A stretch of DNA of 64,000 bases from Luteibacter yeojuensis (lineage in GTDB: Bacteria; Pseudomonadota; Gammaproteobacteria; Xanthomonadales; Rhodanobacteraceae), in the NCBI RefSeq assembly GCF_011742875.1, contig NZ_JAAQTL010000002.1, positions 496,001-560,000 of the forward strand, given 5' to 3'. Made by a program: the position numbers and the translations under genes. Below, piece by piece: positions 1 to 64,000 of this stretch. The notes beneath the pieces are model-generated. The model was not told where the DNA came from, did not search any database, and saw only the letters and a program-made list of their open reading frames with translations. Each line of letters opens with the position of its first letter. Position 1 is the first letter of the stretch.

Positions 1-485
<485 letters not shown>

Positions 486-599
486 CCATCGCCTCCTCGG
501 CTCCTACAGCAAAGCGAAGCCTCGCTTGCCGGATGTGTACGAAATGCCTTCACACACCCTCGCTCAGCCTCGGGAGCACCCCATTGCCCGGATGCCGTC

Positions 600-2255
600 A
601 TGATCAACGACCTCTGGTACAAGAACGCCATCGTCTACTGCCTTTCCGTGGGATCGTTCCAGGATTCCAACGGCGACGGCGTCGGCGATTTCCAGGGACT
701 GGGCCGCCGGCTGGCCTATCTGCAAGGGCTGGGGGTGACAGCGTTGTGGCTGATGCCGTTCCAGACCTCTCCCGGCAAGGACGGCGGGTACGACATCTCC
801 GATTACTACAACGTCGACCCCCGCTACGGCACCCTCGGCGATTTCGTCGAGTTCACCCACACGGCGCGCCAGCGCGGCATGCGCGTGATGATCGACCTGG
901 TCGTGAACCATACCTCGGACCGCCACCCCTGGTTTCGCGAGGCCTGCCGCGATCCGTCGTCGAAATACCGCGACTGGTATGTCTGGTCGAAGACCCGCCC
1001 CGACCATGCCGACGAAGGCATGGTCTTTCCCGGCGTGCAGAAAAGCACCTGGACTTACGAGAAGACCGCGAAGGCCTGGTATTTCCACCGCTTCTACCAC
1101 TTCCAGCCCGACCTCAACACCTCCAACCCGTATGTGCAGGCGGAGATCCTGAAGATCATGGGTTTCTGGACCCAGCTCGGCGTGTCCGGCTTCCGCATGG
1201 ATGCCGTGCCCTTCGTGATCTCGACCAAGGGTGCCGACGTCAGGCGCCCGAAAGAGCAGTTCGACATGCTGCGCAGCTTCCGCGAACTGTTGCAGTGGCG
1301 GCAGGGCGATGCCGTGATCCTCGCCGAAGCGAACGTGCTGCCGCGCGACGACATGGAATACTTCGGCTCGGACGGCGACCGCCTGCAGATGATGTTCAAC
1401 TTCCAGGTGAACCAGCATCTGTTCCATGCGCTGGCATCCGCCGACGTGCGTTCGCTGGCGGGTGCGTTGCGGAAGACCCGCGCCCGCCCGACCACGGCGC
1501 AGTGGGCGCAGTTCCTGCGCAACCACGACGAACTCGACCTTGGCCGCCTTTCGCCCACGCAACGCGAACGGGTCTTCGCGGCGTTCGGTCCCGACAAGGA
1601 CATGCAGCTCTACGACCGGGGCATCCGCAGGCGCCTCGCGCCGATGCTGCGCAACGACCGCCGCCGCATCGAGCTGGCGTACAGCCTGTTGTTCAGCCTG
1701 CCGGGCACGCCGGTCCTGCGCTATGGCGACGAGATCGGGATGGGCGACGACCTCTCGCTGCCCGAGCGCGAGTGCGCACGCACCCCCATGCAATGGTCGA
1801 CGGAGCCTTTCGGCGGCTTCACCCGGTTGCGTCGCGGCGGCAGGACGGTGATCTCGAAAGGCCCGTTCGGCTACCCGCACGTCAACGTCGCCCAGCAGCG
1901 GCGCGACCCGGGATCGTTGCTCAACTGGATGGAGCGGCTCATCCGCATGCGCAAGGAGATCCCCGAGGTCTCCTGGGGCGACTTCGAGGTGTTGCCCCTG
2001 GACGACAACGCCGTGCTGATGATGCGCTACACCTGGCGCGGAAACGCCGTGCTGTTCCTGCACAACCTTTCCGACGCGCCCGTGGAGGCGAGTTTCGCCG
2101 GCCCGGACCAGCTGACCAACGTGCTCTCGGACGACCACAGCACGCCCGGGGAGCACGGCCGCCACCAGATCATGCTCGAGCCCTACGGTTACCGCTGGTT
2201 CCGCGAGGGCGGGCTGGGCTACATCCTCGATCGAGTGGAAATCGACGGAATCTGA
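600..2255 (+). CDS. Trehalose synthase-like GH13 enzyme
   Basis: 551-residue cytoplasmic GH13 protein. The (beta/alpha)8 motifs are present: region I DLVVNHTSD, nucleophile Asp201 in GFRMDAV, acid/base Glu243 in ILAEANV and Asp310 in RNHDE. The N-terminus (WYKNAIVYCLSVGSFQDSNGDG) and the overall length resemble trehalose synthase/maltose alpha-D-glucosyltransferase rather than alpha-glucosidase. No C-terminal maltokinase fusion is seen. The ATG at 600 gives the expected GH13 N-terminus; the frame is open upstream but that segment lacks family similarity. It is transcribed away from the alpha-glucosidase at 485. The alternative is another transglucosidase of the same subfamily. Confidence 0.82.
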   Translation: MINDLWYKNAIVYCLSVGSFQDSNGDGVGDFQGLGRRLAYLQGLGVTALWLMPFQTSPGKDGGYDISDYYNVDPRYGTLGDFVEFTHTARQRGMRVMIDLVVNHTSDRHPWFREACRDPSSKYRDWYVWSKTRPDHADEGMVFPGVQKSTWTYEKTAKAWYFHRFYHFQPDLNTSNPYVQAEILKIMGFWTQLGVSGFRMDAVPFVISTKGADVRRPKEQFDMLRSFRELLQWRQGDAVILAEANVLPRDDMEYFGSDGDRLQMMFNFQVNQHLFHALASADVRSLAGALRKTRARPTTAQWAQFLRNHDELDLGRLSPTQRERVFAAFGPDKDMQLYDRGIRRRLAPMLRNDRRRIELAYSLLFSLPGTPVLRYGDEIGMGDDLSLPERECARTPMQWSTEPFGGFTRLRRGGRTVISKGPFGYPHVNVAQQRRDPGSLLNWMERLIRMRKEIPEVSWGDFEVLPLDDNAVLMMRYTWRGNAVLFLHNLSDAPVEASFAGPDQLTNVLSDDHSTPGEHGRHQIMLEPYGYRWFREGGLGYILDRVEIDGI

Positions 2256-2260
2256 GCAGG

Positions 2261-2338
2261 CTACCTCTTAAGGGGGTAGGTGCCGATCCTTGCATGCGCA
2301 ATGCTTGGGTTGTCCTCCGATACCTAGAAAGGATCGGC
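2261..2338 (+). promoter_or_regulatory. Structured leader before the AraC gene: palindrome plus hairpin covering the RBS
   Basis: Positions 2261-2279 form a near-palindrome (CTACC...GGTAG) that could be an operator. Positions 2282-2291 (GCCGATCCTT) pair perfectly with 2329-2338 (AAGGATCGGC). The second arm contains the AAAGGA ribosome binding site of the gene starting at 2343. A smaller GCAT/ATGC hairpin sits in the loop (2293-2305). The pairing is visible in the sequence; a regulatory role is inferred. Confidence 0.5.
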
Positions 2339-2342
2339 CTCC

Positions 2343-3101
2343 ATGTACCGCGCCGAACCCGTTTGCAGCATCCGCCGTGCGGACCTCCCCACGGTCATCG
2401 TCGACCTGGCCCAGCGCTCCGCCGCCATCGACCGGGGCGACCGACAGGGCAGCACCAGCCTCGTGGAAGATTTGCGGGGCCGGGCGCAGCTGACCGAAAT
2501 CGCCCTCGACGACGCCTCCAACGACCTGCTCCTGGTTTACCGTGCCGCCTGCGCGGCCGATGCCGACGGTGCAGGCGCCATCCTGTTCCGCCGCCAGGCG
2601 GAGGGCGACAAGGAAGCCGGGCACCCGCCGGCCGTCCGCACCCTGGCCCAGGTATTGTTCGACAGCCTGCGCGCCGAGGCACCCAACACCCCCTTGCTCG
2701 CCCATGTGGCGCTGGCCTTGCGCGCCCTCCTCGGCGGCCCCTCGCCGCGCGAAGACGGCGGGGCGCCTCGCGGCGGGCTCGCCACCTGGCAGGAGCGCCG
2801 CGCCGTCGCCTATATGGACGAGCGGCTCGACCAGTCCTTCCCCGTATCCGCCGTGGCCGAGGCCTGCGGGCTCTCGGTCAACCATTTCTCGCGTGCCTTC
2901 CGCCGCAGCATGGGCAAGCCGCCGCACCGCTGGCTGCTCGACCGGCGCATCGATCGCGCCCGGGAGCTCCTGCGCGATACCACCCTATCGCTGGCCGACA
3001 TCGCCCTGGCCTGCGGTTTTGCCGAACAAAGCCACTTTACCCGCGTCTTCACCCGTACCGTCGGCATGCCGCCGGGAGCCTGGCGACGCGCGGCGGACTG
3101 A
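2343..3101 (+). CDS. AraC-family transcriptional regulator
   Basis: 252 residues. The C-terminal 100 residues are a double helix-turn-helix AraC domain: SVNHFSRAFRRSMGKPPHRW in the first half and DIALACGFAEQSHFTRVF in the second. The N-terminal ~140 residues are an unrecognised sensing region without a clear cupin motif. ATG 2343 follows an AAAGGA ribosome binding site at 2328-2333 that lies inside an inverted repeat, so translation may be controlled. The MarR gene begins one base after this stop, which suggests one transcript. The regulated genes are unknown; the GH13 genes upstream or the exporter downstream are possible targets. Confidence 0.85.
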   Translation: MYRAEPVCSIRRADLPTVIVDLAQRSAAIDRGDRQGSTSLVEDLRGRAQLTEIALDDASNDLLLVYRAACAADADGAGAILFRRQAEGDKEAGHPPAVRTLAQVLFDSLRAEAPNTPLLAHVALALRALLGGPSPREDGGAPRGGLATWQERRAVAYMDERLDQSFPVSAVAEACGLSVNHFSRAFRRSMGKPPHRWLLDRRIDRARELLRDTTLSLADIALACGFAEQSHFTRVFTRTVGMPPGAWRRAAD

Positions 3102-3102
3102 T

Positions 3103-3552
3103 ATGGGTAGCGAAGAGACGACTTCCTCCGCCCTCGGCCTGGGCCGGGACCTGATGCTGGCCGGCTCGCGCCTGCGCGATGCCGTCGGTCGTCGTGCCCA
3201 GCGCGAGTTCGGGCTCACGGCGCTGCAGAGCGACATGCTGCTCCTGCTCGCCCTGCGCGGGAGCATGATCTCCACCGAGCTGGCCATGGCCTGCGGCGTC
3301 AACGCCAGCACCGTCACGCACGCCGTGGACGCCGGTATCGAGCGCGGCCTGATGGTCCGCGAGCGCAACGCGGAGGACCGCCGCCTGGTCGACATCGCGC
3401 TGACCCTGGCCGGCAAGCGCATGGCCGAGCGGGTAAGGGCCCTGGTGGCCGACCTCGCGCGGACGGCCCTCGAAGGAGTGGACCAGCCGGCCGTGCTCGC
3501 CGAGAGCCTGGCCCAGGTCACCCGCAACCTGGAAAAGGGGCAGGCCCCCTAA
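3103..3552 (+). CDS. MarR-family transcriptional regulator
   Basis: 149-residue winged-helix protein. Family features are the FGLTALQSDMLLLLALRG helix, the recognition helix region STELAMACGVNASTVTHAVD, and the wing with RERNAEDRRLVDIALTLAGK. It starts immediately after the AraC stop codon (TGA, one base, ATG), indicating translational coupling. Its last four bases overlap the convergent exporter gene. MarR proteins usually repress a neighbouring efflux or stress gene, so control of the LysE-type exporter is a reasonable guess, but it is not shown by the sequence. Confidence 0.85.
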   Translation: MGSEETTSSALGLGRDLMLAGSRLRDAVGRRAQREFGLTALQSDMLLLLALRGSMISTELAMACGVNASTVTHAVDAGIERGLMVRERNAEDRRLVDIALTLAGKRMAERVRALVADLARTALEGVDQPAVLAESLAQVTRNLEKGQAP

Positions 3553-4178
3553 GCGGCCCGGCGCCCGAAGATCAGGTGCAGCCCGAACAGGGCGAAGATC
3601 GCTCCCGCGCCGCCATCGATCCAGCGGCTGGCACGCACGTAGCCGCGGCGCATGGCCGGCAGGGCGAAGATGCCCGCCACCACGGAGAACCACAGCATGG
3701 TCTCCAGTGTCACCATGGCCCACAGGCCCCAGCGCGCGGTGCCGGACATGCCGTCGCCCACGAAAGCCGAAAAGATCGAGGCGAAGTAGATCGCCGCCTT
3801 CGGGTTCGCCAGGTTGGTCGCCAGGCCCCGGAGCAGCGCGCGCAGGGGGCTGGAACCGCGCACGTCGACGACCGGCACGCCCGCATCCGGCTTCACCTTC
3901 CACGATGCGCGGAGCATCTGGAAGCCCATCCAGCACAGGTAGGCGCCACCGGCGACCGCGATGCCGCGATCCAGCCAGGCCAGCTGGCGCAGCAGGATGT
4001 GCAGGCCCAGGAGGGCCAGCGCGGCCCATACCGCCACGCCAAGGGCGATGCCGACCACGCCCGCGAAGGCTTCCCGCCGCGAGCGGCTGGCGGCGAGCTG
4101 GGAGACGAAGAAGAAATCGGGGCCTGGCGTGACCAGGGCGACGATCTGGACGATGGCGATGGTGAGGAAGAGGTTCAT
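3549..4178 (-). CDS. LysE/RhtB-family amino-acid exporter
   Basis: 209-residue inner-membrane protein with about six hydrophobic segments. The N-terminal VTPGPDFFFVSQLAASRSRREA signature and the central LATNLANPKAAIYFASIF motif are typical of the LysE/RhtB superfamily, closest in style to threonine/homoserine exporters (RhtC type). The substrate cannot be read from sequence. Its 3' end overlaps the convergent MarR gene by four bases, placing the regulator pair beside a possible target. Confidence 0.88.
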   Translation of the reverse strand: MNLFLTIAIVQIVALVTPGPDFFFVSQLAASRSRREAFAGVVGIALGVAVWAALALLGLHILLRQLAWLDRGIAVAGGAYLCWMGFQMLRASWKVKPDAGVPVVDVRGSSPLRALLRGLATNLANPKAAIYFASIFSAFVGDGMSGTARWGLWAMVTLETMLWFSVVAGIFALPAMRRGYVRASRWIDGGAGAIFALFGLHLIFGRRAA

Positions 4179-4319
4179 TCCCTCGATTGTCGCCCCTGCG
4201 GCGGCAGGGGCCTAGTGTCTTTCCGCACTCCGCCTTGCCCCCCAGGGATTCCTCCCGTAACCTCGCGTTTTTTAAAGCGGTCACGGGGCTACCCCCGGCC
4301 TTCGAAGGGGTAAGTCACG

Positions 4320-5624
4320 ATGCTGGGTCTGCTGGGCCACGTTCTCTTTGGCCTGTTCGGTTTGGTGGTGCTCGTCGCCATCGCCTTCTGTTTCTCCAAC
4401 AACAAGCGCCAGGTCGACTGGAAGCTCGTCGGTACCGGCGTGCTCCTGCAGATCGCCTTCGCCGCGATCGTGTTGAAGGTGCCGCTGGGCCGCGACGTCT
4501 TCGATGCCATCGCCACCGGCTTCGTGCGCTTGCTCGACTACGTGGACGTCGGCTCCCGCTTCATCTTCGGCAGCCTGCTCGACAGCGACAAGTTCGGCGT
4601 CATCTTCGCCGTGAAGGTGTTGCCCACCATCGTCTTCTTCGCCTCGCTCACCGGCGTGCTCTACCACCTGGGCGTGATGCAGCAGATCGTGAAGGGCATG
4701 GCCTGGGTGATCACCAAGGTGATGCGCGTGTCCGGCGCCGAGACCACCAGTGTCTGCGCGAGCGTATTCATCGGCCAGACCGAGGCGCCGCTCACCATCA
4801 AGCCCTACATCGAGCGCATGACCCAGGCCGAGCTCATGACCGTCATGATCGGCGGCATGGCCCACATCGCCGGCTCGGTAATGGCTGCCTACGTGGCGAT
4901 GCTCGGCGGCGACGATCCCGTGCAGCGCACGTTCTACGCGAAGCACCTGCTCACCGCGAGCGTGATGGCCGCGCCGGCCACCATGGTGCTGGCCAAGATC
5001 CTCGTGCCCGAGACGCAGGAGCCGCTCACCCGCGGCACCGTGAAGATCGAGGTGGAGAAGACCACCGCCAACGTCATCGACGCCGCCGCCACCGGCGCGG
5101 GCGACGGCCTGAAGCTCGCCATGAACGTCGGCGCGATGCTGCTGGCCTTCATCGCGCTCATCGCCCTCATCAACGGCCCGGTGCAGTGGGTGGGCACGAT
5201 CGGCGGCGAGCACAGCGTCAACGCGTGGCTCTCGGCCAGCGCGGGCCACCCGATCGCGCTCAGCCTCGAAACGATCTTCGGCTGGATCCTCGCCCCGGTG
5301 GCGTGGCTCATCGGCGTGCCGTGGCACGACGCCACCCTCGTGGGCAGCTTCATCGGCCAGAAGGTGGTCATCAACGAGTTCGTCGCTTACGCCGACCTCG
5401 CCCGCCACCTCGACGACCTGATGCCGCAGAGCCGCCTCATCGCCACGTATGCGCTGTGCGGCTTCGCCAACTTCTCGTCCATCGCCATCCAGATCGGCGG
5501 CATCGGGGGCCTTGCCCCGAACCGTCGCGGCGACCTCGCCCGTCTCGGCCTGCGCGCCGTGCTGGGCGGCTCCATCGCCACCTTCATGACGGCGACCATC
5601 GCCGGCGTGCTCGAGCAGTTCTGA
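4320..5624 (+). CDS. NupC-type concentrative nucleoside transporter
   Basis: 434-residue polytopic membrane protein of the CNT family, which imports nucleosides with a proton or sodium gradient. Family motifs include GVMQQIVKGMAWVITKVMRVSGAET, VCASVFIGQTEAPLTIKPYI, and the C-terminal GQKVVINEFVAYADLA followed by YALCGFANFSSIAIQIGG. Length matches NupC (about 400-430). A pfkB-type kinase starts four bases after the stop, so the pair probably performs nucleoside uptake and phosphorylation. Confidence 0.9.
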   Translation: MLGLLGHVLFGLFGLVVLVAIAFCFSNNKRQVDWKLVGTGVLLQIAFAAIVLKVPLGRDVFDAIATGFVRLLDYVDVGSRFIFGSLLDSDKFGVIFAVKVLPTIVFFASLTGVLYHLGVMQQIVKGMAWVITKVMRVSGAETTSVCASVFIGQTEAPLTIKPYIERMTQAELMTVMIGGMAHIAGSVMAAYVAMLGGDDPVQRTFYAKHLLTASVMAAPATMVLAKILVPETQEPLTRGTVKIEVEKTTANVIDAAATGAGDGLKLAMNVGAMLLAFIALIALINGPVQWVGTIGGEHSVNAWLSASAGHPIALSLETIFGWILAPVAWLIGVPWHDATLVGSFIGQKVVINEFVAYADLARHLDDLMPQSRLIATYALCGFANFSSIAIQIGGIGGLAPNRRGDLARLGLRAVLGGSIATFMTATIAGVLEQF

Positions 5625-5628
5625 CGGC

Positions 5629-6486
5629 ATGACCGCCGTGCGCCTGCTGGTGGTCGGCGGATACAGCGAGGAAGAGCGCTGGCGCACGCCGCGTCTTCCC
5701 CGCCCTGGCGAGCCCGCCTACGCCGACGACTTCGAGCGCCGGCCCGGCGGCAAGGCCTTCCACCAGGCGCTGGCCGCCGCCCGCGCGGGCGTGCCGACCG
5801 GACTGGTCGCCGCCATCGGCGACGACACCATCGATCCCTCCGGACTCCCGGCCAACGTCGTCGCGCGGTGGCAGGTGGTCTCCGGCGTCCGGACGGGGCG
5901 GACCGCCATCGTGCTGGATGCGAAGGGACAGGCGCTTTCGGTGTTGTCCCCCGGCGCCAACGACCATCTCGATGCGGGCTTCGTCGCCGCGCAGGCGGAC
6001 CTGTTCGACGGCGCGAAAGTGCTGCTCGCCTCCACCGAGGCGAACATCGACGCGGTGGCGGCCACCCTCGAACTCGCCGGTACGAAGCGGCTGCTGCGCG
6101 TGCTCGATCCGGGCCCGTTACCGCCCGGCCTTTCCGTGCGCGAGTTCGCCAGCACCGACGTGCTGCTGCTCGACGTGCACGAGTTCGCCCGCGTGTGCGG
6201 ACGCTTCCTCTCCATCGACATCACCGCGCAGGCCGTGACGGGCATGGACGATACGACGATCAATGCGCTCGCCCGACGCCTGTGCGCGGGCACGGTGGTG
6301 GTGTCGCTGGACCGCAGCTGCCTCGTGTCGCACGGGAGCGACCGGCACGGCGACGCGGCGGATCTTTATCGCGTACCCACCTGCGGCGCCGGCGATACGT
6401 TCAAGGGCACGCTGGCGGCGCGGCTGGTCGACGCGCCCTGCTTCCGCGACGCCCTCGTCGCGGCCTGCTCCGCCTCAACCGTGTAG
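5629..6486 (+). CDS. PfkB/ribokinase-family sugar or nucleoside kinase
   Basis: 285 residues. The N-terminal glycine motif (RRPGGKAFHQALAAARAG) and the C-terminal catalytic/anion-hole motif TCGAGDTFKGTLAARLV identify a PfkB-family kinase. The tight spacing after the NupC-type transporter suggests that it phosphorylates a nucleoside or ribose. The protein ends soon after the catalytic motif (SASTV), somewhat shorter than ribokinase (about 305 residues). Its TAG stop lies in a TGTAGGAGC sequence that matches one arm of the local REP element, so the 3' end may have been truncated or re-terminated by a REP insertion. Confidence 0.82.
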   Translation: MTAVRLLVVGGYSEEERWRTPRLPRPGEPAYADDFERRPGGKAFHQALAAARAGVPTGLVAAIGDDTIDPSGLPANVVARWQVVSGVRTGRTAIVLDAKGQALSVLSPGANDHLDAGFVAAQADLFDGAKVLLASTEANIDAVAATLELAGTKRLLRVLDPGPLPPGLSVREFASTDVLLLDVHEFARVCGRFLSIDITAQAVTGMDDTTINALARRLCAGTVVVSLDRSCLVSHGSDRHGDAADLYRVPTCGAGDTFKGTLAARLVDAPCFRDALVAACSASTV

Positions 6487-6500
6487 GAGCCCACCGTCGC

Positions 6501-6584
6501 TGTAGGAGCCGCTATAGCGGCGAGAAGCCCACGAAGCGATGAAGCGGCGAGGCACGTTCCCTTGCCGCTATAGCGGCTCCTACA
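6501..6584. repeat. Inverted REP pair
   Basis: Two REP copies face each other (6501-6524 and 6561-6584), separated by 36 bases. Each is a short palindrome around CCGCTATAGCGG preceded by TGTAGGAG. A further TGTAGGAGC arm lies at 6484. The right copy supplies the TAG stop of the convergent cyclotransferase gene. Confidence 0.9.
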
Positions 6585-7292
6585 GCGCGTGGCCGACCTT
6601 GATTTCGTAAACGGCATCCCAGCACTTGCCCGTCACGAACAGCCGGTCGTGCGCCGCGTCGTAGGCGATGCCGTTGAGGACGTCGTCGGCGGGGTTGTCC
6701 ACGTGCTGCATGGCGGCCAGGTTGCCCAGGTCGATCCATCCGGTCACGTGACCGGTCGCGGGGTCGATGCGCGCGATGCGCGAGGTCTGCCACACGTTCG
6801 CGTAGATCTCGCCCTTCACCCATTCCAGCTCGTTGATCTGCCGCAGCGGCTGGCCGTCGACGGTAACGTCGATCGAACCCGTCTGCGCGAAGGAGTCCGG
6901 ATCGAGGATGCGGATACGCGGCGTGCCGTCGCTCATGAAGATGTGCGAGGCATTCCGTGTCATCGCCCAGCCCTCCCCGGGATAACGGATCTGGCCCAGC
7001 AGGGCGAACGACTTGCGGTCGTAGAGGAAGCCAATGCCCTCCTGCCAGGTGAGCTGCAGGATCTTCGAGCCGCTGGCGACGATGCCTTCGCCGAAGAGGT
7101 GCAGCGGCGTTTCCCGCTGCTGCACCACCTCTGCCGTGTCCAGGCGCACCTTGCGCACGCCGGCCTGGACATACCCGCCGGTGCTCTCGAAGAGGAACCC
7201 GTCTTCGTAGTACAGGCCTTCGGTGAAGGCCTGGCGGTCATGCGGGTAGATGTGCACGACGTGCGCCGTGTACGTCGGCACATCGATCGCCA

Positions 7293-7293
<1 letters not shown>
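6580..7293 (-). CDS. Glutamine cyclotransferase (glutaminyl-peptide cyclotransferase)
   Basis: 237 residues of the plant-type/bacterial glutamine cyclotransferase family (five-bladed propeller), which cyclises N-terminal glutamine to pyroglutamate. Family features include PHDRQAFTEGLYY near the N-terminus, LTWQEGIGFLYD, GWAMT, INELEWVKGEIYANVWQ and VLNGIAYD. No signal peptide is present from this start, unlike many homologues. ATG 7293 overlaps the stop of the upstream M1 aminopeptidase (TGATG), so the genes are coupled. Blocking or trimming of peptide N-termini is a shared theme. The stop codon is inside a REP element. Confidence 0.87.
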
Positions 7294-9926
<2,633 letters not shown>

Positions 9927-10059
9927 GGCAAGCCCTTGGGTTCGCGCCCCGCCGGACATCCGGCGGCGGTCGATCCGCCGATGGTCGCGGGGGGCGCGGG
10001 CGTCGCGGAAGCGCCGGAAGTCATGGGCGCAGGTTCTTGCGCAGGGGCCCAGCGACTTC

Positions 10060-11307
10060 CTACCTGTCTCGCCAGACCCTCCACCACGCCCTCTTCTCAA
10101 GCTTCCGCAACGCTTTCAAATGCCCTCTCGCGGCCGCCTTGCGGAACCACGCCCGGGCGATCGAGAGGTTGCGCGGTACGCCTTCGCCACGCTCGTGGCA
10201 CACACCCAGCTCGAACTGCGCATCGGCGTGGCCCGCGCCGGCGGCAAGCCTGAGGAGGCGAACCACCTCCAGCACGTTGCGCGGCTGGCCGCGCCCTTCG
10301 TCGAGCATCCTCGCCAGGGCGTACTGGGCGGGCGCATGCCCCCGCTCGGCGGCCAGCGCCAGCCAGCGCACCGCCTCGCGGTCGTTGCGGGTCACGCCGT
10401 CGCCGGAGGCCAGGCGCTGGCCGAGCAGGAACTGCCCCGCGACGTCCTGCGGGCCGAGGCGTGCGTCGCGTTCGAGGGCCGGGGCTTCCGGACCCGGCAT
10501 CGCCGCGAGTTCGGCCAGGTGCCGGCGCGCCTCGCTGTCGCCCTGCTCCGCGGCCAGGCCGAACCAGTAACGCGCCTGTTCGCGATCTTCCGGCAAGGCG
10601 CTCGCTTCCAGGTGCAGCTTGCCCAACGCGAACTGCGCGCTGGCGTTACCCAACTCGGCGGCACGCCGGTAATGGTGTTCGCCCGCCACGGTGTCGCGGG
10701 GCACGCCGATGCCGTCGCAGTACATATGGGCCAGGCTGCACAGCGCGTCGGCGTAGCCGGCCGCGTCGGGCTGGCCCTGCTCGACGGCGCGGGCATAGTA
10801 GGTGAAGGCGAGTTCCGCGTCGCGCGGCACGCCGCGCCCGAAGTAATGCGACACGCCAAGGTTCACGCACGCCTGCACATGCCCCTGGTCGGCCGCGAGC
10901 GTCCACCAGCGCAGGGCTTCCTGCCGGTCCGTCGGGGCGCCGTGGCCGCGGGCATGGAGGGTGCCCAGCGCGCATTGGGCGTCCGCCGATCCCGCCTCGG
11001 CCGCACGCCGGTACCATCCGGCGGCCTCGAAGGGGTCGCGAGGCACGCCCAGCCCTTCCGCATGGTGGGCCGCGAGGCGGCACTGGCTTTCGAGATGGCC
11101 CTGCTCCGCCGCGCGGCGGAACCACTGCGCGGCGCGGAAGCGGTCCTGTGCCACGTGCTCGCCTTCGGCGTACATGTGTGCCACTTCGAACTGCGCGCGC
11201 ACGTCCCCGAGCTGCGCCGCCTTCTCCAGGCGACCGAATTTCTGCAAGGCGTCCATCTCCGCGACGAACCGATGGTCGCCGAGCGCGCCGGTCCTCCCCT
11301 GCGACAT
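10060..11307 (-). CDS. SEL1-repeat protein
   Basis: 415 residues made almost entirely of SEL1-like TPR units of about 36 residues, for example AQFEVAHMYAEGEHVAQD, AQCALGTLHARGHGAPTD and AQYALARMLDEGRGQPRN. At least nine units can be counted. There is no signal peptide or catalytic motif, so it is probably a cytoplasmic scaffold for protein-protein contacts. ATG 11307 has a GGGGA ribosome binding site seven bases upstream and is preferred over the in-frame ATG at 11322. The partner is unknown. Confidence 0.85.
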   Translation of the reverse strand: MSQGRTGALGDHRFVAEMDALQKFGRLEKAAQLGDVRAQFEVAHMYAEGEHVAQDRFRAAQWFRRAAEQGHLESQCRLAAHHAEGLGVPRDPFEAAGWYRRAAEAGSADAQCALGTLHARGHGAPTDRQEALRWWTLAADQGHVQACVNLGVSHYFGRGVPRDAELAFTYYARAVEQGQPDAAGYADALCSLAHMYCDGIGVPRDTVAGEHHYRRAAELGNASAQFALGKLHLEASALPEDREQARYWFGLAAEQGDSEARRHLAELAAMPGPEAPALERDARLGPQDVAGQFLLGQRLASGDGVTRNDREAVRWLALAAERGHAPAQYALARMLDEGRGQPRNVLEVVRLLRLAAGAGHADAQFELGVCHERGEGVPRNLSIARAWFRKAAARGHLKALRKLEKRAWWRVWRDR

Positions 11308-11495
11308 ACCGTTCCCCTGCAAACGCCTGTCGATCGTGGCGCCGGATCATAGGCGGAAGCCGGGCGGGAAGATATCGGCATTTTGGAGGGGTGCCCAAAG
11401 GCCTTGCCTTGGGCTATGGGGCCGGCGGGAGTAAAAACGATGCCTGGCGCGCACGAAGGGAGGATGATGCGGCGATCCCCATCGGAACGCCCTCC

Positions 11496-12497
11496 ATGAA
11501 AGCCATCGTTTATACCCAGCACGGCCTGTCGATCGACGATCCCGCCTCCCTGGTTGAAACAGACCTGCCGAAGCCCGTGCCGGGCCCCCGCGACCTGCTC
11601 GTGGCCGTGAAGGCCGTCTCGGTGAATCCGGTGGATACCAAGCAGCGGAACAACGTGCCGGTGACCGAGCCGCGCGTGATCGGTTTCGATGCCGTGGGCA
11701 CCGTGACGGCGGTGGGCGATGGCGTGACCCTGTTCAAGGAAGGCGACGAGGTGTTCTACGCCGGCTCGCTCGTGCGTCCCGGCAGCAACGCGGAATTCCA
11801 GCGGGTGGACGAGCGCATCGTGGGCCGCAAGCCGCGAACGCTCGACGCCGCCCACGCCGCCGCGCTGCCGCTCACGGCCCTTACCGCCTGGGAAATGCTG
11901 TTCGACCGGCTGAAGGTCGCCGAGGGCGGCGGCGAGACGATCCTCATCATCGGTGCCGGCGGCGGCGTCGGGTCCATCCTCGTCCAGCTGGCCCGCAAGC
12001 TGACCGGGCTCACCGTGATCGGAACGGCTTCGCGCAAGGAAACCGTGGACTGGGTGACCGGCCTCGGCGCGCACCACGTCATCGACCACGGCAAGCCGCT
12101 CGGCCCGCAACTGGAGGCGTTGGGCATCAAGGAAGTGGACCACGCGGTGAGCCTGACCCACACCGAAGAGTATTTCGACCAGCTCGTCGCGATCGTGAAG
12201 CCGCAGGGCCAGTTCGGCCTCATCGACGACCCCAAGGCACTCGACGCGACCAAGCTGAAGCGCAAGGCCATCTCGCTGCATTGGGAATCGATGTTCACCC
12301 GCTCCACCTACCAGACGCCGGACATGGCGAGGCAGCACGACATCCTCAACCGCGTGGCGGACCTCGTCGACGCCGGTACGCTGCGCACGACCTTCGGCGA
12401 GCACTTCGGCAGGATCACGGCCGAGAACCTGCGGCGGGCGCATAAGCTGATCGAGAGCCACCAGGCCCGCGGCAAGATCGTGCTCGAGGGTTTCTGA
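11496..12497 (+). CDS. Zinc-type alcohol dehydrogenase-like / quinone oxidoreductase-like protein (MDR superfamily)
   Basis: 333 residues. An N-terminal GroES-like domain with SVNPVDTKQR and GFDAVGTVTAVGDGV is followed by a Rossmann domain with the NADPH-binding motif IIGAGGGVGSILVQLA. The structural and catalytic zinc cysteines of classical alcohol dehydrogenases are absent, so it is a zinc-independent MDR reductase acting on quinones or enones. It is monocistronic. ATG 11496 gives the canonical MKAIVYTQ start. The exact substrate is unknown. Confidence 0.85.
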   Translation: MKAIVYTQHGLSIDDPASLVETDLPKPVPGPRDLLVAVKAVSVNPVDTKQRNNVPVTEPRVIGFDAVGTVTAVGDGVTLFKEGDEVFYAGSLVRPGSNAEFQRVDERIVGRKPRTLDAAHAAALPLTALTAWEMLFDRLKVAEGGGETILIIGAGGGVGSILVQLARKLTGLTVIGTASRKETVDWVTGLGAHHVIDHGKPLGPQLEALGIKEVDHAVSLTHTEEYFDQLVAIVKPQGQFGLIDDPKALDATKLKRKAISLHWESMFTRSTYQTPDMARQHDILNRVADLVDAGTLRTTFGEHFGRITAENLRRAHKLIESHQARGKIVLEGF

Positions 12498-12513
12498 GTA
12501 CCCGTCTCGCCGC

Positions 12514-12740
12514 TCAGTCCAGCATGCCCCGGATGCGAGCCAGCAGGACATCGATCTCGAACGGCTTCGCGATCATGTCCGTCCCCTGCCCCAGGAACCG
12601 GGACCGCTCCATCGCGTTCTCGGCGTAGCCGGTCATGAACAGCACCGGCAACGCCGGGCGCCATGCGCGTGCCGCTTCCGCCAGTTCGCGGCCGTCCATG
12701 CCAGGCATGCCGATATCGGTGAGCAGGAGGTCGATGACAG
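12514..12740 (-). pseudogene. Fragment of a response-regulator receiver domain
   Basis: The last ~72 codons encode the C-terminal two-thirds of a CheY-like domain: phosphorylatable Asp in LLLTDIGMPGMDG, the threonine strand VLFMTGYAE and the lysine in IAKPF. The N-terminal acidic pair and first helix are missing, and the upstream frame carries no related sequence or start. It is probably the tail of a lost hybrid histidine kinase. The complete single-domain receiver lies next to it on the other strand. Confidence 0.7.
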
Positions 12741-12873
12741 TGTGCCGATCCGCGAAAGCCGTTCGAGGAACGTGCAGGTCTCGCTCCCCCGGGCGCGTGA
12801 TTTCAGTTGACGAAGTCTTCACGCAAGACACGGTATCTGCGTCGCCCACGACCCACCCTAAGAGCGGATTTGC

Positions 12874-13242
12874 ATGGCCACCGAACGCCCCCTCGTTGTC
12901 CTCCTGGTCGAGGACGATGACGCCATCCGCGAAATCTCCGCGATGATCCTTGAGGACGCCGGTCACGAGGTCCACGCCATGCCGAACGGCGATGCCGCGG
13001 AGCGGTGGTTGGATGCGCGGACGCCCGCCTTGTTCCCCGACGTGCTGTTCACCGACGTGCGCATGCCTGGCAGGGTGAAGGGCCAGGACCTGGCCCTGCG
13101 CCACCACGTCGACATGCATGTGCTGGTGACCTCCGGCGAGATGCGCGACCAGCACCCGTGGCTGGTCGAAGGCATGGGCTATCTCCCCAAACCCTACGAC
13201 CGCAAGACGTTGCTCGCGGCCGTCGAGGGTGTCGCTGCCTGA
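12874..13242 (+). CDS. Single-domain response regulator (CheY-like)
   Basis: 122 residues comprising only a receiver domain. The acidic pocket is VEDDD near residue 18, the phospho-acceptor Asp61 lies in LFTDVRMPG, and the conserved Lys is in LPKPYD. There is no output domain, so it would act by phosphorelay or protein contact. A receiver fragment of a probable hybrid kinase lies just upstream on the opposite strand, which suggests that a larger signalling locus has decayed here. Confidence 0.85.
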   Translation: MATERPLVVLLVEDDDAIREISAMILEDAGHEVHAMPNGDAAERWLDARTPALFPDVLFTDVRMPGRVKGQDLALRHHVDMHVLVTSGEMRDQHPWLVEGMGYLPKPYDRKTLLAAVEGVAA

Positions 13243-13246
13243 GGCT

Positions 13247-13642
13247 TCAGGCCTTGTCGACCACCCGGCAGATCCTGCCGCCCGAGAACGCGAATTCGGA
13301 ACTGCCGCGCATCTCCACGACCGTGCCCGCGCGCGGTCCGTCCGGGATGTCCTCGGCGATCTCGCCGTGGAAGTCGATCGTGGCGGCGACGGTATCCCCC
13401 TCTTCCACCAGCGCCACGACCGACTGGTGCCGCGACGCGAACATCGCGGCGCCGACGCGCGCCAGCTTCTCCAGGTCCGCCTTGCCGTCGGTCGCCACGC
13501 TGACCTCGTCGCCCGAGTGGTGCTCGAAGCGCACGTCGTCGGACAGGGTGGCGAGCATGCCTTCGATATCGAAGCGGTTATACGCATCGATATAGGCCTC
13601 GATGAGTGCCTGGCGGGCGGGATCGATGGCGGGGTTCGTCAT
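13247..13642 (-). CDS. SnoaL-like / NTF2-fold protein
   Basis: 131 residues with the small cone-shaped NTF2-fold pattern: ALIEAYIDAYNRFDIEGMLATLSDDVRFEHH at the N-terminus, then alternating strands ending in FSGGRICRVVDKA. Such proteins are often uncharacterised hydrolases, isomerases or binding proteins. No catalytic residues can be assigned. Convergent with the response regulator, four bases apart. Start at 13642 by family pattern. Confidence 0.75.
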   Translation of the reverse strand: MTNPAIDPARQALIEAYIDAYNRFDIEGMLATLSDDVRFEHHSGDEVSVATDGKADLEKLARVGAAMFASRHQSVVALVEEGDTVAATIDFHGEIAEDIPDGPRAGTVVEMRGSSEFAFSGGRICRVVDKA

Positions 13643-13750
13643 GGCGCCATCATACATAGCCGTGGCGATGGCCGGATAGAGCAGGAACGTGCCTTGCCGC
13701 GACCTCCCCGGCCCCGTATGGTGCGGCTTCCGTCCCAACCGAGCATCCCG

Positions 13751-15124
13751 ATGTCGCATTCGCAGGAGCACTCCCCCGAACATCTCAGGCGTAGCCTGTC
13801 GAACCGCCATCTGCAGCTGATCGCCATCGGCGGAGCCATCGGAACCGGGCTGTTCATGGGATCGGGCAAGACCATCAGCCTGGCCGGGCCGTCCATCCTG
13901 CTGGTGTACCTGATCATCGGCGTGATGCTGTTCTTCGTGATGCGGGCGATGGGCGAGCTGCTGCTCTCCAACCTCAACTACAAGTCGTTCATCGACTTCT
14001 CCACCGATCTCCTCGGTCCCTGGGCGGGCTTCTTCTGCGGCTGGACTTACTGGTTCTGCTGGATCATCACCGCCATCGCGGACGTGATCGCCATCGCCTC
14101 CTACGCGCAGTTCTGGTTTCCCGGTCTCGCGCCGTGGATACCCGCGGTGCTCTGCGTGCTCCTGCTGCTGACCTTGAACCTCACGACGGTCCGCCTTTTC
14201 GGCGAACTCGAGTTCTGGTTCGCCCTCATCAAGATCGTCGCCATCTGCGCGCTCATCGTCACCGGCTTCGGCATGGTGGCCTGGGCCTTCCAGTCGCCGG
14301 ACGGACACGTGGCCTCGCTCGCGAACCTGTGGAACGACGGCGGCCTGTTCCCCATGGGCATCGGCGGATTCTTCGCCGGCTTCCAGATCGCCGTGTTCGC
14401 CTTCGTCGGCATCGAGCTGGTCGGCACCACGGCGGCCGAAACGGCGGACCCCGAACGCAACCTGCCCAAGGCGATCAACTCGATCCCCGTGCGCATCATC
14501 CTGTTCTACGTGCTGTCGCTCGTGGTGATCATGTCGGTGACGCCGTGGCGCCAGGTGCTGCCGGGCAAGAGCCCGTTCGTGGAACTGTTCGTACTCGCAG
14601 GCATTCCGGCGGCCGCCAGCCTGATCAACTTCGTGGTGCTCACCTCGGCCACGTCGTCGGCCAACAGCGGCATCTTCTCCACCAGCCGCATGCTGTTCGG
14701 ACTGGCCGAGGAAGACCATGCGCCGAAGGCCTTTCACCACCTGTCGAAGGCGGCGGTACCCTCGCGCGGCCTGCTCTTCTCCTGCATCTGCCTGCTGGGC
14801 GGCGCGATGCTGGTATACGTGATCCCGAACCTCGTCACCGCATTCACGCTGGTGACGACGCTGGCGGCGATCCTCTTCATGTTCGTCTGGTCGCTGATCC
14901 TGGTGGCGTATATGGCCTACCGGAAGAACCGTCCCGAGCTGCACGCGGTGTCGAGCTACAAGATGCCCGGCGGGGTGTTCATGTGCTGGGCCTGCCTTGC
15001 GTTCTTCGCCTTCGTGCTGGTGTTGCTGGCACTGGAGAGCGATACGCGGCAGGCGTTGATCGCGAGTCCGGTGTGGTTCGCGATCCTTGGCATCGGATAC
15101 GCGTTGCGCCGGAAGAAGGCCTGA
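13751..15124 (+). CDS. Amino-acid permease, CycA/AAT type
   Basis: 457 residues with 12 predicted membrane segments. The start (HLRRSLSNRHLQLIAIGGAIGTGLFMGSGKT) and the central FVGIELVGTTAAETADPERNLPKAIN are hallmarks of the amino acid-polyamine-organocation superfamily, AAT family. The length and opening resemble the D-serine/D-alanine/glycine transporter CycA, but the substrate is not proven. It is a single gene followed by a strong terminator at 15211. Confidence 0.85.
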   Translation: MSHSQEHSPEHLRRSLSNRHLQLIAIGGAIGTGLFMGSGKTISLAGPSILLVYLIIGVMLFFVMRAMGELLLSNLNYKSFIDFSTDLLGPWAGFFCGWTYWFCWIITAIADVIAIASYAQFWFPGLAPWIPAVLCVLLLLTLNLTTVRLFGELEFWFALIKIVAICALIVTGFGMVAWAFQSPDGHVASLANLWNDGGLFPMGIGGFFAGFQIAVFAFVGIELVGTTAAETADPERNLPKAINSIPVRIILFYVLSLVVIMSVTPWRQVLPGKSPFVELFVLAGIPAAASLINFVVLTSATSSANSGIFSTSRMLFGLAEEDHAPKAFHHLSKAAVPSRGLLFSCICLLGGAMLVYVIPNLVTAFTLVTTLAAILFMFVWSLILVAYMAYRKNRPELHAVSSYKMPGGVFMCWACLAFFAFVLVLLALESDTRQALIASPVWFAILGIGYALRRKKA

Positions 15125-15210
15125 AGCCGCCGCCATCGTCGTTCCGGCATGGGCGGGTGGCTTGCGATACGTGGTGGTTCGAGTCGCTGGGCCCCTGCCT
15201 CAAGACAAGA

Positions 15211-15241
15211 AAAGGCCCGCTCTTTCGAGCGGGCCTTTCCT
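15211..15241 (+). terminator. Rho-independent terminator after the permease gene
   Basis: A perfect 12-bp stem (AAAGGCCCGCTC / GAGCGGGCCTTT) with a TTTC loop, 15211-15238, ending in a short T-rich tail. It lies 87 bases after the permease stop; the flanking A and T runs may let it act in both directions. Confidence 0.85.
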
Positions 15242-15304
15242 TTACCGCTGAAGGCTACCTCAGAATGCCACGCGCACACCCGCGGTCACGCCAATGCCGA
15301 ATTC

Positions 15305-15328
15305 TGTAGGAGCCGCTATAGCGGCGAG
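15305..15328 (+). repeat. Single REP element
   Basis: One copy of the local REP palindrome (TGTAGGAGCC then GCTATAGCGG) between the terminator and the 3' end of the convergent secreted-protein gene. Confidence 0.85.
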
Positions 15329-15349
15329 GGCCGCTTGCCAACCGCAAGA

Positions 15350-16690
15350 TCACCGTGCCGAAGCCCCCACGCCGGGAACGATCGACGACAAGAGCAACGC
15401 CCCCCGCTTCACCTTCACGTACACCGAGCCCACGGCCTCCAGCTTCCCGCCCTTCAACCGCCAGGCCGAGACCATCCAGTCGCCGTTGATACGCCAGCCC
15501 ACATGCCCGTGCCCGATGAAGCCGAGCAGGGTCTCGCCGCGGAAGTCGATCGGGAAGAACGTGGCTTCGGGTCCATAGCCCGTCATCTCGCCTTCCGCGA
15601 AACGGGCTTCGAAGGTGGGAAGGTCCGCATAGGCATTCGTGTCGCCTTTCGGAGCGATCCCGGAAGGTGACCGGGCGGGCGCGACCATGGCCTCGTAAGC
15701 GGTTTTCGCCGCGCCCGTCAGGGATCGGTCGAGCGTGCCCGGCACAGGGCTAGGGTCGTAGCGGGCCACCGCGGCCATGGCCGTGGTGGCGAAGTCGTCG
15801 CACGGCGACTGCTTCGGTGCACATGCGCTGCCCACAGGAGAAAGCGCATGGTCGAAACGCATCGTCAGCTGCGTGCCCGGACCGAACGTCCGCCCGTCCC
15901 ACCGGCTCGCCTCAAGGTTCATCTCGCCGGCCGAGGGGTTGGTAAGCACCGTCGCGACCACGTCGTCGCCGATGCGCGCCATGCCGTGCACGGTCATGCA
16001 GTCACCGTCCCACATCGCAGGTGCATCGACCGCCACCGCCTTCGTTCCCTCGACACGGAATGCCGTCTCCGTCCAGCAATGCGCCGTGCCACCGACCGAG
16101 AAAAGCGAGCTCACGGTCGTGCCGGGAAGCTTTCGATAGCCCGACGAAGCGTCCAGCTCCCCGAGCGCCTTGCGCAGCCTGGCGTCGGGTTCATAGGGAA
16201 AGGATGTCGGATCGTCGAGCGAGGCATCGGTGGCGAGCGTTATCGGCAGCCCCACCTTGCCGAGGTCGGCCAACGCGTCGTAAGAACCCGCAGGCAGTCG
16301 GGACAGGCCCGCCCGCACCGCATCCAGCGGCTTCGGGGCCGTCCTGTCGAGGCCGCGGAGGAAGTCGATGCGTGCCGGGTATTGCCCGATATCGGCGGGC
16401 AATGGCTTGCCGGGACTGTCGCGAAGGAAATCCGTGATGGAAGCATCCCGGTCGGCCAGCCAGTGACGCTGGTCGAGCTTCAGCGCACCGCCCTTTTCCG
16501 GATGATTTTTCACGGCGGTGCGGAAGGCGGCGCCAAGCTGCCCATCGAGGGCGGAGACGGCGGGCGAGGCGCAGATTGCCTTCTCGACCGGCGTGGAGGC
16601 CTTGCCACAGTCGAAGCCCGCGGCATATGTCATGGCGGGAGCGAGCAGCAGCGCCGGCGACATCCATCGAATCGTCTTCCTCACGAGCAA
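15350..16690 (-). CDS. Secreted protein with N-terminal LprI-like (DUF1311) domain
   Basis: 446 residues with a signal peptide ending near AMTYA. The first mature segment, FDCGKASTPVEKAICASPAVSALDGQLGAAF, is the cysteine-containing LprI/DUF1311 motif; members include lysozyme-inhibitor-like proteins. The remaining ~330 residues are not recognised but contain further cysteines (HCWTE, GDCMTVHG, SACAPKQSPCDDF), consistent with a disulphide-bonded periplasmic or outer-membrane-associated protein. No operon partner. The lysozyme-inhibitor role is only suggested by the domain. Confidence 0.7.
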   Translation of the reverse strand: MLVRKTIRWMSPALLLAPAMTYAAGFDCGKASTPVEKAICASPAVSALDGQLGAAFRTAVKNHPEKGGALKLDQRHWLADRDASITDFLRDSPGKPLPADIGQYPARIDFLRGLDRTAPKPLDAVRAGLSRLPAGSYDALADLGKVGLPITLATDASLDDPTSFPYEPDARLRKALGELDASSGYRKLPGTTVSSLFSVGGTAHCWTETAFRVEGTKAVAVDAPAMWDGDCMTVHGMARIGDDVVATVLTNPSAGEMNLEASRWDGRTFGPGTQLTMRFDHALSPVGSACAPKQSPCDDFATTAMAAVARYDPSPVPGTLDRSLTGAAKTAYEAMVAPARSPSGIAPKGDTNAYADLPTFEARFAEGEMTGYGPEATFFPIDFRGETLLGFIGHGHVGWRINGDWMVSAWRLKGGKLEAVGSVYVKVKRGALLLSSIVPGVGASAR

Positions 16691-16878
16691 ACCTCCATCC
16701 TGCCGGCCTCCCGGCGGTCGGGGGTCATTCTAGAGAGGGAACCTGAAGGTGGCCTGCGGCACCTGTCACATAGGCTGTAGGCGTCGGCCTACAGGAATGC
16801 CGTCAAGGGTGCGCTATATTCCCTTCTTCCGATCGGCCAGCCGGGGGCACGGGCCGCGAACGGAACAGGGGAGACACC

Positions 16879-16917
16879 ATGGCAAGACAGCCGTACATCC
16901 CAGGGCCGGTCCGATGA
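16879..16917 (+). CDS. Putative 12-codon leader peptide before the Mrr gene
   Basis: ATG 16879 has a strong GGGGAGA ribosome binding site six bases upstream and encodes MARQPYIPGPVR. Its TGA overlaps the ATG of the following gene (ATGA at 16914-16917). The next gene has no good ribosome binding site of its own, so this short frame may drive its translation by coupling. Inferred from sequence only. Confidence 0.45.
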   Translation: MARQPYIPGPVR

Positions 16918-17735
16918 CGACAGGCTTCAAGTCCGTCGATTTTCGACACGACGACGCACTCACGCGCGTTTCGTGGGACGCCTTCGAGCGCCTGATCGCC
17001 GATCACTACCGCGGCCTCGGATATGACGTGGTGCATACCGGCACGGGCGGGGGCATGCACCGCACCGACGGCGGCATCGACCTGAAGCTGCTGCGCGACG
17101 AGGAAGTGATCGTCGTCCAGTGCAAGCACTGGAACTGTTGGAAAGTGCCGCACAACGACGTGCACCAGCTCATCGGCGTGATGCATACGGCGGGCGCGAC
17201 CGGGGCCATCGTCATTACCTCGGGCGAATTCACGGAAACCGCCATCGAAGCCGCCGCCAAGTTCCGGCACATCCGTCTCATCGACGGCAAGGCCGTGCGG
17301 GCCATGCTCGGTCCTGTCGCGGAGCCCGAACTGCCGCACGCCAGCATCGACGACATGCCGTCCTGGGCGAGCAAGGCACGCCGGTCGCGGCGCGCAAAGT
17401 CGAATCGCATGCCCTGGGTCGCGGCAGCCGGAGCCGTCCTTACCATGGTCGTCGCTTTGACGATGCTCTACAGCCACTACATTCGCGAGATCCACGCCGC
17501 CCAACTGGCTGCCATGCGCGCCACCGTCGCGCGCGCGGCCACCCAGGTCGCGCAGGCACGGCAGATGCCGGCCACGTTACCGGCACTGATCTCCCAGCGC
17601 CCCATGAACACCCTCAACGGCCGCCCCGCCATCGTGCACGACGTGCCGATGAACAAGTCGGACATTGCCGCATGGGAAAAGAAGAACGCGGAGTCGATGC
17701 GGATCCTGGAGAAGACGACGCCGTCGTTGCCGTAG
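16914..17735 (+). CDS. Membrane-anchored Mrr-type restriction-endonuclease-domain protein
   Basis: 273 residues. Residues ~15-125 form a PD-(D/E)XK nuclease fold of the type IV Mrr family: WDAFERLIADHYRGLGYDV, the aspartate in GGIDLKL, and the core VIVVQCKHW. One transmembrane helix (~residues 165-185, WVAAAGAVLTMVVALTMLYS) is followed by an alanine-rich coil and tail. The fold suggests cleavage of foreign or modified DNA, but fusion to a membrane helix is also seen in nuclease-fold proteins of unknown role. Translation is probably coupled to a 12-codon upstream peptide. Convergent and abutting with the next gene. Confidence 0.75.
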   Translation: MTTGFKSVDFRHDDALTRVSWDAFERLIADHYRGLGYDVVHTGTGGGMHRTDGGIDLKLLRDEEVIVVQCKHWNCWKVPHNDVHQLIGVMHTAGATGAIVITSGEFTETAIEAAAKFRHIRLIDGKAVRAMLGPVAEPELPHASIDDMPSWASKARRSRRAKSNRMPWVAAAGAVLTMVVALTMLYSHYIREIHAAQLAAMRATVARAATQVAQARQMPATLPALISQRPMNTLNGRPAIVHDVPMNKSDIAAWEKKNAESMRILEKTTPSLP

Positions 17736-18521
17736 TCAGCGCGACCGGCGTTTCGCCAACGCTTTGGACGAAAGACACGATTCGTCCCAGGTCGCCGAAC
17801 GCACGAGCCGCTCTTCGCCAAAGCGATCTTTCGGCAGCGACACCGGCCCACTCTCCGTCATGGCCGCGCAACGATCGCCTGCGCATTCGATAGGAATGGC
17901 GGGCATGGGCTTCCCGTCGTCGGCTCGCCGGATGTCGACGACGGATACATCCACGAGCCCGTCGCGAAGCTGCCTGACTCTCGCCTCGAACCGGACGAAC
18001 TCTCTCCTGCCCTCTTCCCATCCCTCTTCGCCGATCCCGAGCGATGGGAGTATCGGGGTCAAGGCCGTGATCCCGACCAGGACCGGTATCAGCAGCAGCG
18101 GAACGTACACCGCGATGAAGTAACCCGCCCACTTCGTCAACTCGTCGAGCGTCTTGGTAACCCTTGGCCCGATCAGGGGACCCTGCGCATTGGCACGATG
18201 CCGGACAGCCCAACGCTGCGCCTTTTCGGCAACGAATTCGATCAGGCGGTAGATGGCAACGATGATGAGCGACACGACGAGGATCGTACGCAGGGGATCG
18301 AACCGCGACCCGAAGAGGGACCCGCTCCACATGAAAAAGCCAAGAAATCCGTCATACAGCATGTCGGCGAACGAGTGCTCCGTCGCCATCAGCGGAAGGC
18401 CGATACTCCGCCAGTAGTTCGTATTGAACTCCCGTCCCGCCATGTAGAGGATGGCCGTTAACAAGGTCAGGTACGGAAGTCCACGCACCGCGTTCTTCAG
18501 GGCTGTCAGCAGCTTGTCCAT
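17736..18521 (-). CDS. Uncharacterised membrane protein
   Basis: 261 residues with about four hydrophobic segments (around GLPYLTLLTAILYMAG, ILVVSLIIVAIYRLI and YFIAVYVPLLLIPVLVGITALTPIL) and a polar C-terminal domain containing two cysteines (IECAGDRCAAM). The ATG at 18521 has a GGGGAT-type ribosome binding site and is preferred over an in-frame ATG at 18584. Not a family I recognise. The C-terminal domain probably lies in the periplasm or cytoplasm as a soluble module. Confidence 0.65.
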   Translation of the reverse strand: MDKLLTALKNAVRGLPYLTLLTAILYMAGREFNTNYWRSIGLPLMATEHSFADMLYDGFLGFFMWSGSLFGSRFDPLRTILVVSLIIVAIYRLIEFVAEKAQRWAVRHRANAQGPLIGPRVTKTLDELTKWAGYFIAVYVPLLLIPVLVGITALTPILPSLGIGEEGWEEGRREFVRFEARVRQLRDGLVDVSVVDIRRADDGKPMPAIPIECAGDRCAAMTESGPVSLPKDRFGEERLVRSATWDESCLSSKALAKRRSR

Positions 18522-18640
18522 GATCCCCGCTCCCTCGATGCGAACCGGGTGGACCGGCCGCTCCGGCATATGTAGCGGCAGCATGACGGCGAACTTGAGG
18601 TCCGCACGAACGCCCTACCCTCGGCGACGGACAAAGCCTG

Positions 18641-20164
18641 TTATCGCGGATAAGGCACGCGCTCGCCCGCCTTCAGCGCATCGAGGTCGCGATTGATCGT
18701 GGCGACGGCCACGACCTTGCCGTCCTTGATGTAGCGCACTTCGGCATCCTTGGCCGCGACGGAACCGATCTCCTCGATCGCATCCCACCCTTCGGCATGG
18801 CCGACGTAGCGGATGGTGACGTCGTAGTGGACGCTCCAGAAGAAGGGAGCGTCCGAGTAAGTGTCTTCCTCGCCCATCATGGCCGCCGCGGCGACCTGCC
18901 CCTGCCGCTCGGCCACGACCCAGTGTTCGATACGAACGGGATCGCCCGCCGCGCCAGGAAACCGCGCGATGTCGCCGGCAGCAAAGATGCCCGGGTCGGA
19001 AGTCCGCATGGACGCGTCGACGAGCACGCCGCGATCGAGCTTCAGACCGGCCTGCTCCGCGAGATGCAACCGGGGCTTCACGCCAATGCCCAGCACCACG
19101 CGCGAGGCGGCGACGACGGTACCGTCATCGAGCTTCACCAGGCCGTCTTCGTATCCCACCGCACGCCGTTCCAGGTGGAATACGACACCGTTCGCTTCAT
19201 GCAACAAACGGATGAGACTACCGATCTGCGGCCCAAGCTTGGTCGCCAGCGGCGCGGGCTCCGGACCGATCACATGCACGGCCACCCCACGGTTCCGCAG
19301 CGACGCGGCCACCTCCATGCCGATGAAGCTGCTGCCGATCACGGCCACGGTCTGCGAGGCATCGATATCGCCGAGCACGGCGTCGGCGTCCTTTATCGTG
19401 CGCAAGGTATGGACGTGCGGCCCTTCGAAGCCCGGCGACGAAGGCCGGATCGGCTCGGCGCCGGTAGCAATCAGGAGCTTGTCGTACGCGAGGCTATCGC
19501 CGGAACCGAGAATGACGGTATGCGCCTTCGCATCGATAGCCGTGACCGACGTGTTCAGCCGTACGTCGATGCCCAGGTCCGCATAGAACGCATCGTCCTT
19601 CAACGGCATCCACTCAGGCTCCGCCGTGCCGGCGAGGTAGTCCTTGGAGACATTGGGGCGGTCGTAAGGCGCGTCGGCATCGGCACTGAGGACGACGATT
19701 TCGCCATCGAAGCCCCGCGTGCGCAGACGTTGCGCCGCCGCAAAGCCCGCGGCGCCGCCGCCTACGATGACCATGCGCCTGCTCGAGCGCGACTTGGGAC
19801 ACGATGGCGACGGCGTATCCAGCTTCTCGCGGACGAAGACTTTCCCGCCCACTTCCTCGACGCGCCAACAAGCAACGGGCGCGAGCGCCGGTGCCTTGGC
19901 GGCGCGACCGGTGCGGAGGTCGAAGCACGCATGGTGCCACGGGCACTGGATGGTGTCGCCAACCCGCAGGCCCGCGTACAACGGGCCGCTGTAGTGGCTG
20001 CAGGTGGCCGTCATGGCCACGATGCCGGCACGGGTCAGGGCAAGCATGACGGCTTCGCCATCCACGTGACCAGGGAACACCCCGTCTTCCGGAATCGCGG
20101 AGCGATCGACACCCTGCGAAAGGTCCGGCCCGATGGTGGCGGGATCGGCGACGACGTCGGTCAT
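18641..20164 (-). CDS. Rieske [2Fe-2S]–FAD/NAD(P) oxidoreductase (AIF-like)
   Basis: 507 residues. The N-terminal Rieske domain has cluster ligands Cys55, His57, Cys74 and His77 (CSH...CPWH). From about residue 130 a pyridine-nucleotide-disulphide reductase fold follows: MVIVGGGAAGFAAAQRL for FAD, VAVIGSSFIGMEVAASL for NAD(P)H, and GIFAAGDIARFPG for the second FAD contact. This architecture matches AIFL-type ferredoxin-reductase-like proteins. It is divergent from the AhpD/RclC-like operon and probably supplies the redox function of that stress cluster, the position RclA holds in the E. coli rcl system. Confidence 0.85.
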   Translation of the reverse strand: MTDVVADPATIGPDLSQGVDRSAIPEDGVFPGHVDGEAVMLALTRAGIVAMTATCSHYSGPLYAGLRVGDTIQCPWHHACFDLRTGRAAKAPALAPVACWRVEEVGGKVFVREKLDTPSPSCPKSRSSRRMVIVGGGAAGFAAAQRLRTRGFDGEIVVLSADADAPYDRPNVSKDYLAGTAEPEWMPLKDDAFYADLGIDVRLNTSVTAIDAKAHTVILGSGDSLAYDKLLIATGAEPIRPSSPGFEGPHVHTLRTIKDADAVLGDIDASQTVAVIGSSFIGMEVAASLRNRGVAVHVIGPEPAPLATKLGPQIGSLIRLLHEANGVVFHLERRAVGYEDGLVKLDDGTVVAASRVVLGIGVKPRLHLAEQAGLKLDRGVLVDASMRTSDPGIFAAGDIARFPGAAGDPVRIEHWVVAERQGQVAAAAMMGEEDTYSDAPFFWSVHYDVTIRYVGHAEGWDAIEEIGSVAAKDAEVRYIKDGKVVAVATINRDLDALKAGERVPYPR

Positions 20165-20402
20165 GGCTGGCTCCGGTGACGTGACTGGCTCGCATCGACT
20201 TTATGCGCCCGCGATCGTGCTGAATAGATGGGTTTGCGTGTGCGGGGTGTTGCATGGCGGGCAACAATGCATTGGGTCGAGGCCGGGCCCCCGGGCGCCT
20301 CGCCGTGATCCTAATGAGCATCTTTATGACCCTTGACGTCATTAACAAGCTCACACCCCCTTCGTAAAGTGTCTCCACCGACACAACGAAGGAATTGGCA
20401 CC
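20165..20402. other. Divergent intergenic region (redox cluster)
   Basis: 238 bases between the oxidoreductase and the AhpD-like operon. It must hold both promoters and probably the binding site of the AraC-type regulator at 22119. No clear inverted repeat or riboswitch was seen. A GGAATTGGCACC segment provides the downstream ribosome binding site. Confidence 0.5.
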
Positions 20403-20936
20403 ATGTCACGCCTGCACACCCCCGCCCTCGACTCCGCCACTGGCCCGACCGCCGAGGTTTACGCCCAGATCAAGAAAAGCCTCGGGCGGGTTCCCAACGC
20501 CATGGCGGCCATCGGGGCGCATGGCCCGGAGGCCTTGAAGGCCATCCTGGAGGCCGAGGGCGTGCTGGCAGCCAGCTCCCTCAGCAAGCAGGACCAGGAA
20601 ACCATCAAGCTCGTCGTGAGCGTCGCCGCCGGCTGCGACTACTGTGTCGCCGCCCATAGCCTCGTCGGCAAGTTGGCCGGCCTCGAGCCCGGCACCCTGA
20701 AAAGCATCCGCGACGGGTCGCCGACCGGCGACGAGAAGCGCGACGCGCTGATCCGCTTCGTCCGCAACCTGGTCGAAACCAGCGGAACGATCGAACCGGC
20801 CTCGTTCGCCGAGATCAAGGCCGCCGGCTACACCGACGCCGAGCTCGTCGATATCAGCCTGACCATCGCGGTCATCGTCTTCACCAACACCTTCAACCGC
20901 ATCAACGACACGACGGTCGACTTTCCGTCGGTGTGA
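20403..20936 (+). CDS. Carboxymuconolactone decarboxylase/AhpD-family protein (copy 1)
   Basis: 177 residues of the AhpD-like fold. The redox-active CxxC is in AGCDYCVAAHS with the downstream histidine; the preceding glutamate is in EAEGVLAASSLSKQDQETIKL. Such proteins act as thiol peroxidases or disulphide reductases. It is the first gene of an operon with an RclC-like membrane protein and a second AhpD-like protein, divergent from a Rieske/FAD oxidoreductase, and fits oxidative or reactive-chlorine defence. It is closely related to copy 2 at 21583, sharing the GYTDAELVDISLTIAV...FNRIND ending. Confidence 0.85.
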   Translation: MSRLHTPALDSATGPTAEVYAQIKKSLGRVPNAMAAIGAHGPEALKAILEAEGVLAASSLSKQDQETIKLVVSVAAGCDYCVAAHSLVGKLAGLEPGTLKSIRDGSPTGDEKRDALIRFVRNLVETSGTIEPASFAEIKAAGYTDAELVDISLTIAVIVFTNTFNRINDTTVDFPSV

Positions 20937-20977
20937 CGAAAGCGGCTACAGCATTCCCAACCATCAAGGGGTACGAA

Positions 20978-21502
20978 TTGAACAAGGTCCACATCCGGCA
21001 CAACATGATAGACAAGGCCATCGTCGCCCTGTCGAACACGGCGCTATTCCGCGGCGAGATAGGTCACCACCTGGTGCGCGCGGCCATGGTCTTCACGTTC
21101 GCGATCTTCAGTTACCAGAAATGGTTCAGTTTCGAAGCGCACCAGATCAGAGGGTTCATCGAACATAGCCCCGTGGTGTTCTGGTTGATTCCCGCCTTCG
21201 GTGTCGACGGTGCCGCCCACTTCCTCGGCGCGACCGAAATGCTGTTCGGCAGCCTCATCCTCCTTGGCTTCTGGAACAGGAAGCTTGGCATCCTCGGCGC
21301 AGCCGGCTCGGTCGTCACGTTCATCGGCACCGTCACCATCATGCCGTTCCTGCCGGGTGCCTGGGCGTCGGAAGCGGGTGGCTTCCCGGCCATGTACCTC
21401 CCCGTCGCGTTCCTCGTGAAGGATGTGCTCTTCCTCGCCGTGTCGCTTTACCTCCTGCAACACGACGTGAAGCGGGCCGCGCTCGAGATCGCACAGAAGT
21501 AA
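20978..21502 (+). CDS. DUF417 (RclC/YkgB-like) membrane protein
   Basis: 174 residues with four membrane helices. Diagnostic sequence is SYQKWFSFEAHQIRGFIEHSP, then GATEMLFGSLILLGFWN and a PAMYLP segment, as in DUF417/RclC, an inner-membrane protein of the E. coli reactive-chlorine resistance system. A TTG start at 20978 is preferred because an AAGGGG ribosome binding site lies six bases upstream; a GTG at 20933 overlaps the previous stop but lacks one. Its place between two AhpD-like genes and near an RclR-like regulator supports the stress role. Confidence 0.8.
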   Translation: MNKVHIRHNMIDKAIVALSNTALFRGEIGHHLVRAAMVFTFAIFSYQKWFSFEAHQIRGFIEHSPVVFWLIPAFGVDGAAHFLGATEMLFGSLILLGFWNRKLGILGAAGSVVTFIGTVTIMPFLPGAWASEAGGFPAMYLPVAFLVKDVLFLAVSLYLLQHDVKRAALEIAQK

Positions 21503-21582
21503 GACAGGCAACACAGCCGAAACCCGTCGCCGTCCGATGCCTGGGCGGCGCCAACGACATCGATCAATGAAGGAAACGCGTC

Positions 21583-22119
21583 ATGGAACGCATCGTCACC
21601 CCTGCCCTCGAATCCGCTACCGGCGCCGCCGCCGCCGTCTTCTCCAACATCCGCAAAGCGGCAGGATATGTCCCGAACTGCTACGCCGCCGTCGGTTCGC
21701 TCAAGCCCGCCGCGCTCAAGGCGATCCTGCAAGCCGACGGTGTACTGGCTTCGAGCACGCTCAGCACGAGGGACAAGGAAACCGTGAAGCTGGTGGTCAG
21801 CGAAGCCGCGCAATGCGATTACTGCATCGCGGCGCACAGCCAGCTCGGCGCGCGGGCCGGACTCGAAGCGGAAGATATCCGGCGGATCCGCGCCGGCGAG
21901 CCCACCGGTGACACGAAGCGCGATGCCCTCGTGCAGTTCGTACGAGTCCTGGCGAAGGGCCATGGGACGGTGTCCGACGCACAGTTCGCCGCCATCAAGG
22001 CAGCCGGATATACCGACGCGCAGCTCGTAGATATCAGCCTCGCGATCGCCGTTACGTCGTTCACCAATGCGTTCAATCGCATCAACGACACACCGCTCGA
22101 TTTTCCGTCCGCCGAGTGA
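21583..22119 (+). CDS. Carboxymuconolactone decarboxylase/AhpD-family protein (copy 2)
   Basis: 178 residues, paralogous to the protein at 20403. The CxxC with trailing histidine is in AQCDYCIAAHS; the charged EILQADG-like helix precedes it. A GGAAACG ribosome binding site precedes ATG 21583. The stop overlaps the start of the AraC-type regulator (TGATG), which couples expression of sensor and effector. Having two paralogues in one operon suggests hetero-oligomers or different substrates, but the sequence does not decide. Confidence 0.85.
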   Translation: MERIVTPALESATGAAAAVFSNIRKAAGYVPNCYAAVGSLKPAALKAILQADGVLASSTLSTRDKETVKLVVSEAAQCDYCIAAHSQLGARAGLEAEDIRRIRAGEPTGDTKRDALVQFVRVLAKGHGTVSDAQFAAIKAAGYTDAQLVDISLAIAVTSFTNAFNRINDTPLDFPSAE

Positions 22120-23096
22120 TGCCGGAGCCCGCCGTGAACGAGACGACAGACTGGCTGAGCCGCCTGCTGGAATTCGCACCGGTACGCGGCCGGCTCGACC
22201 TGAGATGCGTGTTCGGTGCGCCGTGGCGCATCGAACAGCCACACGCCGACTCGGGCGAGATGCCCTACCACGTCGTGCTGGCCGGTTCGGCCACGCTGGA
22301 GGATCCGGAAAACGGCTCCTCCATCCGGCTCAAGGCCGGCGATATCCTGGTGTTTCCGAAGGGCGCCTCACATGTGCTGCATGATGGCAGCGGGGCGTCA
22401 CCCGCACCGACACGGGAACGGGAAGCCGCCAGCATCGTCGTCAGCGAGAACACGGGCGCCGGTGCGCGCCTGGACATGCTATGCGGCCACTTCGTCGTGA
22501 CCGCCGCTCACGAACGCCTGCTCCGCAACCACCTCCCGGAGCGGTTGATCGGAAGATCGAGCGGTGCCGACGAAGAGACATCGAGGCAACTGAAAGGCCT
22601 GGCGACGCTCATGCGTGCCATTACGGATACCGAAACGCTCGGCGCCCATGCCATGCTCGACGCGTTGTCGACGGCGCTCTTCACGGTGGCATTGCGCCTG
22701 GCCAGCGAGTCGCGGGACCCGTCTCCCGGGCTGCTTTCGCTGGCGGGATCGCCCCGCCTCGCACCCGCGCTGGAGGCGATATTCCGCGACCCCGCACGTG
22801 CCTGGACACTCCCGGAACTCGCACAGCTCTGCACCATGTCGCGGGCCACGTTCGTCCGTCTTTTCCGCGAAAAGCTCGGCGCGTCAGCCAGCGACCTGCT
22901 CACCGATATCCGCATGACCATGGCGGCCAACGAACTCAGGAAGCCGTCCGCGCATGTCGCCGCCGTGGCGGGCATCGTGGGTTATCAGTCGGAGGCGGCG
23001 TTCCAGCGGGCGTTCAAGAAGCACATGGGGGTGACGCCAACGCATTGGCGGAAGTTGTCCGGGCACCACGGTCATGGCGAAGATCCCGCGACATAG
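22119..23096 (+). CDS. RclR-like AraC-family redox regulator
   Basis: 325 residues. The N-terminal cupin domain (residues ~10-125) resembles the AraC-binding-like region of RclR, the hypochlorite sensor of E. coli. Cys30 (LRCVFG) and Cys122 (MLCGHF) fall where RclR has its two redox-sensitive cysteines. The C-terminal AraC domain has MSRATFVRLFREKLGASASD and IVGYQSEAAFQRAFKKHMGVTP. ATG 22119 overlaps the stop of the upstream AhpD-like gene. It probably controls the divergent promoters near 20165-20402. The alignment to RclR was made from memory. Confidence 0.78.
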   Translation: MPEPAVNETTDWLSRLLEFAPVRGRLDLRCVFGAPWRIEQPHADSGEMPYHVVLAGSATLEDPENGSSIRLKAGDILVFPKGASHVLHDGSGASPAPTREREAASIVVSENTGAGARLDMLCGHFVVTAAHERLLRNHLPERLIGRSSGADEETSRQLKGLATLMRAITDTETLGAHAMLDALSTALFTVALRLASESRDPSPGLLSLAGSPRLAPALEAIFRDPARAWTLPELAQLCTMSRATFVRLFREKLGASASDLLTDIRMTMAANELRKPSAHVAAVAGIVGYQSEAAFQRAFKKHMGVTPTHWRKLSGHHGHGEDPAT

Positions 23097-23131
23097 CTTC
23101 GCGACAGGCTAGTTCAAGCCGGGGGACGTCG

Positions 23132-23362
23132 GGGCCACGACATAGATCGGGGCGCCTGCATGGTCGAGGCGAACAGCCTCGGGGATGGTGATGGCAAAGC
23201 CGTATGCCGTGCCGCCCGTGCCGCACATGGCCGTGTCGGTGGCACTGCTGGGCTTGTTCGCCAGAACGGACGAGCTCATGGGCGTAGCCGTTCCTGCGGG
23301 GCCGTCGATGAATACTTCCACTGCCGTCCATCGACCTGCAACCGCTCGAGACTCATCAGGTT
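23132..23362 (-). pseudogene. Fragment of an RHS protein gene (two joined pieces)
   Basis: 23132-23322 is nearly identical to 28229-28418 of the large RHS gene, and 23321-23362 to 29337-29378. The ~920 bases between them in the intact gene are deleted and the join is out of frame. The piece stops where the IS3-type element begins. It is the downstream remnant of a second RHS gene copy. Confidence 0.85.
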
Positions 23363-24099
23363 TTGCTCCGAGCGTCGGCTAACGACAAGAACCAATGCTC
23401 GTTCAGACACTCCTGTCGGAGACGGCCGTTGAAGCTCTCCACCACGGCGTTGTCGGTGGGCGTGCCGCGGCGTGAGAAGTCTAGCTCCACTCCGTTTTCG
23501 TATGCCCATCGATCCATCACCTTTCCTGCGAACTCACTGCCGTTGTCCACTTTGATGGCCGCCGGCTTGCCGCGTTGAGCGACCAGGCGCGTCATCGCTT
23601 CGGCCACGTGTTCGCCACGCAGCGATTGATCCACCACAATGTCCAGGCACTCGTGAGTGAAATGGTCGCTCACCGTCAGTAACCGAAAACGACGACCATC
23701 GAAGAGCGCGTCGCTGACGAAGTCCATACCCCAAAGTGTGTTGGCCGCCGTTGCCAACCTGATCGGCTGCCGACGACGGGCACTGCGGCTGCGACGCGGC
23801 CGGCAAAGCCGCAATGAAAGGCCTTCTAGCTTATAAAGACGGTGCACGCGCTTGTGATTGTCCCGCCAGCCCTCACGCCGCAGCATGATAAAGACTCGCT
23901 CACATCCGTAGTGAATTCGCGTCTGCGTGATCTCCCGCATGCGCTGCCGGATCGCACTGTTGTCGCGCGACTTGGCTTGATACGAATACGATGATCGTGA
24001 CATCGACATGATCCGTAAGGCGCGTCGCTCGCTTGCGCCGAAGCGCTCCTGCAGCTGGCCTACCCAGGCTCGCCTTTGGGCAGGCCTTAGAGTTTTTTT
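23363..24099 (-). pseudogene. IS407-type transposase OrfB, 3' truncated
   Basis: Integrase-core transposase with DDE motifs LWGMDFVSDAL, KVDNGSEFAGK and ESFNGRLRQECLNEHWFLSL. The usual last ~50 residues are missing: after LADAR the frame runs into RHS remnant sequence and stops at 23356. It is expressed from orfA by -1 frameshifting at an A7 run (complement of 24093-24099). Confidence 0.85.
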
Positions 24100-24353
24100 G
24101 TGACCACCTCTTGGAGCATGGCCTTGTCCAGGCTCAGATCGGCCACCAGTTGTTTGAGCTTGCGATTCTCGTCTTCCAGCAAGCGCAATCGCTTCAGCTC
24201 CGAAGGCCCCAGACCGCCGTATTTTTTCCGCCAGACGTAGAACGTCGCCTCGGAGATACCCATCTTGCGGCAAATCTCCCCGACCGCCGTGCCCAACTCG
24301 GCCTGCTTGAGCGCGTAGGCCATCTGCTCCTCGGTAAAACGCGACCTCTTCAT
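24087..24353 (-). CDS. IS407-type transposase OrfA
   Basis: 88 residues: helix-turn-helix (RFTEEQMAYALKQAELGTA then GISEATFYVWRKKYGG) followed by a leucine-zipper-like coil (LKRLRLLEDENRKLKQLV). It ends in KKL at the A7 slippery run used to fuse with OrfB. The other IS lies only 24 bases upstream of its ATG, separating it from the original promoter. Confidence 0.88.
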   Translation of the reverse strand: MKRSRFTEEQMAYALKQAELGTAVGEICRKMGISEATFYVWRKKYGGLGPSELKRLRLLEDENRKLKQLVADLSLDKAMLQEVVTKKL

Positions 24354-24409
24354 GCGCTGACTCCTCGTTTGGTAACGTGACCTGCCCCCAGCAGCCGTAC
24401 CAGTGATCA

Positions 24410-25280
24410 CTATGAAAGTCCGGGGTTGAAGGTTACTGCGTTGACGTCCCGTTGTGCGCGGTGGTGGGCAGCGAATTGCGACGGTGGAATACGGCCACAG
24501 CTGCTATGGGGCCGAACCTCGTTGTAATCCCGACGCCAGCTTCCAATGACGTCACGCGCTTGGATCAGTGACGTGAACCAATGCTCGTTGAGACATTCGT
24601 CGCGGAACTTGCCGTTGAAGCTTTCGATGTAGCCGTTCTGCGTGGGGCAGCCCGGTTCGATCAGGAGGTGCTCGATGCCATGCTGCTGCGTCCAGGCGAT
24701 GAAAGCACGACTGGTGAATTCGGGCCCGTTGTCGGTGCGTACGGCGCGTGGATAGCCACGGAAACAGGCGGCCTGATCGAGAAAACGTACGACGTAGACA
24801 CCGCTGATGCCATGGTCCACCGCGATGTCTACGCTCTCGCGAGTGAAGTCATCGACCATGGTCAGGCATTTGATCCGGCGCCCGTTGGCCAGGGCATCGA
24901 AGACGAAATCCATGCTCCAGGTGTCGTTGGGCCGACACGAAGCCCGCAGCTTCTGGCGCTCGCCGACCGGGCGCTTCGCCTTGCGGCGACGGCGCACCGA
25001 CAGCTTGGCCTCCTGATATAGGCGATACACTTTCTTGTGGTTCACCGTCGGGAATTCCGGCTTCAACAGGTCGTGTAGGCGGCGCTAACCGAATCGGCGG
25101 CGTACCTACACCAACTCGACCAGCCACAGCGACAACGCCTGCGTGGCAGGCGTGGGCAGCGGTTCATGACGGAAAGCATCGCGGGACAGCCCCGCAAGGC
25201 GGCAAGCCCGGCGCTCGCTGATCGAGGTCAGCTTGCACATGCGTCGGATTGCCTCGCGCCCGCGTTGCGGGACTAGCGTT
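24410..25280 (-). pseudogene. IS3-type transposase OrfB with two in-frame stops
   Basis: The frame after orfA reads RRMCKLTSISERRACRLAGL, then meets two amber codons (after ...VELV and after VRRRFG) near 25089-25105. The rest (25066-24410) is an intact integrase core: TWSMDFVFDAL, RTDNGPEF, YIESFNGKFRDECLNEHWF. The internal ATG at 25066 could give a 218-residue product without the N-terminal part. Probably inactive. Confidence 0.82.
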
Positions 25281-25539
25281 TTACCCCGAACCCGACCTTC
25301 AGCGCCTCGATGTCCAAGTGCGCCTCCGCCAACAGACGCTTCAGCCGACTGTTCTCGGACTCCAGGTCCTTCAGCCGCCTGGCGTCCTCGGCCTCCATGC
25401 CGCCGTACTTGGCCCGCCAGGCGTAGAAGCTGGCGGGACTGAAACCGTTTTGCCGGGCCAGCTCCGAGACCGCCATGCCTGCGTCGGCCTGTTTGATGAA
25501 GCCGATGATCTGCTCGGTAGTGAAACGACTCTTCTTCAT
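25273..25539 (-). CDS. IS3-type transposase OrfA
   Basis: 88 residues, starting MKKSRFTTEQIIGFIKQADAG with the helix-turn-helix GFSPASFYAWRAKYGG and a coiled C-terminus. The first ~55 residues nearly match the OrfA at 43718, but the C-terminal part differs, and the slippery site here is GTAAAACG rather than an A7 run. Confidence 0.87.
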   Translation of the reverse strand: MKKSRFTTEQIIGFIKQADAGMAVSELARQNGFSPASFYAWRAKYGGMEAEDARRLKDLESENSRLKRLLAEAHLDIEALKVGFGVKR

Positions 25540-25629
25540 ATCCGTCCTCGTGATTGACGGACTTTACAGCTTCACGTGGTACGGCTCAGTGGGGACAGGT
25601 CAAGCCTCCACGAGAACCGGGGCGGTTCA

Positions 25630-25716
25630 GACGGCGCTTCCTCGCGCCGTCTGCACCACGTTATCCGCACCGTCGTACTGCATGACGGTGTTACCAGTCT
25701 CAGGTTCGATCACCCG
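25630..25716 (-). pseudogene. Fragment of an RHS protein gene (upstream remnant)
   Basis: Closely matches 29581-29666 of the intact RHS gene (segment encoding TARGIAVSGDG-NVVQ region). It begins exactly where the IS407-like terminal repeat ends. With the piece at 23132 it shows that the IS elements sit inside a second, decayed RHS copy. Confidence 0.85.
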
Positions 25717-25718
25717 AC

Positions 25719-25892
25719 ATGAGTTGCGGAGCGCTTGTCTGGTCGGACTGTACGTTGCGTATCGCCCATAAGCTCGGCGTGACGCTGGCCGCGACGCCTC
25801 GCGACGAAACCAACGGGAGTTCGCTTTATTGCGATATTTTTCGACTGGATGGGACGTATGCGGAAGCTGGCCGCGTGCACAAGGCGGTGTAG
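25719..25892 (+). pseudogene. Duplicated 3' fragment of the gene at 40022
   Basis: 57 codons (MSCGALVWSDCTLRIAHKL...) nearly identical to the last third of the 169-residue protein at 40022, starting at an ATG that replaces the GTG of the original. The tail differs (GRVHKAV). It is fused directly to the RHS remnant and has no ribosome binding site, so a functional product is unlikely. Confidence 0.75.
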
Positions 25893-25937
25893 GGCTTTAC
25901 GGTGAAGGCGACCAAACGAACCAATTGTTCGATGTCC

Positions 25938-26189
25938 TCACCCAAAGAAGAGGAGCACAACTACCATTGCTGCGGAGTGAAATATCGCGAACGTGATCAT
26001 TCGCAGTATAAGAACACCATCATTCCTCCAGCACAATTTGAGAATCAATACTGTATTGAGCAGTAGCCAGGCGACATAAAAAATGTAATAGCTCAACCCG
26101 CCCGATCCGACCAACAAGGTAGCAAGGATCTTGCCCAAGACGAACATGGGCAAGATAAGAATGAAGAACAATATCTTGTCAAACAACAT
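25938..26189 (-). CDS. Small membrane protein, candidate immunity protein of the RHS operon
   Basis: 83 residues with three hydrophobic segments (ILFFILILPMFVLGKILATLL, YYIFYVAWLLLNTVLIL and the C-terminal AMVVVLLFFG). GC content is clearly below the surrounding core genes. It lies 19 bases downstream of the RHS tip gene on the same strand, the usual place for an immunity gene in polymorphic toxin loci. The immunity role is inferred from position and recent-acquisition signs only; the sequence is not a family I recognise. Confidence 0.55.
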   Translation of the reverse strand: MLFDKILFFILILPMFVLGKILATLLVGSGGLSYYIFYVAWLLLNTVLILKLCWRNDGVLILRMITFAIFHSAAMVVVLLFFG

Positions 26190-26208
26190 GCGTACCTTTG
26201 TTTACCCA

Positions 26209-27099
26209 TCAAGGTTTAGCTGGAGGATTCCTCAGCGAACTTTGAGGAGCTTCGTCGGCGCAATGTCCGTTGTCGTCACACCCACCTAGATCTTCGATGT
26301 GAGTAACTACTTCCACGCCAAAGCCGACTGGAGTCACCTTAAGTACGCCACTCTTTGCGATCTTAGCTGTTTTGAACGTTAGCATCTTTACAATTCTATT
26401 CGATAGAAAGTCATCTATCCGCCGAACTACAGGCTTGAAAATGCTCGGTCTGAAGATCCGCCGCCCACCGGGCGGGCGGAAGATCGGTGGGGGAATCCCT
26501 ACGGAACCGGTGTTGGGTGTGACCTTGACTTCGTCAAGCTGCACGATGCTCTTCGACGGAGGCGGAGGGGGCGATGTCGTTGGAGCTTGATCGTCCTTAG
26601 GCAACGGTAGAGGCGGCTCAGTTGCGGGACACTCCTGACCGTCGACACTTATCGGACAGAGCCCCGTGGGATCCCAATTGACGACGGGGTTGTCACTTGC
26701 ATAGGCGTAGTCGTCGACGTTGAGAAGGTTCGCCAACTCCGAACTAAGAGGGTCCACGCTCATGAATCGCCCGATATCAGGATCGTAGTACCGCGCTTGC
26801 ATGTAGACCAAGCCAGAATCGAGATCATAAATATGCCCCGTATAGCCGGGACCCGGCTCCGCGACTCCAAGCACCTGCCCGCCATACGGCCGGTAGTCCG
26901 CTGTCGACAGCACATTACCCGCTTCATCGGTTGTCGCCAGCACCGTCCCCTGCGGGCTTGTGTAGTAATAAGTCACCGTCTCCGCAGCAACAGACGAATT
27001 GCCGCATAACGCCGCCAGCGTAATCGCGATGAAACAAAGGAAGCGACCAGCAACCCCACGAACCGACCTGCAAAGCTCAATCATCGCCATCGTCCTCAT
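26209..27099 (-). CDS. Secreted RHS core-domain protein with variable C-terminus (split RHS, second half)
   Basis: 296 residues. A hydrophobic segment (GRFLCFIAITLAALCGNSSVAA, residues ~19-38) predicts its own signal peptide. Residues ~41-145 carry the hyperconserved end of RHS proteins: YYYTSPQGTVLATTDEAGNV, YRPYGG, GYTGHIYD, and RYYDPDIGRFMSVDPL. After WDPTGL a short, proline-rich and lower-GC tail (~150 residues) follows, as in polymorphic toxin tips, with no recognised toxin motif. Its ATG overlaps the TGA of the large RHS gene (ATGA), so both halves are co-translated. In ordinary RHS proteins this block is continuous with the YD repeats. Confidence 0.75.
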   Translation of the reverse strand: MRTMAMIELCRSVRGVAGRFLCFIAITLAALCGNSSVAAETVTYYYTSPQGTVLATTDEAGNVLSTADYRPYGGQVLGVAEPGPGYTGHIYDLDSGLVYMQARYYDPDIGRFMSVDPLSSELANLLNVDDYAYASDNPVVNWDPTGLCPISVDGQECPATEPPLPLPKDDQAPTTSPPPPPSKSIVQLDEVKVTPNTGSVGIPPPIFRPPGGRRIFRPSIFKPVVRRIDDFLSNRIVKMLTFKTAKIAKSGVLKVTPVGFGVEVVTHIEDLGGCDDNGHCADEAPQSSLRNPPAKP

Positions 27100-30000
27100 G
27101 TCGCGCTCACCCAGGCAGAGCAGCCATACGCGTTACACGCACGGACCTGGTAGCCATACAGAATGATTTCCCCGATGGGTCCTGTTTCGACGAGTTGTTT
27201 CAGCGTCGGCATGTTCACGTGCCATGTCGTGGTCGTGTTGTTGCGAAGCACCTCGTGGTATGTCGCACCTGGCGTGGCATTCCATGTGATGGTCAGCGTC
27301 TCATGGCTGCCGCTGAAGGCATCGACGGCGTGGACATTGGTCGGTGCCGGCGGAACGTTGGTCACCGTCACTGTCACAACTGCGCTGTTCGGCCCGCATC
27401 CGCCGGCATTGCACGCGTTGACGTAATAGTTGTACGAGCCATCGGGGCGGTTCGAAGTAGGCCAACTGCCGGCGGCCGTGTTCTGGACCAACCCCCATCC
27501 ACCGCCGTTGTATCGCTCATAGAGGGCATACCGTGTCGCCCCCGCGACGCCACTCCAGCTCACTGTCCACGCTCCGTTGTGCACGGCAGCCGGGGCACTG
27601 ATGGAGGGAGTGCCGCTGGGTGGGATGGTCACCACGACCCCACCGCTCGTCTTGTATGGCCCGCACACACCGCTCCCGTTACAACCGGTCACGCGGTACG
27701 TATACGTACCCGTGACCCCGACAGTCAGGGCCTTGGACGTCGCAGCTCCCGAGTAGGCTAAGGTCCAGGCTCCGCCATTGATGCTCTGTTCGAGGTGATA
27801 GGTAGCGGCGTAAGTCGCCGCCGACCACGACACCGTGATCGGTCCGTTGCTCGTGGCTGGCACGGAGATGGTCGCCGGTGCCGGCGGAATATGCGCCACC
27901 GTGACCGTGTTCGAGACTTTTTCGATACTGCAGTTCACCGTGACGCAGGCGCGAACCCGGAACGTCCAGTTTCCATCGGCCGGGCCGCCGAACACGGTCG
28001 ACAGGTTCGTACCGGTATACAGACTGGACCAGGCGCCACCGTTGAACTGCTTTTCCACCTGATACGCGGTGGTCCGCGCCGAGGCTGCCCAGCTTACGGT
28101 GATGGACGCGAGGTCCCCCGCCACGACGGCGGTCGCACTGGCAGGGGTATCGGGCGCCGATGCCGAGGCGGGCACGAACGGCACACCCGAATTTGCGAGC
28201 TGCTGGTCGGGGCCGCCGATATTGGAATGGGCCACGACATAGATCGGGGCGCCTGCATGGTCGAGGCGAACAGCCTCGGGGATGGTGATGGCAAAGCCGT
28301 ATGCCGTGCCGCCCGTGCCGCACATGGCAGTGTCGGTGGCACTGCTGGGCTTGTTCGCCAGAACGGGCGAGCCCATGGGCGTACCCGTTCCTGCGGGGCC
28401 GTCGATGAATACTTCCACCGGGACAGGGTCCGTGGAGCCCTGCGAGCAAGCCCAGCCGTTCAGTGTTGCGATCACGCCGCTCTCGGTGACCCCACCAACG
28501 AAGCCGATAAGGGTCTCGTGCACGTTCTCCGCGGCGGCAACGAGCTTCTTGCCGAGGTAGATATAGTCTTTGGCTCGCTGGGTGGACGGGTTGTACTCCC
28601 ACATCAACTGACCCGAGGCGCTGTACGCGGAGTACTTGGGAAGCACGGCGCCCGCCGGCGTCTGCTTCACGCGGCGACCGTTCGCGTCATACGCATAGTC
28701 CGCGATGCCGGCGATGCCACTGAGCCGATCCGCCAGGTCGAAGGCCAGCACCTGCCCTGCCCTGCTTGTTACGTTGCCGCGCACGTCATAGGCGTACGAG
28801 GAAGTCACACCGTCAGTCGTCGTGATGGAGTCCAGGCGATTCGACGCGCCATAAGTGTAAGTGCGTCCCGTCGTCACTCCGCCATTGAGGGTATCGATGC
28901 CCGTGATGTTGTTAAGCACATCGTAGTGGTAGGTATCTTTGCCCCACAGCGGCACGGATTCCGCCGTGACAAGTCGGTTGAGCGCGTCATAGGTAAAGGT
29001 CTTGCTCCGCTGCCCGCCGCCCAAGTGGTCCTCGATGTGGGTGATGTTGTCCGTCCGGTCGTACGTCAGTGTCTGATCGATGACCGTGGCTGCCGCTGTT
29101 CCATAGGTGAAATCTTGCAGTGTCATCCGGTCATTTTCCCGTGCAAAATAGGCCGCACCGCTACCGAACGCGAACGACTCCAGGTTTCCGTCAGGGAAAT
29201 AGCTGACCGCCGTGGCGTATGTGCCTGCCTGCGTAGCACGCCCCAGGGCATCGGGCGTGTAACCCACGATCTTGCCATCGGGATACGTGATCGCGGACAG
29301 CGCCCCCTTCGCATCGTAATCGTAGGCGATGTCCCACTGCCGTCCATCGACCTGCAACCGCTCGAGACTCATCAGGTTGACGTTGTTACGCGCGTACGAC
29401 CAGATGGTGTCCACACCGGCTTGAGCCGTCGCCGGATTGCCGAGGCCGTCATAAGTCAGGGTCACGGAGGGCGAACCATCCGGATAGGCCACTGAAGTCA
29501 GCCGGTTCATCGCATCGAAACTGCGTACCACCGTCGATCCGGCGGGCATGTCCGTGGCAGACAGGCATCCGTCGCCGCTGACGGCGATGCCTCGCGCCGT
29601 CTGCACCACGTTATCCGCACCGTCGTACTGCATGACGGTGTTACCGGTCTCGGGTTCGATCACCCGGCAGGCACGGTGGAAGGCGTCATACTTGTAAAGC
29701 TTCTCGCCGCGCGGGTCCGCCCCCATCTGATGGATAGCCAGAACATCGCCAAAAATCGTTCGGTCGATGACCTGGTCCACACCTTCCGGCGCCTGCACTC
29801 GCAAAGGCTGCTCGTAGGAGGGCGCGTCGAAGACCTGGAATGTAGTGGTGATTTCATTCCCACGCGGATCGGTGAACTTCCGGCGCGCACCACTGAGATA
29901 GGCCGTACCGGTCGTCAGGACCACATCGTCACCGGCGTCTCGTGTCGAGCTGGTTTCCCTGCCCAGCGCATCGAAGATATGCCTGACACCCTTCTGAGTC

Positions 30001-32501
30001 GGATCGTAAGCGGCTGAGCCGGCAATCGGATACGATGCGAAGGTCTGGTTGCCGCGCCAGTCGTAGTTCGCCAACGTGGTGATCGTCAAAGCGCCGTCCG
30101 AGGCACGACGCTGTTCGGATGAGATAGGGTGGAGCAGGGCATCGAATCGCTGTATGTCCGCGCGATCGTGATGAGTGACGGTGCGCCGCCAGTGGCTGCC
30201 GGCGATACCCGGCTCGCTCCCCACGAATTCATACGTGAAGATCTTGGGAGCCCAGGTCTTGCCGTTCGCCTCGGTCTGGTAGTCGACCTGGGTAAGACGA
30301 CCGATGCCGTCGTAGTGATAACCCGTTGTCACGCCGCGCTGGTCGGTTGCCGAGACGATCTGGCCGAGGTCGTCGACGACAGCGGTCTGGGTATGTGTAT
30401 CCGGGTAGGTCACCAGCTGCGGAATGCCGCGCCGGTAGTTCGACAGGCTGGTGGTGTGCGCATTGCCATCTGTGAACGAGGCCAGGTCGCCACCGTTCCA
30501 GCCGTAGGTCATCACCGTGCGGCCGAAGCTCTTTCGCTCGGTCGGCCGCGCCAGCGCGTCAAAGATCGTCTCCGAAACGGTCGTGGTCGCGGTGGGTTCG
30601 ATGACCTCAAGTTTCCTGGTCTGGCCAAGCACCCAATGCGCCAGGTCATCGTTATACGTCGTTCGCTCGGTGCGAGTGCTCTGGCCGGCCATACCGACCG
30701 TGCCGCGGTTGACGGTGAGAGGGCGCGCGAAGACATCGAAACTACCCGATGCTACTTGCCACTGGTAGGTATCGCCGTCTTGCAGGAGGGTCCGCTTCGA
30801 GACCGGTGAAAGCATCTCGGTCTGATCGTGGTTCATCAGGCCCTGCAGGTTGTCGCCAAGCCGGGATGGCCATGGGCCGGCGGTCGCAGCAGCATATTCG
30901 GTGATTTCCGAGCGAGTGGGATTCACGCCGCCGACGGGATAGGTGTCCTCCCGCTTCAGCAGTGTTTCAGTCGAGCCCCACTGATTGGAAAACGTATGCA
31001 CCACGCGGCTGCCATCGGGATCCGTTTCCTGTGTCCACACGGTGTTCGTGCAGCCACTCGTGCAATCGGTATTCCAGCTTGCATTGGCGGGCGAATACGT
31101 GAAGCTCCAGAGCTGGTCGACGCCCGCCCCCGTATAGTGTTTCTGCGAGATCGCAGACGACACATAGGCGTGTGGGATCTGGATGATGTTCACGCCGCGG
31201 TCGAGGATGCATCGCCTCGGTACGTTCGAACGACCACGCACGACGGAGGTCAGCGTGAACGTGCCGGTAAGCCCGGACGGGTGCGTCAGCGTCGCCACGT
31301 CCGAAACGGGGGTTCCGCCTGCGGTGTACACACATCCTTCGTAGTCGACCCGAAGCTTGTCCGGCTGGGCCGATTGGCCGGTGGCGAGCGCCTTCATGTT
31401 GGAGAACGACCACGAAGAGCTGTTCGGCAGCGTCACACTGGCGAGAACCGGCTCGTCGGCCGTGCCGCCATAGGTGTAGGTCCAGGTCCTGTCGCCCGTC
31501 GCCGCGTGCTGAGTCACCGTCGTGATGCGTTCACCCACCGGGAACAGGCCCGAGGAATGCTGCCACTGCGCATAGGTGAACGTGACACTGCGGCCATCGT
31601 CCGCCGTGATCGACGTCAGGCGGTTGTTTGCGTCATAGCTATAGCTGAGCCGCCTGCCGAAACGATCCTCGGCGCGGCTCGCCTGCAAGGTCACGACGCG
31701 CCGCTTCAGGGCGCCGCCGCCGGGATGCGCGAGCGTGGAGGTCGGGCGCCACGACAGTCGGTCCAGCCAGTAACGGGTGCCGTCCGGTGCGACGGCGACG
31801 AAGGTCTCGCCAACCCCTGCGGTGTTCTCGCAGCCGAGCGCCCAGTTCTGCCGCGTAACGGCGGTAAACGGCATGGCCGAGCCGTCCGCACGGGTCATCT
31901 GGGGCACATTGTTGTTACCGGGATCCCGCTGGAGGACATCCTGCGCACCGGCGCCCGGAATCTTCAGCTGGATACCATGCCACCACTGGTTCGGCGTCCA
32001 CATCACGCCGTCCTCGCCCGGTTTGGTCGGCACGTCGATGGTGCCCGCCCCGTAGAAGCGCGTGCAGCGTTGCGGCTCGTCAATGAAATACCAGAAGGAC
32101 TCGTCGTGACCATCTTCGTCCGTGAACCTGGTTTCGGCAGAGAGCGTCTCCAGCTGCGGAACCGTCATGTCCCAGTCGGTGAAGCCTTGGGCAGCCAGCT
32201 CGAACACATAGGCATTCGGACCGCCTACCGGTCGCGCATGGATCGTTCGCTCCACGATGATGGGCAGGCCATTGCCCTTAGCCTCGAGGTCCACCTGTCG
32301 GAACGAAAGAGACCCATCGTAGGTACTTATGGATTCGCCGAAGGCGTCAGGCCCCAGCGGCTGAATGTCTTCATTGACCCGAAGAAGCTTCTTCCATTCC
32401 GACTCGATCGACACCGACTGCGCGGTAACCGCCGTCGTCATCATCCCTAAAACACACGCGAAAACCGCATCGCGCGTACGCGACCGCCTGGAAGCACCCA
32501 T
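27096..32501 (-). CDS. Large secreted RHS/YD-repeat protein with C-terminal fibronectin type III-like repeats
   Basis: 1801 residues with an N-terminal signal peptide (cleavage near AVTAQS). Residues ~270-1320 contain many YD repeats, for example YDANNRLTSITADDGRSVTF, YDGLGNPATAQ, YDALNRLVTAE and YDANGRRVKQTPAG. After YLGKKLVAAAEN, where most RHS proteins enter the core domain, this protein instead has a cysteine-containing module (~1330-1435, GWACSQGSTDPVPVEVF) and four FN3-like repeats (~1450-1801, each with a VSW and YRVRAC-like strand). The core domain is encoded by the overlapping downstream gene. It is probably exported and cell-surface located. Part of the gene is duplicated at 23.1-25.7 kb. 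Confidence 0.85.
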   Translation of the reverse strand: MGASRRSRTRDAVFACVLGMMTTAVTAQSVSIESEWKKLLRVNEDIQPLGPDAFGESISTYDGSLSFRQVDLEAKGNGLPIIVERTIHARPVGGPNAYVFELAAQGFTDWDMTVPQLETLSAETRFTDEDGHDESFWYFIDEPQRCTRFYGAGTIDVPTKPGEDGVMWTPNQWWHGIQLKIPGAGAQDVLQRDPGNNNVPQMTRADGSAMPFTAVTRQNWALGCENTAGVGETFVAVAPDGTRYWLDRLSWRPTSTLAHPGGGALKRRVVTLQASRAEDRFGRRLSYSYDANNRLTSITADDGRSVTFTYAQWQHSSGLFPVGERITTVTQHAATGDRTWTYTYGGTADEPVLASVTLPNSSSWSFSNMKALATGQSAQPDKLRVDYEGCVYTAGGTPVSDVATLTHPSGLTGTFTLTSVVRGRSNVPRRCILDRGVNIIQIPHAYVSSAISQKHYTGAGVDQLWSFTYSPANASWNTDCTSGCTNTVWTQETDPDGSRVVHTFSNQWGSTETLLKREDTYPVGGVNPTRSEITEYAAATAGPWPSRLGDNLQGLMNHDQTEMLSPVSKRTLLQDGDTYQWQVASGSFDVFARPLTVNRGTVGMAGQSTRTERTTYNDDLAHWVLGQTRKLEVIEPTATTTVSETIFDALARPTERKSFGRTVMTYGWNGGDLASFTDGNAHTTSLSNYRRGIPQLVTYPDTHTQTAVVDDLGQIVSATDQRGVTTGYHYDGIGRLTQVDYQTEANGKTWAPKIFTYEFVGSEPGIAGSHWRRTVTHHDRADIQRFDALLHPISSEQRRASDGALTITTLANYDWRGNQTFASYPIAGSAAYDPTQKGVRHIFDALGRETSSTRDAGDDVVLTTGTAYLSGARRKFTDPRGNEITTTFQVFDAPSYEQPLRVQAPEGVDQVIDRTIFGDVLAIHQMGADPRGEKLYKYDAFHRACRVIEPETGNTVMQYDGADNVVQTARGIAVSGDGCLSATDMPAGSTVVRSFDAMNRLTSVAYPDGSPSVTLTYDGLGNPATAQAGVDTIWSYARNNVNLMSLERLQVDGRQWDIAYDYDAKGALSAITYPDGKIVGYTPDALGRATQAGTYATAVSYFPDGNLESFAFGSGAAYFARENDRMTLQDFTYGTAAATVIDQTLTYDRTDNITHIEDHLGGGQRSKTFTYDALNRLVTAESVPLWGKDTYHYDVLNNITGIDTLNGGVTTGRTYTYGASNRLDSITTTDGVTSSYAYDVRGNVTSRAGQVLAFDLADRLSGIAGIADYAYDANGRRVKQTPAGAVLPKYSAYSASGQLMWEYNPSTQRAKDYIYLGKKLVAAAENVHETLIGFVGGVTESGVIATLNGWACSQGSTDPVPVEVFIDGPAGTGTPMGSPVLANKPSSATDTAMCGTGGTAYGFAITIPEAVRLDHAGAPIYVVAHSNIGGPDQQLANSGVPFVPASASAPDTPASATAVVAGDLASITVSWAASARTTAYQVEKQFNGGAWSSLYTGTNLSTVFGGPADGNWTFRVRACVTVNCSIEKVSNTVTVAHIPPAPATISVPATSNGPITVSWSAATYAATYHLEQSINGGAWTLAYSGAATSKALTVGVTGTYTYRVTGCNGSGVCGPYKTSGGVVVTIPPSGTPSISAPAAVHNGAWTVSWSGVAGATRYALYERYNGGGWGLVQNTAAGSWPTSNRPDGSYNYYVNACNAGGCGPNSAVVTVTVTNVPPAPTNVHAVDAFSGSHETLTITWNATPGATYHEVLRNNTTTTWHVNMPTLKQLVETGPIGEIILYGYQVRACNAYGCSAWVSAT

Positions 32502-32736
32502 CCGTTGTTTTCCCCTGTCGAACAGCTTGTTCGGAACGAGGTCGGACTAGGTGGCCCGGTCCTCGCGCGCACTTCGTGTCGCAGGGTTATACGAGGGTAG
32601 CGGTGTGAAACGCAATAGGTTGCGACGACAGGCTTCGAGGCCGCGTAGCGCGTTTGCTCTAAGCGCGAATGACAGTTGCCGAAATTGCATACCTCTCGAA
32701 ACTATTCTCGAATCGGTGTTTCGCCAGCCTACTTAC

Positions 32737-32858
32737 CGGCATCCCAACGCGAGATAAGCATCATGCTGCTGTAGTCCCTGCGGACGAACGAAGGATCCTT
32801 GTACGCCATGATGTCTGCGAGGCCCGTGCCCTGGGTCGTCCCGATGCAGCGAAAGCCG
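32737..32858 (-). pseudogene. Duplicated C-terminal fragment of the HD-domain gene
   Basis: Encodes TQGTGLADIMAYKDPSFVRR...SRWDAGK, differing by a few residues from the last 36 residues of the HD protein at 35995-36744. The upstream part is absent; the adjoining minus-strand sequence (to ~33000) reads another unrelated open stretch. It lies between the RHS gene and the small gene at 33022. The remaining bases of 32502-33021 hold nothing I recognise. Confidence 0.75.
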
Positions 32859-33021
32859 GCGTCCTAATCGAGGGCATCCTTGCAGGCCTTGCCAAAGTGA
32901 ATGCTACCGTTTGGATAGCCGTTGCTGTTCACAAGAAGCAAGCCCGCCGTACGGCGCCCGGCGACCGGGTCGCCGGCGCACCCGTGAGCCCGTGTTACGA
33001 CGGCACGACAAGGAGAATGCG

Positions 33022-33303
33022 ATGAACGGACCGAAAGACCACCCCCACCTGACCGACGCGGATGCGACCGCGCACGCATTGATGAACGAAGCCACCGAGT
33101 GGTTGCAGCACGCGCGGGGCATCAGCAGCCTTCTGGCCTCGTTGATCTACGAGGCGGAAGGAGTGAAGTGCAAGGACATGGCATCGGCACTCGATGCCAT
33201 CGAGGCGATGACGCATATGGGCCTGCAATGTGCGACGCAGGCGCATACGCGGATGGTTTGGGATCAGACGCCACCGGTGAATGACGTTCTCAGGGTGGTG
33301 TAG
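33022..33303 (+). CDS. Small conserved-looking protein of unknown function
   Basis: 93 residues, acidic and alpha-helical in character: a segment TAHALMNEATEWLQHARGISSLLASLIYEAEG followed by a second helix (MASALDAIEAMTHMGLQCATQAHTRM). An AAGGAGA ribosome binding site lies five bases before ATG 33022. No signal peptide or membrane helix. The pattern recalls short helical proteins frequent in pseudomonads and xanthomonads, but no family can be named with confidence. Confidence 0.6.
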   Translation: MNGPKDHPHLTDADATAHALMNEATEWLQHARGISSLLASLIYEAEGVKCKDMASALDAIEAMTHMGLQCATQAHTRMVWDQTPPVNDVLRVV

Positions 33304-33441
33304 TCGGTGAGGCCGACGCGTCTCCCGCACCGGGCTTCACCACCTTGGGGGAGGCGCACAGGCTGGACCGTGCCATTGGTCGGGGTCGACGGTGCAGCCT
33401 CGCGTGGTTACGCTCGATTTCCACAGGGACAGGGGAAGACG

Positions 33442-34317
33442 ATGCAACTTACGCTCAAGATCGTGGCCAGCCTATGCCTGGCGATTGGCGGGTGCGGGAC
33501 GGCCTGGACGAAGGATGCATGTGAGGTGGCGCGCCATCCCGCCGATCCGGTCATCCGCCTGCCCTTTTCCACCGTCGATGACCGAATTTATGTTGAGGCG
33601 CACATCAACGGTCGCGGACCGTTTCGCTTTGCGGTAGACACCGGTGCAAGCGGCGTCGGGCGACTCGATACCAGCATGCTTTCTGCACTCGGCTTGCAAA
33701 CCAGCGGCAATACGACGACGTCGGACGCGGTAAAGACCGCCGAGGTAAAGACGACGCACCTGGATTCGCTGACGCTGGGCTCACTTACGCGCCGTGACAT
33801 CGACCTGATCACGCGCGATTACAAGAAGCATGCAAAGGGCGATGCGGCGTTCGACGGCATCCTCGGCCGTGACTTCTTCGCCGATGGCCTGGTTGTCATC
33901 GATTATGAAAGGCGGCAGATCGAGTTCAGCAGGGCTTCGCACCTGGCGCAAGACGACAGCGGCGCGCTGCCTTACGAACGCGCATTCCGTGTACCCATTC
34001 GTATTCATGGGGATCCGTTTGAAGCCCATCTTGATACCGGTGCGAATGTGGGCATGGTGGTGCCGCGCGCGCTGTGGGACAGTGTTTCGTCGGCTCCCCT
34101 GGCGCAGGCAGGCACGGGGCAATTGTCGAATACGAAGATCGACACTGCGCGAGGCGTCGTTGCGGGTCCCCTGCAACTCGGGGCCATGACGCTCGAGAAC
34201 CTGGATGCGAGGGTTTCCGATCGCTTCCCTGAAATCCTGATGGGTGCGCACGCCCTGTCTTCATCGATCCTCGCCATCGATCAGCGCTCGCGTGCCATCG
34301 CCGTTTGCCCGATCTGA
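33442..34317 (+). CDS. Exported retropepsin-like aspartyl protease
   Basis: 291 residues with a signal peptide (MQLTLKIVASLCLAIGGCGTA; the Cys may be a lipobox residue). Two catalytic-type motifs are present, AVDTGASGVG and HLDTGANVG, one per lobe, with hydrophobic strands such as DGILGRDFF between them. This two-lobed pepsin-like pattern within one chain is typical of bacterial periplasmic aspartyl protease-like proteins. ATG 33442 follows GGGGAAG. It is a single gene, with no clear partner. Confidence 0.78.
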   Translation: MQLTLKIVASLCLAIGGCGTAWTKDACEVARHPADPVIRLPFSTVDDRIYVEAHINGRGPFRFAVDTGASGVGRLDTSMLSALGLQTSGNTTTSDAVKTAEVKTTHLDSLTLGSLTRRDIDLITRDYKKHAKGDAAFDGILGRDFFADGLVVIDYERRQIEFSRASHLAQDDSGALPYERAFRVPIRIHGDPFEAHLDTGANVGMVVPRALWDSVSSAPLAQAGTGQLSNTKIDTARGVVAGPLQLGAMTLENLDARVSDRFPEILMGAHALSSSILAIDQRSRAIAVCPI

Positions 34318-34431
34318 TTCGTCACGTGCCCGCCAGGGCTCAAGTGACATCGCTCCCTGCCGATAACCCCGGAAGACTTGGGACTCCGCAGCCCGCAAGG
34401 GGCCGCGCGAAGCAATCGACAGGGAGTGAAT

Positions 34432-34887
34432 ATGCATCAGGTAAAGCGAATCGTTATCGCGCTCGCGGCAGTCGGCCTCATGGTCATCGCGCACCTTTCC
34501 AACGCGCAGGCCGCCGATCCCCACCAGCGCATCGTCTACATCGCCGAAGCGGCCGACGTCGTCTGCGCCAAGGCGGCTACAGGTGGGTGGAGCGCGTCGG
34601 CGAACGTATCGGCCGACGTGAAGGCGGAGGTGAGCAAGGTGCTTCGCAAGATCGTGAAGGCGGAGGGAGATGCCAAGGCGGGCGTCCAATGGGAACGCCA
34701 TGAGGGCGTTCTTGCCAGCCAGGTCCTCGACGCCGCCAAGGCATCCGACGACTGCCGGCGCCACGTCTTCGATGCCATGAAGGACTATTTCTTTCCGACG
34801 CTGCCGCACCCTGCCCCGATGACCACCGGCAAGAACAGCCCGGTCATCCAGCACATGAGTGGCGGAACGCTGAAGATCGGAGACTGA
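34432..34887 (+). CDS. Secreted protein of unknown function (two conserved cysteines)
   Basis: 151 residues with a signal peptide ending near SNAQA. The mature part (DVVCAKAATGGWSASANVSADVKAEVSKVLRKIV ... ASDDCRRHVFDAMKDYFF) resembles a small repeat domain found in several exported proteins, with two cysteines that could form a disulphide. AGGGAG ribosome binding site. The next gene starts two bases after the stop, so the two form an operon. Confidence 0.65.
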   Translation: MHQVKRIVIALAAVGLMVIAHLSNAQAADPHQRIVYIAEAADVVCAKAATGGWSASANVSADVKAEVSKVLRKIVKAEGDAKAGVQWERHEGVLASQVLDAAKASDDCRRHVFDAMKDYFFPTLPHPAPMTTGKNSPVIQHMSGGTLKIGD

Positions 34888-34889
34888 CC

Positions 34890-35702
34890 ATGCGCCTCAT
34901 CTTGCTCCTCATCATCGTGCTCGCCGCGGGATCGGCATACGCCAACCCATCGACGTCGGGCAATTGCAGTCCCGCCCTGGGTAGCCAGACCGGCAATGCG
35001 AAAATCGTCATTCGCTGCACCTACGGTGGATCCACCGTTCAGGACAGCTACCTCAAGGCGACCCACCCCACGAAGCTGGGGTTTCCGAGCATCGGCTTTT
35101 CGCGCTGGTTCGAGGACCAATCGCGGCCGTTCCTGTCGATCGAGCTGAGTCCGGAATCGGATCTTCCTGCCATCAATACCATCGTCGAGGTGCTGAAGCC
35201 GGGAACGTCCGCGCAGATGAGCGCGCTCAAGCCCTTTGCGGTGGAAAGCAGCGGCATCTTCAGGGCCGTGGGAACGAAGCAGGTGACCGTCGAGAAGGGC
35301 GAGCCGACCAACTACCCTTTTCTTTCGCTCGATGATCTGCTCAAGAAAGTCCACGGCGTTCCCGACGACTTCTGCCCCTACGATGCCGGATTCACCATCG
35401 GCACGACGCCCGAAGAAAACAAGGCGAGAGAAGCCGAGTCGCTCCAGAATCTATTGGTCTCGGTACGCGACAGCTCTATAGAGCAGCCTTTCGGTCCGAT
35501 GAAGGCCGCACAGACAGTCCAGAAAGGACTGCTTCTTCGCATTCGTTACCAGACCATCTTCGGCGACAAGATCACTTTGTACAAACAGGTGTTCGTCAAT
35601 TACGCCAGGAAGGGAGCGACGGCTACCGTCTGGTATCCGAGCAAATCGGCGCTGGGCCCGCTTCAGTGCATTACTGACGAGCATCCCAACGCCTGGCATT
35701 GA
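34890..35702 (+). CDS. Secreted protein of unknown function, operon partner
   Basis: 270 residues with a short signal peptide (MRLILLLIIVLAAGSAYA). The mature protein has several cysteines (GNCSPAL, IRCTYGG, DFCPYDAG, LQCITDEH) and aromatic-rich strands, consistent with a disulphide-bonded exported protein. No enzyme motif is seen. It lies two bases after the 151-residue secreted protein, which suggests a common function in the envelope. I do not recognise the family. Confidence 0.65.
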   Translation: MRLILLLIIVLAAGSAYANPSTSGNCSPALGSQTGNAKIVIRCTYGGSTVQDSYLKATHPTKLGFPSIGFSRWFEDQSRPFLSIELSPESDLPAINTIVEVLKPGTSAQMSALKPFAVESSGIFRAVGTKQVTVEKGEPTNYPFLSLDDLLKKVHGVPDDFCPYDAGFTIGTTPEENKAREAESLQNLLVSVRDSSIEQPFGPMKAAQTVQKGLLLRIRYQTIFGDKITLYKQVFVNYARKGATATVWYPSKSALGPLQCITDEHPNAWH

Positions 35703-35719
35703 CGACTGGGTCTGATGCC

Positions 35720-35848
35720 TGGCGGTGCCGCACCGTGTTGTATGAGCGTCAGTGGCATCTGATCGATCCGCAAAACATGCCACCAGAAGAACAGGCGCTG
35801 CTGGATCATCTGGTGAAGCACTACGGTGGAGAGGTTCTGCATGTTTAA
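35720..35848 (+). pseudogene. C-terminal remnant of a gene preceding an AbiEii-like gene
   Basis: The last ~42 codons (WRCRTVLYERQWHLIDPQNMPPEEQALLDHLVKHYGGEVLHV, read here in two parts) have no start codon or ribosome binding site. The sequence overlaps the next fragment by eight bases, as in two-gene toxin-antitoxin arrangements. It is probably the partner of the nucleotidyltransferase remnant. Confidence 0.5.
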
Positions 35849-35963
35849 CCGCCCCCATCATCAGCGCATCATGAAGATCCTGAAGTCCCTCAACAGCCAG
35901 ATTCTGCAAGCGCGACGTGCGGGCATGCCGAGAAGCTCTTGGCAACTGCCGGCGGGGCCTTGA
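35841..35963 (+). pseudogene. Truncated AbiEii-type nucleotidyltransferase toxin gene
   Basis: 40 codons starting MFNRPHHQRIMKILKSLNSQ, the typical opening of AbiEii/DUF1814 nucleotidyltransferases, which poison the cell when uninhibited and belong to type IV toxin-antitoxin or abortive-infection pairs. The GGGT...DxD active site is missing; the frame stops at 35963 next to the HD gene. Recognised from memory of family openings. Confidence 0.6.
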
Positions 35964-35994
35964 TTGTACGGCGTCACATACGACGCGGTCGCTA

Positions 35995-36744
35995 CTACTT
36001 CCCGGTATTCCAGCGCGACTTCAGCATCATGCTGCTGTAGTCCCTGCGGACGAACGTGGGGTCCTTGTACGCCATGATGTCCGCGAGGCCGGTGCCCTGG
36101 GTCGTTTCGGGACGGTGCTTGAGGCTGTCGTAAGCGGTTTGCATAAAGCCCTCAGCGAAGCGGGCGGGGCGCGGATGGGCCGCCTCGACGGCATTCCGCT
36201 CGGCGGCGGTGAAGTCGTCGTAACCGGCGGCGACGAGATCCATGTTGGCACCCTCGGCAAGCAGGGTGGCGATGGGGAAAAGATGCGGCGGAATGCCATT
36301 GGTCGTGTGCAGCGCGATCGCAAGCCAGATGTTCTGGCTGTCCGTGTCCGATACGCCGTGCTTCTTGAGGAAGTCGCGTGCGGCGTTCGCACCATCCACT
36401 TCGAAGCGCGAGTGACTTGTGCCATACCCTGACGTCATGCCGAAGTCGTGAAACATGGCCGCCACGTAAAGGAGTTCCGGGTCGACGCTGAGCCCCTTAC
36501 GCTTTCCCGCCAGGGCCGCCCAGTAGTAAACGCGCACGGAGTGCTGAAAGAGGAGGTCGCCCTCGGCATCGCGAACGATGCGGGTGACGTCGCGAGCCAT
36601 CTTGCTGTCGGGGAGTCGCACGCCGGATACCTCGCTGGATTCAGGCATGGGCGCCGAGGGCTGGGGCTCCCGTGCCAACGAAGGACCGGCCATCGCGATG
36701 GCAATGGCGATACAAATGGCGGTGATGGGCCTGCGGCTCGGCAT
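35995..36744 (-). CDS. Exported HD-domain phosphohydrolase-like protein
   Basis: 249 residues with a signal peptide (ITAICIAIAIAMAGPSLA). The metal-binding HD motif is in YVAAMFHDFGMTSGY, with a preceding histidine in LLFQHSVRVYYW and a following one in IALHTTNGIP. The arrangement resembles cyanamide-hydratase-like HD proteins. An exported HD enzyme is uncommon, and its substrate is unknown. A duplicated fragment of its last 36 codons lies at 32737. Confidence 0.78.
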   Translation of the reverse strand: MPSRRPITAICIAIAIAMAGPSLAREPQPSAPMPESSEVSGVRLPDSKMARDVTRIVRDAEGDLLFQHSVRVYYWAALAGKRKGLSVDPELLYVAAMFHDFGMTSGYGTSHSRFEVDGANAARDFLKKHGVSDTDSQNIWLAIALHTTNGIPPHLFPIATLLAEGANMDLVAAGYDDFTAAERNAVEAAHPRPARFAEGFMQTAYDSLKHRPETTQGTGLADIMAYKDPTFVRRDYSSMMLKSRWNTGK

Positions 36745-36912
36745 GTTCGTTCTCCGTGTTTCAGGCCAAATCTAGGCGCCGCCCGGCCCTGAAAGCTTGC
36801 AAATAATACCTTGGTGCATCCGATGGTCGCCCGGGTCCGCTTTGCCCCTCCCATGTCCCGCTCACCACAAATCCGACGCCAGTCGCGGCAGGCGCCGATA
36901 CACTCGGTCTCC

Positions 36913-38025
36913 ATGACCCTCCTGACCCGCCCTTCCCTGACCGCCGCCCAGGCCGAACGTGTCCCGATGCGGGGCACCGCGCTGCTCGCCGGGCTCTGGG
37001 CGGCGTTCTGGCTGCTGATGATCTGGGCTTCGGCGCAGGATGCGCTGCGCAACCCGGCCATCGCATGGTGGGAACCGGTGCTGTGGGAGGGCAGTTCGGT
37101 GGTGGTGGCGACGGGCTGGGCCTGGCTGGCGTTGCGTGCACGCGATCGGTACGCGCCCTACCTGGAGCACCCGTTGACCTGGTTCGGCCGGTACCTGCGC
37201 TGGCTGCCCTTGGCGGATATCACGTTCGTCGTGGCGGTGTATGCGATACGGCACGGCGTGTACGCCGCGATGGGGCGTCCGTACGAGCACGCGGGGTGGA
37301 TGTTCGTCTTCATCTACGAAAGCGTGAAGCTCTGCCTGTTCGCCGGGCTGTGGCTCGGCATCCTGTTTGGCATGGACTCGTATGGCCAATGGCGACACCA
37401 GCGGCAGGGCTTGCTGGAGGCGCAGCGTGCACTGGCCGAAGCGCAGCTGGTCCAGCTGCAGGGTCAGTTGCGGCCGCACTTCCTGTTCAACGCGCTGAAC
37501 ACGGTATCGGCGCTGATGCATACCGATGTCGCGCGTGCCGACCGCCTGGTGGCGACGCTGGGCGATCTTCTCCGCGCGAGCCTTCGCACCGTCGGCACGG
37601 AGATGATGCCACTCCGCGAGGAGCTGCGCCTGCTTGCGCTGTATGCCGATGTGATGGGCGAGCGCTTCCGTGACCGGGTCGTGGTCGCGTGGGACGTGGA
37701 TGAGGCGGTGGGCCATGTGCCGGTGCCGGCGCTGTTGTTGCAGCCTCTGCTGGAGAACGTGTTCAAGCACGGGGTGGAGCGGACCATCGGGACAGTCACG
37801 GTGGTGATCGAGGTTCGTGGAATCGACAATCCGGCAGGCGTGGAGGTGTCTGTGAGCAACTCGGGCGTCACGTTATGGCCAGGCCATCGGGATGGGCTGG
37901 GCCTGCGGAACTGCCGCGAGCGGCTGCGGATCCTTTATGGCGACCGCGCGTCGCTGGCCGTGGTCGACGAGGACGATGGCGTGGTCGCGAGGGTGCGGCT
38001 GCCGTTGGCGGAGCGTGTGGCGTGA
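36913..38025 (+). CDS. LytS/YehU-type sensor histidine kinase
   Basis: 370 residues. Four or so N-terminal membrane segments (LLAGLWAAFWLLMIW, VVVATGWAWLAL, LADITFVVAVYAI, LCLFAGLWLGILF) and a coil precede a His_kinase domain. The phospho-acceptor is His189 in QLRPHFLFNALN, followed by LLQPLLENVFKHG and DGLGLRNCRERL of the ATP site. It forms a two-component system with the LytTR regulator, whose GTG start overlaps the stop (GTGA). The signal and target genes are unknown; the acyltransferase downstream is a possible target. Confidence 0.88.
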   Translation: MTLLTRPSLTAAQAERVPMRGTALLAGLWAAFWLLMIWASAQDALRNPAIAWWEPVLWEGSSVVVATGWAWLALRARDRYAPYLEHPLTWFGRYLRWLPLADITFVVAVYAIRHGVYAAMGRPYEHAGWMFVFIYESVKLCLFAGLWLGILFGMDSYGQWRHQRQGLLEAQRALAEAQLVQLQGQLRPHFLFNALNTVSALMHTDVARADRLVATLGDLLRASLRTVGTEMMPLREELRLLALYADVMGERFRDRVVVAWDVDEAVGHVPVPALLLQPLLENVFKHGVERTIGTVTVVIEVRGIDNPAGVEVSVSNSGVTLWPGHRDGLGLRNCRERLRILYGDRASLAVVDEDDGVVARVRLPLAERVA

Positions 38026-38762
38026 TCCGCGTGGTGATCGCCGACGACGAGGCGCCTGCGCGCGAGAAGATCGCGCGATGGCTCTCGGAACAGCCGGACA
38101 TCAGCGTGGTCGCCGCGGCCGAGGATGGTCTTGCCGCGGCACAGGCCATCGCCAAGGAGCAGCCGGATGTTGCGTTTCTCGATGTGCAGATGCCGGCGCT
38201 CTCGGGTCTTCAGGTAGCTGCTCAACTGGATGCGGCCACGGCGCCGCTGATCGTGTTCGTCACCGCGTTCGACGAACACGCCGTGCGCGCCTTCGACCTG
38301 AATGCCGTCGATTACCTGCTCAAGCCCTATGACCAGGAACGCCTCCTGCGCACGCTGGAGCGCGTCCGCTCCCGGGTGGCCGCGCACGACGTGGGTACGG
38401 CGGCGGTGGCGGTCGGCCGCGCGCAGGCGCCACCGTGCGAGCGCCTGCTCGTGCCCGATGGCGAGCGTCTTCACTTGCTGGACGCAGCCACCGTCGACTG
38501 GCTCGAGGCCGACGACAACTACGTGCACGTCCACACGGCATCGCGCCGGTACATGCTACGCCGGACCTTGATGGACCTGCTGGCCCAGCTTGGCGAGGAG
38601 CGTTTCGTGCGCATCCATCGTTCGGCCGCCGTCAACATCGGTGCCATCGGCTCGTTGACGCCGCTGTTCAAGGGCGACCACGAACTGCACCTCCGCAACG
38701 GCACCACGCTGCGCCTTAGCCGGCGTTACCGCGATGCCTTCTTTGCCCGCATGGGCCAGTAG
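38022..38762 (+). CDS. LytTR-family response regulator
   Basis: 246 residues. Receiver domain with the acidic pair ADDEAP, phospho-acceptor Asp54 in FLDVQMP, and lysine in LLKPYD. The C-terminal LytTR DNA-binding domain (~145-246) has VDWLEADDNYVHVHT, RRTLMDLLAQL and FVRIHRSAAVNI. The GTG start overlaps the stop of the kinase gene. Proteins of this type bind direct repeats upstream of their targets. Confidence 0.9.
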   Translation: MIRVVIADDEAPAREKIARWLSEQPDISVVAAAEDGLAAAQAIAKEQPDVAFLDVQMPALSGLQVAAQLDAATAPLIVFVTAFDEHAVRAFDLNAVDYLLKPYDQERLLRTLERVRSRVAAHDVGTAAVAVGRAQAPPCERLLVPDGERLHLLDAATVDWLEADDNYVHVHTASRRYMLRRTLMDLLAQLGEERFVRIHRSAAVNIGAIGSLTPLFKGDHELHLRNGTTLRLSRRYRDAFFARMGQ

Positions 38763-38865
38763 CTTCCACTTCGCCCCGGGGTACGCCCCGTCCGCCACAT
38801 TTCCGCGGCGGAGCGCATGGTCCACTGCCACGCTGCGACCCCTACACCACACGAGGGTTGGGGCC

Positions 38866-39996
38866 ATGGTCGAGCGCTACGATTTCCTGGATTGGCTGCG
38901 TGTCATCGCCATCTTCATCCTGTTCTTCTTTCATACCGGGATGATCTTTGTCGGTTGGGGCTGGCATGTGGTCAACCATGAAACCATTCCTGCGCTGGTT
39001 TGGCCGATGGATATTGCGCACCGCCTGCGCATGCCCCTGCTGTTCGTGATTGCCGGGGCGGGCATGTGGTTTGCCTTGCGTCGACGCAGCCCTGCGACCT
39101 TCGTGCGCGAGCGGTCGATCAAGCTGCTTGTGCCGCTGGCGGTCGGCATGTTTCTGCTGGTGCCACCGCAGATTTATGCCGAGCGACTCCAGGCTGGGCA
39201 ATGGAGTGGCGGCTATCTGGCTTTCTATGCTTCGCGGGTGCTGCAGTTCCATCCGTATCCGGCGGGGGATTTCAGCTGGCACCATCTGTGGTTCATCGCG
39301 TATCTCTACGTGTATGTGCTGTTGCTGCTGCCTGCGATGCTGTGGTGGAAGCCTGCCCAGCCGCGCATCAAGCCTGGCAGCTGGCTGTTCCTTCTTGGCC
39401 TACCGCTGGGGATCAACGAAGCCTGCCTGAAGTCCCTGTATCCCGAGGCACATAACCTCGTCAGTGACTGGTACATCTTCAATCACTATCTTCTGCTTAC
39501 CGCTTACGGCTATGTGCTGGCGGCCATGCCCGGTACGTGGCAGTGGTTGTGCGATGTACGGCGGTGGTCGCTGCTCGCGGGCGGCGCGGTCTTGGGGTTG
39601 CTGATCTGGGGCTTGACCAGCGGGGTCGTGGCGCACGATTCGGTCACCGATCATGTGGGTGCCAACGTTTTCACCTGGCTGTGGACGATGGTCTTTATTG
39701 GTTATGGGTACCGGCACCTTTCCTTTGCCAATCCGCTGCTTGCATGGGCGCGGGAGGCTAGCTATCCGCTGTACATTCTTCACCAGACGGTGATCGTTCT
39801 GGTGGGGTATGTCGTGGTGCAGTATCCCTGGGGGCCGTGGACCAAGTACGTCGCTGTTCTGCTTGTGAGCATGGCGGTGTGTCTGGTTATTTATGAAGGG
39901 TGTGTGCGGCGGGTCCGGGGTTTGCGGCTTGTCTTTGGGATGAAGGTGGAGGGCCGGTCGGTGCCGTCGACGGTGTCCACGCCTCTCAAGAACTGA
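38866..39996 (+). CDS. Acyltransferase 3 family membrane protein
   Basis: 376 residues with about ten membrane segments. The start RYDFLDWLRVIAIFILFFFHTGM contains the conserved catalytic histidine, and the R/H-rich LWFIAYLYVYVLLLLP and SYPLYILHQTVIV segments fit the family, which O-acylates cell-surface sugars such as O-antigen, glucans or peptidoglycan. It lies 104 bases after the LytTR regulator; membership in its regulon is a guess. Confidence 0.87.
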   Translation: MVERYDFLDWLRVIAIFILFFFHTGMIFVGWGWHVVNHETIPALVWPMDIAHRLRMPLLFVIAGAGMWFALRRRSPATFVRERSIKLLVPLAVGMFLLVPPQIYAERLQAGQWSGGYLAFYASRVLQFHPYPAGDFSWHHLWFIAYLYVYVLLLLPAMLWWKPAQPRIKPGSWLFLLGLPLGINEACLKSLYPEAHNLVSDWYIFNHYLLLTAYGYVLAAMPGTWQWLCDVRRWSLLAGGAVLGLLIWGLTSGVVAHDSVTDHVGANVFTWLWTMVFIGYGYRHLSFANPLLAWAREASYPLYILHQTVIVLVGYVVVQYPWGPWTKYVAVLLVSMAVCLVIYEGCVRRVRGLRLVFGMKVEGRSVPSTVSTPLKN

Positions 39997-40021
39997 TACG
40001 GCCACGCGGCAGGATTGCCGC

Positions 40022-40531
40022 ATGGCCGATCTCGAACCTCCCTCCTCCCCACTCTCCGACGACGACGTGCGCTGGCTTATGGTTCGCACGGCGCGGTCGC
40101 TGGCGCACCTTTGGGCGCGGTTGATTCGCCCTGGTATCCGAGCCGGGAAGCCGCCGATATATCCGATGTGCGCAAGGGACGTCCAGCGGGGCGAACCCTG
40201 GCTGGAGGCCGTCTCGCCGAACACCAGCGTGAGCGGGGTGGTCAACGCGGTGCTGCTGGCGCAAGGCCTGCTCATCGACGACGCCGTTGCGCCCCGGCCA
40301 CCCGACCGGCGGCGCGTCTGCCTGATCGTTCAGCACGTGAGTTGCGGCGCGCTTGTCTGGTCGGACTGTACGTTGCGCATCGCCCGCAGGCTCGGCGTGA
40401 CGCTGGCCGCGACGCCTCGCGACGAGACCAACGGGGGTTCGCTTCATTGCGATATTTTTCGGCTGGATGGGACTTATGCGGAAGCTGCCCGGGCTGAGGC
40501 TAATCCGCCGGCCCCTTGCCACGCTCGCTGA
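40022..40531 (+). CDS. Protein of unknown function, source of a duplicated fragment
   Basis: 169 residues, cytoplasmic, with no signal peptide or membrane helix. Notable segments are RWLMVRTARSLAHLWARLIRPG, CLIVQHVSCGALVWSDCTLR and the C-terminal DETNGGSLHCDIFRLDG. The 3' third is duplicated at 25719 beside the RHS remnant. Its last 32 bases overlap the convergent SRAP gene. I do not recognise the family and cannot assign a role. Confidence 0.6.
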   Translation: MADLEPPSSPLSDDDVRWLMVRTARSLAHLWARLIRPGIRAGKPPIYPMCARDVQRGEPWLEAVSPNTSVSGVVNAVLLAQGLLIDDAVAPRPPDRRRVCLIVQHVSCGALVWSDCTLRIARRLGVTLAATPRDETNGGSLHCDIFRLDGTYAEAARAEANPPAPCHAR

Positions 40532-41495
40532 GCTGGTGCTGGTAGTAGGCGTCGATGGGGTCGTCGAGGATGGCTTCCTGATCGGCCAAGTGTTTCGGGT
40601 CAGGGTTTAGCCAGGCGTCGAGGTGTTCCGGTCGGATGGCGATGATGCAGCGGTCGTGTCCTGCTGCCCGGATCTCCGGGGGCGGCGGTCGGCTGATGGC
40701 GGCGAAGGAGTAGAAGCCGGGCTCGTTATCGGTGGGCTCGCTGTAGCGCCAGAGGCAGGCGAGGAACATGTCCTGAGCGGGCTCGGGACGGAATTCGAGT
40801 TCTATTGAGATTTCCCGTTCTCCGGGGGCCAGCGAACGGTGTTGCAGATCGTGGAGCCTCACGGCTTCGTAGAACCGGCTTGCCACGACAACGGCGTGGT
40901 TGAAGCCCCAAAGCTTTCTCCACACGGTGGAAAGGCTGTTGCGGCGGGCCATGTAGGTGCCGGGCTTTTCGCGTTCGTCGGCGGCTGTCCAACCGGGGAG
41001 GCGGCAGCGGTAACGCATGGGGACCACCATCCGCTCGCCCGTCGCGGGATCGCGAATCAGGACGGGGGCGTAGTAGCCGGGCCAGATGCGGTCAAAGCCG
41101 TCCTGGATGGCGAAGTCGTTGACTTCGGAGAGCTTGCGGCGGGCCTCGGCGATCTTGTTGGTGGCGACGCGTTTGTCGGTCGCGGCTTTCTTTGTGGGCT
41201 TGGGGCCGGCCAGGACGGACTCGGCGCGGGTCAGGCGTTCGGTTTGTTCGGCGATCAGGCGCTCCTGGGCCAGGGCGGCTGCCCGGTAGGCCTCGAGGGC
41301 GGCCTTTCTGGCCTCCTCGTCCTCGGGGATGGCTGATGCCAGGAAGGCGTTGCGCATGGATTTCGGGACGGCGCTCATCCAGGTGCCGGCTTCTGCGGCC
41401 CAGCCTGCCAGCTTGGCGAAGGCGCGCATGTCGAGGGTGCCGCCGTAGCGTTGGTAAATGCGGAAGTCGGCCAGGATTTTGGCTGAGTAACACAT
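40500..41495 (-). CDS. SRAP-domain protein (SOS-response-associated peptidase, YedK/HMCES type)
   Basis: 331 residues. The mature N-terminus is MCYSAK, with Cys2 as the residue that crosslinks to abasic sites in single-stranded DNA. Other active-site residues lie in VVVASRFYE (Glu) and RAAGHDRCIIAIR (His). The protein is longer than YedK (about 220) because of a charged coiled insertion (~60-120, AQERLIAEQTERLTRAE). It guards abasic sites at replication forks. Overlaps the convergent unknown gene. Confidence 0.88.
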   Translation of the reverse strand: MCYSAKILADFRIYQRYGGTLDMRAFAKLAGWAAEAGTWMSAVPKSMRNAFLASAIPEDEEARKAALEAYRAAALAQERLIAEQTERLTRAESVLAGPKPTKKAATDKRVATNKIAEARRKLSEVNDFAIQDGFDRIWPGYYAPVLIRDPATGERMVVPMRYRCRLPGWTAADEREKPGTYMARRNSLSTVWRKLWGFNHAVVVASRFYEAVRLHDLQHRSLAPGEREISIELEFRPEPAQDMFLACLWRYSEPTDNEPGFYSFAAISRPPPPEIRAAGHDRCIIAIRPEHLDAWLNPDPKHLADQEAILDDPIDAYYQHQLSERGKGPAD

Positions 41496-41726
41496 GTGGC
41501 GAAGCGTATGCCCCGGAGAGTTTACGATCGATATGTCTTAAGGAAGAGCCTTTCCCATATAGCTGCTTAGGATTATTCTCATCTCCTAAGGGGCTTCGGC
41601 CTAGAGCAATAACGCGGTCGCCAAAGGCGAAGGGGTCGCTGTGACTTGGGGTAAGCATCGAAAGGCGTCTCGGGGATTCAAGGCAGTCGCCTACTTCACG
41701 TTGCCACTGGCTCGTGGGCTCCCACG

Positions 41727-42659
41727 ATGAAGGATGAATTCATCGATCTTTCGAGATTTCGACTTGGCGACAGCTACAGCCGTGCGGAGATCGCGGAGCT
41801 AGGTTCTATAACGCCTAAGAATTTCGTTCGGCCTACCGGAATTACCGAATTCGCGAACGCTGTACTCCTCTTCGTGACGTTGGAGAAGGATCACTACACC
41901 TATCGCGATCAGTTTGAGGGGAACCTGTTCTGGTGGCAGAGTCAGACGCGCCAGACACAAGAAAGTCCAGTGCTACAGAGCCTCATATCGGGCGAGCGCG
42001 AAGCTCATCTTTTTGTGCGAGTCCGAGCGAAGGCTTCCTCGACACTTCCTTTTGTGTATTGCGGCCGACTTTCGCCACCGCTGATGAAAGACGAACGCCC
42101 TGTCACTTGTGAGTTCGAGGTGTTGGACTTTGTCCAGCACCCGACCGGTGAGCTCGCTCGAGTCTATGCCTGGCGATCAGAAGCGCCGATGGCGACTGCC
42201 GAGGCCGAACGCCGGCAAGCACTCGTGACCGAGGAGCTAGCGATGCCTCGTGCGCATGGACAGGGCCGAATGCGAGACTACCAAAGGCGAAGAACCGTCG
42301 AGATACACGCAATGGAAATAGCCAAAGAGCACTACGCGACCTTGGGCTACCGTGTAATCGATACATCCAGCACTCACCCCTTCGATCTAAGGTGCTTGCA
42401 GGCCGGCGTCGAGAAGCGAGTGGAAGTGAAAGGTACGCAATCGATTGGCCATACCGTCGACGTGACTGCAGGTGAAATCCAGTCAGCATGGAATGGTCGA
42501 AAGGATGGCTACACAACGGATCTTTTCCTCGTCCACTCCATTTCGCTGAGGAGCACTGGGCAGGACGTCTACGCTACAGGTGGCGAGGTAGTCAAAGTCG
42601 AAGACTGGCAACCTCTACAAGCTGCCCTTAAGCCCATAGCTTTCCGCTATCAACTCTAG
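41727..42659 (+). CDS. DUF3427/DUF3883-type nuclease-fold protein (possible defence gene)
   Basis: 310 residues. The N-terminal ~120 residues (YSRAEIAELGSITPKNF ... EGNLFWWQSQTRQTQESP) resemble the DUF3427 module found behind restriction-type helicases. The C-terminal part resembles DUF3883, a PD-(D/E)XK-like fold: HPFDLRCLQ then KRVEVKGTQSIG with the ExK pair. Such proteins occur in restriction and phage-defence loci. GC content is lower than in neighbouring core genes. An IS element and a transposase remnant follow directly, and an AAA ATPase lies beyond. Confidence 0.68.
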   Translation: MKDEFIDLSRFRLGDSYSRAEIAELGSITPKNFVRPTGITEFANAVLLFVTLEKDHYTYRDQFEGNLFWWQSQTRQTQESPVLQSLISGEREAHLFVRVRAKASSTLPFVYCGRLSPPLMKDERPVTCEFEVLDFVQHPTGELARVYAWRSEAPMATAEAERRQALVTEELAMPRAHGQGRMRDYQRRRTVEIHAMEIAKEHYATLGYRVIDTSSTHPFDLRCLQAGVEKRVEVKGTQSIGHTVDVTAGEIQSAWNGRKDGYTTDLFLVHSISLRSTGQDVYATGGEVVKVEDWQPLQAALKPIAFRYQL

Positions 42660-42704
42660 TCCGCGATTGCTGTGTCTGTAATGACCCAGCGGTTCCTGCA
42701 CAGG

Positions 42705-42861
42705 TCAGGCCGCTAAAGCGTATGCCTCAGCGGGTGTCTTCATCCCCAGCGCCTGGTGCGGACGCCAGTGGTTGTAGAACGCGATCCAGTCGCCGATCAC
42801 TCGCATCGCATGCTGCTGGCTTTCGAAGCGGTGCCGGTGTGCGCACTGCTCCTTCCGTAAG
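42705..42861 (-). pseudogene. C-terminal remnant of an IS3-type OrfB transposase
   Basis: Encodes CAHRHRFESQQHAMRVIGDW, FYNHWRPHQALGMKTPAEAY and a stop at 42705, the end of an integrase-core transposase. The rest was probably lost when the neighbouring IS3-type element arrived. It is unrelated in frame to that element's own OrfB. Confidence 0.75.
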
Positions 42862-42869
42862 CTCCCCTG

Positions 42870-43730
42870 TCAAGCAGACACATCAAAAGTAGAACTTCTG
42901 GCGTGGTTGGTGCGAAATTCGACGGGGCTGATGCCGCCAAGAGCGTCGTGGGGTCGTACTTCGTTGTAGTCGATCATCCACCAGTGTGCCGCCTCGCGAA
43001 CATCTTCAAGGCGGGCAAAGAGGTACTGGTCCAGGACCTCCTCGCGGAAGGTGCGATTGAAGCGTTCGATGAAGGCGTTCTGGTTGGGCTTGCCGGGCTG
43101 GATGTATTGAATTGCCACGCCATTGGGTTTTGCCCACTGGGTGAACGTCTCGCCCAGGAACTCCGGCCCGTTGTCCGAACGCACCACCTGCGGCAGTCCG
43201 TGGTCGCGCTTGATCTGATCGAAAACGCGCACCAGGCGGCTTGAAGTGATCGATGTGTCCACTTCGATATGCATCGCCTCGCGATTGAAGTCGTCGACGA
43301 CGTTGAACGTCCGGAAGCGGCGGCCGCAAGCCAGAGCATCACTCATGAAATCAATGGACCACACGGTATCCGGCAACTTCGGCACATAAAGCGCGATGCG
43401 ATCGCGTTTCGGAAGGCGACGCTTCGCTGCGCGCCGGATGTTTAGCTTCATCGCCTTGTACACACGGTATATCCGTTTTGGGTTCCAATCCTTTCGCTTC
43501 TTGCGCAACTGGTCGCTGCACTTCCAGAAGCCCCGGCTTGGCCGCTCTTCCACCAGCTTCGCCAAGGCGGCGATCAGTTCAGCGTCACGCACCGTCCAGT
43601 CCAGGGGCGGCGCATACCAGGCCGCTCGTGACAACCCGAGATACCTGCAGGACCGGCTCAGTGGGCGGGCATGCACCTCGGTCAAGAAGCGCACCGCCTC
43701 TCGCTTCTGGGCCGGTCCTAGAGTTTTTTT
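42870..43730 (-). CDS. IS3-type transposase OrfB
   Basis: Integrase-core transposase read by -1 frameshift from orfA. DDE motifs: TVWSIDFMSDAL, VRSDNGPEFLG and FIERFNRTFREEVLDQYLF. It ends RTNHARSSTFDVSA. No internal stop is seen, so the element may be active. An internal ATG at 43694 begins the longest unfused frame (274 residues). Confidence 0.88.
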   Translation of the reverse strand, partial: KKTLGPAQKREAVRFLTEVHARPLSRSCRYLGLSRAAWYAPPLDWTVRDAELIAALAKLVEERPSRGFWKCSDQLRKKRKDWNPKRIYRVYKAMKLNIRRAAKRRLPKRDRIALYVPKLPDTVWSIDFMSDALACGRRFRTFNVVDDFNREAMHIEVDTSITSSRLVRVFDQIKRDHGLPQVVRSDNGPEFLGETFTQWAKPNGVAIQYIQPGKPNQNAFIERFNRTFREEVLDQYLFARLEDVREAAHWWMIDYNEVRPHDALGGISPVEFRTNHARSSTFDVSA

Positions 43731-43984
43731 GCAATCAGGTCCTTCAGTGCCGCGTTATCCAGCGCCAACTCTGCGTACATACGCTTCAATTTGGCGTTCT
43801 CCGCCTCCAGGTCCTTCACCCGGCGCAATTCGGACGCCTCCAGGCCGCCGTACTTGGCCCGCCAGGCGTAGAAGCTGGCGGGACTGAAGCCATGCTGCCG
43901 GGCCAGCTCCGAAACCGCCATGCCTGCCTCAGCCTGCTTGATAAACCCGATGATCTGCTCGGTGGTGAAACGACTCTTCTTCAT
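43718..43984 (-). CDS. IS3-type transposase OrfA
   Basis: 88 residues (MKKSRFTTEQIIGFIKQAEAG ... GFSPASFYAWRAKYGGLE) with a helix-turn-helix and leucine-zipper coil, ending IAKKL at the slippery run. The first ~55 residues nearly match the OrfA at 25273, but the partner OrfB is of another type, which suggests a mosaic element. Confidence 0.88.
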   Translation of the reverse strand: MKKSRFTTEQIIGFIKQAEAGMAVSELARQHGFSPASFYAWRAKYGGLEASELRRVKDLEAENAKLKRMYAELALDNAALKDLIAKKL

Positions 43985-44137
43985 ATCCGTCCTCGTGATT
44001 GACGGACTTTACAGCTTCATGTGGTAGGGCTCAGTGGGGGCAGGTCAGGGGGAGCTTACGACCCGATTGCGTCCAACGCTCAACACATCGATGCGCCTGC
44101 GGAAGAAGACTTCATATCGCGCGGGGGTATTGAGCCA

Positions 44138-45433
44138 CTAAGACGGCCGCGAATTCATATCAGACATCGAATCGTCGAATGGTCGCAAGTACAGCTGCTC
44201 TCCGGCAATCTTGGTCATTTTTAGACGAATGATCATGCGTAATTTGGGATCGACGAACCGATAAGCATCTCCTCTGGGCGTGCGCCGTATTAGTGGCTTC
44301 TGAGATGAAGCAAGCTCCGACAACAATTGAGGAACATTCAGTACCACATCTTTGCAGCTATTCGGGAATTCGCGACGAATTATCAACTCAATCTCATTAC
44401 TTGTTAAGTCGTAATTCTTACAGGCACCGAGGGCATAAATAACTTGATTCTTTCTACCAATCTTGGTCGTCCGCGAGTTCATATTGAACTCAACGACCGA
44501 TAGCTCACTTATGAGCGAGGCCCGAACCCAGTCATGTCGCCCCTTGTCGAACGCAGAGAAATCAATAACATTTCCATTCTCTTGCGCTCGAAATGCAATC
44601 TGCAAGCAGATGTCCTGCAAATACTGCGGAATAAGATCCGCATAGTAAATTATCTCATTGACATAATACTTGAGATTGAACTCGCGATGGGGTTCGATTG
44701 TATACCCCAAGATTTCGATGAACCCTCGGGTGGCAAGAACTCGAGCTTGATCGTCCGATAGTCGAGCAACCTCCGGTATTTCCATCAACCGATTAGTCAC
44801 GGTATTGGAATTAGAAGCCTGAGTAATATACGAACGGATATCATTCGACGTACCAACAAGCAAGATCTTCACATCGTACTGAGCGTAGTTGCTGTCGTCC
44901 ACCAAGAGTAGCAACCCAACCAGCTCCTTAATCAATTGAGGATCGTCAAGGATATGCTCTAGGTTGTCGAACACGAGGCAACATTTACGCTTCGTACCCG
45001 CCTTCGCTCTTACCGCTTTTAAGCACGCTTCGAATGCATCTTGCTTCGGAAAGGCAAACATATTGGAGTGTGAAAGCTCACCTTCAGCGACGAACGCCTT
45101 GACTGCCGCTTTCTTCTCCTCTGAGTATCCGGAACGGGTTGCAATACCATTTCGAGCGAGAGTACTTTCAACCACGGCCAATATCGTACCTGCCGAACTT
45201 GCCCGACCAAGATTTATCACCTCATAGGTGATGTCTTCCGCTTCGAACAGCCTCTTGTAGAGCCAAGACTTACCCGCGCCGCTTTCGCCATGTATCACTA
45301 CATGTTTCGACATACGTAATGCGCGAAGAAGAGCCTTTTCGAGAATGGGGCGCTCAATATACATATCACTCCGCACCCTGTTCGCACGCGGAGTGAAAAC
45401 GGCTTCCGGCTGCACCGCTTCCTTTACGACCAT
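44138..45433 (-). CDS. AAA/STAND-type ATPase, possible defence protein
   Basis: 431 residues, cytoplasmic. Walker A is GESGAGKS (residues 49-56), Walker B is CCLVFDNLEHI, and a sensor region VKILLVGTSNDIRSYI follows, then a winged-helix-like C-terminal half. This layout is shared by small STAND or TniB/Orc-like ATPases. GC is markedly low against the core genes. ATG 45433 has a GGGG ribosome binding site; an in-frame ATG at 45469 is less likely. It stands alone between an IS and nrdJ, so a phage-defence or transposition role is only a guess. Confidence 0.65.
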   Translation of the reverse strand: MVVKEAVQPEAVFTPRANRVRSDMYIERPILEKALLRALRMSKHVVIHGESGAGKSWLYKRLFEAEDITYEVINLGRASSAGTILAVVESTLARNGIATRSGYSEEKKAAVKAFVAEGELSHSNMFAFPKQDAFEACLKAVRAKAGTKRKCCLVFDNLEHILDDPQLIKELVGLLLLVDDSNYAQYDVKILLVGTSNDIRSYITQASNSNTVTNRLMEIPEVARLSDDQARVLATRGFIEILGYTIEPHREFNLKYYVNEIIYYADLIPQYLQDICLQIAFRAQENGNVIDFSAFDKGRHDWVRASLISELSVVEFNMNSRTTKIGRKNQVIYALGACKNYDLTSNEIELIIRREFPNSCKDVVLNVPQLLSELASSQKPLIRRTPRGDAYRFVDPKLRMIIRLKMTKIAGEQLYLRPFDDSMSDMNSRPS

Positions 45434-45611
45434 GCTGCCCCTTCCCCTAGAAAAAATTGCCCAGCCCAATCTTTGCGCACGGATGCGCGCATCTCCCTGA
45501 CGTTATTATTAGCCCCTGCTGCGGGACACGCATCAACTTCGTGCAGCTCAAAGCGCATCACGCCGAAGAAGTGCTTTCTCCAACCTTATTAGGGACTTAA
45601 GCGGGATCACC

Positions 45612-46385
45612 TCACCCGCACTTCGAATACCCACAATTCAAACAAGTCTGACACCCATCCATCAGCACCAGCGCCTGGGTATTGCACTTGGCGCAGAGGG
45701 TGGCGCCGGCAGGGAAGCCCGAGGCGTTGGTGTGGGACTCGGCTGAGGAAGCGCTATCGCCAGCCTGGCTCGCCGCTGTAGCGGCTCCTACAGGGGCGGC
45801 GGCCGGCTTGGCGGCGGCCTTCTCGTAAGCCGCGCGCTTCTCGGCGATGAGCTGGCGGGTGGCCTCGCTCATTTCGGGATCGTGGATGAGCCCGATCGAC
45901 TTCATATGCTGCTCGATCACCGCGCCGATCTCGGCGACGATGCTGGGCATGTAGACGCCGCCGGCCTTGAAGTAGCCGCCGCGCGGGTCGAAGACGGCCT
46001 TGAGCTCTTCGACGATGAAGGTCACGTCGCCGCCCTTGCGGAAGACGGCGGACAGGATTCGGGTGAGCGCCACGATCCACTGGAAGTGGTCCATGTTCTT
46101 CGAGTTGATGAAGAGCTCGAAGGGACGGCGCTGTTCGTAGGGGGTGCCGGCGTTCAGGACGATGTCGTTGATGGTCACGTACAGCGCGTGCTCGAAGAGC
46201 GGCGACTTGATCTTGTACGTGTTGCCCACGAGGGTTTCCGGGCGCTCCAGGCTTTCGTGCATCTGGATCACTTCGGCCACGGGCGCGGTGTCTTTCACCG
46301 GCGCGGCGGCGGGGGCCGGGGCGGCCTTGTCCTCGGGCTTAACGACGTTGTAGCCCTTGATCTTCTTTTCGATCTTGATCGCCAT
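45612..46385 (-). CDS. nrdJb: NrdJb: TSCPD-domain subunit of class II ribonucleotide reductase
   Basis: 257 residues. The central TSCPD domain (residues ~40-170: TYKIKSPLFEHALYVTINDI, PFELFINSKNMDHFQWIVALTR, GGDVTFIVEELKAVFDPRGG) and a C-terminal cysteine cluster (CAKCNTQALVLMDGCQTCLNC) belong to the split B12-dependent reductase. The tail cysteines are expected to reduce the active-site disulphide of the large subunit. A REP element (45769-45792) lies inside the gene and encodes the linker PVGAATAASQ between the domains. The large subunit lies upstream, separated by a histone-like gene. Confidence 0.85.
   Translation of the reverse strand: MAIKIEKKIKGYNVVKPEDKAAPAPAAAPVKDTAPVAEVIQMHESLERPETLVGNTYKIKSPLFEHALYVTINDIVLNAGTPYEQRRPFELFINSKNMDHFQWIVALTRILSAVFRKGGDVTFIVEELKAVFDPRGGYFKAGGVYMPSIVAEIGAVIEQHMKSIGLIHDPEMSEATRQLIAEKRAAYEKAAAKPAAAPVGAATAASQAGDSASSAESHTNASGFPAGATLCAKCNTQALVLMDGCQTCLNCGYSKCG
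45769..45792 (-). repeat. REP element inside the nrdJb coding sequence
   Basis: A full copy of the local REP palindrome (variant CCGCTGTAGCGG) read in frame through the alanine-rich linker of NrdJb, with no stop in the used frame. Confidence 0.85.
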
Positions 46386-46442
46386 GACTCTTCTCTCTTA
46401 GGTATCCGGCCCGGCGCGTACGCCGGGCCGGATGGGTACTAC

Positions 46443-47297
46443 TTACTTACGACGGCCACGGGCGGCGGACTTGCGCGCCGACGTACGGCCGGTCTTGCTG
46501 GCAGTGGACCTCTTTACCGCCTTGGAGGCGGCTTTCTTACCAACCGCCTTGCGGGCGGTCGTCTTACCGGCGGCCTTGCGGACCGTCTTCTTCGTTGCGA
46601 CGCGGCCGGCGCTCTTGCGGGCGACCTTGCGCGTGGTCTTCCTGGCGACGCGGCCGGCGGCCTTGCGGGCGCTGGTCTTCTTCGCCGCGCCCTTGCGGGC
46701 GACCTTCTTGACGGCGGCCTTGCGGCCGGCCGACTTCTTCACGGCCTTGCGGGTGGCCTTCTTGGCCGAAGCCTTCTTCACGGCGCCCTTCCTGGCGGCG
46801 GACTTCTTCACCGTCGCCTTCCTGGTCGCGCCCTTCTTGGCGACAGCCTTCTTCGCAGAGGCTTTCCTGGTGGCCGACTTCTTGGTGGCCGCCTTCTTCG
46901 TAGCCTTCTTGGCGGCAGCGCCCTTCTTGGCAGCGGCCTTCTTCGCCGTACCCTTCTTGGCAACCGCCTTCTTCGCCGCGCCCTTCTTGGCCGAAGCCTT
47001 CCTGGCAGCCGGAGCCGCCTTCTTGGCAGCGGCAGCCTTCTTCGCAGGCTTACGCCTGGTCGGCGCCTTCACCGCCGGCTCGCTGGTTTCGTCTTCCACC
47101 GGTGCGTTGGCGGCGGGTGCCGGCGTGGGCTCGATCACCTTGCGGGCAACCGGCTTGCGCTTCACCACTTTCTTGGCGACGGCCGGTGCCGGCATGTCGT
47201 CGGCGGTGTGATCCGCCGCCGGTGCCGGCATGGTGTCGGTAGCGCTGCTCTCGGTCGAGGGCATTTCGCCCTCGACGGTCTGGTTCTCGATCGACAT
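46443..47297 (-). CDS. Histone H1-like lysine/alanine-rich protein
   Basis: 284 residues. An acidic, proline-rich N-terminus (residues 1-~75) is followed by ~200 residues of AKKA/ARKA-type repeats (for example [20 protein letters not shown]), resembling the C-terminal tail of histone H1 and bacterial Hc1/AlgP-like proteins. It should bind DNA non-specifically and compact it. It sits between the large reductase gene (22 bases downstream of that stop) and nrdJb on the same strand, so it is probably co-transcribed with dNTP synthesis genes. Such repeats vary in number between strains. Confidence 0.82.
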
Positions 47298-47318
47298 ACG
47301 TATTCCCTCTCCGCGGGG

Positions 47319-49466
47319 TCAGAACTTGCCGTAATAGCCTTCCTTCAGGGCATCGAAAAGGTTCGCGGCGGTGTGCATTTCACCGTCGTACTCCACCTCG
47401 TCGTTACCCTTCAGTTCGACAACGCTACCGTCTTCCAATTCGAAGCGATAGAGGGTGTTCTCGAGATCGGTTTCCTTGACCAGCACACCCTGGAACGCGG
47501 CCGGGTTGAAACGGAAGGTCGTACAGCCCTTCAGACCCTGCTTGTACGCGTAGAAATAGATGTCCTTGAAGTCTTCGTACGGGTAGTCCGTGGGCACGTT
47601 GGCCGTCTTGGAAATGGAGGAGTCGATCCACTTCTGCGAGGCGGCCTGGATGTCCACGTGCTCCTTCGGGCTGATGTCGTCGGCCGCCACGAAGTAGTCC
47701 GGCAGGCGGGTCTTCGGGTCGTCGGAGAGCGGCAGGGCATCGCCGTTGATGAGGGCGCGATAGGCGAGCAGCTCGTAGCTGTACACCTCCACCTTTTCCT
47801 TCGACTTCTTGCCCTCGCGGATCACGTTGCGCGAATAGTGGTGGGCGAAGCTGGGCTCGATGCCGTTGGAGGCGTTGTTGGCCAGGCTGAGGGAAATCGT
47901 ACCGGTGGGGGCGATGGACGAGTGGTGGGTGAAGCGCGCACCGGTCTCGGCCAGGGCGTCCACCAGGTCCGGGGCCACTTCGGCCACGCGCTGCATATAG
48001 CGCGAGTACTTCGCGTGCAGCACGCTGCCCTTGATGGTCTGGCCGATCTTCCAGCCGTCCTTCGCCATTTCCGGGCGCTTGCGCAGCATGTCGCCGGTCA
48101 CTTCGTACTCGCGCGCCAGGACGGGCGCCGGGCCCTTTTCCTTGGCGAGGTCGAGGGCCACTTCCCAGCCGGCCAGGGCCATCTCGCGGGACACGTCCTC
48201 GGTGAAGGCCACGGCATCCGCCGCGCCGTAGCGCATCTTCAGCATGGTGAGGGTGGAACCCAGGCCGAGGAAGCCCATGCCATGGCGGCGCTTGGAGAGG
48301 ATTTCCTCGCGCTGCTGCGCCAGCGGCAGGCCGTTGATCTCCACCACGTTATCGAGCATGCGGGTGAACACGCGCACCACTTCGCGGTATTCGTCCCAGT
48401 CGAAACGGGCCTTCGGGCCGAACGGGTCGCGCACGAAGGTGGTGAGGTTCACCGAGCCCAGCAGGCAGGAGCCGTACGGCGGCAGCGGCTGCTCGCCGCA
48501 GGGGTTGGTGGCGCGGATGTGCTCGCACCACCAGTTGTTGTTCATCTCGTTGACGCGGTCGATGAGGATGAAGCCCGGCTCGGCGTAGTCGTACGTTGAG
48601 ACCATGATCATGTCCCACAGATGACGGGCACGGATGTGGCCGTAGATCTTGCAGGCCACCAGGCCGTCGTCGCGGGTGACGTAGTTTTCCCGGGTGGGCC
48701 ACTCGCGCCACACGACCTTGGAGGCGTCGTCGAGGTCGATCTCGCCCTGCTCCTTCACGTGCACCGGGAAGACGGTGGGCCAGTCCTCGTCGTTCTCCAC
48801 GGCGTCCATGAAGCCGTCGGTGATCAGCAGCGACAGGTTGAACTGGCGCAGGCGGCCGTCCTCGCGCTTGGCGCGGATGAATTCCTTGGCGTCCGGATGG
48901 CTCACGTCGAAGGTGCCCATCTGCGCGCCGCGGCGGCCGCCGGCGGACGAGACGGTGAAGCACATCTTGTCGTAGATATCCATGAACGACAGCGGGCCCG
49001 AGGTATGGGCGCCGGCGCCGGACACGTACGCGCCGCGCGGACGCAGCGTGGAGAACTCGTAGCCGATACCGCAGCCGGCCTTCAGCGTGAGGCCCGCCTC
49101 GTGCACCTTCTCGAGGATGTCGTCCATCGAGTCGTGGATGGTGCCCGACACGGTGCAGTTGATCGTGGAGGTGGCGGGCTTGTGCTCCAGCGCGCCGGCG
49201 TTGGACGTGATGCGGCCGGCGGGAATCGCACCGCGGCGCAGGGCCCAGAGGAAGCGCTCGAACCAGTGGCTGCGCAGCTCGTCGGTGGCTTCCACGTCGG
49301 AGAGCGCGCGCGCCACGCGCTTGTAGGTCTCGTCGACGGAGCCGTCCACCGGCTCGCCCGTCTTCGACTTCAGGCGGTACTTCTTGTCCCAGATGTCATA
49401 CGAGGCGGGCTGAAGCGGGATGGCCGCGGTCTCAAGCCCCATGGCTTGCGCACGTGCAGTGCTCAT
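47319..49466 (-). CDS. nrdJa: NrdJa: adenosylcobalamin-dependent ribonucleotide reductase, large subunit
   Basis: 715 residues. It reduces ribonucleotides to deoxyribonucleotides with a B12-derived thiyl radical, with or without oxygen. Catalytic features: the active-site cysteines and glutamate in NPCGEQPLPPYGSC, the N-terminal TINCTVSGTI cysteine, the loop KAGCGIGYEFSTLRPRG, and PTGTISLSLAN near the substrate phosphate site. The C-terminal redox cysteines are in the separate NrdJb. The start at 49466 (MSTARAQAMG) was chosen because upstream residues of the frame show no family similarity. No cobalamin riboswitch was recognised upstream. Confidence 0.92.
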   Translation of the reverse strand: MSTARAQAMGLETAAIPLQPASYDIWDKKYRLKSKTGEPVDGSVDETYKRVARALSDVEATDELRSHWFERFLWALRRGAIPAGRITSNAGALEHKPATSTINCTVSGTIHDSMDDILEKVHEAGLTLKAGCGIGYEFSTLRPRGAYVSGAGAHTSGPLSFMDIYDKMCFTVSSAGGRRGAQMGTFDVSHPDAKEFIRAKREDGRLRQFNLSLLITDGFMDAVENDEDWPTVFPVHVKEQGEIDLDDASKVVWREWPTRENYVTRDDGLVACKIYGHIRARHLWDMIMVSTYDYAEPGFILIDRVNEMNNNWWCEHIRATNPCGEQPLPPYGSCLLGSVNLTTFVRDPFGPKARFDWDEYREVVRVFTRMLDNVVEINGLPLAQQREEILSKRRHGMGFLGLGSTLTMLKMRYGAADAVAFTEDVSREMALAGWEVALDLAKEKGPAPVLAREYEVTGDMLRKRPEMAKDGWKIGQTIKGSVLHAKYSRYMQRVAEVAPDLVDALAETGARFTHHSSIAPTGTISLSLANNASNGIEPSFAHHYSRNVIREGKKSKEKVEVYSYELLAYRALINGDALPLSDDPKTRLPDYFVAADDISPKEHVDIQAASQKWIDSSISKTANVPTDYPYEDFKDIYFYAYKQGLKGCTTFRFNPAAFQGVLVKETDLENTLYRFELEDGSVVELKGNDEVEYDGEMHTAANLFDALKEGYYGKF

Positions 49467-49842
49467 GTATGTGTCGTCCTCGAGTTCCGGCCTTTGTCGG
49501 GCCTTTCTTATAGTGGCTTGCGTCGGCGCAACACCGTCGACGGACCCTCCCCCCGGAGATTCCTGTCGACCATCCCTGGCTTCCCTTCGCCAACCTTTCA
49601 AAAAAGCCTTTGGCGACGATGGTTTGAAGCTTGTACCTGATTATCCGCAGCACCAGCACTTGGTAAGTAGCGAACGAAGGAACACAAGATGTTGTGGTTG
49701 CGGCCGAAGTGAACCTTAAACCGGCAGGGGTGCGATGTAAAGTATCCGCGACGTGCGTCTCAAGGACTGAAACCCGCGCCGCGGGTTGTTGTCGAAAGCG
49801 CCGTCCCACGTGCCCGGAGCACACCAGCCAAGGAGCTTCTCA

Positions 49843-51213
49843 ATGCCCGCCCGCAGTTACCGGCGAACCACTTGCTTTGCCCTCGGTGCCGCCCTTGCCA
49901 TGAGCCTGGCGTCGCCTGCCTTAGCATCCCTGCCTCCGGCCGTCGACGGTCAGCCGATTCCTTCCCTGGCCCCCATGCTGGCGAAGGTGACGCCGGCGGT
50001 GGTGAACATCTCGACGAAGACCCGCGTACGGGTCCGCGACCCCTATTTCGACGACCCGTTGTTCCGCCAGCTGTTCGGTGGCGGCGGCATGCCCCGCGAG
50101 CGGGTGGAGCAGAGCCTGGGCTCGGGCGTCGTCATCGACGCGGCCAAGGGCTACGTGCTCACCAACAACCACGTGGTGGGTGGTGCCGACGACATCACGG
50201 TCACCCTGCAGGACGGCCGCGACCTGAAGGCGAAGCTGCTGGGCAGCGATCCGGAAACCGACATCGCGGTGCTGCAGATTCCGGCCGAGCGCCTGCAGGC
50301 GCTGCCCATCGCCGATTCCTCGCAGCTGCGCGTGGGCGATTTCGTGGTGGCCGTGGGCGATCCGTTCGGGCTGGGGCAGACGGCCACCTCGGGCATGGTT
50401 TCGGCGCTGGGCCGTTCCGGCCTGGGCAAGGGCATCCAGAACTTCATCCAGACCGACGCCTCGATCAACCCGGGCAACTCCGGCGGCGCGCTGGTGAACC
50501 TGCGCGGCGAACTGGTGGGCATCAACTCGATGATCTTCACGCCCTCCGGCGGCAACGTGGGCATCGGCTTCGCCATTCCCACCGACCTGGCGACGGGCGT
50601 GATGAAGCAGTTGCTGGCCTACGGCAAGGTGCGCCGCGGCAACCTGGGCGTGGAGGTGCAGGACATCACGCCGCGCATCGCGAAGGCACTGGGGCTGAAG
50701 GACACCAACGGCGCCGTGGTCACCCGGATCAACGACGCCTCGCCCGCGGAAGGCGCGGGCTTGCAGGCGGGCGACGTGCTCACGGCGGTGAACGGCAAGC
50801 CGGTGCACGGGGCGCAGGACCTGCGCAACGCCGAAGGTCTGCTGCCGCTGGGCGCGAAGGTGAAGCTCACGGTGCAGCGCGACGGGGCCACGCGCGACGT
50901 CGAGGCCACGGTGGCCGCGGAGAAGATCGCCAGCGTGGACGGGGCGAAGGTGGACAAGCGGCTGGCCGGGGTCACGCTGAGCGACCTGTCGCCGGAACAG
51001 AAAGCGCAGGGTCTCTACGGCGTGGCACTGAGCGGTGTGCAGCGCGGTTCCGCTGCCGCGGCGGCGGGGCTCAAGGACGGCGATATCGTGGTGGCGATCT
51101 CGCAGGCGCGGATCACAAGTGTGAAGAGCCTGCCAACGACCGGCTCACTGGGTATGCGGCAACTGTTGCTCACGGTGGTGCGAGACGACGCGGTGTACTA
51201 CGCGGTGCTGTGA
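49843..51213 (+). CDS. Do-family periplasmic serine endoprotease (DegP/DegQ type)
   Basis: 456 residues with a signal peptide (LGAALAMSLASPALA). The catalytic triad is His110 (TNNHVV), Asp140 (ETDIAVL) and Ser213 (NPGNSGGAL). Two PDZ domains follow (~residues 265-360 and 375-456). It degrades or refolds misfolded envelope proteins. The AAGGAG ribosome binding site precedes ATG 49843. A GAACCTT (49711) and TGTAAAG (49736) pair 18 bases apart could be a stress sigma-type promoter, but the match is weak. Confidence 0.92.
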   Translation: MPARSYRRTTCFALGAALAMSLASPALASLPPAVDGQPIPSLAPMLAKVTPAVVNISTKTRVRVRDPYFDDPLFRQLFGGGGMPRERVEQSLGSGVVIDAAKGYVLTNNHVVGGADDITVTLQDGRDLKAKLLGSDPETDIAVLQIPAERLQALPIADSSQLRVGDFVVAVGDPFGLGQTATSGMVSALGRSGLGKGIQNFIQTDASINPGNSGGALVNLRGELVGINSMIFTPSGGNVGIGFAIPTDLATGVMKQLLAYGKVRRGNLGVEVQDITPRIAKALGLKDTNGAVVTRINDASPAEGAGLQAGDVLTAVNGKPVHGAQDLRNAEGLLPLGAKVKLTVQRDGATRDVEATVAAEKIASVDGAKVDKRLAGVTLSDLSPEQKAQGLYGVALSGVQRGSAAAAAGLKDGDIVVAISQARITSVKSLPTTGSLGMRQLLLTVVRDDAVYYAVL

Positions 51214-51226
51214 CCTCGCAGCGCCT

Positions 51227-51304
51227 TGTAGGAGCCGCCATAGCGGCGAGGAAACCTTGCCGTACTGTCGCAAGATTGCCCTCGCCGCTATAGCGGCTCC
51301 TACA
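51227..51304. repeat. Inverted REP pair
   Basis: REP copies at 51227-51250 (CCGCCATAGCGG variant) and 51281-51304, in opposite orientation, just downstream of the Do protease gene. They could form a large hairpin in the transcript. Confidence 0.88.
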
Positions 51305-51453
51305 CGAAGACGGAAGCCGGAGATCTCCTACAGCCTACGTTCCGTTTCCCGACGGCAGGATGCTGAACGATGTCAATGCTGCGCGTGGCGCCGGGATGCC
51401 CCACAATGGCGGCTTGCTTGCCTATTAGCCCCGTCCCGAGGTCCCAGCCGTCC

Positions 51454-52935
51454 ATGTCTCTTCGTTTCGCGCGACTGTTCACCGCCACGCTGATCGGCCT
51501 TAGCGCCTCCGCCACCGTTCTTGCCGCCGCAGGCACCCAGCTGGTCTGGCGCGGCGACATCACTACCGCGCGCGGCGTGGTCACCGACGTCGCCAAGGCC
51601 TGGGAGAAATCCGGCAAGGGCAAGATCGAGCTGCAGCCGTTCAACACGGCCTCCGGCATCGACGCCGTGGTGAAGGGCAGCGCCGACCTCGCCGGTTCGG
51701 CCCGCCCCGCCGTCGGTGCCGCCGAGCAGTCGCTCACCTTCACGCCGGTGGCATGGGACGCCCTGGTGATGGTGACCTACCCATCCAACCCGGTCAGCAA
51801 CATCTCGCTGAAGCAGCTCCACGAGATCTACATGGGGCACATCACCAACTGGAAGGAGCTCGGCGGCAACGACGCCCCGATCAACCTCTACGCGGTGGCC
51901 AGCCCGGCCGACGGTGTCGAATACAGCCTGCGCCGCCTCCTCTTCGGCCGCGGCAACCAGCCGGTGGCCGCACCGCGCCTGTATGTGAACGTGGCGAAGC
52001 TCGAGGAAGGCGTCACCCTCGACAAGCAGGGCCTCGGCGCCAGCACGCTCGCCGGCGCCTCGTCGAACAGGAAGGTGAAGATCCTCTCCATCGATGGCGT
52101 CGCGCCGTCCATGTCCACGGTCAGCAGCGGCACCTATCCGCTGTACACCGAGCTCTACCTCGTCACCAACGACAGCAGCCCGAAGGCCGCCGAGGTGAAG
52201 GAGTTCATTTCCTTCGTCACGTCCAGCAAGGGCAGCTCGCTGCTGCGCTCGCATAGCCTCGTGCCTTATGCCGACGGCGCCGCGCTTGCCGCGAAGGACG
52301 CCTCCCGCCGTGCCGCCATCGCGTCCGCCGTGGGTACGCGCGCCAACGCCGGCCAGCCGATGACCACGCCGGCCGCCGTGGCCGCCGCGCCGGCCGCTGC
52401 CGCCGCCGTCGCCGCGAAGGAAACCGCCCTCGCCAAGGCCCAGGCCGCGAGCAAGGGTGCGAAGGCCGCGAAGACGACCAAGGGCACCGTCGCCGCCACC
52501 GCCGCCGAGCCGCCGAAGTTCGCTCGCGTGGTCGCCGGCGTCAGCACCTCGGCGCACATGAGCTTCGTCGGCGTGCACGCGGAAGCTTTCACCATGTCGG
52601 ACAACGCCAAGATCGGCGGACGCTTCGCCAAGGTGCGCGCCGATGCCGTCACCGTGCGCGGCAAGCCGGTCGCGAAGGCGGCGGACGCGTCGGAGAAGTC
52701 CACGACCGTCGCCACGCCGAAGGTGGCGGAGGCCAAGCCGGCTCCGAAGCCGGCGAAGGTCGTCGCCAAGGCCGGGAAGCCGGCCGCCTCGCGCACCTAC
52801 AAGGTGGCCGCGGGCGACACCCTCTACTCCATCGCGAAGAAGAACGCGATCGACGTGAACACCCTGCGCGCCATGAATGGCCTGAAGGACAACAACGTCC
52901 GCCTCGGCCAGGTGCTCAAAGTCGGCGCGCGCTGA
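51454..52935 (+). CDS. PstS-like phosphate-binding domain fused to LysM
   Basis: 493 residues with a signal peptide (FTATLIGLSASATVLAA). Residues ~30-270 form a PstS-like type II periplasmic binding domain (RGDITTARGVVTDVAKAWEKSGKG, DAVVKGSADLAGSARPA, LKQLHEIYMGHITNWKELGG). An alanine- and lysine-rich linker of ~150 residues follows, then a C-terminal LysM module (YKVAAGDTLYSIAKKNAIDVNTL) that binds peptidoglycan. The fusion suggests a cell-wall-tethered anion-binding protein rather than a transporter component. No pst transport genes are nearby; the next gene starts three bases downstream. Confidence 0.8.
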   Translation: MSLRFARLFTATLIGLSASATVLAAAGTQLVWRGDITTARGVVTDVAKAWEKSGKGKIELQPFNTASGIDAVVKGSADLAGSARPAVGAAEQSLTFTPVAWDALVMVTYPSNPVSNISLKQLHEIYMGHITNWKELGGNDAPINLYAVASPADGVEYSLRRLLFGRGNQPVAAPRLYVNVAKLEEGVTLDKQGLGASTLAGASSNRKVKILSIDGVAPSMSTVSSGTYPLYTELYLVTNDSSPKAAEVKEFISFVTSSKGSSLLRSHSLVPYADGAALAAKDASRRAAIASAVGTRANAGQPMTTPAAVAAAPAAAAAVAAKETALAKAQAASKGAKAAKTTKGTVAATAAEPPKFARVVAGVSTSAHMSFVGVHAEAFTMSDNAKIGGRFAKVRADAVTVRGKPVAKAADASEKSTTVATPKVAEAKPAPKPAKVVAKAGKPAASRTYKVAAGDTLYSIAKKNAIDVNTLRAMNGLKDNNVRLGQVLKVGAR

Positions 52936-52938
52936 GCC

Positions 52939-53637
52939 GTGACGGTTCGCGCCGTTTCCCTCGATCTCGACGACACGCTGTGGCCGGTGCTCCCGGCCCT
53001 CATCGAGGCCGAGCACTGCGTGAATCGCTGGCTCAGGGAACACCACCCGGATGTCGCCGAGGCATGGCCCATCGAGGCCATGCGCGAGCTGCGCGAGAAG
53101 ATCGCGCAGGAAAACACCCACCTCTCGCACGACTTCAGCGCGCAGCGGCGCCTGACCATCCGCCATGCCTTCGCCGCCTGCGGCATCGACGATGCGCCGG
53201 TGGACGAGGTGTGGCGCATCTACTTCGCCGCCCGCAACGCGGTGGAGCTGTACCCGGACACCTTGCCGGCCCTGGAGCGCATCGCGGCCCGCGTGCCGCT
53301 GGTGAGCATCTCCAACGGCAACGCCGACCTCGAAGTGATCGGCCTGCACCATCTCTTCCACACCCGCCTCAACGCCAGCGGCGTGGGCGTGGCGAAGCCG
53401 CACCCCCAGATCTTCCTGGCCGCCGCCGAGGCCCTGGGCCTGGCGCCCGCCGACATCCTCCACGTGGGCGACGACCCCCTGCTCGACGTGCTCGGCGCGC
53501 GCGAGGCCGGCATGAAGACGGTATGGCTCAACCGCACGGGCGAGCGCTGGTCGCACGGTCCCGCGCCGGACTATGAATTCCCGGACATGACCCACCTTGC
53601 GGACTGGATTGACGCGTCACTCGCCAGGGACAGTTAG
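52939..53637 (+). CDS. HAD-superfamily phosphatase (YigB-like)
   Basis: 232 residues. HAD motif I is SLDLDDTLWPV (Asp9 and Asp11), motif II lies in SISNGNADLEV, motif III in KPHPQIF, and motif IV in HVGDDPLLDVLGA. The helical cap resembles YigB-type phosphatases, which act on FMN or small phosphorylated metabolites. GTG start at 52939, three bases after the PstS-LysM gene, so the two are probably co-transcribed. The substrate is not determinable. Confidence 0.85.
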   Translation: MTVRAVSLDLDDTLWPVLPALIEAEHCVNRWLREHHPDVAEAWPIEAMRELREKIAQENTHLSHDFSAQRRLTIRHAFAACGIDDAPVDEVWRIYFAARNAVELYPDTLPALERIAARVPLVSISNGNADLEVIGLHHLFHTRLNASGVGVAKPHPQIFLAAAEALGLAPADILHVGDDPLLDVLGAREAGMKTVWLNRTGERWSHGPAPDYEFPDMTHLADWIDASLARDS

Positions 53638-53705
53638 AATGGCGGTTCACCGATAGCAAGAACCCTTTGACGCGGTCGCCCCGGCCGCGAGGCACGGGAG
53701 GCCTG

Positions 53706-55094
53706 ATGTCACCGCTGATCGATCGCAAATCCGGAAAACGCGCCGTTCCCATCGAAACCGTCGATGCAGGCAGCATGGCTGCCGCGGAGGCTCGCCTGGA
53801 TACGGCGCAGCGCAAGTGGCTCCAGTCCACAGGATTCCGACCGAAACCGGGCGCGTTGGCGGTACTGCCGGGCAGTGTGCCCGGCGAAATCGCCCTGGTG
53901 CTGGTGGGCGTGGATCGGCACAACCCGATGGCCGCGCTGGGCGGGCTGCCCTTCCGCCTGCCGGAAGGCATCTACGAACTTTCGTCGGACGGTGGCGTGT
54001 TCACGGAACGCGAGCACATCGAGCTGGCGATCCTCGGCTGGGCGCTGGGCGCCTACCGCTTCGACCGCTACCGCTCCTACGAGCGCAAGGCTGCGCAGCT
54101 GGTGGTCACGCCGGCCGCGATCCGCGCGCTGCAACCGCTGATCGACGCCACCGCCGAAGTGCGCGACATGGTGAACACGCCCACGGAGGACATGGGCCCG
54201 GAACAGCTGTCGCAGGCCATCCACGAGCACGCCAAGGCGCATAAGGCCACCGTGCAGGAATGGGTCGGCGACGACCTGATCAAGCACAACTTCCCCACCA
54301 TCCACGCCGTAGGCCGCGCCAGCCATCGCGCGCCGCGCCTCATCGAGCTCACCTGGGGCAAGGCCTCCAGCCCGAAGCTGGTGATCGTTGGCAAGGGCGT
54401 CTGCTTCGACACCGGCGGCCTGGACATCAAGCCGGCCGACGGCATGCGCTGGATGAAGAAGGACATGGGCGGTGCGGCGCACGCCATCGCGCTGGCCGGC
54501 CTCGTGATGAAGGCTAAACTGCCGGTACGGCTGACGTTGCTCGTGCCGGCCGTGGAGAACGCCATCGCGGGCAACGCGATGCGTCCGGGCGAGGTCATCC
54601 GCACGCGCGCGGGGCATACGGTGGAAGTGGACAACACCGATGCCGAAGGTCGCCTCGTGCTGTGCGATGCCCTTGCTTACGCGGTGGAACAGTCGCCCGA
54701 CCTGATCGTGGATTTCGCGACGCTCACCGGCGCCGCACGCGTGGCGCTCGGTCCCGAACTGCCGGCGCTGTTCACCAACCGCGACCCGTTGGCGGACCAC
54801 GTGATCAGCTCCGCCGAGCGGGTGCATGATCCGCTGTGGCGCCTGCCGCTGTGGCGTCCGTATCGCCGGATGCTGGAGTCGTACGTGGCGGATTTCGCCA
54901 ATGCGGGCCCGTCGCGCCACGCGGGCGCGATCACCGCGGCGCTGTACCTGGAACGCTTCGTCCCCGACAGCCAGAACTGGATGCACCTGGACACCTACGC
55001 CTGGAACGACGGGGACCGCCCTGCCCATCCGCGTGGTGGCGAGGCCCAGGGCCTGCGTGCGTTCTTCCGGTTCTTGTCGGAGCGGTATTCCTGA
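53706..55094 (+). CDS. M17-family leucyl aminopeptidase
   Basis: 462 residues. The metal- and substrate-binding motifs are GKGVCFDTGGLDIKPADGM, the catalytic lysine/arginine region MKKDMGGAAHA, and NTDAEGRLVLCDAL, the family signature. Length and order match cytosolic leucyl aminopeptidases. GGGAGG lies four bases before ATG 53706, chosen over an upstream in-frame ATG at 53667. It removes N-terminal residues in peptide turnover. The gene is followed directly by a tandem-repeat block. Confidence 0.9.
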   Translation: MSPLIDRKSGKRAVPIETVDAGSMAAAEARLDTAQRKWLQSTGFRPKPGALAVLPGSVPGEIALVLVGVDRHNPMAALGGLPFRLPEGIYELSSDGGVFTEREHIELAILGWALGAYRFDRYRSYERKAAQLVVTPAAIRALQPLIDATAEVRDMVNTPTEDMGPEQLSQAIHEHAKAHKATVQEWVGDDLIKHNFPTIHAVGRASHRAPRLIELTWGKASSPKLVIVGKGVCFDTGGLDIKPADGMRWMKKDMGGAAHAIALAGLVMKAKLPVRLTLLVPAVENAIAGNAMRPGEVIRTRAGHTVEVDNTDAEGRLVLCDALAYAVEQSPDLIVDFATLTGAARVALGPELPALFTNRDPLADHVISSAERVHDPLWRLPLWRPYRRMLESYVADFANAGPSRHAGAITAALYLERFVPDSQNWMHLDTYAWNDGDRPAHPRGGEAQGLRAFFRFLSERYS

Positions 55095-55132
55095 GAGCCC
55101 GGGCTCGGCGGCGATCGGGCCGACTGCGTCGG

Positions 55133-55457
55133 CTCGCCGCTATAGCGGCTCCTACAGATCGGGCACCGCTGTTGCGGCTCCTACAGATCGGGCACCACCG
55201 TTGCGGCTCCTGCAGATCGGGCACCACCGTTGCGGCTCCTACAGATCGGGCACCACCGTTGCGGCTCCTACAGATCGGGCACCACCGTTGCGGCTCCTAC
55301 AGATCGGGCACCACTGTTGCGGCTCCTACAAATCGGGCACCACCGTTGCGGCTCCTACAGATCGGGCACCACTGTTGCGGCTCCAACAGATCGGGCACCA
55401 CCGTTGCGGCTCCTACAAATCGGGCGCCACTGTTGTAGGAGCCGCTATAGCGGCGAG
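55133..55457. repeat. 29-bp minisatellite of about ten copies bounded by REP elements
   Basis: Ten units begin at 55146, 55175, 55204, 55233, 55262, 55291, 55320, 55349, 55378 and 55407. The unit reads CGGCTCCTACAGATCGGGC followed by ACCACCGTTG, with a few base changes. The CGGCTCCTACA part equals one arm of the REP. A REP at 55133-55156 opens the block and an inverted REP at 55434-55457 closes it. Confidence 0.92.
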
Positions 55458-55587
55458 AACCCGTTAGCGTCACGCCCCCAATACGCCCATGCGCGGCCCG
55501 CTCCATGAGGGAGCCAGCGATTTTCCCAGGCCGCATCCGCGCACGCTTCGCCTCGTGACGGCATGGCCACCGAAGCGGCTCCCACAG

Positions 55588-55896
55588 CTAGGGACTTTCC
55601 TCGGGCGCATCCTGCGCACGCTTTGCCTTCCACGCGATGACGGAGCGCAGGTTCCGCTCGAGTTCCGCGATCGTCAGTGGAAAATAATCCGCATCGCTGT
55701 CGGTGACCTGCCAGCTGGTCATCCGCTTGTCGGTCACGGCCACGCCGTTCGCCTTGAGCGCGTCGCGGACATCGGTCGGATCGAGATCGGTCGCCTGCAG
55801 AATCAGCTGCCATAGCCAGTTCATCCGCTGCGGATCCACGCCGCGTGTCATGGGCGGGCGCGTGTAAGGCCGGCCCGGTGCGTCGAAGTCGGTCAT
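55588..55896 (-). CDS. Small protein of unknown function
   Basis: 102 residues, cytoplasmic. After a proline-rich start (GRPYTRPPMTRGVD) it has helical segments MNWLWQLILQATDLDPTDVRDALKANG and YFPLTIAELERNLRSVIAWKAKR. The middle (ALKANGVAVTDKRMTSWQV) recalls DNA-binding or DUF1456-like helical repeats, but the match is too weak to name. A GGGAGT ribosome binding site precedes ATG 55896. Divergent from the alpha/beta hydrolase. Confidence 0.6.
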   Translation of the reverse strand: MTDFDAPGRPYTRPPMTRGVDPQRMNWLWQLILQATDLDPTDVRDALKANGVAVTDKRMTSWQVTDSDADYFPLTIAELERNLRSVIAWKAKRAQDAPEESP

Positions 55897-56079
55897 GATG
55901 TACTCCCTGCGTGCACGTAAGACCGAGTATGCCATCGGCCCTTTCGATGGATATCGGCACGCATCCCGGATTTCCTCAGCCCTCGCCTTCGTCCCGTCCG
56001 CGCGGAACGAAGGCACGCTTCCGCGCCCGGTTAACGTGGCCTCGTATAGGCTCGGGAGAACCCTGACAAGGAGTCCGCG

Positions 56080-57072
56080 ATGCGATCGCTCATTCCCGCC
56101 TTGCTCCTGGCACTGTCCCTCCCCGCCTTCGCCGACGACACGCCGAAGGTCGAAGCCCTCGGTGCCCGCCTCGAAAAGCTCGAATACCCCTACCCCGTCA
56201 CGATGTTCACGGTGACGAACCAGGGCCAGTCGCTGCAGATAGCCTATATGGACCTGAAGCCCGAACACGCCAACGGCCGCACCGCCGTGCTGCTGCACGG
56301 CAAGAACTTCTGCGGCCCGTACTGGGCGGCCACCGCGGAGCACCTGCGCGCCGAGGGTTATCGCGTGGTGATTCCCGACCAGATCGGTTTCTGCAAATCC
56401 TCGAAACCGCACACCTTCCAGTACAGCTTCCACCAGCTGGCGGCGGATACGCACGACCTGCTCGCGAGCCTGGGCGTGGACAAGGTCACCGTCGTGGCGC
56501 ATTCCATGGGCGGCATGGTGGGCGCGCGCTACGCGCTGATGTATCCGCAGGGCGTCGAGAAGCTGGTGCTGGTGAACCCCATCGGCCTGGAAGACTGGAA
56601 GGCGAAGGGCGTGCCGTGGCAGAGCGTCGACGCCTGGTACGCGCGCGACCTGAAGACCTCTTACGCCGGCATCAAGCGCTACCAGCTGGCGCACTACTAC
56701 GACGGCAAGTGGAAGCCCGATTACGATCGCTGGGCGCTGATGCAGGCCGGTCAGTACGAAGGCGACGGCAAGGAAACCTCGGCCTGGGCCGGCGCGCTCA
56801 CGTACGACATGATCTTCACCCAGCCGGTGGTCTACGAGTTCCCGATGATCGAGGTGCCGACGGTGCTGATCATCGGGCAACGCGACACCACGGCGATCGC
56901 CGAGGGCGCCTCCGCGGACGTCGCATCGAAGCTCGGCCATTACCCGGAGCTCGGGAGGGAAGCCGCTTCGCGCATTCCCGGCGCGAAGCTGATCCCGCTG
57001 GAAGGCCTGGCCCACTCGCCGATGATCGAAGCACCGGAGCGCTTCTACAAGGCGCTCGACGAAGCGCTCTGA
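56080..57072 (+). CDS. Exported alpha/beta-hydrolase
   Basis: 330 residues with a signal peptide (MRSLIPALLLALSLPAFA). The nucleophile elbow is VVAHSMGGMVG (Ser), the oxyanion region VLLHGKNFCGPYW, and the histidine is in LEGLAHSPMIEAP. The aspartate is probably in IIGQRDTTA. This is a periplasmic esterase- or epoxide-hydrolase-like enzyme of unknown substrate. It is monocistronic and followed by two REP pairs. Confidence 0.85.
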   Translation: MRSLIPALLLALSLPAFADDTPKVEALGARLEKLEYPYPVTMFTVTNQGQSLQIAYMDLKPEHANGRTAVLLHGKNFCGPYWAATAEHLRAEGYRVVIPDQIGFCKSSKPHTFQYSFHQLAADTHDLLASLGVDKVTVVAHSMGGMVGARYALMYPQGVEKLVLVNPIGLEDWKAKGVPWQSVDAWYARDLKTSYAGIKRYQLAHYYDGKWKPDYDRWALMQAGQYEGDGKETSAWAGALTYDMIFTQPVVYEFPMIEVPTVLIIGQRDTTAIAEGASADVASKLGHYPELGREAASRIPGAKLIPLEGLAHSPMIEAPERFYKALDEAL

Positions 57073-57101
57073 AGCCCCCTTCTGCGCAAACAACGCCCGG
57101 T

Positions 57102-57284
57102 GTGGGAGCCGCTTCAGCGGCGATGGGTGCTCGCGATACGCGTGCCCGCTGCCGCGGGATCGCCGGCACAGCCGGCTCCCACAAGGTTCCTTCCAGGCCT
57201 GCTCTTCTGTAGGAGCCGCTATAGCGGCGAGAGCGATCTTGCCCCCGACCGCGAGGTTGCCTCGCCGCTATAGCGGCTCCTACA
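57102..57284. repeat. Two consecutive REP pairs of different subtype
   Basis: 57102-57182 holds a TGTGGGAGCCGCTTCAGCGG copy facing a GCCGGCTCCCACA arm (a second REP subtype). 57208-57231 and 57261-57284 are an inverted pair of the main subtype. Together they fill the space between the hydrolase gene and the convergent DUF4019 gene. Confidence 0.85.
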
Positions 57285-57307
57285 GGAACGAGGAATGGAT
57301 GGGATGG

Positions 57308-57802
57308 TTACTGCGCGAACGCGATTTCGCGCTGCACGGGCCGGATGACGTAGCCCACGGGAAGCCAGTTGCCGCTGCCGGTGCCGCCCGGTGCCAGCGA
57401 CACCGTTTCGAACAGCACCGCGCGGGTGTAGTGCGATACGAAGATCACGTTGAGGTAATCGCCGGCGGGAAGGCCTACCGGGTCGCGTACGCGCGTCACC
57501 TCGAACCACTCGCGCCCCACGAGCTGGCCGCGATCGAGGCGGATCTTCCGCAGGTAGCGCACCCACTCCGCGCGCGGCACCATCTTCTGCATCATCGCGC
57601 CGGCTTCCAGCCACATCGCATCCGCCCGGCGTCCGTCGGACATCCGCACCCAGTGGGTGGCGCAACTCACGGCGTTATCCAGCGAATTGGGCTGCGGGCC
57701 CAGCCGCGGCGCGTTGCTGATGCTCAGCAGCGGGCCGAAGGCGTTCCCAACGGGAACGCCGGTCGCGGGAAACTTTCGAGTCTGGACCGGCACCGACGAC
57801 AT
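57308..57802 (-). CDS. DUF4019-family protein
   Basis: 164 residues. The C-terminal two-thirds match the DUF4019 pattern (MWLEAGAMMQKMVPRAEWVRYLRKIR, then DRGQLVGREWFEVTRV, DYLNVIFVSHY and the terminal VGYVIRP). No signal peptide is clear from ATG 57802. The function of this family is unknown. Bounded by REP elements on both sides. Confidence 0.7.
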   Translation of the reverse strand: MSSVPVQTRKFPATGVPVGNAFGPLLSISNAPRLGPQPNSLDNAVSCATHWVRMSDGRRADAMWLEAGAMMQKMVPRAEWVRYLRKIRLDRGQLVGREWFEVTRVRDPVGLPAGDYLNVIFVSHYTRAVLFETVSLAPGGTGSGNWLPVGYVIRPVQREIAFAQ

Positions 57803-58007
57803 GACCCCACTCCGACACGGGACGATCGCAGCTTCCGGCGGCCGGCGGGCCGTGCCAAGTCGGCCGGATGGAATAAGCGGGTTGGCCGGGGCAAAAACAT
57901 ACCGAACCCGAGGAAGCACCCCCGGCAGGGGCCGTTATTGCGGCGAGAGGGCTCGCCGGATCCCGGCCCGCTGCCGCGGGATCGCCGGCTCCCACACACT
58001 GAGGATC

Positions 58008-58087
58008 CGTAGGAGCCGCTATAGCGGCGAGAAAACCTCGCGATACACGGCAAGTTCCCCCCCCCCGCCGCTATAGCGGCCCCTACA
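58008..58087. repeat. Inverted REP pair
   Basis: Copies at 58008-58031 and 58064-58087 (the second with GGCCCCTACA) in opposite orientation, next to the 3' end of the chorismate lyase-like gene. A degenerate copy lies near 57931-57950. Confidence 0.85.
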
Positions 58088-58104
58088 GCTCGGGTTGTGG
58101 GGGC

Positions 58105-58764
58105 TTAGCGGCGGCCGAACGCCAGGACTTCGGCGGTATAGGTTTCCACCACGAGGCTGAAGGGCTGGTTCGCGTCGGTGAACAGCACCGCCCGATGGCG
58201 GAGCACTTCGTGCGGAATGGCCAGGGGGCCCTGGTGCGACGGCGGGAGCGGCGCGTTCATTTCCCAGCCGGCCGGCAGCGGCGACCACAGGAGGTCCGCG
58301 CTGAGCGTCTGCCGGCGGAAGTGCAGCGCCTGCACCACCTTTCCGAACGGCTGGTCGGTGGTGTCGAGGATCTTGTTCATCTCCGGCGTGAGACGCGACG
58401 GCACGTACCAGTTATCCGCTTCGGACAGCACGTGCTTGCCGCAGGCGAGCTGCACGCGGCGGTAGCGCACCGCCTCGCCGGGGGCGATACCCAGGGTGGT
58501 GCGCTCCGCTTCCGGCAACGGCTTGTCCTGGCCCTTCACACGGCGGGCGACGATCTTCGCCTCCGGCGCCAGCGAATGCGCGCCGCACCAGCGCTCCAGT
58601 GTCAGGGTGGCGCTGGGATGGCTCAGCAGGTCGGCGTTGAGCGATTGCAGCAGCGCCAGCGCCTGCGTGCGCGAGGCGACGTCGTCGCTCCACGGTTCGC
58701 GCGCCTGCGCGGTGGCCGCGAGCACGGCGAGGGAGGTGGCGGCGATGATGGTTCGGCTGTTCAT
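58105..58764 (-). CDS. Exported chorismate lyase (UbiC)-like protein
   Basis: 219 residues with a signal peptide (TIIAATSLAVLAATAQA). The mature part has the UbiC/UTRA-like pattern EAVRYRRVQLACGKHVLSEADNWYVPSRLTPEMN, then DQPFGKVVQALHFRRQTL. A classical UbiC is cytoplasmic and makes 4-hydroxybenzoate from chorismate, so the signal peptide is unexpected. ATG 58764 has AAGGA upstream. It follows trpE on the same strand with a REP pair between. Confidence 0.72.
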   Translation of the reverse strand: MNSRTIIAATSLAVLAATAQAREPWSDDVASRTQALALLQSLNADLLSHPSATLTLERWCGAHSLAPEAKIVARRVKGQDKPLPEAERTTLGIAPGEAVRYRRVQLACGKHVLSEADNWYVPSRLTPEMNKILDTTDQPFGKVVQALHFRRQTLSADLLWSPLPAGWEMNAPLPPSHQGPLAIPHEVLRHRAVLFTDANQPFSLVVETYTAEVLAFGRR

Positions 58765-58805
58765 GGGGTAATCCTTCACGGGTATTCGCGTGTTTCGGCT
58801 GGCTT

Positions 58806-58883
58806 TGTAGGAGCCGCTACAGCGGCGAGGGAAATCTTGCGAGGGCGTCGCGAGGTTTTCTCGCCGCTATAGCGGCTCCTACA
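58806..58883. repeat. Inverted REP pair
   Basis: Copies at 58806-58829 (CCGCTACAGCGG variant) and 58860-58883, between trpE and the chorismate lyase-like gene. Confidence 0.88.
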
Positions 58884-58894
58884 GCGAGGGCGAC

Positions 58895-60370
58895 TTAAAG
58901 GCCCTTGGCCGCCTGGGCCACGGCGCGGAACAGCGCGCGGCCCTTGTTCATGGTTTCTTCCCACTCGGCCGCGGGATCGGAGTCGTAGACGACGCCACCG
59001 CCGGCCTGTACGTGGAGGCGGCCGTCCTGGATGACCGCGGTGCGGATGGCGATCGCGGTATCCGCGTCGCCCCACCAGCCGAGCCAGCCGATGGCGCCCG
59101 CGTAGATGTTGCGCTTGAAAGGCTCCAGCTCCTGGATGATTTCCAGGGCGCGGATCTTCGGCGCGCCGCTCACGGTGCCGGCGGGGAACGTGGCCTTGAT
59201 CACGTCCATGTACGAGAGGCCGTCGCGAATATCGCCTTCCACCTGCGACACGATATGCATCACGTGCGAGTAATGCTCCACCACGAACGACTCGGCGAGC
59301 TCCACCGTGCCCGTCTTGCTCACGCGGCCCACGTCGTTGCGGCCGAGGTCGATCAGCATGAGGTGCTCCGCGCGCTCCTTCGGATCGGCGAGCAGTTCGG
59401 TTTCGAGCGCGATGTCTTCCGCCGCGTCCTTGCCGCGACGGCGCGTGCCGGCGATCGGGCGCAGCACCACGCGGCCGTTCTTGAGGCGCACGAGGATCTC
59501 CGGCGACGAGCCGACGATCTGCGTGGGACCGATGTCGATAAAGAACATGTACGGCGACGGATTCATTGCGCGCAGCGCGCGGTACACGTCCACCGGGCGC
59601 GCGTTGAAGCCGATGCTCAGGCGCTGCGAAGGCACCACCTGGAAGATGTCGCCGGCGCGGATGTACTCCTGCGCCGTGCGGACCATGGCCTCGTATTCCT
59701 CGCGCGTGAACGAGGATTTGAAATCGGATTCGTCGAGCGCCTCGGGCTGCAGCAGCTGCGGGTAAGACACGCCGCCCTGGTGCAGGCGGAAGGCCAGCGT
59801 GTCGAGGCGGCGCGAGGCTTCCGCGTAAGCCTGCGGGCGCGACGGATCGGCATGGACGATGAGGTAGAGGCGGCCCTTCAGGTTGTCGAACACGGCCACT
59901 TCGTCGGCGAGCATCAGGAGCACGTCGGGCGTGCCGAGTTCGTCCTTCTTGTCCCACTGGGCGAGACGCTTCTCGATATAGCCGATCGTCTCGAAGCCGA
60001 AATACCCGACGAGCCCTCCGGTGAAGTCCGGCAGGCCAGGCAGCTTCGGCACGTCGTACTGCTTGCGCAGCGTTTCGATCTCGGCGAGCGGGTCGTCGAG
60101 GTGGCGGCGTTCGACCACCTCGCCACTGTCCTCCACTTCCAGCTCGTGGCCGCGCAGGCGGTACACGCGGCGGGCCGGCAGACCGATGATGGAATGGCGT
60201 CCCCAGGTGGCGCCGCCCTCGACCGATTCGAACAGGAAGGTGTACGGGCCGTCGGCCAGTTTCAGGTACACCGACAGCGGCGTGTCGAGGTCGGAAAAGA
60301 CCTCGCGAACCAGCGGAATGCGCGTGTGGCCCTGCGCGGCGTAGGCGTCGAATTGTTCGCGGGAGATCAT
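58895..60370 (-). CDS. trpE: Anthranilate synthase component I
   Basis: 491 residues, the usual length of pseudomonad TrpE. It makes anthranilate from chorismate with glutamine-derived ammonia from TrpG (not in this window). The start contains the feedback-inhibition region DTPLSVYLKL and LLFESVEGG-like block; catalytic motifs include RPIAGTRRRGKD, EHLMLIDLGRNDVGRV and the C-terminal GTVSGAPKIRALEII and AGGGVVYDSDP. ATG 60370 (MISREQF) fits homologues; an in-frame ATG 17 codons upstream (60421) is possible. A TACAAT hexamer lies between these two starts. Confidence 0.92.
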   Translation of the reverse strand: MISREQFDAYAAQGHTRIPLVREVFSDLDTPLSVYLKLADGPYTFLFESVEGGATWGRHSIIGLPARRVYRLRGHELEVEDSGEVVERRHLDDPLAEIETLRKQYDVPKLPGLPDFTGGLVGYFGFETIGYIEKRLAQWDKKDELGTPDVLLMLADEVAVFDNLKGRLYLIVHADPSRPQAYAEASRRLDTLAFRLHQGGVSYPQLLQPEALDESDFKSSFTREEYEAMVRTAQEYIRAGDIFQVVPSQRLSIGFNARPVDVYRALRAMNPSPYMFFIDIGPTQIVGSSPEILVRLKNGRVVLRPIAGTRRRGKDAAEDIALETELLADPKERAEHLMLIDLGRNDVGRVSKTGTVELAESFVVEHYSHVMHIVSQVEGDIRDGLSYMDVIKATFPAGTVSGAPKIRALEIIQELEPFKRNIYAGAIGWLGWWGDADTAIAIRTAVIQDGRLHVQAGGGVVYDSDPAAEWEETMNKGRALFRAVAQAAKGL

Positions 60371-60468
60371 CTGGGGCGGGGCGATGGGGACGAATCCTCG
60401 ATTGTAGGGCGTGGCGGGCATGGCTGCGCGCCCCTTGTGCGGGTGTCCACCGGGCTCGGGTGACGTGT

Positions 60469-60546
60469 TGCAGGAATCGCTATGGCGGCGAGGGCGATCT
60501 TGCGGGGTGGTCGCGAGGTTTTCTCGCCGCTGTAGCGGCTCCTACA
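60469..60546. repeat. Inverted REP pair
   Basis: A diverged copy at 60469-60492 (TGCAGGAATCGCTATGGCGG) faces a good copy at 60523-60546, between the kinase gene and trpE. Confidence 0.85.
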
Positions 60547-60575
60547 GCGGGTTGCGCAAGAATTTACGGGGCGGA

Positions 60576-62573
60576 TCAGGCCAGTCGCTGCCTTGGCAGG
60601 CCCCTCAGGTGCAGGGTGAAGGCCACGCCGTCCGCGAGGTTGCGCGCGCTGGCGCTGCCCTGATGGCGTTCGGCGACCAGGCGGACCACGTAGAGGCCCA
60701 GGCCCAGGTGGGGCGCGTCGCCCGGGGTGGCCTTGTCGCGCAGGCTCACGAGCGAGTCGAACAGTCGCCCCTGCATGGCCGCCGGCAGGGGCGGTCCCTG
60801 GTTGGCGAGTTCGATATCGGCCCCCTCCGGTGTGGGCCGCAGCGCGATGCGCATCCACCCGTCCGGTGGGGTGAACGACAATGCGTTGTCGAACAGCTTG
60901 TCCAGCGCCTGGGCGATAAGCTCCGGCGACACGTGCATGAACACCGCCGACGGCGGCAGTTCCACCTCGAGCCGGCGACCGCCCGCCAGTGCGCGATAGC
61001 CCTCGGCGCAACCGCGCACGATGTCGGCGAGGTTCACGTCCTCAGCCTCGGCCGCGGCGATGGCGCGCTCCATGCGGCTGGCTTCGCTCATCGCGCGGAC
61101 CAGGGCGCCGAGACGCGCCACGCCATCGCGGGCGCGGGCGAGGTACGGCTCGGCCTCGGCGGGGAGCCCCGCATGGTCGAGGTTGTCCAGCGACGATTTG
61201 ACGATCGCCAGCGGCGTGTTGAGTTCGTGCGAGAGCTTGGACGCCAGCGTGCGCAGGTAGTCGGTATACCCGCCGACCGCCTCGAACAGGCGCGCGAAAC
61301 TGCGCGCGAGGTCGCCGAGCTCGTCGCCCGCTTCGGTGAGCGGGAACGGACCGTCGAGCCGCCCGTCGTTGGCCTGCGCGCGCTCGGCGGCGTTGCGCAG
61401 CCGGCGCAGGCGGATGGTCAGGCGCGTGGCGAACAGCAGCAGCACGCCCCCGGCGACCAGCAACACGGCGAAGCTGGTGAGCAGCAGGCCGAACAGCGCC
61501 CGGTTCGCCAGCAGCGGCACGGCGCGGCTGGGCTGTTCCAGCAGCACCACGCCGTGCAACCTGCCACGCATCTGGACCGGCATCGCCACGGCGAGCACGA
61601 CGCTGCCGCGCGCCTCGCCCGCCCGCCACGCCGTGGCGGGCTTGCCGCGCAGCGCCTCGCGCACCTCGGGCAGGTCGACGCGCGGCACGTCCTCGGCCCA
61701 GGGGCTCTGCGCGTCGAAACGCGTCGCCAGCAGCGAGCGGTACACCAGCGAAGCGAACCAGCCCGGGCGTTCCGAGGCGGGAAGATCGGGGAGGTCCAGC
61801 TTGCCGCTTTGCGCCACGAGCCATGCATCGGGCGACAGCATGCGCACGCGCACGCCGTCGGGCGCCAGGCGTCCCAGCTCCTGCGACAGCGACGGGGAGA
61901 AGTCGATCAGTGGCCGGGTTTCGGCACTGAGCGGCTCGGTGTCGCCGTCGGCGGCGACATGCACGCCGAGGCCGAAGTGGTCCAGGCGCAAGCCGCGCGG
62001 CAGGCGGAATTCCACGCGGAAACCGCTGCCGTCTTCCTGCCACTGCGCGTTGATGCGATCGGGCAGCACGCCAGCGTCGGCGTCGAGCGCGATCGCCGTG
62101 GTCGGACCGGGCGCGGCGCTGGCCAGCAGGTACCGCTGCGCGTCCTCGCCGCTGGCGATGGAGACGATGAGGTGATCGGCGCTGAGCGCGAGACGATCCC
62201 CCGCGTCGGCACGACGGCGCCGGGGTGCGCGCACCTCGACGCTGAAATACACCCAGTGCTCGTCCTCGGCCAGCATCACCTTCGCGTTGCTGCCGAAGGT
62301 CTGCGCCCACGGGCTGAGCGGGGCCCAGTCGTCGCCATAGCCGTCGATGGTGATCGGCACGGGGGTGTGTTGCAGGTACCAGGCGGGGCCCGCCGGCGGC
62401 AGCGGGGCGTCGACCACGACCAGGCTGCGCGCCATCGCGCGCGCGGACGCCACGAGCGCCTGGGCCTGGCCTTCGCGCAGCAACGTTTCCATCTGGCGTA
62501 CGTAAAGCCAGCCGGCGACCGGGAGTGCCAATGTGCAAAGCGCTACCAGCAGGAGTTTTTGGCGGAGGGTCAT
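60576..62573 (-). CDS. Sensor histidine kinase, PdsS-like (proteobacterial dedicated sortase system type)
   Basis: 665 residues. One N-terminal membrane helix, a large periplasmic domain with VPITIDGYGDDWAPLSPWAQ, a second helix (LLTSFAVLLVAGGVLLLF), HAMP-like linker, then HisKA with His449 (KLSHELNTPLAIV) and an ATPase domain ending LGLGLYVVRLV. The architecture and the ITIDGYGDDW segment resemble the PdsS kinase described with proteobacterial sortases. No sortase gene is visible in this window. It is paired with the regulator at 62658, separated by two facing REPs. Confidence 0.78.
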   Translation of the reverse strand: MTLRQKLLLVALCTLALPVAGWLYVRQMETLLREGQAQALVASARAMARSLVVVDAPLPPAGPAWYLQHTPVPITIDGYGDDWAPLSPWAQTFGSNAKVMLAEDEHWVYFSVEVRAPRRRRADAGDRLALSADHLIVSIASGEDAQRYLLASAAPGPTTAIALDADAGVLPDRINAQWQEDGSGFRVEFRLPRGLRLDHFGLGVHVAADGDTEPLSAETRPLIDFSPSLSQELGRLAPDGVRVRMLSPDAWLVAQSGKLDLPDLPASERPGWFASLVYRSLLATRFDAQSPWAEDVPRVDLPEVREALRGKPATAWRAGEARGSVVLAVAMPVQMRGRLHGVVLLEQPSRAVPLLANRALFGLLLTSFAVLLVAGGVLLLFATRLTIRLRRLRNAAERAQANDGRLDGPFPLTEAGDELGDLARSFARLFEAVGGYTDYLRTLASKLSHELNTPLAIVKSSLDNLDHAGLPAEAEPYLARARDGVARLGALVRAMSEASRMERAIAAAEAEDVNLADIVRGCAEGYRALAGGRRLEVELPPSAVFMHVSPELIAQALDKLFDNALSFTPPDGWMRIALRPTPEGADIELANQGPPLPAAMQGRLFDSLVSLRDKATPGDAPHLGLGLYVVRLVAERHQGSASARNLADGVAFTLHLRGLPRQRLA

Positions 62574-62591
62574 GGGGTGAGGGGCCGGGCT

Positions 62592-62655
62592 CTCGCCGCT
62601 GCAGCGGCTCCTACAGGAGGCGGCTTGCTCTTGTAGGAGCCGCCATGGCGGCAAG
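62592..62655. repeat. Facing REP copies between the regulator and kinase genes
   Basis: Copies at 62592-62615 (CCGCTGCAGCGG variant) and 62632-62655 (CCGCCATGGCGG variant) lie within the two-component operon, so transcript structure here could change the ratio of the two products. Confidence 0.85.
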
Positions 62656-62657
62656 GC

Positions 62658-63347
62658 TCAAGGTGTCCAGCGGTAGCCCACGCCATGCACCGTCTCGATC
62701 GCATCGAATTCCGGCGCCAGCGCCACGAATTTCTTGCGGATGCGCTTGATGTGCGAGGTGATGGTCGCGTCGTCCACCACCAGCTCCGCTTCGCGCATCA
62801 GCTGGTCGCGGTTCTTCACGTGGCCGGGGAAACGCACCAGCGTGTGCACCATCCAGAACTCGGTCACGGTGAGCGGGATCTCGATGCCGTTCCAGAGCAC
62901 GCGCATGCGCTCCGATTCGAGCTTCAATGGTCCGTGCTCGATCACCGTCTCGCTGGCGGCAGGCGTCTTCAGCGACTCGATGCGACGGAACAGCGCCGCG
63001 ATGCGCGCGGCGAGCTGGTGGAGGCTGGTGTCCTTCGACAGATAGTCGTCCGCGCCGAGGCGCAGACCCGAGATCACGTCGAAATCCGAATCGCGCGCGG
63101 TGAGGAAGATGATCGGCAAGGTGGCCGATTTCGCGCGGAGTTCGCGGCACAGGTCGAAACCGCCCTCGGGCTCGTCGCCGAGGCCGATGTCGATGATCAC
63201 CAGTTCCGGCAACCGCATGGCGAAAGCCGTGGACGCGTCGCCCCTCGAGCCATAGCCGCGGGTCTCGTAGCCGAAACGATTCAGCGCTTCCACGTAGTTG
63301 GCGCGGATGAGGGGTTCGTCTTCGACGATGGCGATGCTGCGGGCCAT
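62658..63347 (-). CDS. OmpR-type response regulator, PdsR-like
   Basis: 229 residues. Receiver domain with phospho-acceptor Asp53 in VIIDIGLGDEPEGGFDLCRELR and lysine in DDYLSKDTS; winged-helix output with LTVTEFWMVHTLVRFPGHVKNRDQLM and SHIKRIRKKF. These segments closely resemble the regulator named for the proteobacterial dedicated sortase system. ATG 63347 is chosen by alignment (MARSIAIVEDE); ATG 63353 is possible. Its target genes are unknown; the two small peptides upstream are transcribed divergently. Confidence 0.82.
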   Translation of the reverse strand: MARSIAIVEDEPLIRANYVEALNRFGYETRGYGSRGDASTAFAMRLPELVIIDIGLGDEPEGGFDLCRELRAKSATLPIIFLTARDSDFDVISGLRLGADDYLSKDTSLHQLAARIAALFRRIESLKTPAASETVIEHGPLKLESERMRVLWNGIEIPLTVTEFWMVHTLVRFPGHVKNRDQLMREAELVVDDATITSHIKRIRKKFVALAPEFDAIETVHGVGYRWTP

Positions 63348-63557
63348 GGGCATTCCGTGAGAGGGATCGGCGTGCGCAGCGTGCTATGCGCCCGCCCCCA
63401 CCGCAAGCCCTATAGCCGCATTGCCCTTCTGCACGAAGTCTTTGCCCTCCTTTTGCCATAAACGATCCGCGGATTGCCCTCGCCAGGACGCTCCGCCCGC
63501 CGCCTGCGGCTTTCAACTATGCATGACGGCGCGCCATCCGGCGCCGGAGGAGAAACC

Positions 63558-63671
63558 ATGAAGACCAAGCCCGACGCCGACAACACCGAACTGGAACGCG
63601 ACTTCGAGCCCCTGCGCGTCGCCCTCGCCCTGGGCGCGCTGCTGCTGGGCCTGCTTTTCGGCATGCACTGA
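63558..63671 (+). CDS. 37-residue single-helix membrane peptide
   Basis: A GGAGGAGA ribosome binding site precedes ATG 63558. The peptide has a charged N-terminus (KTKPDADNTELERDFEP) and one membrane helix (RVALALGALLLGLLFGMH). It is followed 11 bases later by a second tiny gene and a terminator, forming a small transcription unit divergent from the PdsR-like regulator. Unknown function. Confidence 0.65.
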   Translation: MKTKPDADNTELERDFEPLRVALALGALLLGLLFGMH

Positions 63672-63682
63672 CGGGAGGATTT

Positions 63683-63802
63683 ATGGATCTCTTCGACGAC
63701 TTCGTGGAACCGGCCATGGAAGGCCTTGGCGCGGCCGGCGCACACGGAAGCGCGCCGGTCGCCGGGCCGGCGGAACCCGACCCGAACTGGCAACCCGTTT
63801 AA
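63683..63802 (+). CDS. 39-residue soluble peptide
   Basis: A GGGAGGA ribosome binding site lies six bases before ATG 63683. The product MDLFDDFVEPAMEGLGAAGA... ends in a proline-rich tail (AEPDPNWQPV) and has no membrane helix or cysteine. Its spacing after the 37-residue peptide and the terminator after it suggest that both are translated from one short mRNA. No family recognised. Confidence 0.6.
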   Translation: MDLFDDFVEPAMEGLGAAGAHGSAPVAGPAEPDPNWQPV

Positions 63803-63839
63803 CCCTTTCCCCCGAGCTCCTTGCTGGGAGCCTCCTTCA

Positions 63840-63872
63840 CTCCCCCATCCTCTTGGACGGGGGAGCTTTTTT
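63840..63872 (+). terminator. Rho-independent terminator of the small-peptide operon
   Basis: A 7-bp stem CTCCCCC/GGGGGAG with a 12-base loop (63840-63865) followed by CTTTTTT to 63872. It closes the unit starting at 63558. Confidence 0.85.
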
Positions 63873-63883
63873 GCGGAAGGAGC

Positions 63884-64000
63884 TTACTCGGACCGGGCCG
63901 TGGTCACCTGGCTTATCGGGACGAGCTCCGCGTCGCCCACGAACACGTGGCTGTTGTAGCCGTAGAAGTACTGCGCCTTCTGGGTCTGGAGCATGCGGCC
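63884..64000 (-). CDS. C-terminal end of an unidentified protein (partial, runs off the right edge)
   Basis: The last 38 codons read GRMLQTQKAQYFYGYNSHV, then FVGDAELVPISQVTTARSE and a TAA at 63884-63886. No family can be assigned from this length. The gene is convergent with the small-peptide unit and its terminator. Confidence 0.6.
   Translation of the reverse strand, partial: GRMLQTQKAQYFYGYNSHVFVGDAELVPISQVTTARSE

Follow-up and report, generated by a model that had tools for sequence, protein, structure and literature searches.

Two-gene RHS loci with a core-less, FN3-tailed shell: a probable two-piece exported polymorphic toxin in Luteibacter yeojuensis

The locus

The window analysed here is a stretch of 64,000 nucleotides from Luteibacter yeojuensis (RefSeq assembly GCF_011742875.1, contig NZ_JAAQTL010000002.1, positions 496,001 to 560,000), whose genome amounts to 4.22 Mb in six contigs. 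All coordinates below are those of the window. Three consecutive genes lie on the minus strand: gene 1 (27096-32501), encoding a YD-repeat shell protein of 1801 aa with a signal-like start and without an RHS core; gene 2 (26209-27099), encoding a 296-aa protein with a signal-like start, an RHS core and a variable tail; and gene 3 (25938-26189), encoding a protein of 83 aa that is, by its hydropathy, a hydrophobic membrane protein and is presumed to confer immunity. Genes 1 and 2 overlap in different frames through the stop-start sequence ATGA (27096-27099), which holds the TGA of gene 1 and the ATG of gene 2 and probably couples their translation.

Gene 1. RHS repeats were matched with PF05593 and TIGR01643, and the same domain search matched no RHS core. 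The signal-like N-terminus (aa 1-28; 32418-32501) was delimited by inspection of hydropathy, without SignalP. It is followed by the YD shell (aa ~29-1329; 28515-32417), assigned by its shell fold, and by a conserved domain without a Pfam match that we call 'GWACS' (aa ~1330-1446; 28164-28514), whose bounds come from a structure model. Four FN3 domains with conserved Cys pairs (aa 1447-1801; 27099-28163), identified by model and structure comparison, end the protein. The structure model, covering aa 640-1801, is confident without gene 2, and it and the structure comparison show the YD-shell fold; families outside the listing of that comparison are not thereby excluded. The break site was placed by comparison with solved chains, in which the match to gene 1 stops just ahead of the match to gene 2: at 647-1006 and 1065-1151, respectively, in 8h8a, and up to 2041 and from 2064 in 6h6g (numbering schemes differ).

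Gene 2. The signal-like segment (aa 1-39; 26983-27099), assigned by hydropathy, precedes the RHS core (aa 40-147; 26659-26982), assigned by domain match and alignment. TIGR03696 matches aa 69-147 with 68 bits against a cut-off of 32.5, and in an alignment of 48 rows D116 is invariant while R111 and D143 are each conserved in at least 90%. The variable tail (aa 148-296; 26212-26658) consists of a Pro-rich linker and then a presumed toxin of no known family, for which Pfam gave no match. Modelled alone, gene 2 gives a poor structure (pLDDT 61.7). By hydropathy both proteins start with a hydrophobic signal-like stretch, and gene 2 opens with such a segment rather than continuing the shell sequence. 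The earlier note, made from the letters alone, had described the four FN3 repeats, the ATGA overlap, the signal-like segment, core and variable tail of gene 2, and the small membrane gene, and our analysis agrees with it throughout on these.

Neighbourhood. Displaced shell fragments, which the earlier note does not mention, lie beside the locus on the minus strand. One, at 25630-25719, is part of a second shell copy and is 94.4% identical to 29580-29669; the others, at 23132-23362, are 97.9% identical to 28229-28418 and 100% identical to 29334-29378. IS-type genes are found near the locus as well. The genome as a whole encodes seven core domains and one intact FN3-tailed shell, and a second shell start, which is shortened (703-aa frame), stands beside another core.

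Survey of related core genes

The survey took in 94 loci and the window stretch: 40 regions around core matches (including the second locus of the same genome), 34 named loci and 20 further regions, partly chosen as contrasting cases. Since loci were picked by similarity or contrast, the counts that follow are no census. Removal of copies identical over their first 200 residues left 100 distinct core genes, of which 44 lie within 450 nt behind an ORF matching YD or FN3 models (split), 46 are standalone and 10 are part of a YD-repeat chain. Among the standalone cores 6 are near a contig edge and several are truncated; three (two in L110, one in L073) resemble pieces of longer YD chains; and that of L055, whose shell is in the tree below, was tallied as standalone with its core ~1.2 kb past an FN3 match.

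At 37 of the 44 split loci the upstream YD ORF has at least 850 aa, with an FN3 match in 36 of these 37; the other seven upstream ORFs have 206-565 aa, and three of them run off the contig. The upstream product ends in an ACN..GCS motif in 39 of the 44. An in-frame XTGA overlap joins the two genes at 19 split loci, where ~9 would be expected by arithmetic from 35 TGA stops. Signal-like segments were scored as a 10-mer with hydropathy of at least 1.8 within 40 residues ahead of the core. This was found for 43 of 44 split cores, 37 of 46 standalone cores and 3 of 10 cores in YD chains; the threshold is thus a loose one, the three YD chains passing at 1.88-1.91 and the 43 split cores starting at 2.02.

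In a wider search the RHS core was found in 121 of 149 genomes, and the GWACS/FN3 region in 62 of them; at this cut-off of E 0.001 the latter spans 25 of 59 genera, although a part of its matches is weak. Cores and FN3 frames of at least 900 aa were tallied in six single-contig genomes; among the matches listed, cores and frames number six and two in G014, three and one (917 aa) in G018, four and one in G042, three and two in G004, three and three in G002, and one and one in G010. The GWACS profile takes in ~30 aa of the shell end, so that its matches in single chains are mostly matches to shell. Standalone core genes and FN3-plus-core fragments both exist, and single chains occur in the same genus and in the same genome. 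Standalone cores, like the break points described below, are invisible from the window alone.

Tails and the third gene

Identities within a genome were compared in six genomes, the comparison ending ahead of the last groups. The six pairs of G079 have 76-92% identity in the signal segment and 79-89% in the core, and 2-5% in the tail. The corresponding values are 100, 81 and 15% in G004, and 67-100 (one segment being cut by a contig end), 80 and 1-14% in R. lindaniclasticus. In G014, G005 and G018 the identities are 4-40% for signals and 31-76% for cores, with tails reaching 47% in one pair. By these values, three of the six genomes clearly combine a constant signal segment and core with exchanged tails. 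Scanning of the tails of 48 members found Tox-REase-7 in 6, HNH in 2, LHH in 1 and a YwqJ-type deaminase in 1. The locus has the marks of the RHS/YD-repeat polymorphic toxins: a YD shell, an RHS core ahead of a variable tail, and tails that are polymorphic across members.

Distances between shells were compared with those of the other parts by Mantel correlation for 35 of the 44 split pairs, with no control for kinship: the coefficient was 0.59 for the FN3 region, 0.49 for the core, 0.10 for the tail and -0.03 for the signal segment.

Homologues of gene 3 occur in 9 of 149 genomes, including its own. G079 repeats the arrangement, with matches to the tail (46% identity over 97 residues) and to gene 3 (37%) that keep this order and are separated by 22 nt. 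Of the eight homologues in other genomes, five were inspected for the tail: it is adjacent in the one of G079 and gave no match around four (L137-L140). Solitary immunity genes are common.

Shell tree and break points

A tree of 47 shells covering the second half was made by a quick method, its rows labelled as FN3-tailed and core-less or as single chain. It contains a clade of 25 FN3-tailed, core-less rows, two of which are the same protein, without any single chain. Elsewhere in the tree the Luteibacter single chains L110 and L112 nest among FN3-tailed shells. The split label requires 5 changes, at least 3 of them by well-supported branches, and is clustered on the tree (only 4 of 500 shuffles were as low). 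The split is old and stable in the clade of 25; a single origin for all rows of the tree lacks support.

In single or second-half chains, 42-59 residues without an FN3 match separate the YD repeats from the core. At least 5 of the 10 YD chains (L111, L114, two in L115, and L117) represent the second half of the shell only, and for L111, L117 and both L115 chains the first half is found in the neighbouring gene. Within the order, shells are also broken elsewhere: twice around query position 575, both times in L115, and around 900 in L111 and L117. In L111 and L117 the GWACS domain is early in the second protein, near this different break point.

Comparison with known systems

Two-chain RHS shells are known from the Tc (ABC) toxins. 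There TcB and TcC together form a single shell, part of which remains joined to the core, and the same TcB also accepts a TcC whose gene lies far away (PMC11067744). The claim of the earlier note that in RHS toxins the core is continuous with the shell is in this respect too strong, although the core there keeps part of the shell. Tc toxins are like the locus in having a shell of two polypeptides, with core and variable toxin ending the second chain. They differ in that their break is within the shell: by structure alignment the start of RHS2 in 5kis (TcC type) corresponds to a position near gene 1 aa 880, while here the break comes after aa 1329 and not at the TcB/TcC position. PF18276 (TcA) had no match in the genome, nor in any control genome. 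What is new relative to Tc is a break elsewhere and a first chain ending in FN3 domains.

Single-chain Rhs/WapA proteins and T6SS Rhs effectors share the YD shell fold, a TIGR03696-type core and a variable tail, but are one chain, and the T6SS forms need a T6SS. A T6SS effector was considered and rejected, TssK (PF05936), the sole component searched, being absent from the genome and matched in E. coli among 14 controls. Bacterial teneurin-like proteins (9ifo) differ from the present case in carrying shell, core and toxin on a single polypeptide (PMC13018210); an FN-plug and an NHL propeller ahead of the YD shell are further marks of that family. In the open-licence literature searched, we recognised no paper on an RHS core that stands alone, is secreted and is paired with a shell ending in FN3.

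Bcn-A. This bacteriocin of Xanthomonas perforans is a possible counterpart with published genetics (PMC7259588). Killing requires ORFA, ORF2 and ORF4 and is reduced when ORF3 is lost; ORF5 is the immunity gene. ORFA has 1398 aa with YD repeats and, according to the authors, who regarded it as the toxin, is devoid of a signal sequence and has a C-terminus modelled as capping the barrel; ORF4 has 290 aa, a signal peptide and some identity to WapA/RhsA. Activity was lost when the host of the Bcn-A cluster was an X. euvesicatoria strain mutated in xpsD (T2SS) (PMC7259588). The likeness to our locus would lie in a YD protein and a separate signal-peptide protein with some identity to WapA/RhsA, and in a separate immunity gene, of which gene 3 is the presumed counterpart; for Bcn-A, both proteins and the T2SS are required. 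The differences are ORF2 (required) and ORF3 in between, and an ORFA for which no FN3 end is reported (PMC7259588).

ORF4 was compared through its published membrane peptide (148-198 in ORF4) instead of a full sequence. At E <= 0.001 the peptide had no match in 398 genomes of the order; at E <= 1 it had matches in 113 of 395 genomes from the Stenotrophomonas family, and three loci from these 113 were inspected, with frames of at least 120 aa. The best match (43% over 37 residues) has an E value of 0.0086, which is expected by chance across 395 genomes; it maps to residues 164-203 in a secreted RHS core protein of 300 aa, whose gene immediately follows a YD/FN3 frame of 1877 aa and is itself followed by a 135-aa frame. 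The next two matches, both with E 0.0092, are unrelated, with no RHS core in the frames inspected. The link is thus weak; the best match is telling because it is located in a secreted core, at the corresponding position, and suggests Bcn-A as a possible published example of a two-piece secreted RHS toxin.

Interpretation

We read the locus as a two-piece, Sec-exported RHS polymorphic toxin that is assembled outside the cytoplasm and probably released by type II secretion, and put the probability of this at roughly 0.65. Export, assembly, loading in trans, killing and immunity, as we infer them, would run as follows. Gene 1 would supply the shell and gene 2 the core and toxin tail, each leaving the cytoplasm through Sec. 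The core would then seal the shell at its open end, either in the periplasm or beyond the cell, and would enclose or process the tail. The complex would leave via a type II system (GspD was found twice over the cut-off in the genome), and gene 3 would protect the producer. The earlier note had proposed that two exported halves meet outside the cytoplasm; this is still the best reading, given a conserved split and possible support from Bcn-A, and it is a prediction.

A frameshift, assembly error or recent pseudogene, against which the earlier note had cautioned, is highly improbable. Such an event might be looked for where genes overlap in different frames with IS-type genes and rhs debris nearby, but the same order and ending recur in dozens of loci of several genera, 44 of the 100 core genes lying directly behind a YD/FN3 ORF, and gene 2 starts with a signal-like segment and not with continued shell. 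Nor are the relatives single-chain versions only, the other caution of that note, as the clade of 25 attests. It is unlikely, too, that the locus is a product of ordinary Rhs C-terminal displacement, in which core cassettes would be a reserve, active only once recombination has joined them into one chain, and an FN3-ended shell would be a dead end. Standalone cores and FN3-plus-core fragments, the near-identical shell debris adjoining the locus, and the two single chains nested among FN3-tailed shells would all fit displacement. Against it stand the clade of 25 FN3-tailed, core-less shells and the signal-like segment kept in nearly all split and most standalone cores, and fusion would bury a signal peptide and ~500 aa of GWACS/FN3 at a junction where the single chains examined have 42-59 residues and no FN3.

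Gene 1 might instead be a teneurin-like surface adhesin and gene 2 an independent secreted toxin with a relic core, the two being neighbours rather than partners. FN3 domains are common in adhesins, standalone cores are frequent, and the model of gene 1 aa 640-1801 is confident with gene 2 left out. We consider this quite unlikely: the core residues are near-invariant, the core distances follow those of the shell (with kinship uncontrolled), and deleting ORFA or ORF4 abolishes Bcn-A killing (PMC7259588), which counts if the Bcn-A locus is of the same kind.

Should Sec export the shell and the core of the two-piece toxin separately, the two would have to meet past the membrane, and the toxin would be caged outside the cytoplasm instead of being made inside its cage. 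Cage assembly and loading could then be tested with just two simple proteins, the presence in these genomes of standalone core-toxin genes that carry signal-like segments of their own would be accounted for, and older bacteriocin genetics would gain a molecular reading. A separate cage and plug, in a soil bacterium and many relatives, could let one cage take different poisons, and, because core and toxin form a complete gene, toxins would be exchangeable as whole genes.

A more extended reading, which we offer only tentatively, is that of a modular RHS bacteriocin: an FN3-tailed, Sec-exported shell loaded in trans by several exported core-toxins, with FN3/GWACS as docking parts at the break, some shells built from two or three exported pieces, and Bcn-A as the first, so far unrecognised, working member. 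L122 comprises three pieces, with frames of 655 aa, 1226 aa (YD/FN3) and 304 aa (core). The first piece was not among the listed matches to the gene 1 query; it has 32% identity over 634 aa to a first half at L115 and 25% to gene 1 aa 14-597. Hydropathy peaks at the starts of the three pieces are 2.30, 2.76 and 3.85.

RHS remnants beside the gene pair

Three fragments resembling gene 1, the 1801-residue YD-repeat shell gene, lie on the minus strand at 23132-23362 and 25630-25719, in the same orientation as gene 1 and 94-100% identical to parts of it, with IS-type transposase genes in between. The three fragments are a decayed second copy of the shell, which fits cassette displacement. The transposase genes within this debris (23356-25539) encode rve domains and by inspection are IS3-like.

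Other RHS loci

The same genome holds a second locus (L036 / L132, C1:2862946-2864852) where the shell is shortened to a 703-aa frame and the core gene has a signal-like start and a tail differing from that of the window locus. Two core domains of this genome lie at C1:1835489-1837772 and C1:2357977-2359560, in frames of 1558 and 1535 aa that are apparently single-chain RHS genes; each is followed by another core-bearing frame (502 and 336 aa, respectively).

Among related loci, a break within the YD region yields two shell proteins, with signal-like starts, at L115:1733-6888, L115:9666-14784, L111:130-6912 and L117:4494-10963; the second protein of L111 and of L117 contains the GWACS domain, which in gene 1 lies between YD shell and FN3 domains. 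The RHS locus at L122:3235-9864 is in three pieces (655-, 1226- and 304-aa frames), each with a separate signal-like start. L128 is an array of core genes alike in signal and core and different in tail, and FN3 shell remnants stand upstream of two of them. L129 carries a core-gene array resembling that of L128, the locus covered by the signal, core and tail comparison.
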